From Entoloma clypeatum (Eukaryota > Basidiomycota > Agaricomycetes > Agaricales > Entolomataceae), in the NCBI GenBank assembly GCA_963565915.1, contig OY751497.1:1-64000 (forward strand): a stretch of 64,000 bases of DNA. The letters are read 5' to 3'. The position numbers and the translations under genes are program-made. The notes under the pieces were generated by a model that was given only the letters and a program-made list of their open reading frames with translations, searched no databases and had not been told where the DNA came from. Below, one piece after another: positions 1-64,000 of this stretch. Each line of letters opens with the position of its first letter. The stretch's first letter is position 1.

Positions 1-72
1 GCCTCGGTTGCTTAGTGGTCAAAGCGCGATTCTGAAGAAATTGAGATGGGAGTTCAATTCTCTCCCAAGGCA
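1..72 (+). tRNA. trnF: tRNA-Phe (GAA)
   Basis: Cloverleaf folds with a 7-bp acceptor (one C-A mismatch), anticodon loop CTGAAGA giving GAA, and a T arm with TTCAATT loop. It starts at the first base of the window and looks complete. First of eight plus-strand tRNAs. Confidence 0.9.
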
Positions 73-509
73 AAATTTAATTTAATATATAAAATATACT
101 TTCTATTTAGAAATATTTCCAATGTAGAAATACGTACTTAAAAACTACGTAATAAAAACTACAAGTACTAACAAAAAAAACTAGTACTACGTAAAAATTT
201 AAAGTGTAATATCTTGCAATATCCATTTCTTTACTATTTTTATACACAATTATAAGAATACATTCCTACTTTTTATTTAAATAAACTTATAAAAGAAATT
301 TAATTCTTTCCTTATTTAGAATAGAATTTAAAATTTAAATATAAGAAAATAAAATAAAAATATATAAATAATATAAAAAAATAAAAAAGGAAGTATATAA
401 AAAAATATAGAGAAAAATAAGTAAGATAGGTAAAAATATTTCGTAGTTCAAATAAATTTTATTTGTATGGTTGATTTTTGTTAATATTAGTATTCTTTAA
501 TACAAAAAG
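73..509. other. AT-rich spacer with ACGT repeats
   Basis: No gene seen. The stretch is AT-rich, with a few short repeats such as AAAACTACGTAATAAAAACT near 140-190. Confidence 0.7.
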
Positions 510-581
510 GTCGAAATAGTTTAAATGGTAAAACGAATTCCTTGTAAGATTTAAATATTGGTTCAATTCCAGTTTTCGGCA
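510..581 (+). tRNA. trnT: tRNA-Thr (UGU)
   Basis: The acceptor GTCGAAA pairs with TTTCGGC, and the anticodon loop CTTGTAA gives TGT. The anticodon stem has one T-T mismatch. The body resembles the tRNA-Met at 50757. Confidence 0.88.
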
Positions 582-920
582 AAAGTATAATAAATTAAAT
601 AATTAATTTAAATTAGATGAATATGAATTAAATCATTTTTAAATTAAAAAAAATAATAAATTTATTATCATTTATTATTCATGAGAAAAACTATAGAATA
701 AAAATTTTATATTATAAAATAAATTAATTAAAATACCTAATATTAATATTATTGAATACAAATAATATTAAAACTTATTAAATTATTTATTTAATATTTG
801 TTCTATAAACAAAAACTACGTATACTAAAATTCTACTTCTACGTTGGAATTTACACTACTACTATAAAATTAATATTACTACGTACTTCTACTACTACTA
901 CAAAGACGTATACGTAGAAA
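582..920. other. AT-rich spacer
   Basis: No coding or RNA signal seen. The right part (about 810-915) holds ACTACTACT and TACGTA repeats typical of spacers in this genome. Confidence 0.7.
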
Positions 921-993
921 AAGACTTTAGCATAATGGTTAATGCAGTTCGCTCATAATGGATATTATAAGGGTTCAACTCCCTTAAGTCTTA
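921..993 (+). tRNA. trnM: tRNA-Met (CAU), copy 1
   Basis: The 7-bp acceptor AAGACTT/AAGTCTT is perfect. The anticodon loop CTCATAA gives CAT on a GU-rich stem. It is one of three CAU tRNAs in the window. Which one is the initiator cannot be settled by eye. Confidence 0.85.
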
Positions 994-1129
994 ATTAAAT
1001 TATACTTTTTAATAATTATAAAAGAGAATAAAATTAAAAAAAAAAAAACTTAAATTATTAAATTGTTTAATCTATAAATAAAAACTACGTAGTACTAACA
1101 AAATAATTAATAAATAAAAAAACTACGTA

Positions 1130-1215
1130 GGGCATTTGGTCGAGTCTGGTTTATGGCGCTCGTCTTGAAAACGAGTACTTTACAAAAGTCGTGAGTTCAA
1201 ATCTCACAGTGCCCG
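1130..1215 (+). tRNA. trnS: tRNA-Ser (UGA)
   Basis: A class II tRNA with a long variable arm. The anticodon stem CTCGT/ACGAG encloses CTTGAAA, anticodon TGA, reading UCN. The acceptor GGGCATT pairs with AGTGCCC with one wobble. Confidence 0.92.
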
Positions 1216-1695
1216 TTATTATTATTAATTTTACTTTTTATTTTATTTAAGAAATCTGTATTTTACCAAATTTTTAATTTATTTTATTTTACTCATTAAT
1301 TATATAAATTAAAATTAATAAATAAAAACAAAAAACTACGTTACTACGTACAAAATAAATTAAAAAAAGAATAAATGTTTATGAAGTAATAACTAGAAAG
1401 TATAAATAATAGAAATCATTAAATATTAAATTTTAATTCTTCTAACAAGAAGTACTACGTACTAAAAAGAATTAGAACTTTTACAAGTTCTTTTCCTTTT
1501 TAGAGAGTACTAATTCTAATAGTAGTAAAACTAGTTCGTAGATAATACTAGTTCTAATAGTAGTATATACAGATAGAATTAAATATTTATTAATAATTAA
1601 ATATTTAAAAAGTACGTATAAAAATAAATTAAAAAACTACGTAGAAGTACTACAAAAAACAAAAATACGTAGTACTAACAAAATAGTTTTAATTA
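1216..1695. repeat. Spacer rich in ACGT and TAGTACTA repeats
   Basis: No gene seen. It contains many short dispersed repeats of the CTACGTAGAAGTACTAC kind, and two near-copies of a TAGTTCTAATAGTAGTA unit around 1508-1565. Confidence 0.7.
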
Positions 1696-1770
1696 ACGGT
1701 AGATGACAAATTGGCCAGTCGCTCCTTTTGGGTAGGAGAGATATTGCGTGTTCGAGTCGCGCCTACCGTG
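1696..1770 (+). tRNA. trnP: tRNA-Pro (UGG)
   Basis: The acceptor ACGGTAG/CTACCGT is perfect. The anticodon stem CTCCT/AGGAG encloses TTTGGGT, anticodon TGG. The T arm is GC-rich for this genome. Confidence 0.93.
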
Positions 1771-2023
1771 AATACCTACTGAGTAAAAAGTTTAAAGAAA
1801 TTCTTTCTAGTAATTATAATTTTATAAAAAACTACGTACAAGTACTATAAATATAAAAATAAATAAAAAACAAAATAAAAGAAAAGAAGAGGTATAATAA
1901 AAAGTAAATAAAAAAAGAAATAATTAAAAAAAACTAAAAAAAAACTACGTTACTACGTACAAAAACAAAATAAATTAAAATAAAATAAAATAAAGAATTA
2001 CTCTTTATTTTAAATTAATTTAC

Positions 2024-2098
2024 AGGTCTTATGGCTGAGTGGTTTAAGCGAGGTACTGTTAATACTTTCTACAGGGGTTCGAACCCTCTTAAGGCCTA
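2024..2098 (+). tRNA. trnN: tRNA-Asn (GUU)
   Basis: The acceptor AGGTCTT pairs with AAGGCCT. The anticodon loop CTGTTAA gives GTT. The T arm GGGGTTCGAACCCT is canonical. Confidence 0.92.
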
Positions 2099-2109
2099 AA
2101 TTTAATTTT

Positions 2110-2170
2110 CTATATTCTATATTCTATATTATTCTATAATCTATATTCTATATTCTATATTCTATATTCT
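2110..2170 (+). repeat. CTATATT tandem repeat
   Basis: About eight slightly irregular copies of the heptamer CTATATT lie between trnN and trnL(UAA). A simple-sequence array with no coding content. Confidence 0.9.
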
Positions 2171-2221
2171 AATTTAATATTTAATATTTTCTACTTTAAA
2201 TATTTTATATGTAAAATTATA

Positions 2222-2306
2222 GCGAACATGTTGAAATTTGGTAAACAATCTTCTCTTAAGCAGAAGTGGGAGGTATCCCTTAAGAGTTCAAGTCTCTTTG
2301 TTCGTA
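2222..2306 (+). tRNA. trnL: tRNA-Leu (UAA)
   Basis: Class II tRNA with a variable arm. The anticodon stem CTTCT/AGAAG encloses CTTAAGC, anticodon TAA. The acceptor GCGAACA pairs with TGTTCGT, with a G-U at the end. Confidence 0.92.
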
Positions 2307-2372
2307 TATTAAGTTAATAAAAAAGTATAAAAAAATTAATAATAAAAAAAACAAAAATAACATTAATTTAAA

Positions 2373-2444
2373 GGTCTTTTAGTATAGTGGTTCGTACAGC
2401 TCCCCTTCAAGAAGCTAGGATCAGTTCAAATCTGATAAAGATCA
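2373..2444 (+). tRNA. trnE: tRNA-Glu (UUC)
   Basis: The acceptor GGTCTTT pairs with AAAGATC (one G-U). The anticodon loop CCTTCAA gives TTC on a stem with one C-A mismatch. Last of the opening tRNA cluster. Confidence 0.88.
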
Positions 2445-2647
2445 AAAATAAAATAAAAAATTAGAATTAAAGGAAATAAAAAAGTATCCTCTAAATACAA
2501 TTAAAATAAAACTATTCATTTATATTTAATAAATATATACAATTATTAATATATTTTTTTCAATCAAATTAAATAATTATATGACAATTAAAAACAAAAA
2601 GTAATAATATAAAATTGATCCGTAAGAAAAGAATATAACTATAATTA

Positions 2648-3400
2648 TTAAACAAAGTATTTTAATAATAACATATAAATATTACACAATATCCACAATA
2701 TAGATATTATAAATAATAAAATTATATGAATTGTTAAATAACCTTTATTTATTTTATGTTTAAATTTTATGTATTTAGATAATTTAGGATATTTCACATC
2801 AATTTTTAATTTATCAATTAAATAATCAGAGAATAATATTATACTAAAATTAATTAAAGTTATTAAAATTAAATAAAATCCAAAAATATTAATTAAAGCA
2901 ATCATTTGTTCTAATCCTAATTCATTTAGTATAGATTGATATTTTTCTATTACTTCATTAATTAAACTAGAGATATCCGATTTATTAATTTTATCTAGAA
3001 GTTCATTTACATAACCATCTTTTTTAATATTTAATCTATTTAATTCATCTAAATAATATTTTTGTTTATTATTTAATGTTTCAATATTTTCAGTAGGATT
3101 CAAAATTTTATCTGTCAATTGTAAATTTATATCATTAATTTTATTTTTAAAATTGGATATATCAATATCTATTTCTTTAATATTAAGTGATGTAGATTCT
3201 AAATTATTTCTAAAATCAGAATTAATAGTTTTATCTGACCATAATTGATTTTGTATTTCATCTATTTGTTTATTATTAAGACTTTTAATGTCAATAATTT
3301 CTTTATTAAGAGCATAAACTGTTCTTCTCTAGCTATCAACTGAAATTACAGTTAAAATTGTAGGTGGCAAATGTGTTTTAAGTAATTCTAATAATTTCAT
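2648..3400 (-). pseudogene. Membrane/coiled-coil ORF with one in-frame TAG
   Basis: From the ATG at 3400 the frame runs 250 codons to TAA, interrupted only by a TAG at 3329-3331 (codon 24). An intact 156-codon reading from an ATG at 3118 also exists. The N-terminal two thirds are hydrophilic and heptad-like (Leu/Ile/Asn/Lys-rich, probably coiled coil). The C-terminal third holds two or three hydrophobic segments, about residues 167-190 and 222-246. No family was recognised. The clean frame on both sides of the stop suggests recent inactivation, readthrough or a base error. It lies downstream of the frameshifted membrane-protein gene on the same strand. Confidence 0.6.
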
Positions 3401-3434
3401 ACTTTTATTTATAAGTTGTTTATTTAAGATTAAT

Positions 3435-3438
3435 AAGG
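3435..3438 (-). terminator. C-rich 3' element (AATCCCCTTA)
   Basis: In the minus sense this reads AATCCCCTTA, about 100 nt downstream of the 3539-4887 gene. It matches the C-rich motif found after most transcription units here. A 3'-end role is inferred. Confidence 0.4.
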
Positions 3439-3538
3439 GGATTAAAAATATTTTATTTTAAATAATTGTTACCATTTAAGTAGTTATAATTATTTATAAT
3501 ATTTTAAAGAATTATGATAATTATTATTTCAACAAAAA

Positions 3539-4887
3539 TTAAAATATTTTCTTAATTAGCTTCTTTGAAACAGGTTTATTCCAGTTATCTGTAATATCTT
3601 CTTCTAGTGGATAATTCATCTTAGTTTTACCTTTAATAGTTTCAATACTTGAAGTAGAGGCTGATGAAGATGAAGAATTAGATGGTCTTTCATTTTCCCA
3701 ATTGTAAAAAGTAGGAATTTCAATAGGTGTTCTAGGTAATTGATTTAACATATTTTGAATTCTAGCATTTTCTGCCCATTTAGAAGCTATTGAAAGATCG
3801 CTTTCAATACCGAATCCAAATCCTGGAGTATGAATTCCTGAATATACTCCACTTTGTACATTTGGATTTACAGATAAAGCAATAAGTTCTCTTAATGCGA
3901 AATTTTTATCTAACATTCTTTCTGCAATATCAGCTTCAGTTTCTCCAAACATTAATATTCTAGCTCTAGAATACCAAGGATTGTAAGGATTTGTTGGTGT
4001 AAACGGATAGAATCTATTATCTGAAATAGTAATATTAAATTGATTTACTCTAAACATTAATTCCTGTGATTCATTATTAGAAAAAATGTGTAACCAACTA
4101 AATGGATTTAAGTAACTTTTCATTTTAGATATTAATGAAGTTGAATCAAGTGGTTGTATAGTTGAAGTTGAAGTCGGAGAATTTCCTGGAGTTGATCCAT
4201 TAAAATAGCTATATAACGTATATCCACTAAATAATACTCCACTAATTATTACTATACCACCTAATAACCATAACCAATTATTCCAATCTTTTAATATTGT
4301 AGTTTCACTATTAATACTATTTACATTTATTGGTGAAGGGAATATATCTTTAGCTTTTTGAGCTAAATCCATTAAACCATTATCATTCATTGGACTACTA
4401 TACCGTCCAATTCCATTTAATGGTCCAAACCAATTATTTTTAGGTGGAATGCTAGGTGTTAATTTATAATCAAATAAGTTAAAAACCAATTAAATAATTT
4501 TGTAGTAAAATTGGTAATTATATCAATATATGTATAACCCATTCCTACAAAATTAGCTAAAATAGTATCTACACCTATACCTGATAAACTAAATACAGTA
4601 TATACTCCAATAATAGAATTAAAGATTATAAAAATTTTTCTAATATAAATTAATGTTTTTCATAATGTAGTTTTACCATAAAAGAATTTTAATAGCTTAA
4701 TTAACCGATTAATAATAGGTATTTTATTTATAAATAATAATAACCATGATATTATATACATTTGTATAAACGATGTTTTCATGTGGTTATTATTATCTGT
4801 TTTATTTTTATTACCATCTAAATTCTTTTTTAATTTTAAAATATTTAATTGCTCCTGTAATGATTTCATTGTTAATTTATTTTTCAT
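3539..4887 (-). pseudogene. Plasmid-type membrane protein gene, frameshifted
   Basis: Two overlapping frames appear to be one gene. Frame 1 (4887 to 4459, 142 codons) starts at ATG, is hydrophilic, then has hydrophobic segments; it contains one TGA at 4660-4662. Frame 2 (to 3539) opens immediately after a TAA and offers only a TTG at 4489, with its first ATG 34 codons in. It encodes a Pro/Asn-rich linker, one clear transmembrane helix (about residues 72-92 of that frame) and a soluble domain ending in Lys/Ile-rich sequence. The frames join around the A5 run at 4481-4485, and one extra base there would give one continuous reading. Function is unknown. It is downstream of the dpo remnant and probably belongs to the same element. 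Confidence 0.6.
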
Positions 4888-4981
4888 TTTTGTTTTTTGT
4901 TTTATTTTTTACTAGAATTTAATCACAAAGATTCACCTTAAAATTTTGATCATTTCGTATATTTTCTTTTACATGACTAAC

Positions 4982-5935
4982 TTAACCATGTATTTGTTTA
5001 GATACTAACCAAAAAATCATATAAACATAAATATTTATATCTTTTTTATTTATTAATAATAATAATTTACTAATAAAAACTTGAAACAATTCTCCTTGAT
5101 CAAAATTTATATTTGAATATGAAGTAATATGTTCTTTTCCATTATATGCATTAATTAAATATGGTATAATTTTTCCATCTTTATTTATTGTTTCTATATC
5201 AAATGTTAAAATTTTATTATTTTTAGATTTTTCTTCTAAGCGTTGTTTAAATGGTTTTGCTGTTCTTTCTATTTTTTGTAATATTTTTTCTCCATCGACA
5301 AAATAAATTGTGGATTTCCCTATTTCTCTTTTAAATCCTTCATTTAATTTTGTATCAATCCATTCAAATTTATTTAATCCTAATATTTTTACCGTATTAA
5401 CTGATTTCTCACTATTAATATCTATTTGAAAAACTCTAATCCCATCACTAACAATATTTCTAGTAAAATTTGTAAATTAACTTATTGATATTATTTCTCC
5501 ATAGTTTTTAGGTACCATTGATATTGGTAATTTTTTATTGTTAAATATATGAGAAGTTATTCCTTTATCACTCAAATCTCTAAATAACACTCGTGAATCA
5601 TCTTCACTTACTTTTCCATCTCTTATTATATATGAAAATTTTATAATGTCTATTGGAAAAGTAATATATGCATCTGATAATAATCCTAATCTTTCTTGTA
5701 AATATGTAGTAAATAAATCTTTATCCTCATAATTTACTTTTACTAAATGTCCTAATGTTCTATACCCTAATTTACTATCTATAAAAAATACTTTAGTTAA
5801 TAAATATAAATGTTTTCTTTCTGAACTAATGTTTAAACTATCAAAAATATCAACCCAAAATTTATTTACATAAGCATTTAATATTTCATTTGATAATAAT
5901 ATATTATTTAATGAATATTTTTTCATTTTAATCAT
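4982..5935 (-). pseudogene. dpo: Plasmid family B DNA polymerase, N-terminal remnant
   Basis: The frame covers 318 codons from ATG 5935 to TAA 4982, with an internal TAA at 5477-5479 (codon 153). After the stop the same frame continues and contains the Exo I signature TFDIET (Asp and Glu of DxE near residues 246-248), followed by a DGKIIPYLINAYNG-like stretch typical of protein-primed plasmid polymerases. Everything beyond Exo I is absent here: Exo II, Exo III and the polymerase motifs. The product would have no polymerase activity. Other dpo pieces lie at 32468-32626 and 52071-52232. Family assignment is confident; the plasmid origin follows from the family. Confidence 0.82.
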
Positions 5936-7417
5936 CTTTAATTGTATATTGTTTGTTTATTAGAAATTTAATTCAAGAGGCCCAACTCATTATATATTTC
6001 CAAATGACTTATAATCATAAAATGACAATCTAATATTCATTTAAAATATAAAATCAGAAATATAAACAATATAATCATAAACTAAAATTATATCTCTTTT
6101 TATTTTTTGTTTTTATTTTATTTTATTTTATTTTATTTTAATTTATATTTATTAAAAACAAAAACAAAAACAAAAACAAAAACAAAAAATAAAATAAAAA
6201 TAACGTATTACATCCACAAAATTGGATAAATATATAGAGAATTCTAATTAGAATTAGAATTAGAATTAGAATTAGAATTAGAATTAGAATTAGAATTATT
6301 AATAAATGTATAACACACAATTTTTAACTAGTTTGTACAAAACTAATATTTATAAGCTATGATTTTATCTCCTTATCTAATCCTCCTCTAGCATCCTATC
6401 TATTTATCTATGTTATCGCTTCCTATCTACTACTATTTTGAAGTATAAGATTATAAAAATAAATATATTTAAATTATTTTAAAGAAATAAAATAAAATTT
6501 AGAAATAGAATTAAATATAAAAAAGGAAGTAAATAGTTGTAAAGATTAGATTTTTTTATTTATTATTTACTTTATTTTGTTAAATTATAATAAAAATAAA
6601 CTTTTATTAGTATTTGTTGTAGAGGTAGTAGTACTATTTCGTAGTTTCTTTAAATTTATTAAATTAATCAGAAAGTAAATATAAATTTTTATTTATAGAT
6701 ATATTAAGGTTATTTTTCCTCTAGCCATTTTTCCTACGTAGTTTTTTAATATTTCACTAAATACTTTATTTAAATTTAAAGAGGTAAATTTTCATAGTTC
6801 CTAGATAATTAAATTTTATAGGTAGACGAAGTATTCAAAATAAGTAGAATAAATAACTACTAAACGTAGTATTTCTATAGAAGAAAGAATAAATAACTAC
6901 TTTCTTGAAAATACTTATTATTAGTTTTTTTATATGTAAAAATTTAATTAGATATTTACCTGAGTATTTAAGATTATATAAGTATATTTATTAATAAATA
7001 TTAGATAAAAAAAATAAGTATAAAGACTCTAAAATTTAATTAAATTCTATTAAATTTTTTAGATAAACATTTCTACAAATACAAAGACGTAGACGAAATA
7101 CTACTACTTACTTGAAGGCGTTATTCTAATAAATAAAAGAAGTTGAACTAGTACTTGTAAAAGTACTAGTTGAAGTAGTAATAGTTCGTTTAGTAGAATT
7201 ACTTATAATTCATAATAAATATTATATTCTAATAAAATATTATACTAATAAATAATTATTTAAAATAATATAAATATAAATATAAATATAAAAACTTCAT
7301 ATAAAAAAATAATAATATTATATTATATAATATAAATCAATAAATAAGGTTAAAATAATTTAATTAAAATAAAAATTAAAGTAAATAAAAATAAATAAAA
7401 TAAACTAAAAATTAATC
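5936..7417. other. Divergent spacer with simple repeats
   Basis: The spacer separates the minus-strand plasmid cassette from plus-strand nad4, so transcription must start outward in both directions near here. It holds TTTTA and AAAAAC runs (about 6105-6200), an AGAATT hexamer array, and ACGT and CTAGTACTT hairpins, for example AACTAGTACTT/AAGTACTAGTT around 7144-7169. No gene was seen. Confidence 0.6.
6243..6297 (+). repeat. (AGAATT)n hexamer array
   Basis: About nine perfect copies of AATTAG/AGAATT. A small frame translates through it on the minus strand but is an artefact of the repeat. Confidence 0.9.
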
Positions 7418-8926
7418 ATGATAATTTTACTAATATTAATTCCTATAATCGGTTCTTTATTTTTGCTGCCAATAGGATTAGAGAGAGAAGTAGAACAACA
7501 TAAAGGAAAAGAGTTACTTAATCTAAATAGAAGTAGTGAAGTATCTTTAAATAATAATAAAATGAAAAAAATTGCTCTAACTATTTCTCTAATAAATTTC
7601 TTTGTCTCTTTATTTATATGGTATCAATTTGATAATAATACAACTCAATATCAATTTGTATCTGAATTTAATCAATTAAATTTTTGTCATTTACATTTTG
7701 GTGTGGATGGTTTATCTCTTTATTTTGTTTTATTAACAACATTTGTTACACCAATAGCTTTATTATCAAATTATACAAATATAAATAAAAATATAAAATT
7801 ATTTTTAATATCTTTCTTATTATTAGAAAGTTTACAAATATGTGCTTTTGTTTCTCTAGATTTATTATTATTTTATATCTTTTTTGAAAGTGTTTTACCT
7901 ATCTTATTTATAATTATTGTAATATTTGGTCACGGGGAAGATAGATTTAGATCAGCCTTTTTATTATTTTTATATACTTTAGCAGGTAGTTTACCTATGT
8001 TATTATGTATATTAAGTATATATAGTTATATAGGTTCAACTGATTTCCAATTAATATCTTTATATGAAATAAGTTTAGAAACTCAAAAAATATTATGGTT
8101 AGGATTTTTTATAGCATTTGCTGTAAAAACACCTCTATATCCATTTATAATTTGGTTACCTAAAGCTCATAGTGATTCTCCTTTAGCTGGTTCTATTATA
8201 TTGGCAGCTACAATCTTAAAATTAGCTACATATGGTTACATTAGAGTATTAATAAATTTTTTCCCTGATGCTACTAATTATTTTAGTCCTTTACTTCAAA
8301 CTATAGCTGTAATAACTATTATTTATGCTTCATTATCTACTGTAATACAACAAGATACTAAAAGATTAATTGCTTATAGTAGTGTAGCACATATGGGTGT
8401 TCTAGTATTAGGTTTATTTTCAAATACAATACAAGGAATAGAAGGTGCTATTTTATTAGCTATAGGTCATGGTTTTGTAAGTCCTGCTTTATTTATTTGT
8501 GTAGGTGGTATTATTTATGATAGAACTGGGAAAAGAATTATTAATTATATTAGAGGATTAGCTACTTATATGCCTGTATTTTCTATTTTATTTTGTGTAT
8601 TCACTTTAGCTAATACTGGAATACCTTTAACTTTAAATTTCTTAGGTGAACAATTATCTTTATTAGGAATATGGCAACAAAATCCTATAATAGCAATTTT
8701 AGGTGCTACAGGTATTGTGTTATCCGCTTGTTATTCTTTATTCCTATATAACAGATTATCTTATGGATCTTATTCTCCACATCTACCTATTTTAAAAGAT
8801 ATTAATAGAAGAGAATATTCACTTTTAATTAGTTTATTAATACCAACTATTATTTTTGGTATTATACCTAATGTATTATTGAATCCTCTTCATATCTCAA
8901 CTTCAGCTTTACTTTATACTTTTTAA
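7418..8926 (+). CDS. nad4: NADH dehydrogenase subunit 4
   Basis: 502 residues. Core proton-pumping subunit of complex I in the inner membrane. The antiporter-type residues are visible: Glu157 in FFESVLP, Lys237 in KTPLYP and His251 in PKAHSDSPLAG. Many hydrophobic helices. The first helix is followed by an unusual hydrophilic insert (about residues 22-49, charged and Asn-rich) before the usual core. The ATG at 7418 follows an A-rich leader. A C-rich 3' element lies 185 nt beyond the stop. Stands alone on the plus strand, divergent from the plasmid cassette and convergent with rns. Confidence 0.97.
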   Translation: MIILLILIPIIGSLFLLPIGLEREVEQHKGKELLNLNRSSEVSLNNNKMKKIALTISLINFFVSLFIWYQFDNNTTQYQFVSEFNQLNFCHLHFGVDGLSLYFVLLTTFVTPIALLSNYTNINKNIKLFLISFLLLESLQICAFVSLDLLLFYIFFESVLPILFIIIVIFGHGEDRFRSAFLLFLYTLAGSLPMLLCILSIYSYIGSTDFQLISLYEISLETQKILWLGFFIAFAVKTPLYPFIIWLPKAHSDSPLAGSIILAATILKLATYGYIRVLINFFPDATNYFSPLLQTIAVITIIYASLSTVIQQDTKRLIAYSSVAHMGVLVLGLFSNTIQGIEGAILLAIGHGFVSPALFICVGGIIYDRTGKRIINYIRGLATYMPVFSILFCVFTLANTGIPLTLNFLGEQLSLLGIWQQNPIIAILGATGIVLSACYSLFLYNRLSYGSYSPHLPILKDINRREYSLLISLLIPTIIFGIIPNVLLNPLHISTSALLYTF

Positions 8927-9110
8927 TTTAATTTATATATTATAAATAATAAACCTAATTCTAAATAAGATAAATTATATTTATAATTAGGGGTTAATTT
9001 AATAAAATCATTAAAGAATTAAAATAATTAAATAATTTAATTATTTTATGCTATGTATTTTTCTATTAACTACTTATTTTTTATTTAAAAAAAATTTTTC
9101 TTTCAATTAA

Positions 9111-9114
9111 CCCC
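9111..9114 (+). terminator. C-rich 3' element of nad4
   Basis: Sense sequence AATTAACCCCTTT, 185 nt past the nad4 stop. It can pair with AGGGGTTAATT at 8989-8999 to form an 11-bp stem with a long loop. Confidence 0.45.
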
Positions 9115-10353
9115 TTTAATTTTTTTAAATATTATTTAAAAATCTAAATGTATTAAATATAACAAAGAGGTGGGTTAATATATAGAAGTTGATAAAGTTC
9201 TACCATCTCTACGTAAAATTATAATAAAAGAAGTTCTATACAAAATTAAAATTATTTCTACGAAGAAGTACGTAGAAGTACGTATAAGTACGTAGAAGTA
9301 GTACGTAGAAGTAGATGTAGAGGAAGATGTAGTACTAGCACTAGTACTAGTAGAATTACTTATATTTATGAATTTCTTCTTCTACTAGACGAAGTATTTC
9401 TTCTTTACAAGTTCAACTAGTACTTTTACAAGTACTAGTTACAAGAATTCTATAAACTACTTTAAATTTAGTAGTGCGTGTACGTATAAATTTAATTTAG
9501 TTCTAATTAAATTAAAATTTGAAGAAAATGAAAACCTAATTTAATTATTTTAATCTATTTAATTAAATTAATTGTTTATTGCCATTCTCCCATATAAATA
9601 TAATTTAAAAGAAAGAAGATCAGTTTACTCCTATTTTATTAAAAATTAATATTATTTTAGAAGTAATTATTTCGTCTTCGTATAAATATTCCTTTATTTA
9701 AATATTAAATATTTTATATTAAATATTATAATAAATAGAATTTAAAAAACAAAAAATTAAAAATAAAGTAGAGTAAAATTTAACTATTACTTTAAAATTT
9801 AGCTATATAAATAAACAAATTATTAAAAACAAAAATTTATTACAATAAAAAATGAATAACAACTACGTATTACTACTACAAAAATATATTTTTAAAAAAT
9901 AAAACGTTAAGTTTATTTCCCACTATACTAACTTTAAATAGTGAAATAATAAATTATAAAAAATGTAAACAAAAACTACGTACAAAAATTGGATAAAAAC
10001 ATAGAGAATTAGAATAATTTGAAAAGGAATAAAACACTACGTATTACTACTACTACAAAATAAGAGCTTTTTACTAAGAAATAGAAAAATATAAGAGTAT
10101 ACAAGTAAAACTATGTATAAACGTAGAAATAATAAATAATAGAGAGAATTTTAGTAAACTGTAAGGTATACCTAAAAAAAAACAAAAGTACGTTACTACG
10201 TTACTACGTTACTACGTTACTACGAACAAAAACAAAAACAAATAAATCTCTAGAAGTAGAGCAAAGTAGTAAATTATAATATAAGTGAATTAGTTAAAAA
10301 AATACAAATAAAAACAAAAGTACGTTACTACTACAAAATAAGTTTAAAAAGAT

Positions 10354-10744
10354 ATAATTTGAAAAGGTAACAGAGATTAATAGCAAAAAAAATATGAAAT
10401 CTAGTGATAATGATTCTACTAACATAAAATACATGGTAGAGGGAAAAAAATATAACTATTATAGAATCATTCAATGATTTTTTACTTAATGCTTCAAAGA
10501 ACCGGGTGCAATAAGACATATACTTGCTTTTCTGTTTAGAAGACATATATCGTAGTACTACTTAATACTTACTACGAACTAGTAGTAAAAGTGGTAGTAC
10601 TTAATACGTAGAATTTCTATAGAAGTAGTACTTCGTCTAGTTGTACTTATTCTTGAAGTTGTAATACTTGAACTTCGTCTAGTTGTAATTGTACGTAGAA
10701 CAACTATTTTTTTATGTTTAATCTCTGTTACCTTTTCAAATTAT
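10354..10744. repeat. 27-bp perfect inverted repeat, arms 337 nt apart
   Basis: The arms 10354-10380 and 10718-10744 are perfect reverse complements. Half of the arm sequence (TAATTTGAAAAGG) also occurs near 10014-10026. The enclosed DNA has short open frames on both strands but no recognisable protein. Confidence 0.85.
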
Positions 10745-11379
10745 TTTATACCTAGACAAATATAATTTAGAATAAAAATATCCTAAATTAGCTTTCTATA
10801 TTAATTAAATATAGAGTTAAATTTAAAATATTTTTGTAGTACTTCGTAGTAGTAGTACTTTTCATCTAAATTTTATATTTCTAATGTTGGTCTTCTTAAT
10901 TTATATTGATATTTGTGTTTTATATTATTCTATATAACTTAATATAAATATAAATAATATAATACATATTTTTATATTAAGTCTTTATATTTATTTATTT
11001 AAACCTTACTTAATTAAATATAGATCTATATTTAATTAAGTAGTAGAATAAATTACTTTCTAGTTACTAAATCCAATGTTATTTATTCAAAAATTTTAAA
11101 GTATTTCGTCAAAGTAATACAACTAGATGAAGTTCAAGTACTACAACTACTATTAATAGAAGTAGTAGATAATAGTACTAGATTAAATTATCTTCTTTTT
11201 TAATTTTAGTATTCTCACTTTTATTATTCTTAATGTTAAATACAATTAATTCTAAAAAAATAATTTTAAATAAAAATAAAATTTTTGTATAGAAAGAAAA
11301 ACTACGTTATAAAAAGAATACATATTACATTAAATATATTACATTAAACATATTAAATTAAATATTAACATAATTATTT

Positions 11380-11399
11380 CTACGCAACGGTGAAGAGAG
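11380..11399. repeat. Inverted 20-bp copy of an rns segment
   Basis: These 20 bases are the exact reverse complement of 11714-11733, which lies inside rns in the conserved region near the 3' end (E. coli helix 43/44 area, AACGGTGAA). The copy sits just past the rns 3' end. Confidence 0.85.
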
Positions 11400-11403
11400 G
11401 GGG
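11399..11403 (-). terminator. C-rich 3' element of rns
   Basis: Minus sense TTAACCCCCTCT, about 10-15 nt beyond the inferred rns 3' end, overlapping the copied rns segment. Confidence 0.4.
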
Positions 11404-11413
11404 TTAAATTTAT

Positions 11414-13498
11414 TTATTTTCCAGCTACACTTTCCAGTACAGCTACCTTGCTATGACTTTTGAGATGTTACTCAAATGGGTTCACTGATACTATTTATTA
11501 TTAAGAAAGGTGTTTTATGTATTAAAAGACTATATCCTAATTATAAAGAATAAATTCTAATATAATAAAGTTAGCATACCAAACTACTTACATTTTAATT
11601 ATATTTTGCAGATATATTTAAATTAAGTATTCCTTTATTATTTAATATTTTTGAGGCAATTTCCCCCAAGTTAAGCTTCTTCCCAGCGACAGACAGTTAG
11701 TTCATCCCGAATGCTCTCTTCACCGTTGCGTAGTGATCAACGATTACTCGAAATTCCTTCTTCATGTCACCGAATTTCAGGCGACAATCCGTTTAATATT
11801 TAATTTTTTAACTTTCTTTAATGATTAGCTATTCCTTTTGACCTTATTATTTTTTTTTTTTAGAATAAAAAATATATAAATATAATTATATATTCAACTT
11901 AAAAATATTAATTAATTTCTAGATATAAAAAATAAATAGTAATTAAAATAGAAGTCTGGTTTTGCATCACTTTGTAAAAGTTTTTGTGGCACGTCTATAG
12001 CCCAGTCCATGAGGACCATAACGACTTGTCTTAGCCCCAAATGAAATCTTATAAATATCATTAACTGTTAAGTAAAAATTAACAGCAGGGATTTCGTCCG
12101 TTAGTGGAGTTAACCTCACTTCTCACGGCACGGACTGACGACAGCCATGCAACACCTGTAAACGAATTTCTTAAATTTTAAAAAGAAACTACTCAATCTT
12201 TATTACTTTTACATAATAACGATTGGATATACAAGGACTGGTAAGATTTTACGCGTACTATCGTATTAAATAACATGCTTCACTTCGTTTGCTTCGAGAC
12301 CGACTAATTTTTTTGGTTTCAGTTTTGCAACCGTACTCGCAAGGCGGAATGGTTATCGTGTTAACATCGTTATCAGTCAGATAAAACTAACTAACAACCA
12401 CCATTCATCGTTGACTGTGAGAGATATCTGGGTATCTAATCCTATTTTCTTTTCTCACCTTCGTTTCTCAGCGTCAATCATTTCTAGATAAAAAGCTTTC
12501 ACCTTTAGTACTCCCCCTAGTATCACCAGATTTAAACCCTACACTAAGTATTATTTGACTTATCCTCAATTTGATCCTAGCTTTAATTCATTTTATATTT
12601 ACAGTATTAAAATAAAAATATTTTTTTTTTTTTTAATAAAAATAAAACTTCGTACTTTATATAAAAATAAATTATTTATACTGAGCTATTAAAGATAAAA
12701 CTTTTAAAGCAGCCTACATACCCTTTACGCCTGATTAGGACGACTAACGTTTGCGTCTCTGGCCTTACCGAGTCTTCTGGCACCAGTTTTGGACAACACT
12801 AATAGTAAGGTAATATCATTTTTTTCCCTTACGTTATTACATTCACCACACGTAATGGATCCTGTGATTTCAGTTAGCTAGTTCACTCTTGCGAGCATTG
12901 ACTAATATTCTTGACTGCTGGTAGATAATTCTACTTGGGGCTTTTCATACCCAATGTGGCCATCTGCTCTATCAAACATGGCTTTTGATCATCGGCTTGG
13001 GAGGCATTTACCCTTCCAACTACCTTTAAACAAAATAAATCGAATCTTATAGTAGAAAATTTCCTTTTTCTTAATAAATAGCTAATTTATCTTTACTTTC
13101 CTTATTTTTAAATTATAACCCTACCATTTAATTTTCATTAAAGGAAAATTTTTATATGAAATTTATATTAAAATTAATTAATAAAGTATATAAACTTTTA
13201 TTTTTTTTAGAGTAGGCTTGCTAGGTAATAGAAGTATTCAATTACCACCTTTTTTATTTCTAATTTAAATTAAGTATCTCTAACTTTTTTTTATTTCTTT
13301 AGAGAAATAAATTTTATCTCCTAATTAAAGAGTCTATAAGGTATCTAATTTATATTACTCACCTTTACACCTTATTCTTATTATATTTTATAATTAAAGT
13401 TTTTAAATATAAAATTTTTAGGAACAATGATTTGCATGTCTTAAAACTACTGAAAAACGTTCAATCAGAACCAAAATTAAATTCTTCATGATAATTTG
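11414..13498 (-). rRNA. rns: Small subunit ribosomal RNA
   Basis: Reading the minus strand, the 5' part has AAGAATTTAATTTTGG then TCTGATTGAACG, matching the bacterial 16S start. Later come the 530-loop region, the GTGAGAAGTGAGG-type 1060 region, and near the 3' end GTAATCGTTGATCA, AACGGTGAA and AGCAAGGTAGCTGTACTGG. Length is about 2.1 kb, long because of AT-rich variable-region expansions (about 11500-11640, 11830-11950, 13040-13400). No intron was recognised. Ends are approximate, within about 15 nt. Confidence 0.93.
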
Positions 13499-14193
13499 AT
13501 AATTTTTATTTATTTTTTTAATTATCGTATAATATTTGTTTAATTACAATTTTTAATATCTTCTTTTAATTAATTTTAAATTTTTTATAATTATATTTTT
13601 AATAGATATTTATTTTAATTTTGTTTTAGTAGTACTTGTAGAACGTAGAACTACGAAATTGTAATACTTCTACTTATTTTATAGAAGTTGTAATACTTCT
13701 ACTTATTTAATAGTAGTTGTTGTACTTGTACTTGAAGATTTTGTAGTAGAAGAGGAAGAAGAACTTGTAGAAGTTGTTGTAGTACTTCGTTTAGAAGTAG
13801 TACTTCATCTTCGTAAAGATTATTATTTTTATAGAAGTATTATTATTTAATTTTGTTTTAATTTGTAATAGGGGTTATATAATAATTATTATTATATTTA
13901 AAGAACATAATTTTTTTAAATTATTTAATAATTTTATTTAAATTTAATCATTTAAATTTTATTAATTTTTACCATGAAGATTTTTTTCCAGATGTAGTAC
14001 ATATAAGTACCTGAAGAAATACTAGTTTTACTAGTTAGAAGCTGTAGAACTTTAAGAAGAAATAAATATCTCTTCTTTAATTAAATAGAAAAATATTAAA
14101 TAAATAATAGATAATTTAAATTTTTTTACGTTGGACTAGGACGTAGAACTAGTTTTTTAATTTATTATTTTTATAGAAGTACTATTTATTTTA
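13499..14193. repeat. Spacer rns/nad5
   Basis: AT-rich, with GTAGTACTTGTAGAA repeats (13630-13810) and, at 14124-14157, a 34-bp sequence repeated exactly at 18825-18858. No gene seen. Confidence 0.65.
13871..13874 (-). terminator. C-rich 3' element of nad5
   Basis: Minus sense ATATAACCCCTATT, 320 nt beyond the nad5 stop. Confidence 0.4.
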
Positions 14194-16188
14194 TTATTTT
14201 AATTTATTTGTATAAGGTAATACAAGAAGTATAGAAGCAAAATAAATAATAATTAATCTAATTTCAGAATACATAGAAGTATCTATTAATACAGGAGCAA
14301 AAATTAAGAATAATAAAGACAGTAAACCAATACTAATATATAGTGAATAAGTAGTAATTATACCTGTATCTAATTTAGCAATATTAATTCCAGTATTTGT
14401 GAATGTATTAGCTAATCCATAAGGTCCTAATAATTCTATAGCACCTCTATCAATTTCTTTAGATATTTTATAACCAAGTTGTAATCCTTGTTTTACTAAA
14501 AATTGATTATAAATTACATCAAAGTAATATTTTCCATTTAAGAAGCTATAAATTTTTTTACCTAATGAATTTAAAATTAAATTATTAATAATATGAGGAG
14601 TACTATGATACATAAAAATAGCTAAAAAAGCTCCAGTTAAACTTAAAATAGCTGGTAATAATTTAATAAAAGGATTTAATGAGAATTCAGCTTCTATTAT
14701 AGAAATATTATTAGGATGAATAAATAAAGAGTTAGCAAAGAAATCTGAACCTACTCCAACAAATAAATCTGAGAATATATATCCAAAGAAAATACTAAAT
14801 AAAGCTAATACTAATAATGGTATAATTACAAATAAATTAGATTCATGAATGTTTAAATAAGATTCTTTTTGTCCATTAGGATTAGTTAAGAAAACAAGAC
14901 TAATTAATCTAAAACTATAAAAAGCTGTAATTCCTGCACTAATAGATCCTAATATAAATGCATACATTCCAGTAAAACTATATTGTCCGTAAGCTAATTC
15001 TAATATTAAATCTTTACTATAAAATCCAGTTAAGAATGGTGTAGCTAATAAACTTAGAGATCCTACTAACATTACTGAATAAGTAAAAGGTAAAAATTTT
15101 ATTAATCCACCCATTCTTCTAACATCTTGTTGATCTGCAAAGGAATGAATTACCGCTCCAGCTCCTAAGAATAATAAAGCTTTAAAGAAAGCATGATTTA
15201 CTGTATGCATTAATGCAACATTATATTGACTTAAACCTATAGCCATCATCATATATCCTAATTGAGATATTGTACTAAAAGCTATTATTCGTTTTAAATC
15301 ATTTTGTAATAAACCACAAGTACCAGCAAAAAAGGCTGTACTTGCTCCTATTAATGTTATTATTAATAAAGTTGTAGGTGTATATTCTAATATTGGAGAA
15401 GATCTTAATAATAAATAGATACCTGCTGTAACTAGAGTAGCGGCATGTAGTAAAGCACTAACAGGTGTAGGTGCTTCCATACTTCCAGGTAACCAAGAAT
15501 GTAGAGGTACATTAGCACTTTTGGCTAAAGCACCCCCCAATAATAATAATCCTATAATAGATATTGATGTTTCATTCATATAAGGAACTAATGTAAATAT
15601 TGTAGAATAATTTAATGAACCAAATATTGCAAATAATGCAAAAAATCCTATACTCATTAACATATCACCTGTTCTATTCATTGTAAAAGCTAACATTGCT
15701 GCTTTATTGGCTTGTATTCTAGTAAAATAATAATTAATTAATAAATATGATACTAATCCAATTGCTTCCCAACCTACAAACATTACGAAATAGTTACCAC
15801 CACTAATTAATAGTAACATCCCTCCAGTGAAGGCTGATAGATATGAAAAAAATCTTTGATTGTGAGGATCTGAAGATAAATAATCTATTGTATATATATG
15901 AATTAAACTTGAACAATATAAAACTGCTATACCTAAAGATACTGTTAATTGATCAAAATAAAATTCCCAAGAAATACTCATTATCTCTGAATCTACCCAA
16001 CTACCTAAATTTATATGTACTGGTGAACCACATATCCCTACTTCATAAAAGGCTATACTCATTAATATTGAAGATAAAATTAAACAAGTACACGTAATAT
16101 ATTGAGATCCTGTAACTCCAACTTTTCTCCCCATGAAACCTGAAACAATTGACCCTAATAAAGGTAAAATAATAATTGATAGATACAT
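14194..16188 (-). CDS. nad5: NADH dehydrogenase subunit 5
   Basis: 664 residues. Distal antiporter-like subunit of complex I with its long lateral helix at the C terminus. Key residues: Glu141 in FVGWEAIGL, Lys223 and His230 in AKSANVPLHSWLPG, His248 in ALLHAATLVTAG. The start ATG shares one base with the nad4L stop (TAATG junction at 16188), the usual fungal nad4L-nad5 overlap, so the two are translated from one transcript. Confidence 0.98.
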   Translation of the reverse strand: MYLSIIILPLLGSIVSGFMGRKVGVTGSQYITCTCLILSSILMSIAFYEVGICGSPVHINLGSWVDSEIMSISWEFYFDQLTVSLGIAVLYCSSLIHIYTIDYLSSDPHNQRFFSYLSAFTGGMLLLISGGNYFVMFVGWEAIGLVSYLLINYYFTRIQANKAAMLAFTMNRTGDMLMSIGFFALFAIFGSLNYSTIFTLVPYMNETSISIIGLLLLGGALAKSANVPLHSWLPGSMEAPTPVSALLHAATLVTAGIYLLLRSSPILEYTPTTLLIITLIGASTAFFAGTCGLLQNDLKRIIAFSTISQLGYMMMAIGLSQYNVALMHTVNHAFFKALLFLGAGAVIHSFADQQDVRRMGGLIKFLPFTYSVMLVGSLSLLATPFLTGFYSKDLILELAYGQYSFTGMYAFILGSISAGITAFYSFRLISLVFLTNPNGQKESYLNIHESNLFVIIPLLVLALFSIFFGYIFSDLFVGVGSDFFANSLFIHPNNISIIEAEFSLNPFIKLLPAILSLTGAFLAIFMYHSTPHIINNLILNSLGKKIYSFLNGKYYFDVIYNQFLVKQGLQLGYKISKEIDRGAIELLGPYGLANTFTNTGINIAKLDTGIITTYSLYISIGLLSLLFLIFAPVLIDTSMYSEIRLIIIYFASILLVLPYTNKLK

Positions 16189-16454
16189 TATGTTCTTAAT
16201 GAAATTGTACCTCTTAAACGATAGTAAGCAACTAATATACTTAAACCTATTACAGATTCTGCACCTGCTATAGATATTATATATATACTAAAAGTTTGTC
16301 CAACATTATCATCAAATCCTAGTGAACTTATTAATACTAATAGCGTAACAGCTAATAACATTATTTCTATCGCTATGATCATTAAGATAATATTTTTTCT
16401 ATTTAATATAAAACCTAATATACCTATTAAAAATAAGAATATTGATAAATTCAT
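16188..16454 (-). CDS. nad4L: NADH dehydrogenase subunit 4L
   Basis: 88 residues with three helices. Small membrane subunit of complex I between Nad6 and the antiporter modules. It has the conserved Glu in IAIEIMLLAV (about residue 30) and the AGAESVIGL segment (about 64-72). Overlaps nad5 by one base. The minus-sense leader is A-rich with AAAAACAAA just before the ATG. Confidence 0.97.
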   Translation of the reverse strand: MNLSIFLFLIGILGFILNRKNIILMIIAIEIMLLAVTLLVLISSLGFDDNVGQTFSIYIISIAGAESVIGLSILVAYYRLRGTISLRT

Positions 16455-17742
16455 AATTTGTTTTTAAATTTTTCTTCTTAGTACTGTTAATATTTTAAAT
16501 TATTTTATTTAATTAATTTCTATAGAAGTAGTACTTATAATTTATTTAATTTCTACGAAGTAGTAAGTAGTAGAATTTTTTATTCAAAAGTACTTACTAC
16601 TATTTCAAAAAACAAAACTACGTACAAAAAACTACGTACGAAAAATATAAATTGTACTAACGTTTTTTCTAGTTACGTTGGAGTAAGAAGTACTACTTAC
16701 TTGAAAGTATTTGTACTTCTTATTTAAATAAACATTTTTAATTTATTTATTTTTCTATATTATAATATATTTATTTTTAATAGTACTAGATATAATAAAC
16801 TAGTTCTAGTTAAACATATACATATATATATAATTATATACATATTCTACTAATATTAATATTAATACTAATATTATATCTTATACTAATAGTATATTTA
16901 ATATTAATATTACAAGTTATATTTCTTTACTAGCTTCTATAGAAATAGAAGTAATACTTCGTCTTCGTAATGAATCATAAGTAGTATATTAATTTTTCTT
17001 TTCTTTTAAATCTACTCATTTATTATAATATTTATAAAATAAAAAATAAATATTTAATTTATAAAAAACTACGTATACTTATATACTTTAATTTTATTTG
17101 TAATATGGTGGTATAATTCATTATATTTAAATTATTTTATTTAATTTAAATATTAATGTTGAGTAATTGTAGAATAGCATTTAAATTAAATCACTTTAAT
17201 AATGTAAATTTCTATAAAATTAATCTCCTATAAAATTAATTCCATTAAATCAATTTAATCCAAAACCTTTTAAACCATTCAATCTATTCTTTTTATTCCA
17301 TCACTATAAATGTAATAAATGTATAAATGTAATAAATGTAATTACCCGAATAATCAGATAAGAGTAAATTATAAATAATTTAGTAATGAATAGGATTGAA
17401 TAAAATGGAGATTATAGTTAGAGATTATTATATTATTATATTATTTATATTATATAAATATATTTAAAATTAATTAAATTTATTTATATATGATTAAATA
17501 TTTATTTTTTATTTTATAAATTTAGTAGACGTATACGTATTTGTACGTAGTAATTGTAGTTTTAGTATACGAAGTACTACTTCTATTTCTATAGAAATAG
17601 AGGTAGTACTTCTTCATATAGAAAGACGAATAGAAGTAGTTCGTACTTTTTATTATATTTATATTAGAAGGGGGTAATTGTTTTTAAAATTTTTAAATAT
17701 ATTTAAATTATTTAATAAAAAATTAAATAAAATATATTTTTA
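16455..17742. repeat. Spacer nad1/nad4L
   Basis: It contains ACGT and CTATAGAAGTAGTACTT repeats, a TATTAATATTAATACTAATATT stretch near 16855-16905, and a region near 17220-17400 with an imperfect inverted match (CCATTCAATCTATTC versus GAATAGGATTGAATAAAATGG). No gene seen. Confidence 0.6.
17670..17674 (-). terminator. C-rich 3' element of nad1
   Basis: Minus sense CAATTACCCCCTTC, 69 nt beyond the nad1 stop. Confidence 0.45.
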
Positions 17743-18759
17743 TTAGTAAGGAGCTATATCAAATGCTACTAATATACTAGGAACCAGTATAATAAAGGCT
17801 ACTGCAACAGGTAATAAATTTAACCAACAAAATTCAATTAATTGATCATATCTTAATCTAGGTAAAGTAGCTCTAAACCATACAAAGAAAAAACAGAAAA
17901 TACATGTTTTAATTCCTAAAATAATAGCTTGTAAGTTTATAAATGAATCATTCACAAATAATTCTAAAAAATTATATCCACCTAAGAAAAAGATAGATGT
18001 TAAACAACTAAATAAAACTATTGATGAATATTCACCAAGGAAGAAGAATACAAAAGGTACAGAAGAATGTTCAGTAAAAAAACCAGCAACTAATTCAGAT
18101 TCAGCTTCTTGTAAATCAAAAGGTGTTCTTGAAGTTTCAGCTAATATAGATATAAAATAAAATATAAATACAGGTAATAAAGGAATAATAAACCACACAG
18201 CTTGTTGACTTTCAATTATACTTGTGAAATTTAATGAACCTGTTAATAATATTATTATTAATATTGCTGAACTTAATATTAACTCATATGAAATCATTGC
18301 TGCTGTTGATCTTAATGAACCTAAAAATGCATATTTAGAATTAGCAGACCAACCTGCTAATAATACTCCATATACACCTAAAGAAGATAAAGCAAAACTA
18401 TATAAAACACCTAATGAAAAATCAGATAGAACTAATCCTTCCCCAAATGGTATTATTCCCCAACCTAATAAACTAAATACTAAAGTAGAAACTGGAGCTA
18501 AATAAAATAATACTTTGTTAGATTGAGAAGGTATAACTGTTTCTTTAAGAATTAATTTTAAAGCATCTGCAAAAGGTTGAAGTACTCCATAATAACCTAC
18601 TGTATTAGGACCTACTCTTCTTTGATGAGCTGCCAATTGTTTTCTTTCTATGATAGTCATAAAAGCTACCGCTAGTAAAATTGGTAAAATGACAGATAAT
18701 ACATCTATTAAATTTAGAAGTAAATTTATTATTGTATTCATTAAATTGTAACTATTCAT
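17743..18759 (-). CDS. nad1: NADH dehydrogenase subunit 1
   Basis: 338 residues, eight helices. Complex I heel subunit forming part of the quinone tunnel. Signatures: IIERKQLAAHQRRVGPN (about 37-52) and the TSRTPFDLQEAESELVAGF loop (about 209-227) with its acidic residues. A second Met at position 7 is an alternative start. The minus-sense leader is a run of AAAACAAAAA. Open frames on the plus strand inside it are shadows. Confidence 0.97.
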   Translation of the reverse strand: MNSYNLMNTIINLLLNLIDVLSVILPILLAVAFMTIIERKQLAAHQRRVGPNTVGYYGVLQPFADALKLILKETVIPSQSNKVLFYLAPVSTLVFSLLGWGIIPFGEGLVLSDFSLGVLYSFALSSLGVYGVLLAGWSANSKYAFLGSLRSTAAMISYELILSSAILIIILLTGSLNFTSIIESQQAVWFIIPLLPVFIFYFISILAETSRTPFDLQEAESELVAGFFTEHSSVPFVFFFLGEYSSIVLFSCLTSIFFLGGYNFLELFVNDSFINLQAIILGIKTCIFCFFFVWFRATLPRLRYDQLIEFCWLNLLPVAVAFIILVPSILVAFDIAPY

Positions 18760-20518
18760 TTTTAATTGTTATTTTTGTTTTTTGTTTTTTAGAAGTAATT
18801 TTTCTCATTAATTTAATTTTTGTTTTTTACGTTGGACTAGGACGTAGAACTAGTTTTTCTACAGATGAAAGCTTCGTACTTCTATTCAAACTTTGTAATA
18901 ATAGTGACGTTGGTACTATAAACTACTTTCTAGAAACTAATAAGTAGTAGTACTATGAAATACTTCGTCTACAAGAAAGTGGTATTTATACTTTCTTGTA
19001 AACAAAGAAACTTCTACAACTTTATCTAAATAAATAGAAACTTCGTCTAGATATTACTACGTAGTAGAAGTATACGTAGTTTTTTAATGAAAATTTACTG
19101 TTAATTTAAAGATTTTACTTTTAATTTAAACAGCCAAGATATTAAATCAAGTTATTATTTTTATCCCACTTTATTAATCCTAAACCTAAACCTAAAAATA
19201 TATTATTTCTTTAAAATATATAGAAAAACTAAATCTATAAATATTAGTAATAGAACTAGTATATGATTTTCATTTATATTTAATTATTAAATATAAAAGA
19301 AAAAATTTTAAATTAATTATAATTATATAGAAATCTAAGATAAATATCATAAAGATAAAAATTAAAAAAAAAAAATTATAATTGTTTATTAAAGATTTAA
19401 AATAAATATTAAATAAAAAAACTATACTAATAAATATTATTATTTATTTTTATTTTATTAATTACTAAATTTTATTCTTTGATACAAATGAAAAGAAATA
19501 AGTACTTATTAATCATAAGTACTACTTTATTTCTTGAAATATTTTTATTCTTATTTCTTCAAATAAATACTAGTATTTAAATTATTTTATAAACAATTAC
19601 TTTATAAATTAAATTTATTAATCCTACCACCCATAACTACTAACCTAAAATAAGTTAATATTTTTACGTAGTAGTACTTCGTAGTACGTAGTTTTTTGTT
19701 TTTTATTTTTATAATTTTCAAATAAAAACATTATTTCTAAGTAGTAACTAGTTTTGTACATACTTTTGTTTTTTATAGTTTCTACTAAATAAAAAGTACT
19801 AAATACTAAATACTTTTTTTTTTTTCAAAAAGTTAAATTTTAATTTTAGACGTAGTACTACTACTTTTTAGTTTATTTTTTTAGAGTAAGTTTAAAAATA
19901 AAGTAGAAGTTTCTTTTCTTTTTGTATTAAATCTATTTATCTTATTTTTAAATTAGATAAATAATTAAGAATATAAAGAATATTAAATTAAATTAACTAT
20001 TTATTTAAAATATATTTAGAAGACGTAGACGTAGACAAAGAATTTCTACTTGAATAGTTAAACCATTATTATAACTTATGTAATATTTTATTATAAATTA
20101 AATTATATATTATTTATATTATATCTTATTTGTTATTAATACTAGTATTATGTACTAGTTCTACGTTCTATTTCTAGTACTACTTATGATTCAGTTGTAG
20201 AAATATAATTTTATATTTATTTATAATTGTATTAGACTTAATAAATAAAATATAATGTATTAATAACAAATAAAATATTTTATATTATTAGAAAATAATG
20301 TAAAGGTAGTGTATAGTTTTTATTTATATTTTTAATTTAAAGTACTATGAAATACTATCAAGAAAGTAGTATAGAAATATATATAAATTTATTAATATTA
20401 TATTTTATTTGTTATACCTAAATTATGTATTCTTAAAAAAAAATAAATAAGCTTGCATAAATAATTGCATATCTAAAATAAGATTTGAGAATTACAAATA
20501 ATATTATTTGTAAGTACT
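18760..20518. repeat. Spacer nad1/trnI, repeat-rich
   Basis: It holds the second copy of the 34-bp direct repeat (18825-18858), CTTTCTTG and ACGTAGTAG hairpins near 18930-19080, and AT-rich filler. No gene seen. Confidence 0.65.
18825..18858 (+). repeat. 34-bp direct repeat (other copy 14124-14157)
   Basis: Identical in both places, with the core ACGTTGGACTAGGACGTAG. One copy lies just upstream of nad1 and the other downstream of nad5. Related GGACTAGGACGTAG-like words occur elsewhere. Confidence 0.85.
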
Positions 20519-20705
20519 TTATTTTTACACTATAACTATAATATTTTATTTTATTTTTATACTTAATGTATAATATTTATATAAGCCCAAGAAGATTTGA
20601 ACTTCTACAGATTCCTCATCAAGAAATTATTCTACCATTAAATTATAGGCTTTAAATTATTTTATTTAAACTTAACTACTTTTATTTAATTATATAAAAT
20701 ATTAA
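20519..20705. repeat. 187-bp inverted repeat, copy A
   Basis: Exact reverse complement of 30038-30224 as read by eye. It contains a whole tRNA-Ile gene plus flanks. It can support recombination that inverts the 9.3-kb segment carrying trnK, cox1, orf300, nad2, nad3 and trnH. Confidence 0.9.
20582..20652 (-). tRNA. trnI: tRNA-Ile (GAU), copy A
   Basis: The acceptor AAGCCTA pairs with TGGGCTT. The anticodon loop TTGATGA gives GAT. Identical to the plus-strand copy at 30091-30161. Confidence 0.9.
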
Positions 20706-21342
20706 AAATACAAATAATAGTTATTAGAAGGATGTATAAATAATTTGTATTAAATCTATATAAATTTAAATAAAATATATATATTTCAGATTTAAAAAAG
20801 TAATAGATAATAATTCTTATTTCTTATTTAGTTTATTGTATATACATTATTATGAAATAATTAAATTATAAATAAAATTAAAAGTATAAAATAAATATAC
20901 TAAAACCGTTTAATTTTTTTTTTATGTAGTTTTTTTAATTCTTTAAATTTTTCTAGTTACTACAAACTTCTATTTTTTAAAATAAATAATACTTCCACAA
21001 CTTAAAAACAAAAACTTTTAATAAGTTCTATTCCTTATTTGACGTAGGACGTAGGACGTAGGGCGTAGTACGTAGTTTTTTGTTTTTTGTTTTTATTTGT
21101 TTTTTGTTTTTTATTTGTTTTTGTTTTTATTTTTAGTAGTGGTAATAGAACTAGTTCTAGTATACGTTCTAGTATTACTATAAAAAACTAGAAAGTATTT
21201 CGTCTTTTATACGTCTACGTCTACGTCTCCGTAGAAAATAAATATATTAAATATAAATTTAAAAGACGAACAACATCTACAAATTGTAGTAGTACTAGTT
21301 TATTACTATAAAATATTATTAATTTAATAATATTATAATTAA
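20706..21342. other. Divergent spacer trnI/trnK
   Basis: Lies between a minus-strand block and a plus-strand block, so it is a candidate bidirectional promoter region. It has TTTTTG runs (21080-21135) and ACGTAGGACGTAGG repeats. No gene and no C-rich 3' motif. Confidence 0.55.
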
Positions 21343-21415
21343 GGAAGCAGAACTCGAGTGGTTTGAGTGTCCCCCTTTTAAGGGGAAAGTCCTGGTTCAA
21401 GTCCAGGTGCTTTCA
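21343..21415 (+). tRNA. trnK: tRNA-Lys (UUU)
   Basis: The acceptor GGAAGCA pairs with TGCTTTC. The anticodon stem TCCCC/GGGGA encloses CTTTTAA, anticodon TTT. Confidence 0.93.
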
Positions 21416-23338
<1,923 letters not shown>

Positions 23339-23367
23339 ATTTTTTATTATATAATAAAATTAAAAAA

Positions 23368-24270
23368 ATGAAAATTTTAATAATGTATATGATAAATATA
23401 TTTTTAATGAAATTATTAATATATAATTTTAAATTATTTAAAAATATAATATTTAATATAGTAACTTCGTATACACTTATTAAATATATTTTAGGTTGTC
23501 AAAACTTTTATCTATTTGAAAAAATCATTCTTTCCTTTAATAAATTATTTGAAAATTTAATTGAATGGGAAAGAGAAGTAAAATCTTTAAAGAGATTAGG
23601 TTTATTATTAGGTACTGAAAATAATTTTCAATTTGAAACTTCAATTGTATATATAACTTCACCACAAGAACAAGATGAAACTAGTGATAGTGGAAATGGA
23701 AATGGTAGTGGTAGTGGTAGTGAAGATGAAGAAGATAATGATAATTATATTCCTAAAAATTCTATAGATAAAGGTAAAAATAAGTCAGTGCTTCATGAAA
23801 ATAATGAAGATGTAAATGAAGCATTGATAGAAGTAGCCGAAAAAAGTAAAAAAGGAGATAGTTTACCTAAAATAGAGGAAGAAGAAGACTTTGTAGAGAA
23901 TCAAGATAGTAGAAATACTTCTAATCCAAAACCCAGAGATCAAGAAAATCCACATATGGAAGATAATTCAAATAATAATTATGTGGATGATGAAGAAGGA
24001 CTTGTGGGTAAATTAAAAAGAAACTTTGGTTTTGATAATTTAGCTTCACTTTGGAATAGTAGTAATAACTCTGCTAGCTCTTCAAATAATAATAATGATA
24101 GTAATAGTACTTCTTCTAATGCTAATGCTAGTTCTTCTTCTAGTTCTTCAATTAATAATAATGATAGTAATAGTACTTCTACAACAAATAATAATAATTC
24201 TCAAGGTCGATTTTTCATAGATGAAGATTATGATTCAGATTGTGAGGATGAAGACTTTGGAGATGAGTAA
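23368..24270 (+). CDS. orf300, membrane-anchored acidic Ser/Asn-rich protein
   Basis: Function unknown. I start it at the ATG 23368, 29 nt after cox1; the frame is open upstream into the cox1 3' end, but that part has no leader. Residues 1-60 hold two hydrophobic stretches. About 90-180 is acidic (Glu/Asp/Ser-rich, with a GNGNGSGSGSEDEED run). About 235-285 is a low-complexity Ser/Asn tail with a duplicated NNNDSNSTS unit. The C terminus is very acidic (EDYDSDCEDEDF). Uninterrupted over 300 codons despite low-complexity DNA, so probably translated. A perfect AGAACTTCTA/TAGAAGTTCT hairpin follows directly after the stop, and a C-rich 3' element lies 146 nt on. Probably co-transcribed with cox1. 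Confidence 0.7.
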   Translation: MKILIMYMINIFLMKLLIYNFKLFKNIIFNIVTSYTLIKYILGCQNFYLFEKIILSFNKLFENLIEWEREVKSLKRLGLLLGTENNFQFETSIVYITSPQEQDETSDSGNGNGSGSGSEDEEDNDNYIPKNSIDKGKNKSVLHENNEDVNEALIEVAEKSKKGDSLPKIEEEEDFVENQDSRNTSNPKPRDQENPHMEDNSNNNYVDDEEGLVGKLKRNFGFDNLASLWNSSNNSASSSNNNNDSNSTSSNANASSSSSSSINNNDSNSTSTTNNNNSQGRFFIDEDYDSDCEDEDFGDE

Positions 24271-24271
24271 G

Positions 24272-24293
24272 AGAACTTCTATTTAGAAGTTCT
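24272..24293 (+). terminator. Hairpin directly after orf300
   Basis: Perfect 10-bp stem with a 2-nt loop beginning one base after the orf300 stop. It belongs to the dispersed CTTCTATAGAAG palindrome family, so it may be just a repeat. Confidence 0.35.
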
Positions 24294-24415
24294 TCTTAAT
24301 ATCTTGTTGCAATTCGTAGAAGTACTACGTTGTAGAGAAAGAGACAGAGAATAAGAATTATAATTAAATATTAATTATTATTTATTTTTCTTGTTTATAT
24401 TTAATCCCCTTCTAA

Positions 24416-24419
24416 AAAT
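24416..24419 (+). terminator. C-rich 3' element of the cox1-orf300 unit
   Basis: Sense TTTAATCCCCTTCT, 146 nt past orf300. Confidence 0.45.
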
Positions 24420-25055
24420 TTTAATTTTTTTATTAATAATTATTAAATTTAGTATTAATATTATTATTATATATTTTTATTATTGTAACTGTTTTTATTA
24501 CTACTTCTTTGAATAGTAGTAGTTTTTATTTCTACCTTTCTAACTTTTTAATTAATTTAAATTTTTTATATATGTAAAAGTAGAAATACTTCGTCTTCGT
24601 ATAATAATATTTTCTTTTTACTAAGTACTACTTTTTCTACATAGAAAAAGTAGTACTTCTACGTACTAGTTGTAACTCAAAAGTAGTACTACGTCTAGTA
24701 GTGGTAGTACGTAGTTTTACTTTATAAAAATTTGTCATCCTTTATAGAAAGAATATCTTAATGAAAAATAGTATTTAGAGGTAACTATTCATTGTTATTA
24801 TATTAATTATAACAAAAAATTTAATAATAAAAATTAAAATTAGATTTTTTTTTTTTTTAACCTCTTTACTATAAAAAATTAAATTTTAATTACACTTAAA
24901 TATGAAAACAAGAACTACGTACTTCTACTTCTACTACTACTACTAGAACTATTAGAAGAACTACGTACTTCTACTTCTACTTCTACTTCTAGAACTAAAA
25001 AAATATTCTTAATATTATTTCCTTTTTAGAAGTAGTACTACTATTACGTATTACT

Positions 25056-25271
25056 ATTAAATTTTATTTTTATTTTAATTATATCTTTAAAGAGTTAACT
25101 ATTTATAGTGCTCTTCAGTTTTTAATTTCTTTTGTAATTTCTATAATAATATCATTTTATGCTGAGATTAAATTTAAATTTCCCAATATTTTTATTATAA
25201 GATTCTTACAAAAATTTATTTTATTCAATATTACTATTATAGCTGATTTATTTTTAATATTCCTTAAATAA
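25056..25271 (+). pseudogene. Hydrophobic ORF fragment without ATG
   Basis: An open frame of about 70 codons ending in TAA, with no ATG. The translation has two hydrophobic segments separated by a Glu/Lys turn (EIKFKFPN). It looks like a stretch of real membrane-protein sequence left between repeats, but no family was recognised. It could be chance in AT-rich DNA. Confidence 0.3.
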
Positions 25272-26652
25272 GTCTTTTAATAATAAAATTAAAACTACGT
25301 TCTACTAATAAAACTACGTACTACTACTACGTTGTACTAATAAAAGTACGTATAACTACTTCGTAGTAATAATAAACTAGTATTACGTTTTACGTCCAAA
25401 TTTTAACAGATAAATAATATCAATATTTAGTTAATGATATACCTATTAAAAAAATTGATGGAGATATGAATCCAAAAAGACAATATTAAGAACGTATATT
25501 TTTACATTTTGTATAGGTAAATAAATTAAAAACTTAGGATATAATATTCTGAATCTTAGTAAAATAAGTGATGAATATTAACTTACTTAAATTTTCTATT
25601 AATAGATAGAAAAGACTCTATCTATATTTAGAATCTAGATGAAGTAGTTATACTATAATTTATAATAAATAATTAAAATTTAATTTTTCCTTTTTATAAA
25701 AACAAAATAAATTTGTACGCAGTTTATTATTACTACGAAGTAGTTATACGTACTTTTATTAGTACAACGTAGTAGTAGTACGTAGTTTTATTAGTAGAAC
25801 GTAGTTTTTAATTTGTAAATAATCAATCTTTTTTTTTTCTAATTAATAATTTATTTGAACTCTGTAAATAATAAATCTATTAAATTACTTCGTCTATGAA
25901 TTACAAAGTAAATCATAAGTAGAGATTCTTATAAAAACAGTAAATCTAATAATATGGATAATGATCTTTATTCAAATAAATATGAAGAATAAGTAGTACT
26001 ACGAAGTATTTTCTTCTACTAAATTTTTACTTATTACTTTAATTTTATACTTATTACGTAGAAGTAGTACTACTTATTTATTTTTTAGTATTACTTATTA
26101 CTTTAATCTACATAGTACCTACGCTACTTCTTTCTACAATGAAGTTGTATTTTCTACTTCCAACGTAACTATTTTCTTCTTCCAACTAAGATATTTTACT
26201 TACTACTTATGATTTATTTCTATCTAGACGAAGTACTACTTAAATTTAAGTTCTACATACTACTATCAAATAAAAAATAGTATATCATCTTACTTGAAAA
26301 ACTAATTCTACTTCATAAAACGTAGAAAAAATAAATATGACAACTACTACGAAAAAGTACTAGACGAAATACTATTTAAACAAGAACTAGTAAAATAACA
26401 ACTTCTACTTCTTCTTCTTCTATTAGTTCTACTTCTTCTACGTAGACGAAGGTTTTAAACTAGACGTAATTTTATTTCTTTGAAGACGTAGAAAAAACAA
26501 AAGTTTGTAAATACTTTCTATATCTATCCTATTTCTTAGTTTTGTTTTAATATAGGGTTTAATTTATTTATAATATAATATAATAATAAGTAGACTTAGA
26601 TAAAAAAATTAAAATAAAACTATAAAAACTATTAATTAAAAGAGGCTAAGTA

Positions 26653-28386
26653 ATGATTTTCATATCTGTATTAACATTAATTGTGGCTAAGGCCCTACCA
26701 TCACTTACTCATAAATTATCATCTATTTATTTCACTAGAATATCAGCTATAATTTTCATATATGCCGGAGTATTATCATTTAATACTTTTTATATTCAGT
26801 CAATTGGATCAGGTATAGGTCTATATAGTGGATTATTTCAAATTACACAAGTATCTGTTTTAATAGAAGTATTTTTTTTATTAATAGGTTTTTTAATTTT
26901 AATAGCTTGGCCTTTATATAAAGGAATAGGAGTAAAAACTTCATATACATTATTAAACAAAGATTATTCTTTAATTGTATTATTCAGTACTTTAGGTTCT
27001 TGTTTATTAATATCTAGTTCAGATTTAATATCAATGTATTTAAGTATAGAATTACAATCTTTTGGTTTATATGTATTAACCACTTTATATAGAGATTCTG
27101 AATCATCTACTAATGCAGGATTAAAATATTTTTTATTAGGTGGATTATCTTCTTGTTTAATTTTATTAGGTTGTGGAGTAATTTATTCATTAACAGGTTT
27201 AACAAATTTTGAATCAATATATACTATTATTTCAAGTTCTTCTATTAATTATATTATTCAAGGTTTAAGTTTAGGATTATTATTTATAATTATAGGTTTT
27301 TTATTTAAAATAGCTGCAGCTCCTCTACATAATTGGGCTCCAGATGTATATGATGATTCTCCAACTATAGTTACAATTTGGTTAACAATTATGCCTAAAA
27401 TATCAATTATAATATTATTATTAGAATTACAAGAAATAGCTACAATAGGTACAATAGGTTCTGTAAATTCACTAACTATAAATACAAATATTTATAATGA
27501 TATTTTAAATAGTTTAAGTACACTAAAAACTTCTTCTATATCAATGTATAATATAGAAACTTTATTAGAAGGGAATTCTATGTATACGAAGTTATTAAAA
27601 AACTTATTATTAATTACTTCATTATTATCATTAATAATTGGAACTGTAGTAGGATTAGCTCAAACTAGAATAAAAAGATTATTAGCGTATAGTACAATAT
27701 CTCATATTGGATTTATATTATTAGCTTTAGCTATAAATACTGAACAATCTATTGATTCACTAATATTTTATATTATTCAATATACAATTACTAATTTAAA
27801 TATGTTTTTAATTCTTATAGCCTTAAGTTATATAATAATAAGTAATAATTTAAATAAAAAAAATAATAATTCTAAAGAATTATTATTATTTGAAGGAAAT
27901 TATTTAGGAGATATAAAATATATTTCTTCACTAAAAGGTCAATTTTTCTTAAATCCTTTATTAACTTTAAGTTTATGTATTTGTTTATTTTCTATGGCAG
28001 GTATACCTCCACTAATTGGATTCTTTAGTAAACAATTTGTATTATATTCAGCAATTGAAAGTGGATATTATTTTATAACTTTTATAGCAATATTAGTTAG
28101 TGTAATTAGTGCTTCTTATTATTTAAAAATAATTAAAGTTCTTCTGTATCCAGAAATAAATAAACTAGTACATGCAGAGTACGTAGAAAATAATAATTAT
28201 AAAGAATTAGAATTTAATTCAGAAGAAACTAATTTACTAGAAAAAGACTTCAAAGAAGTATTATTAACAAATTTCCATAGTTTTGTAATATCTACTTTAA
28301 CTTTATTTATATTATTGTTTATTTTAAAACCTTCTTTAATCTTAAATATTACACAATTGATATCTTTATCTTTATTTAATTTTTAA
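26653..28386 (+). CDS. nad2: NADH dehydrogenase subunit 2
   Basis: 577 residues. Antiporter-like subunit of complex I. It shows the [20 protein letters not shown] motif (Lys and His of the proton path, about 221-240) and [14 protein letters not shown] (about 344-357). Extra Asn/Ser-rich loops (about 270-310) and a hydrophilic stretch near 510-535 contain fragments of the dispersed ACGT repeats (27583-27592 and 28176-28186). The nad3 start follows the stop after one base, the usual fungal nad2-nad3 pair. Confidence 0.97.
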
Positions 28387-28387
28387 A

Positions 28388-28771
28388 ATGAATAATTTAT
28401 TTTTTCTTTTTATTTTTGTACCTTTATTAGCAATAATATTACTAGCTTTAAATGTACTATTGGCTCCTCATAGACCTGATGAAGCTAAAGTATCTGCTTA
28501 TGAATGTGGATTCCAACCTGTATACGGTCAAACTAGATCTTCATTCCAAATTCATTTTATGGTTGTAGCTTTATTATTCTTAATTTTTGATCTTGAAATT
28601 TTACTACTATTCCCAATTGCAGTAACTCTTTACCAAGTTTCTACTTTTGGTTTCTCTATTGCAATAATATTCTTCATTGTATTAACAATAGGATTTGTAT
28701 TAGAAATAGGAACAGGTGCTATTGATTTAACTAACTTAGATACAAATAAAAATACTTCGTATAAAAATTAA
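28388..28771 (+). CDS. nad3: NADH dehydrogenase subunit 3
   Basis: 127 residues, three helices. Complex I subunit carrying the flexible loop with Cys40 (YECGFQPV) that shifts in the active/deactive transition. It begins one base after nad2 and is co-transcribed with it. The last residues are encoded by a dispersed repeat (ACTTCGTATAAA, 28754-28765), so the C-terminal tail is repeat-derived. Confidence 0.97.
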
Positions 28772-29734
28772 TATTTAATATTTAATATTTAATATTTATT
28801 AAATATTTAACCCCCTCCTCCTATGACCACTACTAAAAAATAGAGGTAGATGTAGAGGTAGATGTAGAGGTAGAGGTAAAACTATGAATAAATAGTAGTT
28901 CTTCTTGTAGAAGTATTTCAAATAAATCATTAAGATTATATTAATCTTTAATAAATATTTAATTATAATAAAAATTTCTTTCTATTAAGAACTAATTATA
29001 TTTCTTCTTAGTACAACATACTTCAGCTTCAAGAACTAAAAATAGTACAAGTATAAGAACTAGACGTAGTTCAAGTACTACAACTTCTTTCTTGAAATAA
29101 AGTTTCATGAATCATCTCTAAATGTTTTTCTTCTATTTGAAGAAATTTAAATACTATTAATTAAAAACAAAAAATAATTTTTTTTAAATTATTTAATTTA
29201 ATACATTTCTATAGAAGTACTTCTATAGAAATACTCGTAGTACATAGTGAAACGAAAAAATAAGTAGAAGTATTTGTTTTATTAGATAGGGTAAGGATAA
29301 TTATAATTCTAAATAAATATATAATTAAATTTACTTCTATAATTATTAATTTTATTAGATTTAAATTTATTAAAATAACATATTAATGCTATTTTTTACG
29401 TACTCAATAGAAGTCACAGACGTAGTTTTTAATTATTTTTTAATATAAAAATTTCTATTTTATTATATAACTATACCATATAATTTATTTTTGTTTTTTG
29501 TTTTTAATTAATTTTAATAATATTAATATAAATACAATCATGAATTTTATAAACTTATCATTATATTTATTTTCATCATCTAAAATATTAATTAATCTAT
29601 TTAAATATTTAAAAAAATATTTATTAAAAATAATTATAAATTAAATATTTAAATAGTAATAGTATAATTATAATTATAATTATTTTAAATTAGAATTATA
29701 TATTAAAAAATAAATTATAATTAAATTTAAAAGA
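28772..29734. repeat. Spacer nad3/trnH
   Basis: It starts with TAATATT repeats, then a GAGGTAGATGTA repeat (about 28845-28880), CTTCTATAGAAGT palindromes (29208-29235) and AT-rich DNA. No gene seen. Confidence 0.65.
28811..28815 (+). terminator. C-rich 3' element of nad2-nad3
   Basis: Sense ATTTAACCCCCTCCTCC, 40 nt past the nad3 stop. Confidence 0.5.
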
Positions 29735-29808
29735 GGTAAAATTAGTTTAATAGGTAAAATGACGTTTTGTGGCGACGATGTTCAGAGTTCAAGTCTCTGA
29801 TTTTACCC
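29735..29808 (+). tRNA. trnH: tRNA-His (GUG)
   Basis: The acceptor GGTAAAA/TTTTACC is perfect, with C as discriminator, as expected for tRNA-His. The anticodon loop TTGTGGC gives GTG on a stem with a terminal A-A mismatch. Confidence 0.88.
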
Positions 29809-29837
29809 TTCAATTTACATCTAGACGAAGTATTAGT

Positions 29838-29902
29838 AGAACTTCTATAGAAGTTCTACGTCTAGTAGTAATTCATAATAAGTTGAAGTACTTCAACTTA
29901 TT
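29838..29902. repeat. Two adjacent perfect palindromes
   Basis: 29838-29857 is a 20-nt palindrome centred on TCTATAGA. 29877-29902 is a 26-nt palindrome centred on AAGTACTT. They lie between trnH and the inverted-repeat copy of trnI. Confidence 0.85.
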
Positions 29903-30037
29903 AGTTTGTAAGTAGTAAGTAGTACTAGTTTTTGTTTTTTTATTATTTTCAACTAATTATAAACTTTACATTTTATAAAATAAAAAATATAATTTAATAA
30001 ATATATATCCTAAATGTAATACAATTATAATTATACA

Positions 30038-30224
30038 TTAATATTTTATATAATTAAATAAAAGTAGTTAAGTTTAAATAAAATAATTTAAAGCCTATAA
30101 TTTAATGGTAGAATAATTTCTTGATGAGGAATCTGTAGAAGTTCAAATCTTCTTGGGCTTATATAAATATTATACATTAAGTATAAAAATAAAATAAAAT
30201 ATTATAGTTATAGTGTAAAAATAA
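30038..30224. repeat. 187-bp inverted repeat, copy B
   Basis: Exact inverse partner of 20519-20705, including the whole tRNA-Ile gene. Confidence 0.9.
30091..30161 (+). tRNA. trnI: tRNA-Ile (GAU), copy B
   Basis: Same sequence as the minus-strand copy at 20582-20652: acceptor AAGCCTA/TGGGCTT, anticodon GAT. Confidence 0.9.
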
Positions 30225-31120
30225 TTATTATTAGTTATTTTGTAAAACTAATTATTAGATTAAAATTTAATTTAAATAATTTATTAGTTATTTTAAGAAA
30301 TAACGTTGGAACTATAAAGTAGAAAGTAAAAATAAGTACTTCATATACAACATTGCTGTAATACTTGTTGTACTTGTAGTAGTAGAACTTCGTCTAGTGG
30401 TTGTACTTATAAAAAACTACGTAGTATAATAAAAGAAATAAAAAAACTAAAAAGTACTAGGAAGTAAAAGTACTATTATGTAGAACTTCGTCTAGTAATA
30501 AATATTTCATAGTAAATATAAATAAACTAATATTTAAATTAATTTAAATACTTTAATAAAAAGTAGATGTCTTCATCAAAGTTTATTAATATATTATATT
30601 AATTTAAATTATGATATAATATAAATTATAATAAAATAATACAATATAAAAACTATACTATCATATAAACCATTTTAATTAATAAAAATTTAATTAAATT
30701 CTAAATAAAATTTTAAATAATTTCTTAGTTAAAATTTAATTAATAAATTATAGAAAATTAAATATATAAATTATAAATGAATATAAATTATTTAAATAAA
30801 TTATAATAAAAAACAAAATTTTCGTAGTTCTATAGAAATAATTATTTATAAAAATAAAACAAATAAAAAGTAGACGAAGTACTACTTCTAATCAGAAGAA
30901 CTACTATAGAAGTAGTAATATGCAAAAACTACGTGACTACGTACAAAAACAAAAAACAAAAAATACTTCTTATTTAAATTACTTGTACAAAACTACTTTC
31001 AAGTAAGTAATGCGCGTACGTATAAATCTCTACTTAAATATCTAATAACAAAGAAGTAGTACAACGTAAAAAAAAACAAAAACAAACAAAAAATAAATAA
31101 AAAAACAAATAAAAATATAA
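30225..31120. repeat. Spacer trnI/cob
   Basis: AT-rich with GTAGAACTTCGTCTAGT and ACGT repeats. The last 60 nt are an AAAAACAAAAA-type leader reaching the cob ATG. No other gene seen. Confidence 0.65.
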
Positions 31121-32287
31121 ATGAGAATATTAAAAACCCATGTCTTGCTTAGATTGCTAAATTCTTATGTAGTAGATTCACCTCAACCCGCTAATATTAC
31201 ATATTTATGGAATTTCGGTTCTTTATTAGCAGTATGTTTAATTATACAAATATTAACTGGAGCTTTTTTAGCTATGCATTATACTCCTAATGTAGATTTT
31301 GCTTTTAATAGTGTAGAACATATAATGAGAGATGTAAATAATGGATGGATAGTTAGATATACACATGCTAATGTAGCATCATTCTTTTTTATCTTTGTAT
31401 ATATGCATGTAGCTAGAGGATTATATTATAGTTCATATAAAACACCTAGAGTTTTAGTTTGGTCCATAGGAGTAATAATTTTAATCCTTATGATGGCTAT
31501 AGCTTTCTTGGGTTATGTTTTACCTTATGGACAAATGAGTTTATGGGGAGCAACAGTAATTACTAATTTATTATCAGCTATACCAGTTTTTGGTCAAGAT
31601 ATTGTAGAATTAATATGGGGAGGATTCTCAGTATCAAATGCTACTTTAAATAGATTTTTTTCTTTACATTATTTATTACCATTTTTATTAGCAGCTTTAG
31701 CTGTAGCACATTTAATAGCACTACATGTTCATGGTTCAAATAATCCAAACGGAGTAAATTCAAATGGAGATAGATATGCAATGCATCCTTATTTTATATT
31801 TAAAGATCTTGTAACTATTTTTGCATTCTTTTTAGTTTTATCTATTATAGTATTTTTCTATCCAAATCTATTAGGTCATTCAGATAATTATATTCCAGCG
31901 GATCCTATGGTTACACCAGCTTCTATTGTACCAGAATGGTATTTATTACCATTTTATGCAATATTAAGATCAATACCTAATAAATTATTAGGAGTAGTAG
32001 CAATGTTTGGTTCATTATTAATTCTATTAATATTACCTTTAACAGATTTATCTAGAGTTAGAGGTTCAACTTTTAGACCAGCTATGAAATTATTCTTCTG
32101 GTTCTTTGTAGTAGATTTCATAATTTTAATGTGGATTGGTAGTCAACATCCTACTGAACCTTATGTTTCTATAGGTCAAATTGCTACTGCTTTTTATTTT
32201 GCATGGTTCTTAATAATAGTACCACTTATTGGTGTAAGTGAAAATACTTTAATGGATATAGCTACTTCTCATAATAAATCTATCTAA
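31121..32287 (+). CDS. cob: Cytochrome b
   Basis: 388 residues. Haem-carrying core of complex III. The bis-His ligands are at His82/His96 and His182/His196 (14-residue spacing each). The Qo-site PEWY motif is at 270-273. No introns, unlike many fungal cob genes. The start at 31121 gives the standard N terminus. It is followed after 36 nt by a C-rich 3' element and converges with nad6. A 22-bp piece (31305-31326) recurs at 32655. Confidence 0.98.
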
Positions 32288-32323
32288 TAAATAATTATAT
32301 TTAATTTAGATTTATAGATTTAA

Positions 32324-32328
32324 CCCCC
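32324..32328 (+). terminator. C-rich 3' element of cob
   Basis: Sense GATTTAACCCCCTCTAC, 36 nt past the cob stop. Confidence 0.5.
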
Positions 32329-32467
32329 TCTACGTAGCTATGTAACTACGTAGCTAATAGATTAGCTTCATTAACTAATAAAGCATTATTTTGTTTAAAA
32401 AATCCTAAATTAATTTATAAAATTTTTAACATATTTTTAACAAAATATTCCATTTAATAATGAAAAG

Positions 32468-32626
32468 TTAAAGATAAAGTTTATAATTATTGTATTTAGG
32501 GTTCATGATTGATTTAATTGTAGATATCAACATATCATCAAGATTATTTTCTAATAAATAAGAAGAAGTATTAATTCCATCATAAATACTTATTACATAA
32601 GGAATCATTATTCCATCAATATTACT
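32468..32626 (-). pseudogene. dpo: Plasmid DNA polymerase fragment (just after Exo I)
   Basis: A 52-codon frame whose start (SNIDGIMIPYVISIYDGIN) matches the segment directly after the Exo I DxE of plasmid family B polymerases, paralleling INKDGKIIPYLINAYNG of the 4982-5935 remnant. It differs enough from that remnant to come from another plasmid or an older insertion. It breaks off upstream at a TGA, before the catalytic DIE. Confidence 0.72.
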
Positions 32627-32654
32627 TCAACAATAAATACTAATGATAATATTG

Positions 32655-32737
32655 TTAATAGTGTAGAACATATAATTTTCTTTAAGATTTTACTTTGTTT
32701 AATTATTTACAATAGAATTAATTAAATTAATAGATAC
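32655..32737. repeat. Short copies of cob and nad6 sequence
   Basis: 32655-32676 repeats 22 bp of cob (31305-31326). 32700-32737 repeats 38 bp of nad6 (33558-33595) exactly. Together with the adjacent dpo piece this is a composite of unrelated fragments. Confidence 0.85.
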
Positions 32738-32922
32738 TTTACTTCTTCTAATAAATTAATAACCCTATTGAGTAATTGATCTTTAAATTCTAATAATATT
32801 TTTTCATTATATTTTAATTTTACATTAAAATAATTATAAAATGTATTAATATGATAAATTAATTTAGAGTAATATAATTTAATTAAAGCAAAAGTTTCAT
32901 ATTCATCTTTAATATTAGTCTT
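32722..32922 (-). pseudogene. Unidentified coding-like fragment
   Basis: A 66-codon open frame without ATG, with a Lys/Tyr/Leu-rich plausible protein sequence (KLKYNEKILLEFKDQLLNR). Its end runs into the 38-bp nad6 copy, which supplies the stop. Family not recognised. It may be plasmid-derived like its neighbour. Confidence 0.35.
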
Positions 32923-33275
32923 TTAATAATAAACCATTATATAAAGAAAATTATAACCTTTAAAATTATTAGTATTAATATTATTATTTGTTTTAAATCT
33001 ATACGTTCTACTACTTCATAGTACTTGAACTTATACGTACTACTTATTAGTACTACTTCTTCGTCTAGTCCTACCACCAGGAATATGAAATAGAAAAATA
33101 TCCGGTAGTAATATAAAGATTATTATTAAAAATTTAATTATTATTCTCTTAAAATTTTAATTAAAATAAATAGTTTATTGTTTACCTAATAACAAAAGAA
33201 GAAGTCCCACGTCCTACGTCCAAAATATATATTAAATAAATTTATTTAAAGTTATAATAGAAATAAAGTAGGTAA

Positions 33276-33279
33276 GGGG
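33276..33279 (-). terminator. C-rich 3' element of nad6
   Basis: Minus sense ATATAACCCCTTACC, 107 nt beyond the nad6 stop. Confidence 0.45.
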
Positions 33280-33385
33280 TTATATATTATATTATATTAT
33301 ATATTTAATATCTAAAATATTAAAAATAAATAAACATAAATTTAATTATTTGTATAATAACTTCTACAGCTACTTAGTACAAGAA

Positions 33386-34015
33386 CTATTTCAAGAAAGT
33401 AGAATTTCTACTAATAATAATAGTAGCAAACATAGCTAATAGTAATATTACACTAAGAACTATTAATAATACAGCACCATAAGTATATAAACTGTGACCT
33501 AATACTTCTATTTGTGTAAATTCTGTAATTATTACATCAGATAATGATGAGAAAAAGTAATTATTTACAATAGAATTAATTAAATTAATAGATACAACAT
33601 TAGAATCTGATAATATACTATTAAAATATGTAATTTTATCTAATAAAACAGATAATGCTGGAACATTATTAAAATTAAAAGGTATTATTTGAAAGATAAT
33701 AAAAAAAAATAAAGATCCTATTGCAATAGCTAAAGGTAAATTTTTAGTATATTGAGTTCCTGTTTCTAAGATATCTGTTAATTTTATATTTATCATCATT
33801 ATTACAAATAGAAATAGTACAGCAATAGCACCTACATATATTACTATATAAGAAATACCTACAAAATTAATTCCAATAAGGATTAAATATAGAGCAGCTT
33901 GAACAAAAGTAGATATTAAAAAAATTACTGATATAACGGGATTTTTAGAAGTGATAGAAAAAACACTTGATAATAAAGTACCGAAAGCTAAAATATTTAT
34001 AAAAAGAGTTGTCAT
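33386..34015 (-). CDS. nad6: NADH dehydrogenase subunit 6
   Basis: 209 residues, five helices. Complex I subunit with the pi-bulge helix near YIVIYVGAIAVLFLFVIMM (about 56-74). Poorly conserved outside that helix, but the length and hydropathy fit. The minus-sense leader is AAAAACAAAAA-type directly before the ATG. Confidence 0.96.
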   Translation of the reverse strand: MTTLFINILAFGTLLSSVFSITSKNPVISVIFLISTFVQAALYLILIGINFVGISYIVIYVGAIAVLFLFVIMMINIKLTDILETGTQYTKNLPLAIAIGSLFFFIIFQIIPFNFNNVPALSVLLDKITYFNSILSDSNVVSINLINSIVNNYFFSSLSDVIITEFTQIEVLGHSLYTYGAVLLIVLSVILLLAMFATIIISRNSTFLK

Positions 34016-35954
34016 TTTTTTTGTTTTTGTTTTTTTTATAATTTTTATAACCTCCGTATTAAATTTTTATTTTATCTTTTTTATAAATATAATTTTATAA
34101 AATTATATATATTATTTTTAAGTAAGTATACAAAATATTTTTATTAAAATTTTAATTATTTTATTTAATTTTATATGAAGTTTTAATTAATATATAAATA
34201 TTTTTATTTTAAAATTTATTTTATTTATTTTTATAGAACCATGAAGTTTTTATTAATGGATATAATTTTACGTTCTATTATTTTGTTAGTTTACTACTAA
34301 ACGTAGTTCTACGTAAGTACTTTTACTTCTATTTCTACTTCTACTTCTATTTTGAAATAGTACTTCTTTTTTAATAGTTTTTACGTAGTACTAGTGTTTT
34401 TTTAGTAATGTTTACTACTTGTTAAGAAGTACTAATATTTTCTACATATGAATAACTTCGTATAAAAATACTTATTTATAAGTACTACAACTAACGTTAG
34501 TAGTTGTTGTAGAAATTTAAAATTTTTAATTTAATTAAATTAAATTTTTATTTTATTAATCTATATCTCTATTAATAAAGAGATAATGTCTAACAAATTA
34601 TAATTGATTAAAGGCTTTAAAACAAAAGTGAAATTTATAATAAATATACAAGTTTAACTACCTCAACCTCAATATATAAAGAATAGTAGAAGAATAGTAT
34701 TATATTTATTAAACTTATATATTTTAAATATATTCTATTCTATCTTATTATTTTCTATGAGATATGATATTTTCTATGTACTTTACTATTTTATTAATAA
34801 AAAGTATTTCTTCAACTACTTCTAGGTGTACGTAGTTCTACTTCTTTATAAAACTACTACTTTTGTTTATTTTAAGTACTACAACTAGACGAAGTACTAG
34901 TTGTAGTACTTTTATTACGTTTAACTAGAAAGTTGTACGTAGTACTACTACTGAATTTTTAGAAAATACTTCTACTTGAAATAATAGTATTAAAACAAAA
35001 TTCACCTTTAAATTTAAAATATTTTTAATGGTAATACATAATTTCGTCTTCTATACGTCTTCGTCTAACTACGTCTAAAAAAGTAAATAAATATAATTTT
35101 ATTTAAATAAAGATAAAATAAATCATATTATATTTAAATATTTTACATTTCAATATATAATAGAAAAATGAAATAAAATTTTACATTCTTTATAATTTAA
35201 ATTTTTATATGAAGTTTTGTAGTACATAGTAATAACATATTATTTATATTTATAAAATTAAAAAAGGTTTTATTTGTATATTTATTTTAAATTTATAAAT
35301 GGATTGTAGGTTTAACCTAGAAAAATTGACCTAATTTTTTAATATTACAATATTAGGCAGGATGACTTTGCATTCTGAAATTTAATATATAATTTTATAT
35401 AAAATTTATTTTATAGTTACTATGAAATAAACTTCATAATTCTACGTAGTTTCTATTTCTTGTTTCTCCTATTTTTAAATTCTAAATACTAATTAAAAAG
35501 TATAATTTTATTTTTAATAATTTTTTAGAAATAAAAATTTTAGGTTTTTATATAGTTATAATCTAAAATTTTAATTTTAAATTATATAATAATATATTAT
35601 TATTATTATAATTAGTTTTATTGCTATTATTTTTATACGAAGACGAAGTAATTTTAACTTTATCTTGTAAATAAAAATAATTTATATTTATAATATTCTG
35701 GTAATTTTATTTACATTAACTCTATTTTCTGTCTATAACTATTAATTATTATCTTTTGACTATTAAAAAAGAAGAGAAATAGATCTTCATATTTCTAGAA
35801 AAATAGAAATAAAAATAGAAATAGATATAGATATCTTAGACTTCGTAGACAACTATTTCTACATCTACATTTTTGTCTTCATCTTCTATACGTCTATGTA
35901 GACGTATAGAAGATATTTAATCAATAAAATTATTATATTTATTTTAAATTTATA
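34016..35954. other. Spacer nad6/trnD with a three-hairpin locus
   Basis: 1.9 kb of AT-rich DNA with ACGT and CTTCGTCTA repeats. At 35307-35377 three hairpins follow each other in less AT-rich DNA than their surroundings (see findings). No protein gene seen. Confidence 0.6.
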
Positions 35955-36027
35955 CGAGCCCTTCCAGATTCGAACTGGGACCACCCTAATCGACAACTAG
36001 GTACTCTACCAATTAAGCTAAGGGCCC
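35955..36027 (-). tRNA. trnD: tRNA-Asp (GUC)
   Basis: The acceptor GGGCCCT pairs with AGGGCTC. The anticodon stem CCTAG/TTAGG encloses TTGTCGA, anticodon GTC. Confidence 0.92.
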
Positions 36028-36585
36028 TTTAATTACTTATTTATTATTCTTTACTTTTATTTAGTTTATTTATTATTTATACGTAGTTTCTACTAATACT
36101 TGTACTAGGAATTGAACTCCGTCTAGTACTTCTGGTAGTACTAGTTTTCTTTTTAGTAGACGTTCTTTCTAGATCATAGAATAGAAATAGTTATTTTTGT
36201 AGTAGTAACGTACTTTTTTGTTTTTGTTTTTATTTACTTTTAAGAGATTAAAGAATTAAATTTAAACTATATTACTATTATAATAGTTAAATATCTATTT
36301 CATTATTATATTTTTATGGAGAAGTAGATATTCCTTTAAAGATGTGTAAAGTTTTTTCTTTAATTTTTAACACATACCCATTAAATTAGTTTACTTCTAC
36401 GTTATAAGTACTTCTTAAAATAAAACTACTACTACAAGTTCTACTACTGCTATTACTACAACTACGTAATACTAGAACTACGTTTTACTAGTACTAATAA
36501 AAATATTATAGTTTTATATAAAATATAATAATGAATATAAAATAGATAAGGGGATTAAACTATTATTATAAATTTATAATATTAA
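36028..36585. repeat. Spacer orf311/trnD
   Basis: ACGT and CTAGTAC repeats only. A T-arm-like word near 36105-36130 lacks the rest of a tRNA. Confidence 0.6.
36549..36552 (-). terminator. C-rich 3' element of the atp6-orf311 unit
   Basis: Minus sense GTTTAATCCCCTTATC, 34 nt beyond the orf311 stop. None was seen between atp6 and orf311, which would fit one transcript. Confidence 0.45.
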
Positions 36586-37521
36586 TTAAAATATAATATT
36601 AAATAAACACAATTTACTCATAATTAAAGATATAAGTAAACATAAGCATGACAATATAAAAATAAATTGCGTAGATTTACTCCATATTCTTATATATCTT
36701 AATATTAAATATCTTAATAACTTAATAAATTTATTTTTAGAATTTGGATCTAAATATTTGTTAATATTTAATTTTGACAGTAATCTTGCTAGATAGGTAT
36801 TTAATATTATAAAAGTAAAAAAGAAAGAAAAATTATTATATTTATTTAAATCTTCTAACATTTGAATTTGATATTCATCTAAATTTTGTTGTTTATTAGA
36901 ATTATTATTAATATTATTAGAAAGAGAATTATTGTACGTAGTATTTTCTGATTCTTTATTTAATAATATTTTTTCATGAATATTTATTGTTAGAGCTGAC
37001 CATGCTTGACTTAAAGTAGATGCTGCTACACCAGTTAAGAGTTTTCTTGGTAAAGTATTAACCTTTTTAGCAGCTTCCATTCCTAATCTAAATCCACCTA
37101 AAATGATACCTTGATCTAGAACATTTCTAAATTGTTGATCTGTTACTGAAATTTTAACTATTGGATTATCTAATGTAAGATTATTGTCTTTATTTAATAT
37201 AAATGCCGTATTAATTTTATTAGAAGAAGTAGAAGTGACAAGTGAAGAACTATTATTAGATTCAATATTAATCATCTCTAATGTATTAGTATAATAGTTA
37301 TCTACCATATAAGTAACTAAATCAAATAGATTTATATCTATATTATATACTGCTGCTATAGTACTTAATATAAAATAAATAGTAAATATTAATTTTATAT
37401 TAAGTATTCTGGAATAACTATAAATTTTATTTACAAAATTTTTATTAAAATATTTATTTAATAAAATTCCTATAATAAAACCTATTAAAGAAAAAGAAAC
37501 CATATAAAAAATTTTTTTCAT
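36586..37521 (-). CDS. orf311, hypothetical four-helix membrane protein
   Basis: Function unknown. 311 residues. Hydrophobic helices at about 5-24 and 43-62, a soluble middle (about 70-230), and two C-terminal helices at about 234-252 and 285-310. The best conserved-looking part is a Gly/Ala-rich segment around 136-177 (ILGGFRLGMEAAKKV, then LLTGVAASTLSQAWSAL), followed by an Asn-rich linker. The ATG follows an A-rich leader like those of core genes, and a C-rich 3' element follows the stop, so it probably is expressed downstream of atp6. It may derive from a mitochondrial plasmid; that is inference only. Confidence 0.7.
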   Translation of the reverse strand: MKKIFYMVSFSLIGFIIGILLNKYFNKNFVNKIYSYSRILNIKLIFTIYFILSTIAAVYNIDINLFDLVTYMVDNYYTNTLEMINIESNNSSSLVTSTSSNKINTAFILNKDNNLTLDNPIVKISVTDQQFRNVLDQGIILGGFRLGMEAAKKVNTLPRKLLTGVAASTLSQAWSALTINIHEKILLNKESENTTYNNSLSNNINNNSNKQQNLDEYQIQMLEDLNKYNNFSFFFTFIILNTYLARLLSKLNINKYLDPNSKNKFIKLLRYLILRYIRIWSKSTQFIFILSCLCLLISLIMSKLCLFNIIF

Positions 37522-38021
37522 TTTTAATTTTTAGTTTTTTTATTTTTTTGTTTTTATTTACTATAATTTTTATTTTAATTAAATTATTTTAACCTTATTT
37601 ATTGATTTATATATTATTATATAATTATATATTTCTTTAATAAAAAATTTTTAATTTTTATATAACATTTAAATTAATTTCTTACAGAATATAATACAGT
37701 AAATGTATTTATAATTCCAAGTTTATTAAAAAAATGATATGAAGAAAACTACTTATACTACGTAGTAGCGCGTGAACTTAAAATAAACTTATAATTGATG
37801 ATAAAAATGCGTTAAATTTTTTAAGAATAATTATCTAAATTTAATTTACTAGTACTACTTGTATTTGAAGTAGTAGAACTTGTACAACAATATCAAATAA
37901 GTAGACTTCTATTTTTATCCATTCAAAAAATTTCTTACAACAATTAAAATAATAAAATTTATTTTTATTTTATACTACGTACTAGTTTTTTCTTTCTTAT
38001 TAATAATTAATTATTTAATAT
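37522..38021. other. Spacer orf311/atp6
   Basis: AT-rich with a few ACGT and GTAGTACTT repeats (37740-37910). No gene and no C-rich 3' element seen. Confidence 0.6.
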
Positions 38022-38786
38022 TTAATGTAATTCAATAGCATCTCTTAAATAAGAACATACTAATAATGTAAATACAAAAGCTTGAATTAATGAAACTGCC
38101 AATTCTAGACCTATTAAAGCTAAAAAGATTGAAAAAGGTATTAAAGTTAATACAGCTACAAATAGGCTACCTGAAAATAATTTATATAGATAAGTTGATA
38201 ATATTTTTAATAAAGTATGACCAGCTACTATATTAGCAAATAATCGAACACCTAATGAAACTGCTCTAGCTAAGTATGAAACTAATTCAATTAATACTAA
38301 TAATGGAACTAAAGCTAAAGGAGTTCCAGCAGGAATGAAGAAAGAGAAGAATTTAATTCCATGTATTGATAAAGATAAAATAGTTACACCAATAAAAATT
38401 GTAAAACTTAAACCTAGTGAAACTACTCCACTAGCTGTAACAGCAAAAGAATAAGGTACATTAGAAATTAAATTACCAAATAATATGAAAAAAAATAATG
38501 AATAAATAAAAGGTAAATATACTTCACTATGTACACCTATTTGTTCTCTAACCATTGAACTTATACTTGCAAAAGAAGATTCTAATGATATAGACCATTT
38601 ATTAGGTATTAATTTGGAATCATTATTTCCATATACATGAAAACCTAATACAATTAATAAGATAAAACATGAATATAAAGCTAAATTTGTTAAAGTTAGG
38701 TTTAAATAACCTAATATTGGAGCATTCACTCCTATTAAACTATTTACTTCAAATTGATTTAATGGTGATAAAATTAAATATGACAT
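38022..38786 (-). CDS. atp6: ATP synthase F0 subunit a
   Basis: 254 residues. Stator channel subunit of ATP synthase. The essential Arg181 is in SLGVRLFANIVAGH, which faces the c-ring Glu57 of Atp9. The N terminus (MSYLILSPLNQFEV) resembles the processed leader of fungal Atp6. Followed on the same strand by orf311. Confidence 0.97.
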   Translation of the reverse strand: MSYLILSPLNQFEVNSLIGVNAPILGYLNLTLTNLALYSCFILLIVLGFHVYGNNDSKLIPNKWSISLESSFASISSMVREQIGVHSEVYLPFIYSLFFFILFGNLISNVPYSFAVTASGVVSLGLSFTIFIGVTILSLSIHGIKFFSFFIPAGTPLALVPLLVLIELVSYLARAVSLGVRLFANIVAGHTLLKILSTYLYKLFSGSLFVAVLTLIPFSIFLALIGLELAVSLIQAFVFTLLVCSYLRDAIELH

Positions 38787-39097
38787 ACTAAAAAATTAAA
38801 GTTTAAGGCTATTTATTTAAATAAGTTTATATTTAATATATTTTCCTATTTTTAAAATATATTTAATTTATATTTTTATTATAGTAAATAATATTAAATT
38901 TTAACTATCCTAATATATATTACCTCTCTATAATTATTTTATAAGATTATAAAATTATAAAATAATATTTTATTAATAAATAAATTTAAAAAACCTCTTA
39001 TCTATAAAGATATTTGGATAAAAAGTACGTAAATACTTACTAGTAAATAAAAATATTAATATATTACAGATAAAGATAAAATAGGAATAATATAATT
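38787..39097. other. Spacer atp6/trnG
   Basis: Plain AT-rich DNA; nothing seen. Confidence 0.6.
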
Positions 39098-39168
39098 TAC
39101 GAGTAATCAGGCTTGAACTGATGATTTCTACTTGGAAGGTAGAAGTTATACCACTTAACTATACTCGT
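39098..39168 (-). tRNA. trnG: tRNA-Gly (UCC)
   Basis: The acceptor ACGAGTA/TACTCGT is perfect. The anticodon stem TCTAC/GTAGA encloses CTTCCAA, anticodon TCC. Confidence 0.93.
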
Positions 39169-39778
39169 TTTATTCTTTTTATAGAATAAAAAACAAAAAT
39201 TTTAAGAACACTATATTTGAAACAAGATTTTGAACAAAAGAGACTTGAACTCTAAAGAATATAATAATAACAAATTATAAATTATAAATTATAAATTATT
39301 ATCCCTTCAGTTTTTACTTTAACTGTTTTATTCCCTAATCTTTTTTCTTATACATACATAAATATTAAAAAACAAACTACGTACTACTACTAGGTTGTAG
39401 AAATACAAGTAATACTACTACATCTATAGAAGTATTACTTCTATAGATGTTCTACAACTTAGAACCAGAAGTTAAAGAAGTAGATTTTCTACTTACTTGA
39501 ACAAGAAGTACTACGAAGTATTATTTAGTCTTCATAAAAATGTATTTTAACTACTTAAATTAATAATTGAAATTTAAATAATTTTAAGTAATAATTGTAT
39601 ATACTATTATTTAGTTTAAGTAGAGTAAGTGTACTTTGTACATTATGTTCTTAAAAACTACGTACAAAAACTACGTACTACGTCAAAATTCACTATGAAG
39701 TTACATACTTCATATAAAAATAAAAACTTCATATAAAAATAAAATTATTAACAACCAATAACATCTAGTTTTTTTGTA
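39169..39778. other. Spacer trnG/rnl with tRNA-like remnant
   Basis: 39230-39345 contains a good minus-sense T arm (TAGAGTTCAAGTCTCTTTT) and an AAATTATA tandem run. The rest has palindromes (perfect 14-bp stem at 39421-39449) and ACGT repeats. Confidence 0.5.
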
Positions 39779-40328
39779 AATTAGTACCGCTAAACTAATA
39801 TTTTACAATATGTACATTTGCGGCCTATCTAGAAATGTTCTATTTCTTAATTAATGATATTATTTTTTCTTCTACTTAATTAACTTCGTATAAAAATATA
39901 ATTAAGATAAATAATCATTATTAGTATCTAGAGGTTAGATTCTTGCTTTATAGACATTCAGCATTTATCTATTATGTTTGTGGCTACCCAACTATGCGTT
40001 CCTATTTTGTGCCTTTTTATTTATATAATATAAATTAAAAACTTTTTTGCAAAAGTTAAAAAGGACTTTCCCCATTTTTCTTTACTTTTGCCTTCAAGAT
40101 ACTTTGAGTCCCTAACAAAATAATACAAACAATTGGTACACTAGAGAAACACAGCCTATTGATCCTTTCGTACTAGAAGGTCTGCCCCTTTTTACTAATT
40201 TTCCCTCCAGAAGATAGGGACCATACTGACTCACGTCGTATTAAACCCAACTCACGTACCCTTTTAATCGGCGAACAGCCGAACCCTTCCAAGCTTCTTC
40301 CCCCGGAGGATAGGATGAGTCGACATCG

Positions 40329-41546
40329 CATTTTTATTACTTTATATTACTTTATAATTTATTTATAGAGTAATAAGTAATATTCTTAACCTTTCAGTTA
40401 AGTTTAGACTATATCTTCAACCAGTATAAAGAATACAATTTATTTAGCCCTGGTTGTTGGCGTGTAGTCGTTGAAGGGTTATAAATTCTACAGTCGCTAT
40501 CACCTAAATATTATAACTTCCCTGCTGATTGCCCAATCTTTCAAATTTTCACTTATAAATAAGTATTGAAAGCTCTAAGGGTGTTCCAGCATATAGCCAA
40601 ATTCTAAATTAATATTGCTATTAAGATTCCCCAATGTCATAATAGGAACATAATATTCTATTCTACAAATATGTCAATAGGATCACTGTTATCATCTACA
40701 ATATTTGAAGTTTCTTGTATAATTACTTTATTTTCATTTATTTTATATAACATTGTTTCATGCATATGAGGAATTAAAGAAGGTTTGAATTCTTCGAAAC
40801 TTTGTTTAGTTAGATATATTCTTTCATAAACAGAATCATTATTACTATTCTTTTTATTATGAATACTACTGTTTAGATTAAACCTATCTTTAAGAACATT
40901 TATAAGAATTTCAATTTCTTCATGTTTGTAACTGTCCGTACATAAAGTTACCCCACCATTTTTCACTCGTTGACCATCATCCATAATCCAAAAAGCTAAA
41001 CTTCTATCTGTTAAATGATCTCCAATGTTAAATGGTATTATTTTCTTACCTTCCTCATTTAAAAACAAATCTGCTAGAGGTTTTAATTCTTCCAGTGATT
41101 GACTCCTAAAATATAATGACTTATTTATATTATTAAATCTATTATCTTCCCTTGTATATTCTTTGATTCCATCAACCATTAAAGGTAAACCACCTTCTTT
41201 AGTTAAATTGTACAAATAATTTAAATATTCTGATTTTTTATTTGACTGCTCAAAAGAAATAAAAGCTTTATTTAAACCAGTTCTTCCAATATGAGCTTCT
41301 CCTAATAATACTCCAATTAACATATCTTTCAGTGTTTTATTCATAATTCAGTTTATATTATATATTTGGTTCTAACTAATATTAAAATTAGAAAAAAAAG
41401 AACTATCTCTGCCTGATTTAATAATTTAAATCACAGCTTTCTATACACTATTATTTAACATTATATTTTATAGATATTAATGAGATATTGAGGGTATTTA
41501 ATTATTTTAATTAAAATATTATATTATGTTTATTTGATTTAATTTA
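40329..41546 (-). mobile_element. Group I intron in rnl (site 2500)
   Basis: The exon ends GTTTGGCACCT and CGATGTCGACTCATCC are contiguous in E. coli 23S rRNA, so the intron sits after the base equivalent to U2500. It follows a U and ends in G, as group I introns do. The 3' part shows core motifs: AATCAGCAGG (P4 side), AACGACTACACGCC (P7/P3) and GATATAGTC (P7'). The 5' part carries the endonuclease ORF. I could not draw a convincing P1 with the CACCT exon end. Its leader segment (about 41345-41490) resembles the atp8 leader. Confidence 0.88.
40658..41344 (-). CDS. LAGLIDADG homing endonuclease
   Basis: 228 residues. Two-motif enzyme of the LAGLIDADG_2 type (I-SceI-like family). Motif 1 is LIGVLLGEAHI (about 9-19), with Glu16 where Asp is usual. 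Motif 2 is LAFWIMDDGQ (about 116-125), with Asp present. It likely cuts intronless rnl to spread the intron. The frame is intact, so the intron may still be mobile. ATG 41344 follows a leader with a GTTC/GAAC stem. It lies inside the intron, 5' of the P4 core strand. Confidence 0.9.
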   Translation of the reverse strand: MNKTLKDMLIGVLLGEAHIGRTGLNKAFISFEQSNKKSEYLNYLYNLTKEGGLPLMVDGIKEYTREDNRFNNINKSLYFRSQSLEELKPLADLFLNEEGKKIIPFNIGDHLTDRSLAFWIMDDGQRVKNGGVTLCTDSYKHEEIEILINVLKDRFNLNSSIHNKKNSNNDSVYERIYLTKQSFEEFKPSLIPHMHETMLYKINENKVIIQETSNIVDDNSDPIDIFVE

Positions 41547-44500
41547 AGGTGCCAAACAGCCGAGACAATGTGTACTCTCGTCGGCTATCAGCCTGTTATC
41601 CCTAGCGTAACTTTTATTAATTGATCCCCGTCTATCCCATTTTATAGCGAGGGGTCACTATGCCCTACTTACGTATCTGTTTGACTTTTAGGTCTATCAG
41701 TTAAGCATGCTTATCGCCATTGAGCCCTGCGCAACCCTTCACGGTTGATTGATCTCCATTCAATTTCTAGCTATACCTTTTTAAATAAAATATATGTATT
41801 TTTGTTTTTTGCCAAACTCTTGACCCTAACCAATTTAAAGTAAGTATTTATTAAATATTTAATTTAAAGAGAGGGATCACTAATTTATTTTTTAAATATT
41901 TTAGCTTGAAGAGAAAGTTTTTATTTTATTAGTAAATTAATATATTATTTAAATATTAATTTAAAATTTTCCTCTTTATTAAAAATTTTAATATTTTAAG
42001 AAAGAGAATAAATTATTTGTATTAAATATAAAAAACTACGTATAAACAAAATATTATATAGTACAATATTAAATTTATAAATATTTTATATTTTAGGTAA
42101 ATATATATATATACCCTAAAAAAATTAACAATTTGGATGTACTTTGCTACTCTATTAAAGACGACCGCCCCAGTCAAACTGCCAATTAGTCAACTCTCCC
42201 TTTATTTTTTAATCTTTAAGGTAAACATAAACCCAATCTTAATTATAAGGTTTCCAATATTTGTCTATCGACATCTCTATTTTCTATGGCGTTAAGATTG
42301 TTCTAGATTTATATGATAACTAACTACAGTAAAGCTGCATAGGGTCTTCCCGTCCCCCTGGAGGCAACGCGCATCTGCACGCGTAATTCAATTTCACTGA
42401 GCAAGTTGTAGAGACAGTGAGGCCATCGTTACATTATTGATACTGGACCACATTTAATGGCCAACTTATTTTGCTACCTTAGGATCCTCATAGTTAAGAC
42501 CGCTATTAACCAATCTTTTGATAATCTACAGTTTCCCATAATTTATCTTATGTTTATGGCATTGGGCAAATTTCACACAGTATACTATCATATTAATGAT
42601 TGCACTGTGTTGTGTTTTTAGTAAACAGTCGGGGCCTCCGATTCTGTGCCACCGCCTTATGAAGATTAAAATTATTCATTTGATTTTTCAATGTGCGGTT
42701 CCTCTTTTCGTCAAACTTATGAGGTGATCTTGCCGAGTTCCTTAACAACTTTTAGCTCTACGCCTTAGTATACTCTACCTACGAACCTGTGTCGGTTTAG
42801 GGTACGGTAGTTTAAATTTTATATTTTTAGAATTTGAGAGATAAATAAATTTTTACGTAGTTACGTACTAAGTTTCTTTACAAAAACTACAACTACTTTC
42901 TACTTAAAATTATTATTCTTTATAAACTAGACCATTATTTAAATTTACATTTCTAATTTATCCTTAAGTAAATTTTATTTTTCTTAAAGAGATTTAACCA
43001 TTTATTTTTCCCTATATATAATTTATAATTTTATAATTTAAAGTTAAACTTACATTTAATATTTCTATTAATTTTAGCAAAAACTGTTAAAAAAATAAAT
43101 GTAATTTAAACAAGACTATAATATTTAAATAATTAATATTCATCTATTTTTGATAATTTAAATAAAATTAAAAATAAACGTATAAATTAAATTTAAAGAG
43201 ATATACTTAATATAGGGAGAGTTATTATACTCCAATTATAATTTTCTACCTATTTAATTACTTAATATAGGAAGAGTATACATTTAAATATAATCTTTAA
43301 GTATATTTTTAAAGTTTTAAATTAAATTTTATAATGGTCATTATTCCACAAAATTATAAATATAAAATTTAGTAATTAAATACAAGTAAATTAAACATAA
43401 ATAATTATTTTTTTTATTTATAAATGTTTAATTAATATTTAAATTACTAAAATATTCATTTCCTGGTCCTTATATAATTAATAAAGGACTTTCTATTTTA
43501 TACTCATCAGCCAAAACTTTGGTTTTGGTCCTTAGAGGCCGCATTCACACAAAACGGATTAACCTTTCCTATTTGCAACCCTTTCGTATTCGGCGAGAAG
43601 TATTATAACTTCTTTTTACGTTACTCATGTCAGCATTCTCTCTTCAGTAACCTAAAAAATAATGAAACACTATTTTATTATTAGTTTGACTGAATGTTCT
43701 ACTACCTAGATTTAAAATAAATTAAAATTTTTATTCTAAATCAACACGATATCGGTTGATTGTTTAAGACCCGTTAAATTTTCGGCGCTACTATCTAAAC
43801 TGCTGATGCGTTGTTACATACGATCATTATAAGTAGCGACTACCAGGCTCACTTCACAGCTGTATACGATATTGCTACGTCCTTAATTTCACTTAACAAT
43901 CATTTGGGACCTTGATCAGTGTTCTCGGCTGTTTCCGTCTTGACTGCCCAACTTAGCATGAGCAGTCTGAATATCTACCATCAATTTATGTAATTCCGAG
44001 ATTCGCTTCCAAAGGTAAGATTTTCGAGGTCCCCGCAACCTAAACGCATAAAAGGCAGTTGTAATTAATTTAATAAAATTAAATTACCTTTTTTTTTTTT
44101 TTTTAAGGTACTATTACAATTCTCTTAATTGTTGGGAATTGCCTTGCTGTACCTCCATAAATTTTGTATAGACGTCATACTTAAATATGTTTCGGTAGAA
44201 AACCAGCTAGCACCAGGTCAGATTGGCATTTCACCGCTTACCTAAACTCATCGGAGAATTATGCAACATTCACCCGTTCGATCCATTATAATCTGGTCTA
44301 GGTAAGATCACCTGGCTTCGGGTCTAATAGAAGTAACTTATCCATCACTATTTAAATAGTCCAGTCGCTTTCGCTAGGGCTTTTAACCTTGCTACTCCTA
44401 TTAACTTGCTGACCCATTATGCAAAAGGTACGCCGTCATTCATTTATCTTATATGTTTTAAAGTAGAATTTCGACTGCTTATAGAGTTACTAATTCAAGA

Positions 44501-45100
44501 TCTATTTCACCAATTCATTAATAAATTTATTATTATTTCTAATTATAATTTTTATTAATTCCTTTTTTAGTATACCACTCGCTTTTCAAACTTTTCCTTT
44601 ACAGTACTTTTTCACTATCGCTAAATTTATTATACTTAGCCTTAGAGGATGGTTCCCCTATATTCTGACAAGTTTTCTCTCATCATACTTTTATTAATTA
44701 ATTAATAAATCTACAGGACTTATAGTATTTGACCTTTTTTAGAACATTTCTATAAAAACTTCATATGAAATTTTTACTTCATACTTCATATAGAAATGTT
44801 AACTAATACACCTTCAAATTAATTTATTACTTTTTTTTATAATAAATTTTCAATAAAGATGTTTAAGTTATTCAATTTATTTCATTAATTTAGGCTAGTC
44901 TGATTTCACTCACCATTACTTTCAGAGTCTCGGTTGATTTCCTTTCCTTTCCCTAATAAAATGTTTTACTTCAGGAAGTATTTTATTAACAAGGTTTACC
45001 TTAGGATCGCTTATTTTTCATATCTGGAAATAAATTAATTATTTCTTGAAGCTTTTGGTTAGTACCTCCTTTTTAATAAATTTGCCTTAGTTTTCCTTAA

Positions 45101-46752
45101 TAACCCCTTTAAATTACTTATTATATAATATTAGATTATATTATTATTTTTGTGATGTTATTACAATATTGTCATTGATACTTTTAATTAATTTTTTATT
45201 TTTATATATTTTATTTTATTTATAAAATATTTAAGAAACTTTTTTTTACTAGTACATAGGACTAGTGTTTTATTAAAAACTAGTACTAGTCCTACGTCCT
45301 ACATCCTATATCCTATCAGAAACTAGTTGTAAATATAGTAATACTATTATTTAGAAGTAGTGTATATACGTAGTAATATAAAATTTATAAATTTTTATTT
45401 ATATCTACTCTGAATTAATATTTAAATTTAAAATCCATATATCATATAAATTAAATATGAAATAAAAACTATATGTATTTCTTCTTCATACTAATATTAT
45501 TAGTACTAGTTTTTTAATAACATTATATTTATAAATATTTTTTTTTTTATAAATAATTAAAAGAGAAGCTAATTTGTTCTATGTAAAAAGTTAATTTATT
45601 TAGAAATATTTATATTTATATATTTATTCTACTAAAAATTTAACTGATTTCTATCTATTTTAAGAATAAAATATTTTATTCTTAAAATTTTATAATAAAA
45701 TTTAAATAGAAAATATATAGGACTTAAATATATATTATTAATTAATAATAGCTCTTCTTAAAAATAAATTTATTTTTTGGATAAAATATTTATCATATAT
45801 TATATTTTATATTTTATATTTTATACATATAATAAATTAAATATAATAATAACGTCTAGAAAGTGAAACGAATGTATATCCTAGTTATTACAAATATGAT
45901 AAATAATTATTAATGAGGGTAATTCTAGTGAATTAAATTATATAAATTATATTTATATAATTATAAATAAATTATAATTTAACTTTACTTCAAATAAATA
46001 AATTAAAGTCAATTATCTATTAAATTTAATAATTAATAAAATTTCCTAATATTTCTAAAGAAAAACTACGTTACTACGTACAAAAGTAGTACTATAAAAA
46101 TATAATTAATATATACTAAATATACCTAAAAAAAAGTACGTTACTACGTACAAAAAATAGGAAAATATTTTCTATTATCTAGAAAGTATTATTTACTAGA
46201 AAATAGTAAATAAGAAGTACTCTAAATAATCAAATTTGTATGTAATTATTCAAAGCAGTAGAAGAACTTACTACGTAATATTATTAATCTTTAATCTTTA
46301 ATAAAATAAGTTAATAATTATTTTTAGATTTCTTTTTATAAATATTTTTTAGAATAATTAGGTAAATATTATTTTGTAATAACTACTTATAAAGATTAAT
46401 AATAATTTTACTTGGATCTAGACGTTATACTATTATGGAGTAGTTTTACTAATAGAAGATCTTCATCTAGAAATACTTTGTCTAGTACAACTTATTTAAA
46501 ATTTAACGTAAAACTAGTACTACTTTGTAGTAGAAAGATGATCTTTATTTAAAATTTAATTATATTTAAAAATACTTCTAGACGTAGACGAAGTCATAGT
46601 TCTACTTCTATAGAAGTACTTCTTCATAGTACTTGTACATAGTATTACTACTATTTGTACGTAGTACTAGTACTTATTCAAATGAAGAAAAGAAAATTAA
46701 AGGAAATTTTATTCTATAAACAAAAACAAAAACAAAAGTACATATAAAAATA
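45101..46752. other. Divergent spacer rnl/rps3
   Basis: 1.6 kb between oppositely transcribed rnl and rps3, so promoters for both are expected here. Repeats include CTAGTACTAGTCC (45245-45300), AAACTACGTTACTACGTACAAAA twice (46060-46085, 46132-46155) and CTTCTATAGAAGTACTTC (46605). No gene, and no C-rich motif except CCCC at 45104, which is at the rnl 5' end. Confidence 0.6.
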
Positions 46753-48651
46753 ATGCATTTATTTAATTCCAAAACCAATTACAACAATTTAATTATAAAT
46801 AAAAGTAAATATACACAAATAAAGATAGATAAAAAAATTATACCTTTATTTAGTAGTCCAGTTCAATTAAAACAAATAAATTTAAGACAAACAAATAAAT
46901 TTAATATTAGTATAATAAATCCTCACAAAAAACTAACTTATAAAATAATAAGTTTAAATGAAATTTTATCAATATTTTTAAGAGGAATTAATTTATATAA
47001 TTTAACTTTAGATAATTATTTAAAAAAAAGAAGCAATTCTACAAGTACTACTTTGAAGAAGAGTACGTATACTAAATTAAATTTAATTAGAGAATTAAAA
47101 TATGATGAATATAATAAATTAAATATAATTTATAATAATTATTTATATTTATTAAATAGATATTTACCTATACTAAAAATAAGATCTTTAATTTATAAAT
47201 TAGAATTATTTACTCCAAAAGAACTATTAAAATATAATTCTTTATATACATATACTTTCCGTTTAAGAAGTTTACATTTAAATAAAAAATTTGAATATTT
47301 AAGAATACAAAAATTTATTAATAAAACAGAAAAAAATATTAATATTAGAATGGTAAGTAAAATATTAGAAAAAGGTGATAAATTATTTTTAGATATGAAT
47401 TCTTTAATTAATAAAAAGAAAATTAGTATTAATAAATTTAAATTAAATAATTTGTTTTCACCAGTGAATAATTTTATTTTTAATATTATAAATAAAAAAT
47501 CTTTATTAGAAGAATTAAAAGTTAAAAAAGATAAAAAAAATAATTATGATAATTTATTAAGTTTAAACAACAAACAAATAAATTTAGATTTAAGTTTTAA
47601 CCAAATAAATAAAAATAATGAAATAAAAATAAGAAATACAAGAAAAACTATCTTAAATTATTTTAATTTTAGTAGTAACGGAGACAAAACTACATATTTA
47701 GAAGAATTATTATATTCATCTCCACTTGAAATAATGTATTATAATAAAAATACTTCGTATAATAATATAGAAAGTAAACCAATTATTAATCAATATTTAA
47801 AAGAAATGAGTAAATTTAATATGTTGAGAAAAGGTATTTTTATTTACTATAATAATTTAATTGGATTTAATTTTAATAGTAATACAAATAAATTAATTAA
47901 AAACATTTATAATTTATTAGCTTCTACCTTTAAATCTATGTATTGTTTAATTAGTAAACCTGTCTTTGTTATTACTCCGGATAAAATTACTATTCAATTA
48001 TTTTACTATTTATTTATTCCTAATTTACTTAAATTAAAACAAATTAATTTATATAAAAAAAATAAGAAATATAATTATATAAAATTAATTCAAAATATTA
48101 GAGAATTAAAAAAGAAACACAAAAGATTTAAAAAACAAATTAGCAGATTCAGAAGATTTAAAAAAAATAAAATTAATTTCTTAAATTTAAGTAATAATAC
48201 TTTAACTAAAAATTTCTCTAATAAATTTAATATTTTATGTAATATTTTAAGTAATTTATTTAAAAAACCTGTGGAATTAAATTTAATTAGGTTACATTAC
48301 CCTTATTTAGATAGTAATATTTTAGTTAACTTATTAGGTATTATGATTAATAAAATTAAACTAAGAATTCTTATTAGAAAACTTTTTGAAAATACTGTAA
48401 TTAAAAACTTAAATTCTGTTAATTTAAATAGAAATAATAATATTATTCCAGCTTTCTTAACTGGTATTAATATTAAAATTGCAGGTAGATTATTGACACA
48501 AAGAGTTATACCTAGAAAAACAGTTAAAATTATTATTAGAGGAGCTTCAGCTAGAAGTAAAGTAAATTTCTTAGATGTAGCTAGATATTCTAATAAAAAT
48601 AGAAGAGGTGCTTTTAGTATTACAGTAAAATCAGGACAAAATTTTTTTTAA
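46753..48651 (+). CDS. rps3: Ribosomal protein S3
   Basis: 632 residues, Lys/Asn/Ile-rich and very AT-driven. Small-subunit protein encoded as a free-standing gene, not inside the rnl intron. The C-terminal domain is diagnostic: IAGRLLTQRVIPRKTVKI and IIRGASARSKVNFLDVARY, ending SGQNFF (about 570-632). The middle is long and poorly conserved. Two places contain dispersed repeats (47044-47072 and 47751-47760, encoding TSY-type residues). Leader AAACAAAAACAAAAACAAAA. C-rich 3' element 215 nt beyond. Confidence 0.95.
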   Translation: MHLFNSKTNYNNLIINKSKYTQIKIDKKIIPLFSSPVQLKQINLRQTNKFNISIINPHKKLTYKIISLNEILSIFLRGINLYNLTLDNYLKKRSNSTSTTLKKSTYTKLNLIRELKYDEYNKLNIIYNNYLYLLNRYLPILKIRSLIYKLELFTPKELLKYNSLYTYTFRLRSLHLNKKFEYLRIQKFINKTEKNINIRMVSKILEKGDKLFLDMNSLINKKKISINKFKLNNLFSPVNNFIFNIINKKSLLEELKVKKDKKNNYDNLLSLNNKQINLDLSFNQINKNNEIKIRNTRKTILNYFNFSSNGDKTTYLEELLYSSPLEIMYYNKNTSYNNIESKPIINQYLKEMSKFNMLRKGIFIYYNNLIGFNFNSNTNKLIKNIYNLLASTFKSMYCLISKPVFVITPDKITIQLFYYLFIPNLLKLKQINLYKKNKKYNYIKLIQNIRELKKKHKRFKKQISRFRRFKKNKINFLNLSNNTLTKNFSNKFNILCNILSNLFKKPVELNLIRLHYPYLDSNILVNLLGIMINKIKLRILIRKLFENTVIKNLNSVNLNRNNNIIPAFLTGINIKIAGRLLTQRVIPRKTVKIIIRGASARSKVNFLDVARYSNKNRRGAFSITVKSGQNFF

Positions 48652-48865
48652 ATAAATTTATACGTATTTCTACTACTTCGTAGAAGTAGTACTCTCTACG
48701 TAATTGTAGTACTACTTGTAGAACTACTTTTAATTTATAATAGATACTTATTTTTAATGGTTTATTTTTAATTCTTTATTATAAATTTTCTAATAAAATA
48801 TTAATATTATATAAATATAAATATAAAAATAAATATAAATATATAAATATAAAATATATATATAA

Positions 48866-48869
48866 CCCC
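48866..48869 (+). terminator. C-rich 3' element of rps3
   Basis: Sense ATATATAACCCCTTCTC, 215 nt past the rps3 stop. Confidence 0.45.
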
Positions 48870-50567
48870 TTCTCTACTATTAGTAGAACAACGTCTATTT
48901 TTATGTAGAAATAGTATTTCGTCTAGTTCTAGTAGAAGTTTTTTATAATTTAAAACTACGTCTACTAATATCAATAATAATTACTCTTTTACTACTAAAG
49001 AAAAAGAAGGATAAATAAAACATATTGCTTAGGTGACTCAACATTAATTAGTAAACATTTATTAAAATACAACTTATAAATATAATAGAATTAAAATAGT
49101 AATATTATATAAATTTATTAATATAAAATATTTATTATTAAAAGAGAGTTAAGATATCTAATACTGTGATTTTTAATAAATAAATTAAAAACATTTATTT
49201 AAGAAGAAAATTGAGTTAAGGTTCTAGGGGAATATTGGGTATATATTAAAACAGAAATAATTTTGTGGTCAAATTAGAAAGAAAATTTTAACTTTTAAAT
49301 ATATAACTATAAATTATAATTTATATTTTATATATTATATTTTATATATTATATTTTATATATTTATATAATAAAATAAATAATATCTAACACTTAAGTA
49401 TGTTAAATTTTCTAATAAAACGTAGTATTACAAATACTTCTTATCATTTTAAAAGAAAAATAAGTAGTAAGAAGTACTACAAGTACTACTACAAAAAACT
49501 ACGTAGTACTAACAAAACTACGTAGTACGTATAGAAATAAGTATTTATTTATAAATAAAGGTAATTAAAACTATAAAACCTATACTCCAACTTATTAATA
49601 TTTATAATAAATTCAGTAAAACCAGATACTATGTACTTATAATTTTAAATCTTAGTACTTAGTTATAACTTATTAAATAATTTATATTTTATTAATAATT
49701 ATAATAATATATTTTTATTAGACGAAGTTTTTAATGGTTTATTTTTACAAAATTAGTTCTATAGATAAATTCTAACTCTTTAAATTAAATAATTTTTTAA
49801 TAAATAATAAGTATAATTAATTTATACTTTATTAGAAGTGATTATTTCTTTTAATATTAAATTAACTTCTTCTACTAGTAATATCTACTTTCTTGAAATA
49901 GAACACTTCTTAAAACAAAAAACAAAAAACAAAAATATTTTTATTCTTTATTCTTTATTCATTATTCTTATTCTTATTCTTTATTCTTTAAATGAAAAAG
50001 TTGATTGGTTTGGTGATAGATAGGATTAAAAATAATTATTTAGTATATTTAATGATACAATAACTTTAAATAAAATATTTATACGTAGTATTTAAGTTAT
50101 AGAAAAAATTTAATATTTATATTATTAATTTAAGTAATATTATTTAATAAATTAACTTAAATAATAATAATTTTAATAATTAAAAGAAAATTTTATAAAA
50201 TAAATACTAATAGTATTTCTTTAGTAGTATTGCGTGTATGTACAAACTTTTATTTTATTTATAAATATAAAGTAGTACTACATAGAAAATAGAAAGAAGT
50301 GAAGTATAGGTAGAAAATTATGGATATAAAATAAATATTTTATATTTATATTTATTATTCATATTATCCCCCTATAATTAAATATTTAAATTTATTTTAT
50401 TAGAAATAAGTATTTATTTATATTTTTATATAAAATACAAATATGAAGTCTGTCCTATCTTAAAAAACAATTTAATGTATAGAAATAAGTATTTATTTGT
50501 TTTATTTAGTACATATTTCTAGACGTAGACGTAGACGTATAGAAGAAGTAGAGGAAGAGGTATATGC

Positions 50568-50627
50568 AGAGGTAGATGTAGAGGTAGATGTAGAGGTAGA
50601 TGTAGAGGTAGATGTAGAGGTAGACGT
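50568..50627 (+). repeat. 12-bp tandem repeat AGAGGTAGATGT
   Basis: Five perfect copies of AGAGGTAGATGT. A shorter run of the same unit occurs near 28845-28880 after nad3. Confidence 0.9.
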
Positions 50628-50756
50628 AGTCAAAGTATTATTACTACTTCCAACTTAACTATTTCCAACGTGGAGAGTTCTATCAGGAAGAACCTATTAA
50701 CTAATAGAATAAAATAATTAAAAAGATTATATAAGGACATTTATATATTATTATTT

Positions 50757-50829
50757 GCTGAAATAGTTTAAAAGGTTAAAACATACCATTCATGACGGTA
50801 AAAAAAAGGTTCAATTCCTTTTTTCGGCT
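50757..50829 (+). tRNA. trnM: tRNA-Met (CAU), copy 2
   Basis: The acceptor GCTGAAA pairs with TTTCGGC. The anticodon loop TTCATGA gives CAT. Confidence 0.88.
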
Positions 50830-52546
50830 TTTCTTAATTTATTCAATTCTTTATTTATGATTAATAGTAGTACTAATACTTTTTACTTTATTTTAAGTGG
50901 TAGTACTTTCTAATTCTTCTAGTTTTACTTGTAATCACTAAAACATCATTAGAAAAATACAAATTAAATAATTAATACCAATATTGTAAATTAAACTTAT
51001 TTATTTAAGATTTAATTTTAAGGTAATTAAAAAAAGTTGTGAAAATATATTCACATTTATATTAGAAAATATGAAAGCATATATTTTCTATTTGTTTTTT
51101 TTAGTAGTACAACGTAAAACTTGTACTACGTAGAACTTGTACTACGTAGAACTTGTAGAACGTAGTACATGTTGAACTTGTAGAAGTATTAAAAGAAGTA
51201 GTATTTTTAAAAGTACTACAAGTTTTTGTTGTATTTGTATAACTATATCTTGAACTAGTTCGTTATACTAGTACTACGTACTAGTAACTACGAAGTAGAA
51301 GTTTTATTAATAAAGAAATATATAATATTTAATAATGAATTTTTTATTAATCATTATTCATTATTGTAAGAAATATTAAATAAAACCTTAATTTATCTTA
51401 TGGTAAACACAAAAACTTTTTATAAAAATTATAATTTTTATAAAAAGTTCGTATAATAATTGCTTAAATTGCTTCAATAAAATATTTAATAAAATTTATC
51501 TAGGTATAAACAAAGCTTGGAATACACAAAATTTACCTAATAATAATTTAAAACTACGTCTACGAATCTCTTTCATTAGAATATTAAGAAAAGAAAATAA
51601 AGTGGGTAAAGTGTATTAACTTTATTAAATAAAATTTATTAATATATTTATATATTATAATTTTGTATCTTTATAATTTGATTAAATTTAAAATCTCATA
51701 TTATATTTACTTATTATAAAATTAAATACAATTTTTATTTCATTTTTTTCTGTAGATCAAATTACCCTTATAAATAGATTATTCTCATTAATTAGTAAAG
51801 CATTATTTTTTATTAATTCAAGTTGTTAAATTGTTCTACATTTGGTACAGTTTTAGGTTTAATGATAGCAACATTTTCTAGAAGAAAGTAGAAGTACTAT
51901 TAGTTATACGTACGTAGTTCTAGTACTAGAAAAAATAAAGAATAATATTTTTATTCTAACAAATAAAAAGTACTACAATTAAAAACTACGTATTACGTCC
52001 AAATTTGATTTAACTGAAAACACTAATTTATTTGGTTTCTTTTTGAATGTTATATTCCTAAAATTAATAAACCAATGTAACCTTTTTTTTTACAGGTAAA
52101 ACAAATTATCCTTATGCTAATTGGAATGGTATATATTTTACTGAAGAATTAAAAGCTTTACTAAAATTTGGTTATAATTTAAAATTAATTAGAGGTTATG
52201 AATTTAGTAAAATAGATCTAATTATTAAATAGGTTAAACATTGTATAAACAAAAATTTGTAGTAGTTGAAGAACGTAGTTTTTTAATACAAAGAATATTA
52301 TAAAATACATATAATTCAATTATATGGAATCTTAGGCAGAAAATTTCGTTTACTTCATAGGATTTCTACTACTCTCTTAGTAATATTATTATTACAACTA
52401 AACGAACTACTTCTTCTACTACTTGTTCTTCTTGTAATTTTGGTTTGTTTATTTTTATTTGAGATTAAAATTTAAATAAATTTTTATATAATTAAATGTC
52501 TTCTACTTCTAGATGAAGTAGAAGAAGTAATACTAGTACTTTTGTT
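50830..52546. other. Convergent spacer trnM/trnY with dpo piece
   Basis: Tandem GTAGAACTTGTACTAC units (51105-51180) and ACGT repeats. Then a patch with frames resembling protein debris (minus-strand NNALLINENN at about 51770-51820, similar in kind to NNALLVNEANL near 32340-32395), followed by the dpo fragment at 52071. Confidence 0.55.
52071..52232 (+). pseudogene. dpo: Plasmid DNA polymerase fragment, palm region
   Basis: A 53-codon frame without ATG. Its YPYANWNGIYFTEELKALLK...GYEFSKIDL pattern matches the conserved stretch of plasmid family B polymerases between palm motifs A and B. Opposite strand and 47 kb away from the N-terminal remnant. The polymerase catalytic motifs themselves are missing. 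Confidence 0.75.
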
Positions 52547-52630
52547 TGAGCAGTAAAGGAATCGAACCTTTTACGGCAATTAACCAATTCTTTTACAGAG
52601 AACCACCATTACCAATCGGATCACCTGCCC
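52547..52630 (-). tRNA. trnY: tRNA-Tyr (GUA)
   Basis: Class II shape with an extra arm. The anticodon loop CTGTAAA gives GTA. The acceptor GGGCAGG pairs with ACTGCTC except at the last position. Confidence 0.88.
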
Positions 52631-53941
52631 TTAATTAAATAAAAATGTAGAATAGTATATTTATTAATTTAATTATTTAAATATATTATATAATAATACT
52701 ACTAGACGTAGTTCTTCTCTTCTTCTTAAAAAAAATTACCTTAGCTAAAATATAACAAACACTACGTAAAAACTTACCTTTATAATTAAATATAGATATG
52801 TTTTATATATTAATATAAAAAATAAATAAGGGGTTTATTAAATATTAATTTAATAATCCCTTATTAAAAAAATTGTTATTTTTTGTTTTTGTTTTTGTTT
52901 TTTGTTTTTTGTTTAGTAAGTAATACTAGTGTTTGTTATTTTGTTTATATTATTTATTTTTATTTTGTTTTTGTACGTAGTAACGTACTTTTGTTTTTGT
53001 TTTTATTTTTTGTTTTTGTTTTTGTCTAGTTTTAGTATTACTTCTTCTATATTTCAGATATGGTAGTACTAGACAAAATACGTACTTTACTTTATACTAC
53101 TAATAAAATTTTTCTAGTTTGAAGTAATTTTCTTCAAAATTTTACGTTGTATTTCTTGTATTACAAGTAGTACTTGTAGTTTTTGTTTTTTTACTTTTTT
53201 TTAATTATTTTGTTTTTGTTTTTTTTATTTGTTTAGTAGTATTTGTTTTTGTTTATACGTACTTTTTTGTTTTAAGTAATTATTATTATTTTAAACTATT
53301 AACTAGTTTATTCTTTTTTTTAATATTATTTTTTTATAAATAGTTTTTGTTTTTCTTTATACGAAATCTACAAGTACTACATAGTACTTGTAGTATTCAT
53401 TAATTATTCTTTTTTTTTAGTAGTTTTTTGTACGTACTTTTGTTTTTTTGTTAGTACTTGTAGTAGTTTTTATTAAAAATAATTAAATTATATTTTTATA
53501 CGTACTTTTATTAGTACAACGTAGTTTTTTACGTTGTACGTAGTACTAATGTTTTTTGTTAGTACTTGTAGTACTAATGTTTTTTGTTTTTGTTTTTTGT
53601 TTTATTATATAATATTAATATATAATTTTCTTCTTTACTTTTAATTTAAATTTATACTAGTTTAATTTTTTGTACGTTTTTGTATGTACAATTTATTTTT
53701 TTAGAATTTTATAGTAGTATTTTTTGTACGTATTTTGTTTTTTATTTATTTTTATACGTACTTTTTACAAATAAATATAAAATATTTTTCTATAAGTAGT
53801 TTTTCTTTAATTTAAACTAATACTAGTTTAAAATTTATATTAGTTTTTGTTTTTATTTTGATAATTAAGAATATTATTATAATAATATCATATTATTTAA
53901 TATTATATAATAATTAATTAATTATTTTTTATTTACAAATA
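52631..53941. repeat. T-rich low-complexity spacer trnY/atp9
   Basis: From about 52870 to 53860 the plus strand is almost wholly T with TTTTTG runs and ACGT or GTACTTGTAG repeats. In the minus sense this is AAAAACAAAAA. No gene seen. Confidence 0.7.
52825..52865 (-). terminator. Hairpin with C-rich tract, atp9 side
   Basis: A 41-nt near-perfect palindrome: AATAAGGG, then TTTATTAAAT/ATTTAATAA, then CCCTTATT. In the minus sense it carries AAACCCCTTATT, 1.1 kb beyond atp9. Candidate 3' end for that unit, or a general hairpin. Confidence 0.4.
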
Positions 53942-54535
<594 letters not shown>

Positions 54536-54608
54536 CTGAGTTGACCAGATTCGAACTAGTATAAACCATTACCAAAAAATGGTGTTTTTCCAATTAAACT
54601 ACAACTCA
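54536..54608 (-). tRNA. trnQ: tRNA-Gln (UUG)
   Basis: The acceptor TGAGTTG/CAACTCA is perfect. The anticodon stem CCATT/AATGG encloses TTTTGGT, anticodon TTG. Confidence 0.93.
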
Positions 54609-54673
54609 AGAAAAAAATACTAGTTTTAACTTAAATAATTTTTTTAATTTATATTTATAATAATTTTAATTTT

Positions 54674-54755
54674 AGGAATAAAGGTGATTTGAACACCTAA
54701 GGGCGTTAACCCGAACAATTAGCAATTGTCTTATCTTACCAATGAAAATTATTCC
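54674..54755 (-). tRNA. trnS: tRNA-Ser (GCU)
   Basis: Class II with a long variable arm. The anticodon loop TTGCTAA gives GCT, reading AGY. The acceptor GGAATAA/TTATTCC is perfect. Confidence 0.9.
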
Positions 54756-55417
54756 CTCTTTAGAATAAATTTAATTTATTACTTCTTTTCAAGTTAGTAG
54801 AAGTACTTCTACTACTTTCTATTTAATAAGTAGAAATCTACGTACAACGTAACACTAGTACGTAGAAATTATATTATAATAATATTTATATTAAAATATA
54901 AAATAAATTAAATTTATACTACTTTTAATGTTTAAGATAAATTTAAAATAAATTTTCTTATTATATTTAATTACTATGTTTCTTCTTTTCGTAGACGTCT
55001 TCATATACGTAGTATTTGTTGTAATACAAATATTACTTTTCTCTACGTACTTGAACTACTAGTAACTACGTAAAACATAGTTACTAGATGTTCAAGTATT
55101 TATTAGTACTAAATAAAAAATTCTATTTTATTTTATCTACTTATTTTAAAATAGAAGTATATTTATTAATTTTTACTTTCTAGATTATTTTCTAGTAAAT
55201 AGTAATTTCTATTTTTATTTACATTAATACTTCTACAAGTACAACCAAAATTACAAGTTATTTTTCGTCTAATTGTAAAGAATTACTACTACTATTTATG
55301 ATTAATTTCTAGTTCCAAATAAAATTATTTCTTTTCTTATATTTTAAATAATATATTTTATATTTATTTTATATTATTTTATTTATTATATTTATTTTCA
55401 AATAATAAGATAAATTA
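54756..55417. repeat. Spacer trnS/trnR
   Basis: CTAGTAACTACG and related inverted repeats around 55050-55100, otherwise AT-rich. No gene. Confidence 0.6.
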
Positions 55418-55490
55418 TATTCTCTTTTGGAGTTGAACCAAAATTAACACTTTAGAAGAATGCAGTTCTAACCGATTGAACTAAGAGAAC
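55418..55490 (-). tRNA. trnR: tRNA-Arg (UCU)
   Basis: The acceptor GTTCTCT pairs with AGAGAAT. The anticodon loop CTTCTAA gives TCT, reading AGR. Confidence 0.9.
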
Positions 55491-55625
55491 TAAATATAAT
55501 ATTTAATTTAATTAATTTTAATTAAATTAATATTACTTAAAAACTACGTATAGAAATATTAATAAAGTTAAGTAAATTATATAAAATAATTTAACCTTAT
55601 TAATAAAAATATTACGTAAAACGTA

Positions 55626-55698
55626 GAGTTAAGAAGGAATTGAACCTTAATTTATTAGACTTTGCAGGTCTACTACAGAACCATCTGTAAACTTAACC
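55626..55698 (-). tRNA. trnC: tRNA-Cys (GCA)
   Basis: The anticodon stem TAGAC/GTCTA encloses CTGCAAA, anticodon GCA. The acceptor GGTTAAG pairs with CTTAACT. Confidence 0.9.
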
Positions 55699-56744
55699 CT
55701 TAATTTATTAAATAATAAATAAAATTTATTGTAGTACTTCTACTTAATAGTAGAAATATTTTAAATTAAATATTAAAAATAAATATTTTATTATTTATTA
55801 AATAATAAAATACTCATAAAATATAAAAAATAGATATACTAGTTACTTTCTTCTACTATATCTAATATTTTTACTCTCAACGTTTAATTACTTTCTACTA
55901 CTTATTCTTTTAAATATAAATTTATTAATAAATTTTAATAATTACGTAACTATTTTATTTAAATAATTAAAAATTATTTTATTTATTTATAAAATTACTA
56001 CTACTTTTAAATTAAATATTAAAACAAAAATATTTTATATATAATTAAATATAAAATTCTACGTACTAACTACTTACATTGGAACTATAAAGTTGTAGAA
56101 CTTCGTCTAGTTCTAGTAAAAGTAATTAAACTATAACTTAGAAGAATAAATACTTCTTCGTCTTCAAAGAAGAAATACTTTAATTTTAATTTACTTTTTT
56201 ATCTAGAAAGTAGAATTATTTAGAAGTGTAAGTTAAAATGTTACTAGTTATTCTACTTTGAAGTAGAAATTAATAAGTAATAACATTTTAACTAAATAAA
56301 AGTAGTAAAAAGTTTTGTAAAATAAAAAATTACTTACTACTTTATTTAAATAAAGTAGTAAGTATTATTAGACAAAGTTCTACAACTTCAAATAAATAGA
56401 AAAAGACTAAAATATTAAAAGAAGAAAATTATTTACTTAAATATTAAAATTTTAGTATAAAATATATTATTAATTAATTTGTATATATAATAAATTACTT
56501 CTATTAATACTATTTGTAATAGTAGTTCTACGTTCTAGTACTTGTTGTATATGTACTTGTAGTACTAGTATTTGTGTGTACTACTATAAGTAGTAGAAGA
56601 ACTTGTACTTGTAGATATACTTCAACTATTAAATATGAAAAGAAATATTTCTTTTCATATTTAATAGAACTTATGAATAATTACTTTGTTTTCTAAAATT
56701 AACATAATTTCTTAATTAATAATTAATTATTTTTATTAATTAAG
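55699..56744. repeat. Divergent spacer trnC/atp8
   Basis: Separates a minus block from a plus block. It contains ACGT and TAAGTAGTA repeats and a 42-nt perfect palindrome at 56626-56667. No gene and no C-rich 3' motif. Confidence 0.6.
56626..56667. repeat. 42-nt perfect loopless palindrome
   Basis: Centred between 56646 and 56647, with arms around TTAAATATGAAAAGAAAT. It lies in the divergent gap, about 200 nt upstream of atp8. Confidence 0.9.
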
Positions 56745-56870
56745 ATACCCTCAATATCTCATTTATATTATAATTTAAAATAAAATTATAAAAGCTTTAT
56801 TAATATTAAGCAGAGATAGTTCTTTTTAATTACTAAAATATTAGAGCCAAATAAAAATAATATAATCATC
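56745..56870 (+). promoter_or_regulatory. atp8 leader, related to intron endonuclease leader
   Basis: Shares ATACCCTCAATATCTCAT (18 nt) and GCAGAGATAGTTCTTTTT (18 nt), then an A(G/A)CCAAATA block, in the same order with the minus-strand 5' part of the rnl intron (41345-41490). In both, about 21 nt follow before the ATG. TATCTC can pair with GAGATA, and AGTTCT with AGAACC/AGAGCC (a base change keeps a G-U). Function inferred only. Confidence 0.7.
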
Positions 56871-57029
56871 ATGCCTCAATTAATACCATTTTTTTTCTTT
56901 AATCAAATATTATTTACATTTATTATTTTATTTTCTATAATTTTTGTATTTTCTAAATATATTTTACCTTTATTTACATTTCAACAAGTTATTAGAACAT
57001 ATATTACTAAATTAAGTAAAAAAAATTAA
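56871..57029 (+). CDS. atp8: ATP synthase F0 subunit 8
   Basis: 52 residues, starting MPQLIPFFF, with one transmembrane helix (about 10-28) and a basic C terminus ending SKKN. Small stator subunit of ATP synthase. Length and N-terminal MPQL signature match the fungal family. Alone in its transcription unit except for downstream tRNAs. Its leader is discussed separately. C-rich 3' element at 57122. Confidence 0.95.
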
Positions 57030-57121
57030 TTTATTTTAAAGATAAATCTTCTTATTTTTATAGAAATACTTATTAAAATAAATCTATATATATTTAAAAT
57101 AGTTTATATATGTATGCTAAT

Positions 57122-57126
57122 CCCCC
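57122..57126 (+). terminator. C-rich 3' element of atp8
   Basis: Sense CTAATCCCCCACCC, 93 nt past the atp8 stop. Confidence 0.45.
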
Positions 57127-57304
57127 ACCCTACTTAAATTTAAATTAAAAAATAGTTATTCTACTATAGAAGTAATACTTCTTACTACTTATTACTAGTT
57201 TTCAGAAATAGTTCTTGTACTTCGTACTTCTTCTTGTAGAACTTCGTCTAGTTATTGTAAAACTATAAAAATTAAAATTTAAATAATTTAAAATAAAAAT
57301 AAAA

Positions 57305-57377
57305 AAGAGTGTAGTATAATTGGCTAGTATGGCGATCTCCAAAATCACTGGTAGGTGTTCAAGTCACCTCACTCTTG
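57305..57377 (+). tRNA. trnW: tRNA-Trp (CCA)
   Basis: The acceptor AAGAGTG/CACTCTT is perfect. The anticodon loop CTCCAAA gives CCA on a stem with one C-A mismatch. Most fungal mitochondria have UCA here and read UGA as Trp. CCA should read UGG only. Confidence 0.9.
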
Positions 57378-58184
57378 TATAAATTTGACATAAAAATAAA
57401 AAACTACGTACAAAAAACAAAAACAAAAAACAAAAATTACGTAAAAAAAACTAGTCCTATGTCCAACGTAAAAAATTGTCCTATTTTTTATTTTTTGTTT
57501 TTTAAATTAACCGGTACAGAATAAATTTATTATATAAAAGGAAGGTATACGTAGTATATTTTATTAATAATAAATCTTTTATTTTTTATCATTAAAATAA
57601 ACTAATCTGTTCTATCTATTTTATTAGTAAATATTTTAGTAGAACGATTAGAAGAACTAAAACTTCTACTTTCTTGAACTAATTATATTTGTAAAACTAA
57701 TACTATAACTATGTATTACTAAAATTATCCAATATTGTAGTTCTAGGTTGTTTAAGTACAGATAAGGACGGTTACTACTAAAAATTTATTCTTATTTTTA
57801 TTCTTAGTTAAGGTAAGAAATCATTTATTTTTGTTTTTTGTTTTTTGTTTTTTATTTTTTGTTTTTGTTTTTGTTTTTTGTTTTTGTTTTTGTTTTAATT
57901 TTCCTTAAATAGATAAAACTTATCTGAATAATTTTAAAATTTATAGAAGAAAATTAAATAAATTACTACGAAGTAGTAATATTATATCTATAATCTAAAA
58001 AATAAAAGTAAGTATTACTAAAAAAAATTACGTAAACAAAAGTAGTAGTAATTATTCTAATACAATTTAATTTTAAGAAATAATCAAACTAGACGAAGAG
58101 ACGAAGTTCTACTTAATACGAAGAAAACTACGTAAAATGTAGTAATTTATTATTAAAAATAATAGTAAAAATAATAAATTATAA
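57378..58184. repeat. Spacer trnW/trnL
   Basis: AAAACAAAAA and TTTTTGTTTTT runs (57400-57425, 57828-57897) and ACGT repeats. No gene. Confidence 0.65.
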
Positions 58185-58266
58185 ACGAGTATGCCGAAAT
58201 TGGTAGCCGGGTGGGTTTTAGGTACTCATAATTTTAATTGTAAGAGTTCAAGTCTCTTTACTCGTA
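58185..58266 (+). tRNA. trnL: tRNA-Leu (UAG)
   Basis: The anticodon stem TGGGT/ACTCA encloses TTTAGGT, anticodon TAG. The acceptor ACGAGTA/TACTCGT is identical to that of trnG. Variable arm present. Confidence 0.9.
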
Positions 58267-59114
58267 TAAAAAAAAGTTCTACAAGTACAACAAGTATTAC
58301 GTAGTAACTAGAAAGTATTAAGTTGTACTTCAAGTAAAACAATTATTTCAATGAACTTGTAGAATTTTTACGAAGTAGAAGTCCTTCTAGACGAAGTACA
58401 ACTTCTATTAAATAGAAGTTGTAATACTACGTACTACTAAAATTTTTTATATTTTTATTTTATAAAAAACTACGTTCTACGTCCAAATATAAAAACTACA
58501 TTCTTCTTCAAATACTATTACAATTTCTACAAGAAGAAGTACGAAGGAAAAATGTATGTCTATTTTAGTAGATAACCTTATTCTTTAAATATAAATTTTG
58601 TATTTCTTCTTTTTAATCTTTAACTATGTTTATTTAAATTTATATAATTAAATAAATAAAGAAACTTTAAAAAAACTACATAGTACTAACAAAACTAGTA
58701 CTAGTCCAAAGTCCAACGTAAAAATTAAATATATAATTAAATATATTAAAACTACGTATAAAAATACTATATAAAAAAAATATTTATTATAATTAAATTA
58801 AAAAATAATTAGTTTTTTATATATTTCTATACGAACTAGTACTAGTTTTGTTAGAAAATGAATAAAAAAACTAGTTACAAATCTAGTACTAGTTTAACGT
58901 AGTACTACTACTACTACAAATACAATTTCTAAGATGTAGTACTATCACTAGATCCAAAAGAAGTAGAACTACGTAGTACGTCTACTAAATTTATTATAAA
59001 ATGGGAATATATTTATCTAATATAATTCTATAATAATATCTTTTATATCATATAATATATATTTATAATTTAGTTAAATTAATAATTAAAAAACACTACG
59101 TACAAAAAATAATT
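58267..59114. repeat. Spacer trnL/trnR
   Basis: Dense CTAGTACTAG, ACGTAGTAC and GTCCAACG repeats. No gene seen. Confidence 0.65.
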
Positions 59115-59189
59115 AACATCTTTAGCTAAATTGGTAAAGCGGTTGTCTTCGGAGCAATAGATTATTGGTTCAAGTCCAATAGGATGTTT
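59115..59189 (+). tRNA. trnR: tRNA-Arg (UCG)
   Basis: The acceptor AACATCT pairs with GGATGTT. The anticodon loop CTTCGGA gives TCG, reading CGN. Confidence 0.9.
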
Positions 59190-59814
59190 ATACTTTAAAG
59201 TATAATATAGAGTAAGTATAAGTGATTAAAATTAATAATAAACCTTTTCCTGTTTCCAATAGAATGGTAAAGGTATTTATTTCATTTATTTAAAAGTAGA
59301 GTAGAACTAGTACGTATAAAAAGAAATATTTATTTATTTTTATAGAAGTAATTATTTTAATAATTATAATATTATTAATTATATTTATTATAACTATAAA
59401 TATTACATTACTAAATAAATGTTTTTTATTATAAAAGAAATTATATATTAAATATCAAATTATATTATCTAAATAAGTATAATTATTTTATCTGTTTAAT
59501 TAAATATTTTTAAATATAAAATTATGTTTTATATATTTAATTTATTTAAAAGTATCCTATATTTTTGTAAGTATTAATATTTTATAAATATTTATAAAAT
59601 ATAAAATATAAATATAATGATAAATTTTAAGTAATCAAAATAATTTATTAAATAATTTATTATTCTAGATATCATTATATTAATACTAATATAATATTTA
59701 ATTTAATTTTTATATATTTATAAATATATAGAAATTATAATTTACGTTATGCGTATAAAAAATAAAAAATTTCAAGTATTTACTTCGTCTTCGTATAAAT
59801 TAACTTTATTTAAA
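59190..59814. other. cox3 upstream spacer
   Basis: AT-rich. From 59749 an in-frame 22-codon extension of cox3 is open, containing the dispersed repeat ACTTCGTCTTCGTATA; I treat it as leader. Confidence 0.55.
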
Positions 59815-60624
59815 ATGAAAATAAATATAAAAAACTTTCAACATTTTCCATTTCATTTAGTAGATCCTTCTCCTTGGCCAATTTTATTAAGTTTTTCATT
59901 ATTAAATTTGGCTATAGGTGCTGTGTTATACATGCATGGATTTAATTATGGTGGAACATTATTAACAATAGGGTTTGTGGTTACTGCTTTAGGGATGATT
60001 TTATGGTTTAGAGATGTAATAGTAGAAGGAACTTATTTAGGTCATCATACTAAACAAGTAAAGAATGGATTAATGATAGGTGTAATACTTTTTATTATTA
60101 GTGAAGTATTTGCTTTCTTATCTATTTTCTGGGCTTTCTTTCACTCTAGTTTATCACCTGCAATAGAAATTGGTGGTTCTTGGCCTCCACTAGGTATTAC
60201 ACCATTAGATCCTTTTGCTATTCCATTACTTAATACTTTCTTATTATTAAGTAGTGGTGCTTTTGTAACATATGGTCATCATGCACTAATAGCTGGAAAT
60301 AGAAAAGCTGCAATTGATGGTGTATTTTATACAATTGTATTAGCCCTTTTATTTTCTGCTTTACAATATATTGAATATTCTGAAGCTGGGTTTACAATAT
60401 CTGATGGTGTATATGGATCAGCATTTTTTGCTTCTACAGGATTACATGGTTTCCACGTTATTGTTGGTACTATCTTTATTTTAGTAGGATTTATTAGAAT
60501 CATAAATTACCAATTAACAAAACAACACCACCAAGGATTTGAAGCAAGTATTCTTTATTGGCATTTTGTGGATGTAGTTTGGTTATTCCTTTTTGTGGCT
60601 GTATATTTCTGGGGTGGGTTATAG
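59815..60624 (+). CDS. cox3: Cytochrome c oxidase subunit 3
   Basis: 269 residues from ATG 59815, which matches the normal fungal N terminus (NFQHFPFHLVDPSPWPI). An in-frame ATG at 59749 would add 22 residues, partly encoded by a dispersed repeat, so it is less likely. Seven helices, with conserved EVFAFLSIFWAFFHSSL (about 106-122) and the WHFVDVVWLFLF end. Non-catalytic core subunit of complex IV. A broken reading frame follows 58 nt later on the same strand. Confidence 0.96.
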   Translation: MKINIKNFQHFPFHLVDPSPWPILLSFSLLNLAIGAVLYMHGFNYGGTLLTIGFVVTALGMILWFRDVIVEGTYLGHHTKQVKNGLMIGVILFIISEVFAFLSIFWAFFHSSLSPAIEIGGSWPPLGITPLDPFAIPLLNTFLLLSSGAFVTYGHHALIAGNRKAAIDGVFYTIVLALLFSALQYIEYSEAGFTISDGVYGSAFFASTGLHGFHVIVGTIFILVGFIRIINYQLTKQHHQGFEASILYWHFVDVVWLFLFVAVYFWGGL

Positions 60625-60682
60625 GGCTATAACTTAATGATAAAAACTACGTTACTACGTACAAAAAGTTTGGTTTCTAAAT

Positions 60683-61189
60683 ATGAAAAGATATTTTAAT
60701 TATATTTATGGAGGTATTCCTACATTCCAAGGTAAAGGAGATTCAAATTTTAAAAATATATTATTTGTGGTTATGTTTTTTTATTGGGTTTATTTAGTTT
60801 TATGGAATATAATTCCAATTTGGAATTATATTTGTACAGTTAAATTTATTTTTATACGTACTTTTTATTATTGGATTTTTAATTAATATTTATAGAAAAA
60901 CTACTAAGAATAAGTAGAAATTCTACTTATTCGTAGATAAATTATAAAATATTCTGAAAATAATTATATTAAAAATAATATTTGGTTTAATTTATTTATT
61001 TTTATTAATTTATTATTAGGTATATTAGGATGTGTTTATTTTGATATTTTTAATATTATTTATTGTCAAGGTGATGATGATATACTAATTAAAGATGAAA
61101 GCAATTGTAGTTATACAAAGGAAAGTAGTGAAACAAAGGAAAATAATGAGGATAAAGATGGAAACTATAATTTCAGTATTTCTAAATAA
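60683..61189 (+). pseudogene. orf168, membrane protein gene interrupted by a palindromic repeat
   Basis: The first 67 codons (60683-60886) encode a Gly-rich start (IYGGIPTFQGKGDSNF) and a hydrophobic helix. The same frame is open again from 60941 to 61189, giving another helix (LFIFINLLLGILGCVYFDIF) and an acidic tail (QGDDDILIKDE). Between them lies about 54 nt with several stops, dominated by a 16-bp-stem palindrome (60904-60936) of the dispersed repeat kind. Since frame and protein character resume, I read this as one gene split by repeat insertion. Function and family unknown. Whether the first part is still translated is open. Confidence 0.55.
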
Positions 61190-61748
61190 AAACTAATACT
61201 ATGAAATATTATGAAGTAGTACTATGAAGAAATACGTCTACTTCTATTTGAAAAGTCATATATAAATCATACAAAACTACTAAAAATTAAAAACTAGTAT
61301 CTATTAAATATACTAATAAATATTTAATTAATTATTATATTATAAATTCTACCTACTTTTTAATAAATATCAAAATAATAAAATAGTAAATAAAATTAAA
61401 TAAAATTTTAATTTGTTTCTTTATTAATGAAAAATAGTATATATTAAAATATTTAAAGTATCCCCTACCTTCTGACTTTTAAATTTATGAACTTCTTCTA
61501 TCTTTATATAAATATAATAGAAGTTGTAGATTTACAAAATATTATCTTAGATATTAAAAAACTACGTATAAAACACTGGTATTACAACTACTAAAAAAAC
61601 ACTAGTACTACAAGTACTAACAAAATATTAGTAAAAAAAAAAAAAAATTGTTTGTTTTAGATAAAGAAAATAGAATAGATAAATTAAATTTTAAATTTAA
61701 AAGAAGATAATAAAAAGTAAAATTTTAATAAATATATTAAAATATAAT
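61190..61748. other. Spacer orf168/trnM
   Basis: AT-rich with ACGT and CACTAGTACTAC repeats (61560-61625). No further gene. Confidence 0.6.
61462..61465 (+). terminator. C-rich 3' element of the cox3 unit
   Basis: Sense AAGTATCCCCTACC, about 275 nt past the orf168 stop. Confidence 0.4.
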
Positions 61749-61818
61749 GCGATATGGTGTAAAGGATAGCACAACAGCCTCATGACCTGTTGGTTTAGGT
61801 TCGATTCCTGATATCGCT
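61749..61818 (+). tRNA. trnM: tRNA-Met (CAU), copy 3
   Basis: The acceptor GCGATAT/ATATCGC is perfect. The anticodon loop CTCATGA gives CAT. Confidence 0.88.
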
Positions 61819-61970
61819 AATAAAAAGTAAAAACTACGTAGTACTAACAAAATAATATTTCTAATAAAAAAAATTTATTAATTTAATTAAAGATTAGATT
61901 ATATTAAAAATATATATTAAGTATTTTATTTTATAAATAATATAATTATAATAAATTTAATTTATTTATA

Positions 61971-62042
61971 AAGGGGTTAGCTGAGTGGTTTTAGCAGTAA
62001 ATTTACACTTTACAGAGAGAGGTTCAATCCCTCTACTCCTTA
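61971..62042 (+). tRNA. trnV: tRNA-Val (UAC)
   Basis: The acceptor AAGGGGT pairs with ACTCCTT (one G-U). The anticodon stem GTAAA/TTTAC encloses TTTACAC, anticodon TAC. Confidence 0.9.
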
Positions 62043-62980
62043 GATTATATAATTATTTTAAAATAAAAATATAAGAATCTTACATCAAAGTACAGTCTTA
62101 AGATGCAAACTATTTTATATAGAGGCATTTAATTATTATTTATTTTTGTTAGTACAGTTTTTTTAATATTTTAATTCTAGACGTAAACATAGATGTAGAA
62201 GTAAATCTACAAAGTAGAAGTTGTAGAAGTAATAGTAATAAAAATTTAAGATGAAATTAACTACTCTTATCTACTCTATAATATTATAGATTATTAGATA
62301 TTATAGATATTTAATAGATCAATTGTAGAAGAAGATATTAAATCCCATTTATCTAACGTAGTGTTTTTTAGAATCCTAAATAATATATTTTAAAATGGAT
62401 TATTGGTTTTAAAAAGTACCTTTATATTTACAATAAATAAAAAAAGCAATAAAATAAAAATAATTTAATTAATAAATAAAAAGGTAGAGATTTAAAGATT
62501 ATATTAATTACAATATACCTAAACATTACTATACTAATATATTACTTATTAAAATTTTTTATTTTTATATATTTTTATAATAAATTTAATTTAAAATATA
62601 GAAAAAAACAAAAAAGATTGATTTAAGAGGAACTAGAATGTTTATAATTTTATAAGTAATATATTTTAAATTTTTAATTTATATATATTTAAGAAAAGAA
62701 AGAAAAACTACGTACAAGTATTACTTCTATTTTTCTTCATACTTCTACGTTCTAAGTACTACTAAAAAACTACGTACAAGTATTACAACTTCTACGTACA
62801 ACAAATTCTACAAATACTAGTATGTTATAGTACTTTGTAGATAAATAATTAAAATTAAAAACAAAAAAAACAAAAAACAAAAGTACGTTACTACGTACAA
62901 AAACAAATACTACGTAGTACTAACAAAAATAAAAAATAAAGTAAATTAAGATCGATAATTGAAAAATAAAAAAAAAAAAA
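62043..62980. repeat. Spacer trnV/cox2
   Basis: AT-rich. The right end has AAAACAAAAAACAAAA and ACGTTACTACGTACAAAA leader repeats just before cox2. No gene seen. Confidence 0.65.
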
Positions 62981-63742
62981 ATGTCATTATTAATTAATAA
63001 TTTTAATAGTATATTTAACGATGCTGCTCAACCTTGGCAATTAGGATTTCAAGATACAGCAGCTCCAGGTTTCACAGGTCTGGTTACATTACATAATACA
63101 ATTGGATTTTATTTAATTGTTATTTGTTTTGCAGTTTTCTGGGTTCTTTTTTCAATAGGTTATAACTATAATTCTAATAAAAACCCTATTGCATATAAAT
63201 ATTTAACTCACGGAACAGTTCTAGAATTAATATGGACTATATCACCAGCAATAATCTTAATAGCTATTGCTTTCCCTTCCTTTAGATTATTATATTTAAT
63301 GGATGAAGTAATTTCACCTACATTAACAATTAAAGTTGTAGGTCACCAATGGTATTGGTCTTACGAATATTCAGATTTCATTACAGATCAAGGAGAATCT
63401 ATTGATTTTGATTCTTATATGATACCTGAATCAGATTTAGAATTAGGTCAATTCCGATTATTAGATGTTGATAACAAACTAGTTATACCTGTGGATTGCC
63501 ATATTAGATTAATTGTTACTGGAGCAGATGTAATTCATTCTTATGCTGTTCCTTCATTAGGATTAAAATTAGATTGTGTTCCAGGTAGATTAAATCAAGT
63601 ATCTTTTTTAGCTGAAAGAGCAGGTACTTTCTATGGACAATGTTCTGAAATTTGTGGTGTTTGGCATGGATTTATGCCTATAGTAGTTGAAGCAGTATCT
63701 TCTTCTGATTTCTTAGTTTGGATTGATTCAGCTTCTCAATAA
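62981..63742 (+). CDS. cox2: Cytochrome c oxidase subunit 2
   Basis: 253 residues. Two N-terminal helices, then the periplasm-type CuA domain facing the intermembrane space. The CuA ligands are complete: Cys221, Glu223, Cys225, His229 and Met232 in QCSEICGVWHGFMPI, and the upstream His in VIHSYAVPSLG. The aromatic electron-entry patch QWYWSYEY is present. ATG 62981 follows an A-rich leader. Confidence 0.98.
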   Translation: MSLLINNFNSIFNDAAQPWQLGFQDTAAPGFTGLVTLHNTIGFYLIVICFAVFWVLFSIGYNYNSNKNPIAYKYLTHGTVLELIWTISPAIILIAIAFPSFRLLYLMDEVISPTLTIKVVGHQWYWSYEYSDFITDQGESIDFDSYMIPESDLELGQFRLLDVDNKLVIPVDCHIRLIVTGADVIHSYAVPSLGLKLDCVPGRLNQVSFLAERAGTFYGQCSEICGVWHGFMPIVVEAVSSSDFLVWIDSASQ

Positions 63743-64000
63743 TTAAATATAATAATAATTAATATAAATATTGTAATACAATTTATACCTCTACTACAAC
63801 CTAGTACAAGTTTATCTTAAACTTGTACTTGAAATAGAAAGAAAAGTATTACGTAATACTACTAGACTAAATTCAACGTCTAGAAGTAGTAGTAGTACGT
63901 AGAAGTAGAAAAAGATAAATAAATTTATCCCCCTATAAATTAAACATATTCCTTTATTTATTCTACATTTAATTAATTTAATTATTTTTATTTTTCTCAT
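63743..64000. other. cox2 downstream region
   Basis: A hairpin AGTACAAGTTTA/TAAACTTGTACT (63803-63829), ACGT repeats and a C-rich element. A 62-codon minus frame here is repeat-built and not called. Confidence 0.6.
63929..63933 (+). terminator. C-rich 3' element of cox2
   Basis: Sense AAATTTATCCCCCTATAAATT, 187 nt past the cox2 stop. Confidence 0.45.

Follow-up and report, generated by a model that had tools for sequence, protein, structure and literature searches.

The leader of atp8 and the leader of a homing endonuclease gene carried by a group I intron in rnl are homologous in the mitochondrial DNA of Entoloma clypeatum, and the homology runs up to the ATG of both genes. The homology itself is firm, and the two genes likely share an expression signal. 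Our analysis makes it probable, at a moderate level of confidence, that the mRNA leader from which the rnl-intron endonuclease is expressed is a captured copy of the atp8 type, and we infer that the transfer went from atp8 to the endonuclease. A second pair of homologous leaders, belonging to nad4 and an orphan gene, occurs in the same genome and suggests that genes outside the core set may borrow the expression signals of core genes.

The window, by which we mean the whole stretch of 64,000 nt analyzed here, is a fungal mitochondrial genome that contains rnl, rns, and the usual fungal mitochondrial genes, is read with genetic code 4, and has an AT content of 79%. The atp8 coding sequence (56871..57029, plus strand) encodes 52 amino acids with a match to Pfam PF05933 (Fun_ATP-synt_8) at E 2.5e-13. 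At 94% identity, its product matches a cluster that bears the name of Myochromella boudieri ATP8, in keeping with a host in the Agaricales that probably lies near Lyophyllaceae; the gene stands apart from atp6. Several open reading frames of the window are without a Pfam match at E <= 1e-3, namely 23278-24270 (+, 330 aa), 3539-4390 (-, 283 aa), 4459-4887 (-, 142 aa), and 5477-5935 (-, 152 aa); the first of these, orf330, overlaps with the end of cox1 in a different frame. Two near-identical tRNA-Ile(GAU) genes, at 20573-20652 (-) and 30091-30170 (+), form an inverted duplication of about 80 nt. Dispersed short repeats of the ACTACGTA type are numerous in this mtDNA, and a 36-nt exact repeat found behind nad5 (14122-14157) and before nad1 (18823-18858) is one of many dispersed short repeats.

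The atp8 copy of the shared leader spans 56745..56870 on the plus strand, and the endonuclease copy spans 41345..41497 on the minus strand, inside the P1 loop of the intron. Block 1, ATACCCTCAATATCTCATT, is exact over 19 nt (56745-56763 on the plus strand and 41479-41497 on the minus strand), block 2, GCAGAGATAGTTCTTTTT, is exact over 18 nt (56810-56827 and 41395-41412 on the same two strands), and block 3 has the form GA(A/G)CCAAAT, being GAGCCAAAT at 56844-56852 before atp8 and GAACCAAAT at 41364-41372 before the endonuclease. Across the alignment of the two leaders, 91 of 129 aligned columns are identical. Block 3 ends 18 nt before the ATG of atp8 and 19 nt before that of the endonuclease, and the distance from the start of block 1 to the ATG is 126 nt in the one versus 153 nt in the other. 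The first-pass annotation had described two exact 18-nt blocks and a third similar one at equal spacing from the start codons, with the intron copy at about 41345-41490. The exact blocks and the third block are indeed there, although the first is 19 nt long; the equal spacing is true of the last block but not of the first; and the intron copy extends farther than described, to 41497. When up to three mismatches were allowed, block 1 had two matches in the window with 0.04 expected, and block 2 had two with 0.15 expected; for either block, two matches were obtained in 1 of 100 shuffles.

We then placed this pair among the other leaders of the genome. Nineteen window leaders of 150 nt each were compared using a composition-weighted local score, which gives 171 pairs, and the 14 best pairs were each tested against 1000 dinucleotide shuffles in which both leaders were shuffled. 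We excluded nad3 and nad5 from this comparison, as the sequence upstream of them is coding; for cox1, the start that we used is a guess. The atp8-endonuclease pair scores 57.9, compared with a shuffle mean of 13.6 (sd 2.1, maximum 26.6), which corresponds to a z of about 21 with none of the 1000 shuffles reaching the score, and the similarity reported at first pass is thus well beyond that of shuffled AT-rich sequence. The third-ranking pair, nad4L and nad1, also exceeds all 1000 of its shuffles (29.9 versus 14.8 +/- 2.3, maximum 25.0), and for the remaining 11 of the 14 best pairs, between 1 and 330 of the 1000 shuffles score as high. With the rest of the window cut into 400-nt tiles, a 120-nt query of the atp8 leader scores 46.7 and 30.9 in the two tiles that contain the endonuclease leader and at most 20.7 elsewhere. 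The endonuclease leader as query finds atp8 at 37.0, followed by a weak match of 30.9 near 9.5 kb; we rejected that match (9495-9555, minus strand) as a third copy, as it is without the GAGATAG block and has no ATG where one is expected. Neither the block searches nor a profile built from the two leaders (next match at E 4.7) found a third copy in the window.

The limits of the homology were examined on both sides. Past the ATG, a comparison of atp8 with the endonuclease gene over their first 120 nt gives no similarity beyond mononucleotide shuffles (147 of 500 as good). The stretch upstream of ATACCC shows no significant homology either (equalled in 44 of 500 such shuffles), although with longer flanks the best local alignment of both leaders reaches about -178/-204. 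The register with the ATG, the retention of the block closest to the start, and the lack of homology between the coding sequences together point to a start-codon signal.

The intron that carries the endonuclease spans 40329..41546 on the minus strand (1218 nt), as defined by the exon junction sequence and by guide pairing, and its insertion site in rnl is presumably L2500 in E. coli numbering. Its boundaries are set by the rnl exons, which read ...UUUGGCACCU and then CGAUGUCG (the 3' exon also being read as CGAUGUCGACUC); the 5' exon ends in U, and the intron, running from 41546 to 40329, ends in ...AUG. We scanned the joined exon ends against every intron position, and the best pairing found for the ligated exon junction, at -16.1 kcal/mol, lies just after the stop codon of the ORF. 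This is the guide GACAUUG-GGGAAUC (40625..40638, minus strand), which forms seven P10 pairs with CGAUGUC, with an eighth pair, G-U, in the best frame, and three P1 pairs with CCU, followed by a 2x2 mismatch. Put differently, GACAUUGGGG at 40638 pairs with CCUCGAUGUC, so that P1 and P10 extend across both exons, with P1 being weak. A second pairing of the guide, GGGGAAU with GUUCCU just past the endonuclease stop (40625-40649, minus strand), is visible both in the sequence and in the Rfam alignment; such an alternative P1 could be a competitor of the weak true P1 or could lead to cleavage of the RNA downstream of the ORF. The catalytic core (40385..40653, minus strand) matches the full RF00028 Intron_gpI model, 1-253, with 86.9 bits (cutoff 50) and E 1.8e-22. 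Leader and ORF both fall in the interval from the 5' splice site to the guide, and guide and core are found entirely 3' of the ORF; therefore, the leader does not belong to the ribozyme core, and leader and ORF make up a cassette in the P1 loop.

The endonuclease ORF itself (40658..41344, minus strand) encodes 228 amino acids with no internal stop and matches the LAGLIDADG_2 family (PF03161) at E 2.6e-40, with 138.5 bits over profile positions 2-168 of 168. It has its own ATG at intron position 203, and the exon upstream is rRNA, with no in-frame fusion. It has 264 relatives at E <= 1e-3, the closest being P0001-P0005, which are 85-90% identical and encoded on metagenome contigs. In 108 of the 120 relatives that were listed, the first motif starts 8-12 residues into the protein (10 in the window protein), and 64 of the same 120 begin with MNK, as the window protein does. 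Since the protein start is about equal in these 108 listed relatives, the leader is noncoding in the family. The second motif, WIMDDG, is retained. At residue 16 (41297-41299, minus strand), the window protein has E in the first motif (LLGEAH); of the 120 listed relatives, the motif was found in 118, and each of these carries D. A recent nuclear copy (L020, G000:C14:1379416-1379909) takes in the rnl exon, the intron leader, and the N-terminus of the endonuclease over 494 nt with three differences; it encodes D in the first LAGLIDADG motif, and the change from D to E thus looks recent. None of its three differences falls in the leader, and the copy is therefore uninformative on the direction of leader transfer.

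The second pair consists of the nad4 leader (7262..7417, plus strand) and the leader of orf311 (37522..37680, minus strand), which are 83% identical, with similarity up to both ATGs. They score 87.4, against 24.3 +/- 3.5 (maximum 36.7) for 1000 dinucleotide shuffles (z 17.9). Past the ATG, and also further upstream of the leader, the comparison of nad4 with orf311 gave nothing significant (144 and 127 of 500 shuffles as good, respectively). The orphan gene orf311 (36586..37521, minus strand) contains hydrophobic stretches, and by inspection its product is a membrane protein; in Pfam, it has a match only below cutoff, to DUF2232. A search of 5.8 billion proteins returned one relative at E <= 1e-3, and because this single relative is 45% identical over 94%, we consider orf311 to be a real but rare gene. 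With nad4 being a core gene, the natural direction of donation is from nad4 to orf311. No particular resemblance between the two types of leader emerges, in that no pairing of an atp8-type with a nad4-type leader is among the 14 best of the 171 pairs. A nuclear insert elsewhere (L028, 1500-1579; G000:C6:3767795-3767872) is identical over about 60 nt to the orf311 leader, and not to the nad4 leader, and continues with a run of 19 A, as if polyadenylated RNA were its source. With nad4 and orf311 added to atp8 and the endonuclease, the alignments show that the copying of a leader up to the ATG appears to have happened at least twice in this mtDNA.

To ask which gene the leader came from, we relied on an indirect witness, namely ATP8 proteins of relatives that had been predicted too far upstream, in which the additional residues represent the translated leader. 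At least nine extra residues are present in 5 of the 120 listed ATP8 relatives (341 found), and the outcome was clear in one, ambiguous in one, and negative in three. The clear case is P0175, an ATP8 that is 84% identical to that of the window, whose ...NIEPNTHNFIY-MPQL implies AAYATHGARCCNAAY ending 18 nt before the ATG, and hence GAGCCAAAT at the same 18-nt distance. The counterpart before the window atp8 is AATATTAGAGCCAAAT, that is, AATATT(A)GAGCCAAAT-N18-ATG, with one extra A compared with P0175. When scored against 14 window leaders, P0175 gives its highest score with atp8 (16.8), followed by the endonuclease (15.8), with the next at 11.2; none of 400 shuffles reaches either score, although the match was noticed by eye before the test and its weight is somewhat below what the shuffle count conveys. 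P0139, the ambiguous case, matches the atp8 leader at a level reached by 3 of 400 shuffles, but its scores with the A-rich leaders of cox2 and nad4L are higher still. The read-throughs P0178, P0223, and P0227 are negative for the atp8 leader, as is P0189, which has seven extra residues. The corresponding endonuclease read-throughs, P0061, P0072, and P0102, all have the endonuclease leader outside their best three of 14; for P0102, the score of that leader is reached by 20 of 400 shuffles, and for P0061 the atp8 leader comes third, at a score reached by 33 of 400. The match of P0175 favors an atp8-type leader that would have been acquired by the endonuclease.

Direct searches for such a leader in a close fungus yielded none from viral contigs (searched with the endonuclease protein, the 19-mer, a gapped leader pattern, and alignments of atp8 and the endonuclease), none from genome contigs (alignments of atp8 and the endonuclease), and none from plasmids (endonuclease protein and leader), the plasmid search returning two distant bacterial endonuclease-like records at 28-35% identity. 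By tblastn, neither atp8 nor the endonuclease was found in 16 viral-contig loci, in which the leader profile does no better than E 3. In a distant mtDNA (L018, atp8 52% identical), the best leader-profile match has E 2.4 and does not lie before atp8; upstream of that atp8, a resemblance, TACCC ... GATAGTTTCC, is seen by eye only.

The argument from RNA structure is weak. The first-pass annotation had described likely paired segments as kept in both leaders. Pairing of TATCTC with GAGATA is possible in both, but this helix is invariant between the copies and therefore offers no covariation. GUUC/GAGC is predicted in the atp8 leader with a pair probability of about 0.86, whereas GUUC/GAAC in the endonuclease leader reaches 0.08, a different hairpin being favored there. 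With the conserved blocks fixed and the inner sequence shuffled, the outer stem was equally supported in 87 of 300 trials for atp8 and 28 of 300 for the endonuclease. Folding of the whole leader gave a z of -1.12 for atp8 (28 of 200 shuffles as good) and -2.35 for the endonuclease (3 of 200). Taken over these pairing and shuffle tests on the two copies, a secondary structure common to both leaders finds no support beyond chance, and Rfam holds no convincing match to either leader.

We propose that an atp8-type leader of about 125-150 nt, ending exactly at the start codon, was joined to the endonuclease ORF by recombination, and that leader and ORF would now form a single cassette in the P1 loop with guide and core downstream. 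The leader would cause the mitochondrial ribosome to handle the endonuclease mRNA like atp8 mRNA, and an activator specific to atp8, or a factor that forms RNA 5' ends, would probably also act on the endonuclease mRNA through it. This function in translation, and the factor involved, we infer. Given that an endonuclease ORF in an rRNA intron lacks a coding exon ahead of it with which it could be fused, the borrowed leader would substitute for exon fusion. Of the two explanations put forward at first pass, the takeover of an atp8-type translation leader by the endonuclease is the one favored, by P0175 and by the nad4/orf311 pair.

A different view of the same capture is that the element was mainly a promoter or an RNA-processing site for 5'-end formation, with the leader down to the ATG as a passenger. 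We regard this as unlikely, though it keeps some standing because atp8 and nad4 each follow minus-strand genes: atp8 is the first plus-strand gene past a minus-strand run, nad4 is the first past minus-strand orphan ORFs, and a promoter can be expected at such places. The longest exact block is also the far 5' one, 108-126 nt before the ATG of atp8. However, in both copies the block nearest the start codon has stayed in place relative to the ATG, one relative implies the same arrangement, atp8-type and nad4-type leaders do not pair up among the 14 best of 171, and the endonuclease and orf311 already sit inside minus-strand gene runs (those of rnl and atp6, respectively).

Alternatively, the endonuclease leader, a piece of the rnl intron, might have been copied to a place before atp8, displacing the leader that atp8 first had; this was the other explanation put forward at first pass. 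Homing endonuclease cassettes are mobile and able to carry flanks, and the alignment alone does not fix the direction. What makes this quite improbable in our view is that the leader lies outside the ribozyme, that the block and its spacing are implied upstream of the atp8 of another fungus (P0175), that core gene to orphan is the natural direction for nad4 and orf311, and that P0061, P0072, and P0102 are without the endonuclease leader in their best three of 14 (P0102 scoring it at 20 of 400 shuffles).

The shared stretch could also be a dispersed noncoding repeat that came to lie before two genes by chance. The many ACTACGTA-type short repeats may cause some leader-leader similarity, and the nad4L and nad1 leaders, which likewise exceed all of their shuffles, count against the capture reading to the extent that part of the leader similarity in this genome may have other causes, dispersed repeats among them. 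We give this very little credence, however, as only two copies were found in the window, their sequence is unlike the dispersed repeats, and both end at an ATG in sense orientation, as do those of nad4 and orf311. Chance similarity, which a window of 79% AT might suggest, can practically be dismissed with z at about 21, no dinucleotide shuffle in 1000 reaching the score, and two exact blocks for which 0.04 and 0.15 matches are expected even at three mismatches.

How endonucleases in rRNA introns are translated is not obvious, as there is no coding exon for fusion, and a core-gene leader on such an endonuclease would be a concrete and testable answer. If the endonuclease does use a captured atp8-type leader, a selfish gene would depend on the nuclear-encoded factor of ATP synthase subunit 8, and leaders would be exchangeable in fungal mtDNA. 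To our knowledge, little is known outside yeast of the bases recognized by mitochondrial leader-binding factors. The atp8/endonuclease and nad4/orf311 pairs are paralogous leader alignments from which the bases recognized by such factors in mushrooms might be readable. As a broader and distinctly more tentative proposal, leaders in this fungal group may be portable translation modules, with mobile and orphan genes copying a core leader and thereby joining the control of its nuclear-encoded activator; for the endonuclease, this would be the rRNA-intron counterpart of core creep, with homing tied to the control of ATP synthase synthesis.

Among the titles and abstract openings listed in searches of the open-licence literature, we found no description of an intron endonuclease with a core-gene leader, and several known systems share parts of what is seen here. 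In plant cytoplasmic male sterility, 5' regions of core genes are found before orphan ORFs such as T-urf13. As in those plants, mitochondrial recombination would have set core-gene sequence before ORFs outside the core set, with orf311 and its nad4 leader being the closest parallel; the endonuclease differs in being a mobile gene inside a self-splicing intron. In yeast, mitochondrial leaders can be swapped between genes, and ATP8 is co-transcribed with ATP6, whereas atp8 here stands apart. Translational activators in yeast are mRNA-specific, those of COX3 bind the 5' leader, and ATP6/ATP8 has its own, Atp22 (PMC3978653). The likeness to such gene-specific activation is that the 5' leader is the proposed target, the activator here being hypothetical.

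Core creep, in which an intron ORF becomes fused in frame to the upstream exon (PMC8393795), is similar in that an intron endonuclease gains host-gene signals that improve its translation. Our case differs from it in three ways: the host gene encodes an rRNA, the ORF is not fused in frame to an exon, and the signal is like that of an unlinked core gene, atp8. Mobile endonuclease ORFs that come with a C-terminal coding piece of a gene are described for atp6 of Allomyces macrogynus and for atp6, atp9, cox2, and nad3 of Glomus sp. (PMC3630166). These elements, too, link an endonuclease to a duplicated piece of a core gene; there the piece is coding and 3', whereas here it is a noncoding 5' leader that precedes the endonuclease ORF. 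Finally, a survey of 487 introns found that P1-P10 or P9 loops house the majority of ORFs (PMC7487136). With its ORF in L1, a complete core, and a single endonuclease, the rnl intron resembles the group I introns with a LAGLIDADG ORF in the P1-P10 loop. Unlike those ORFs, the endonuclease described here, which likely captured an atp8-type leader, brings with it a leader homologous to that of atp8.
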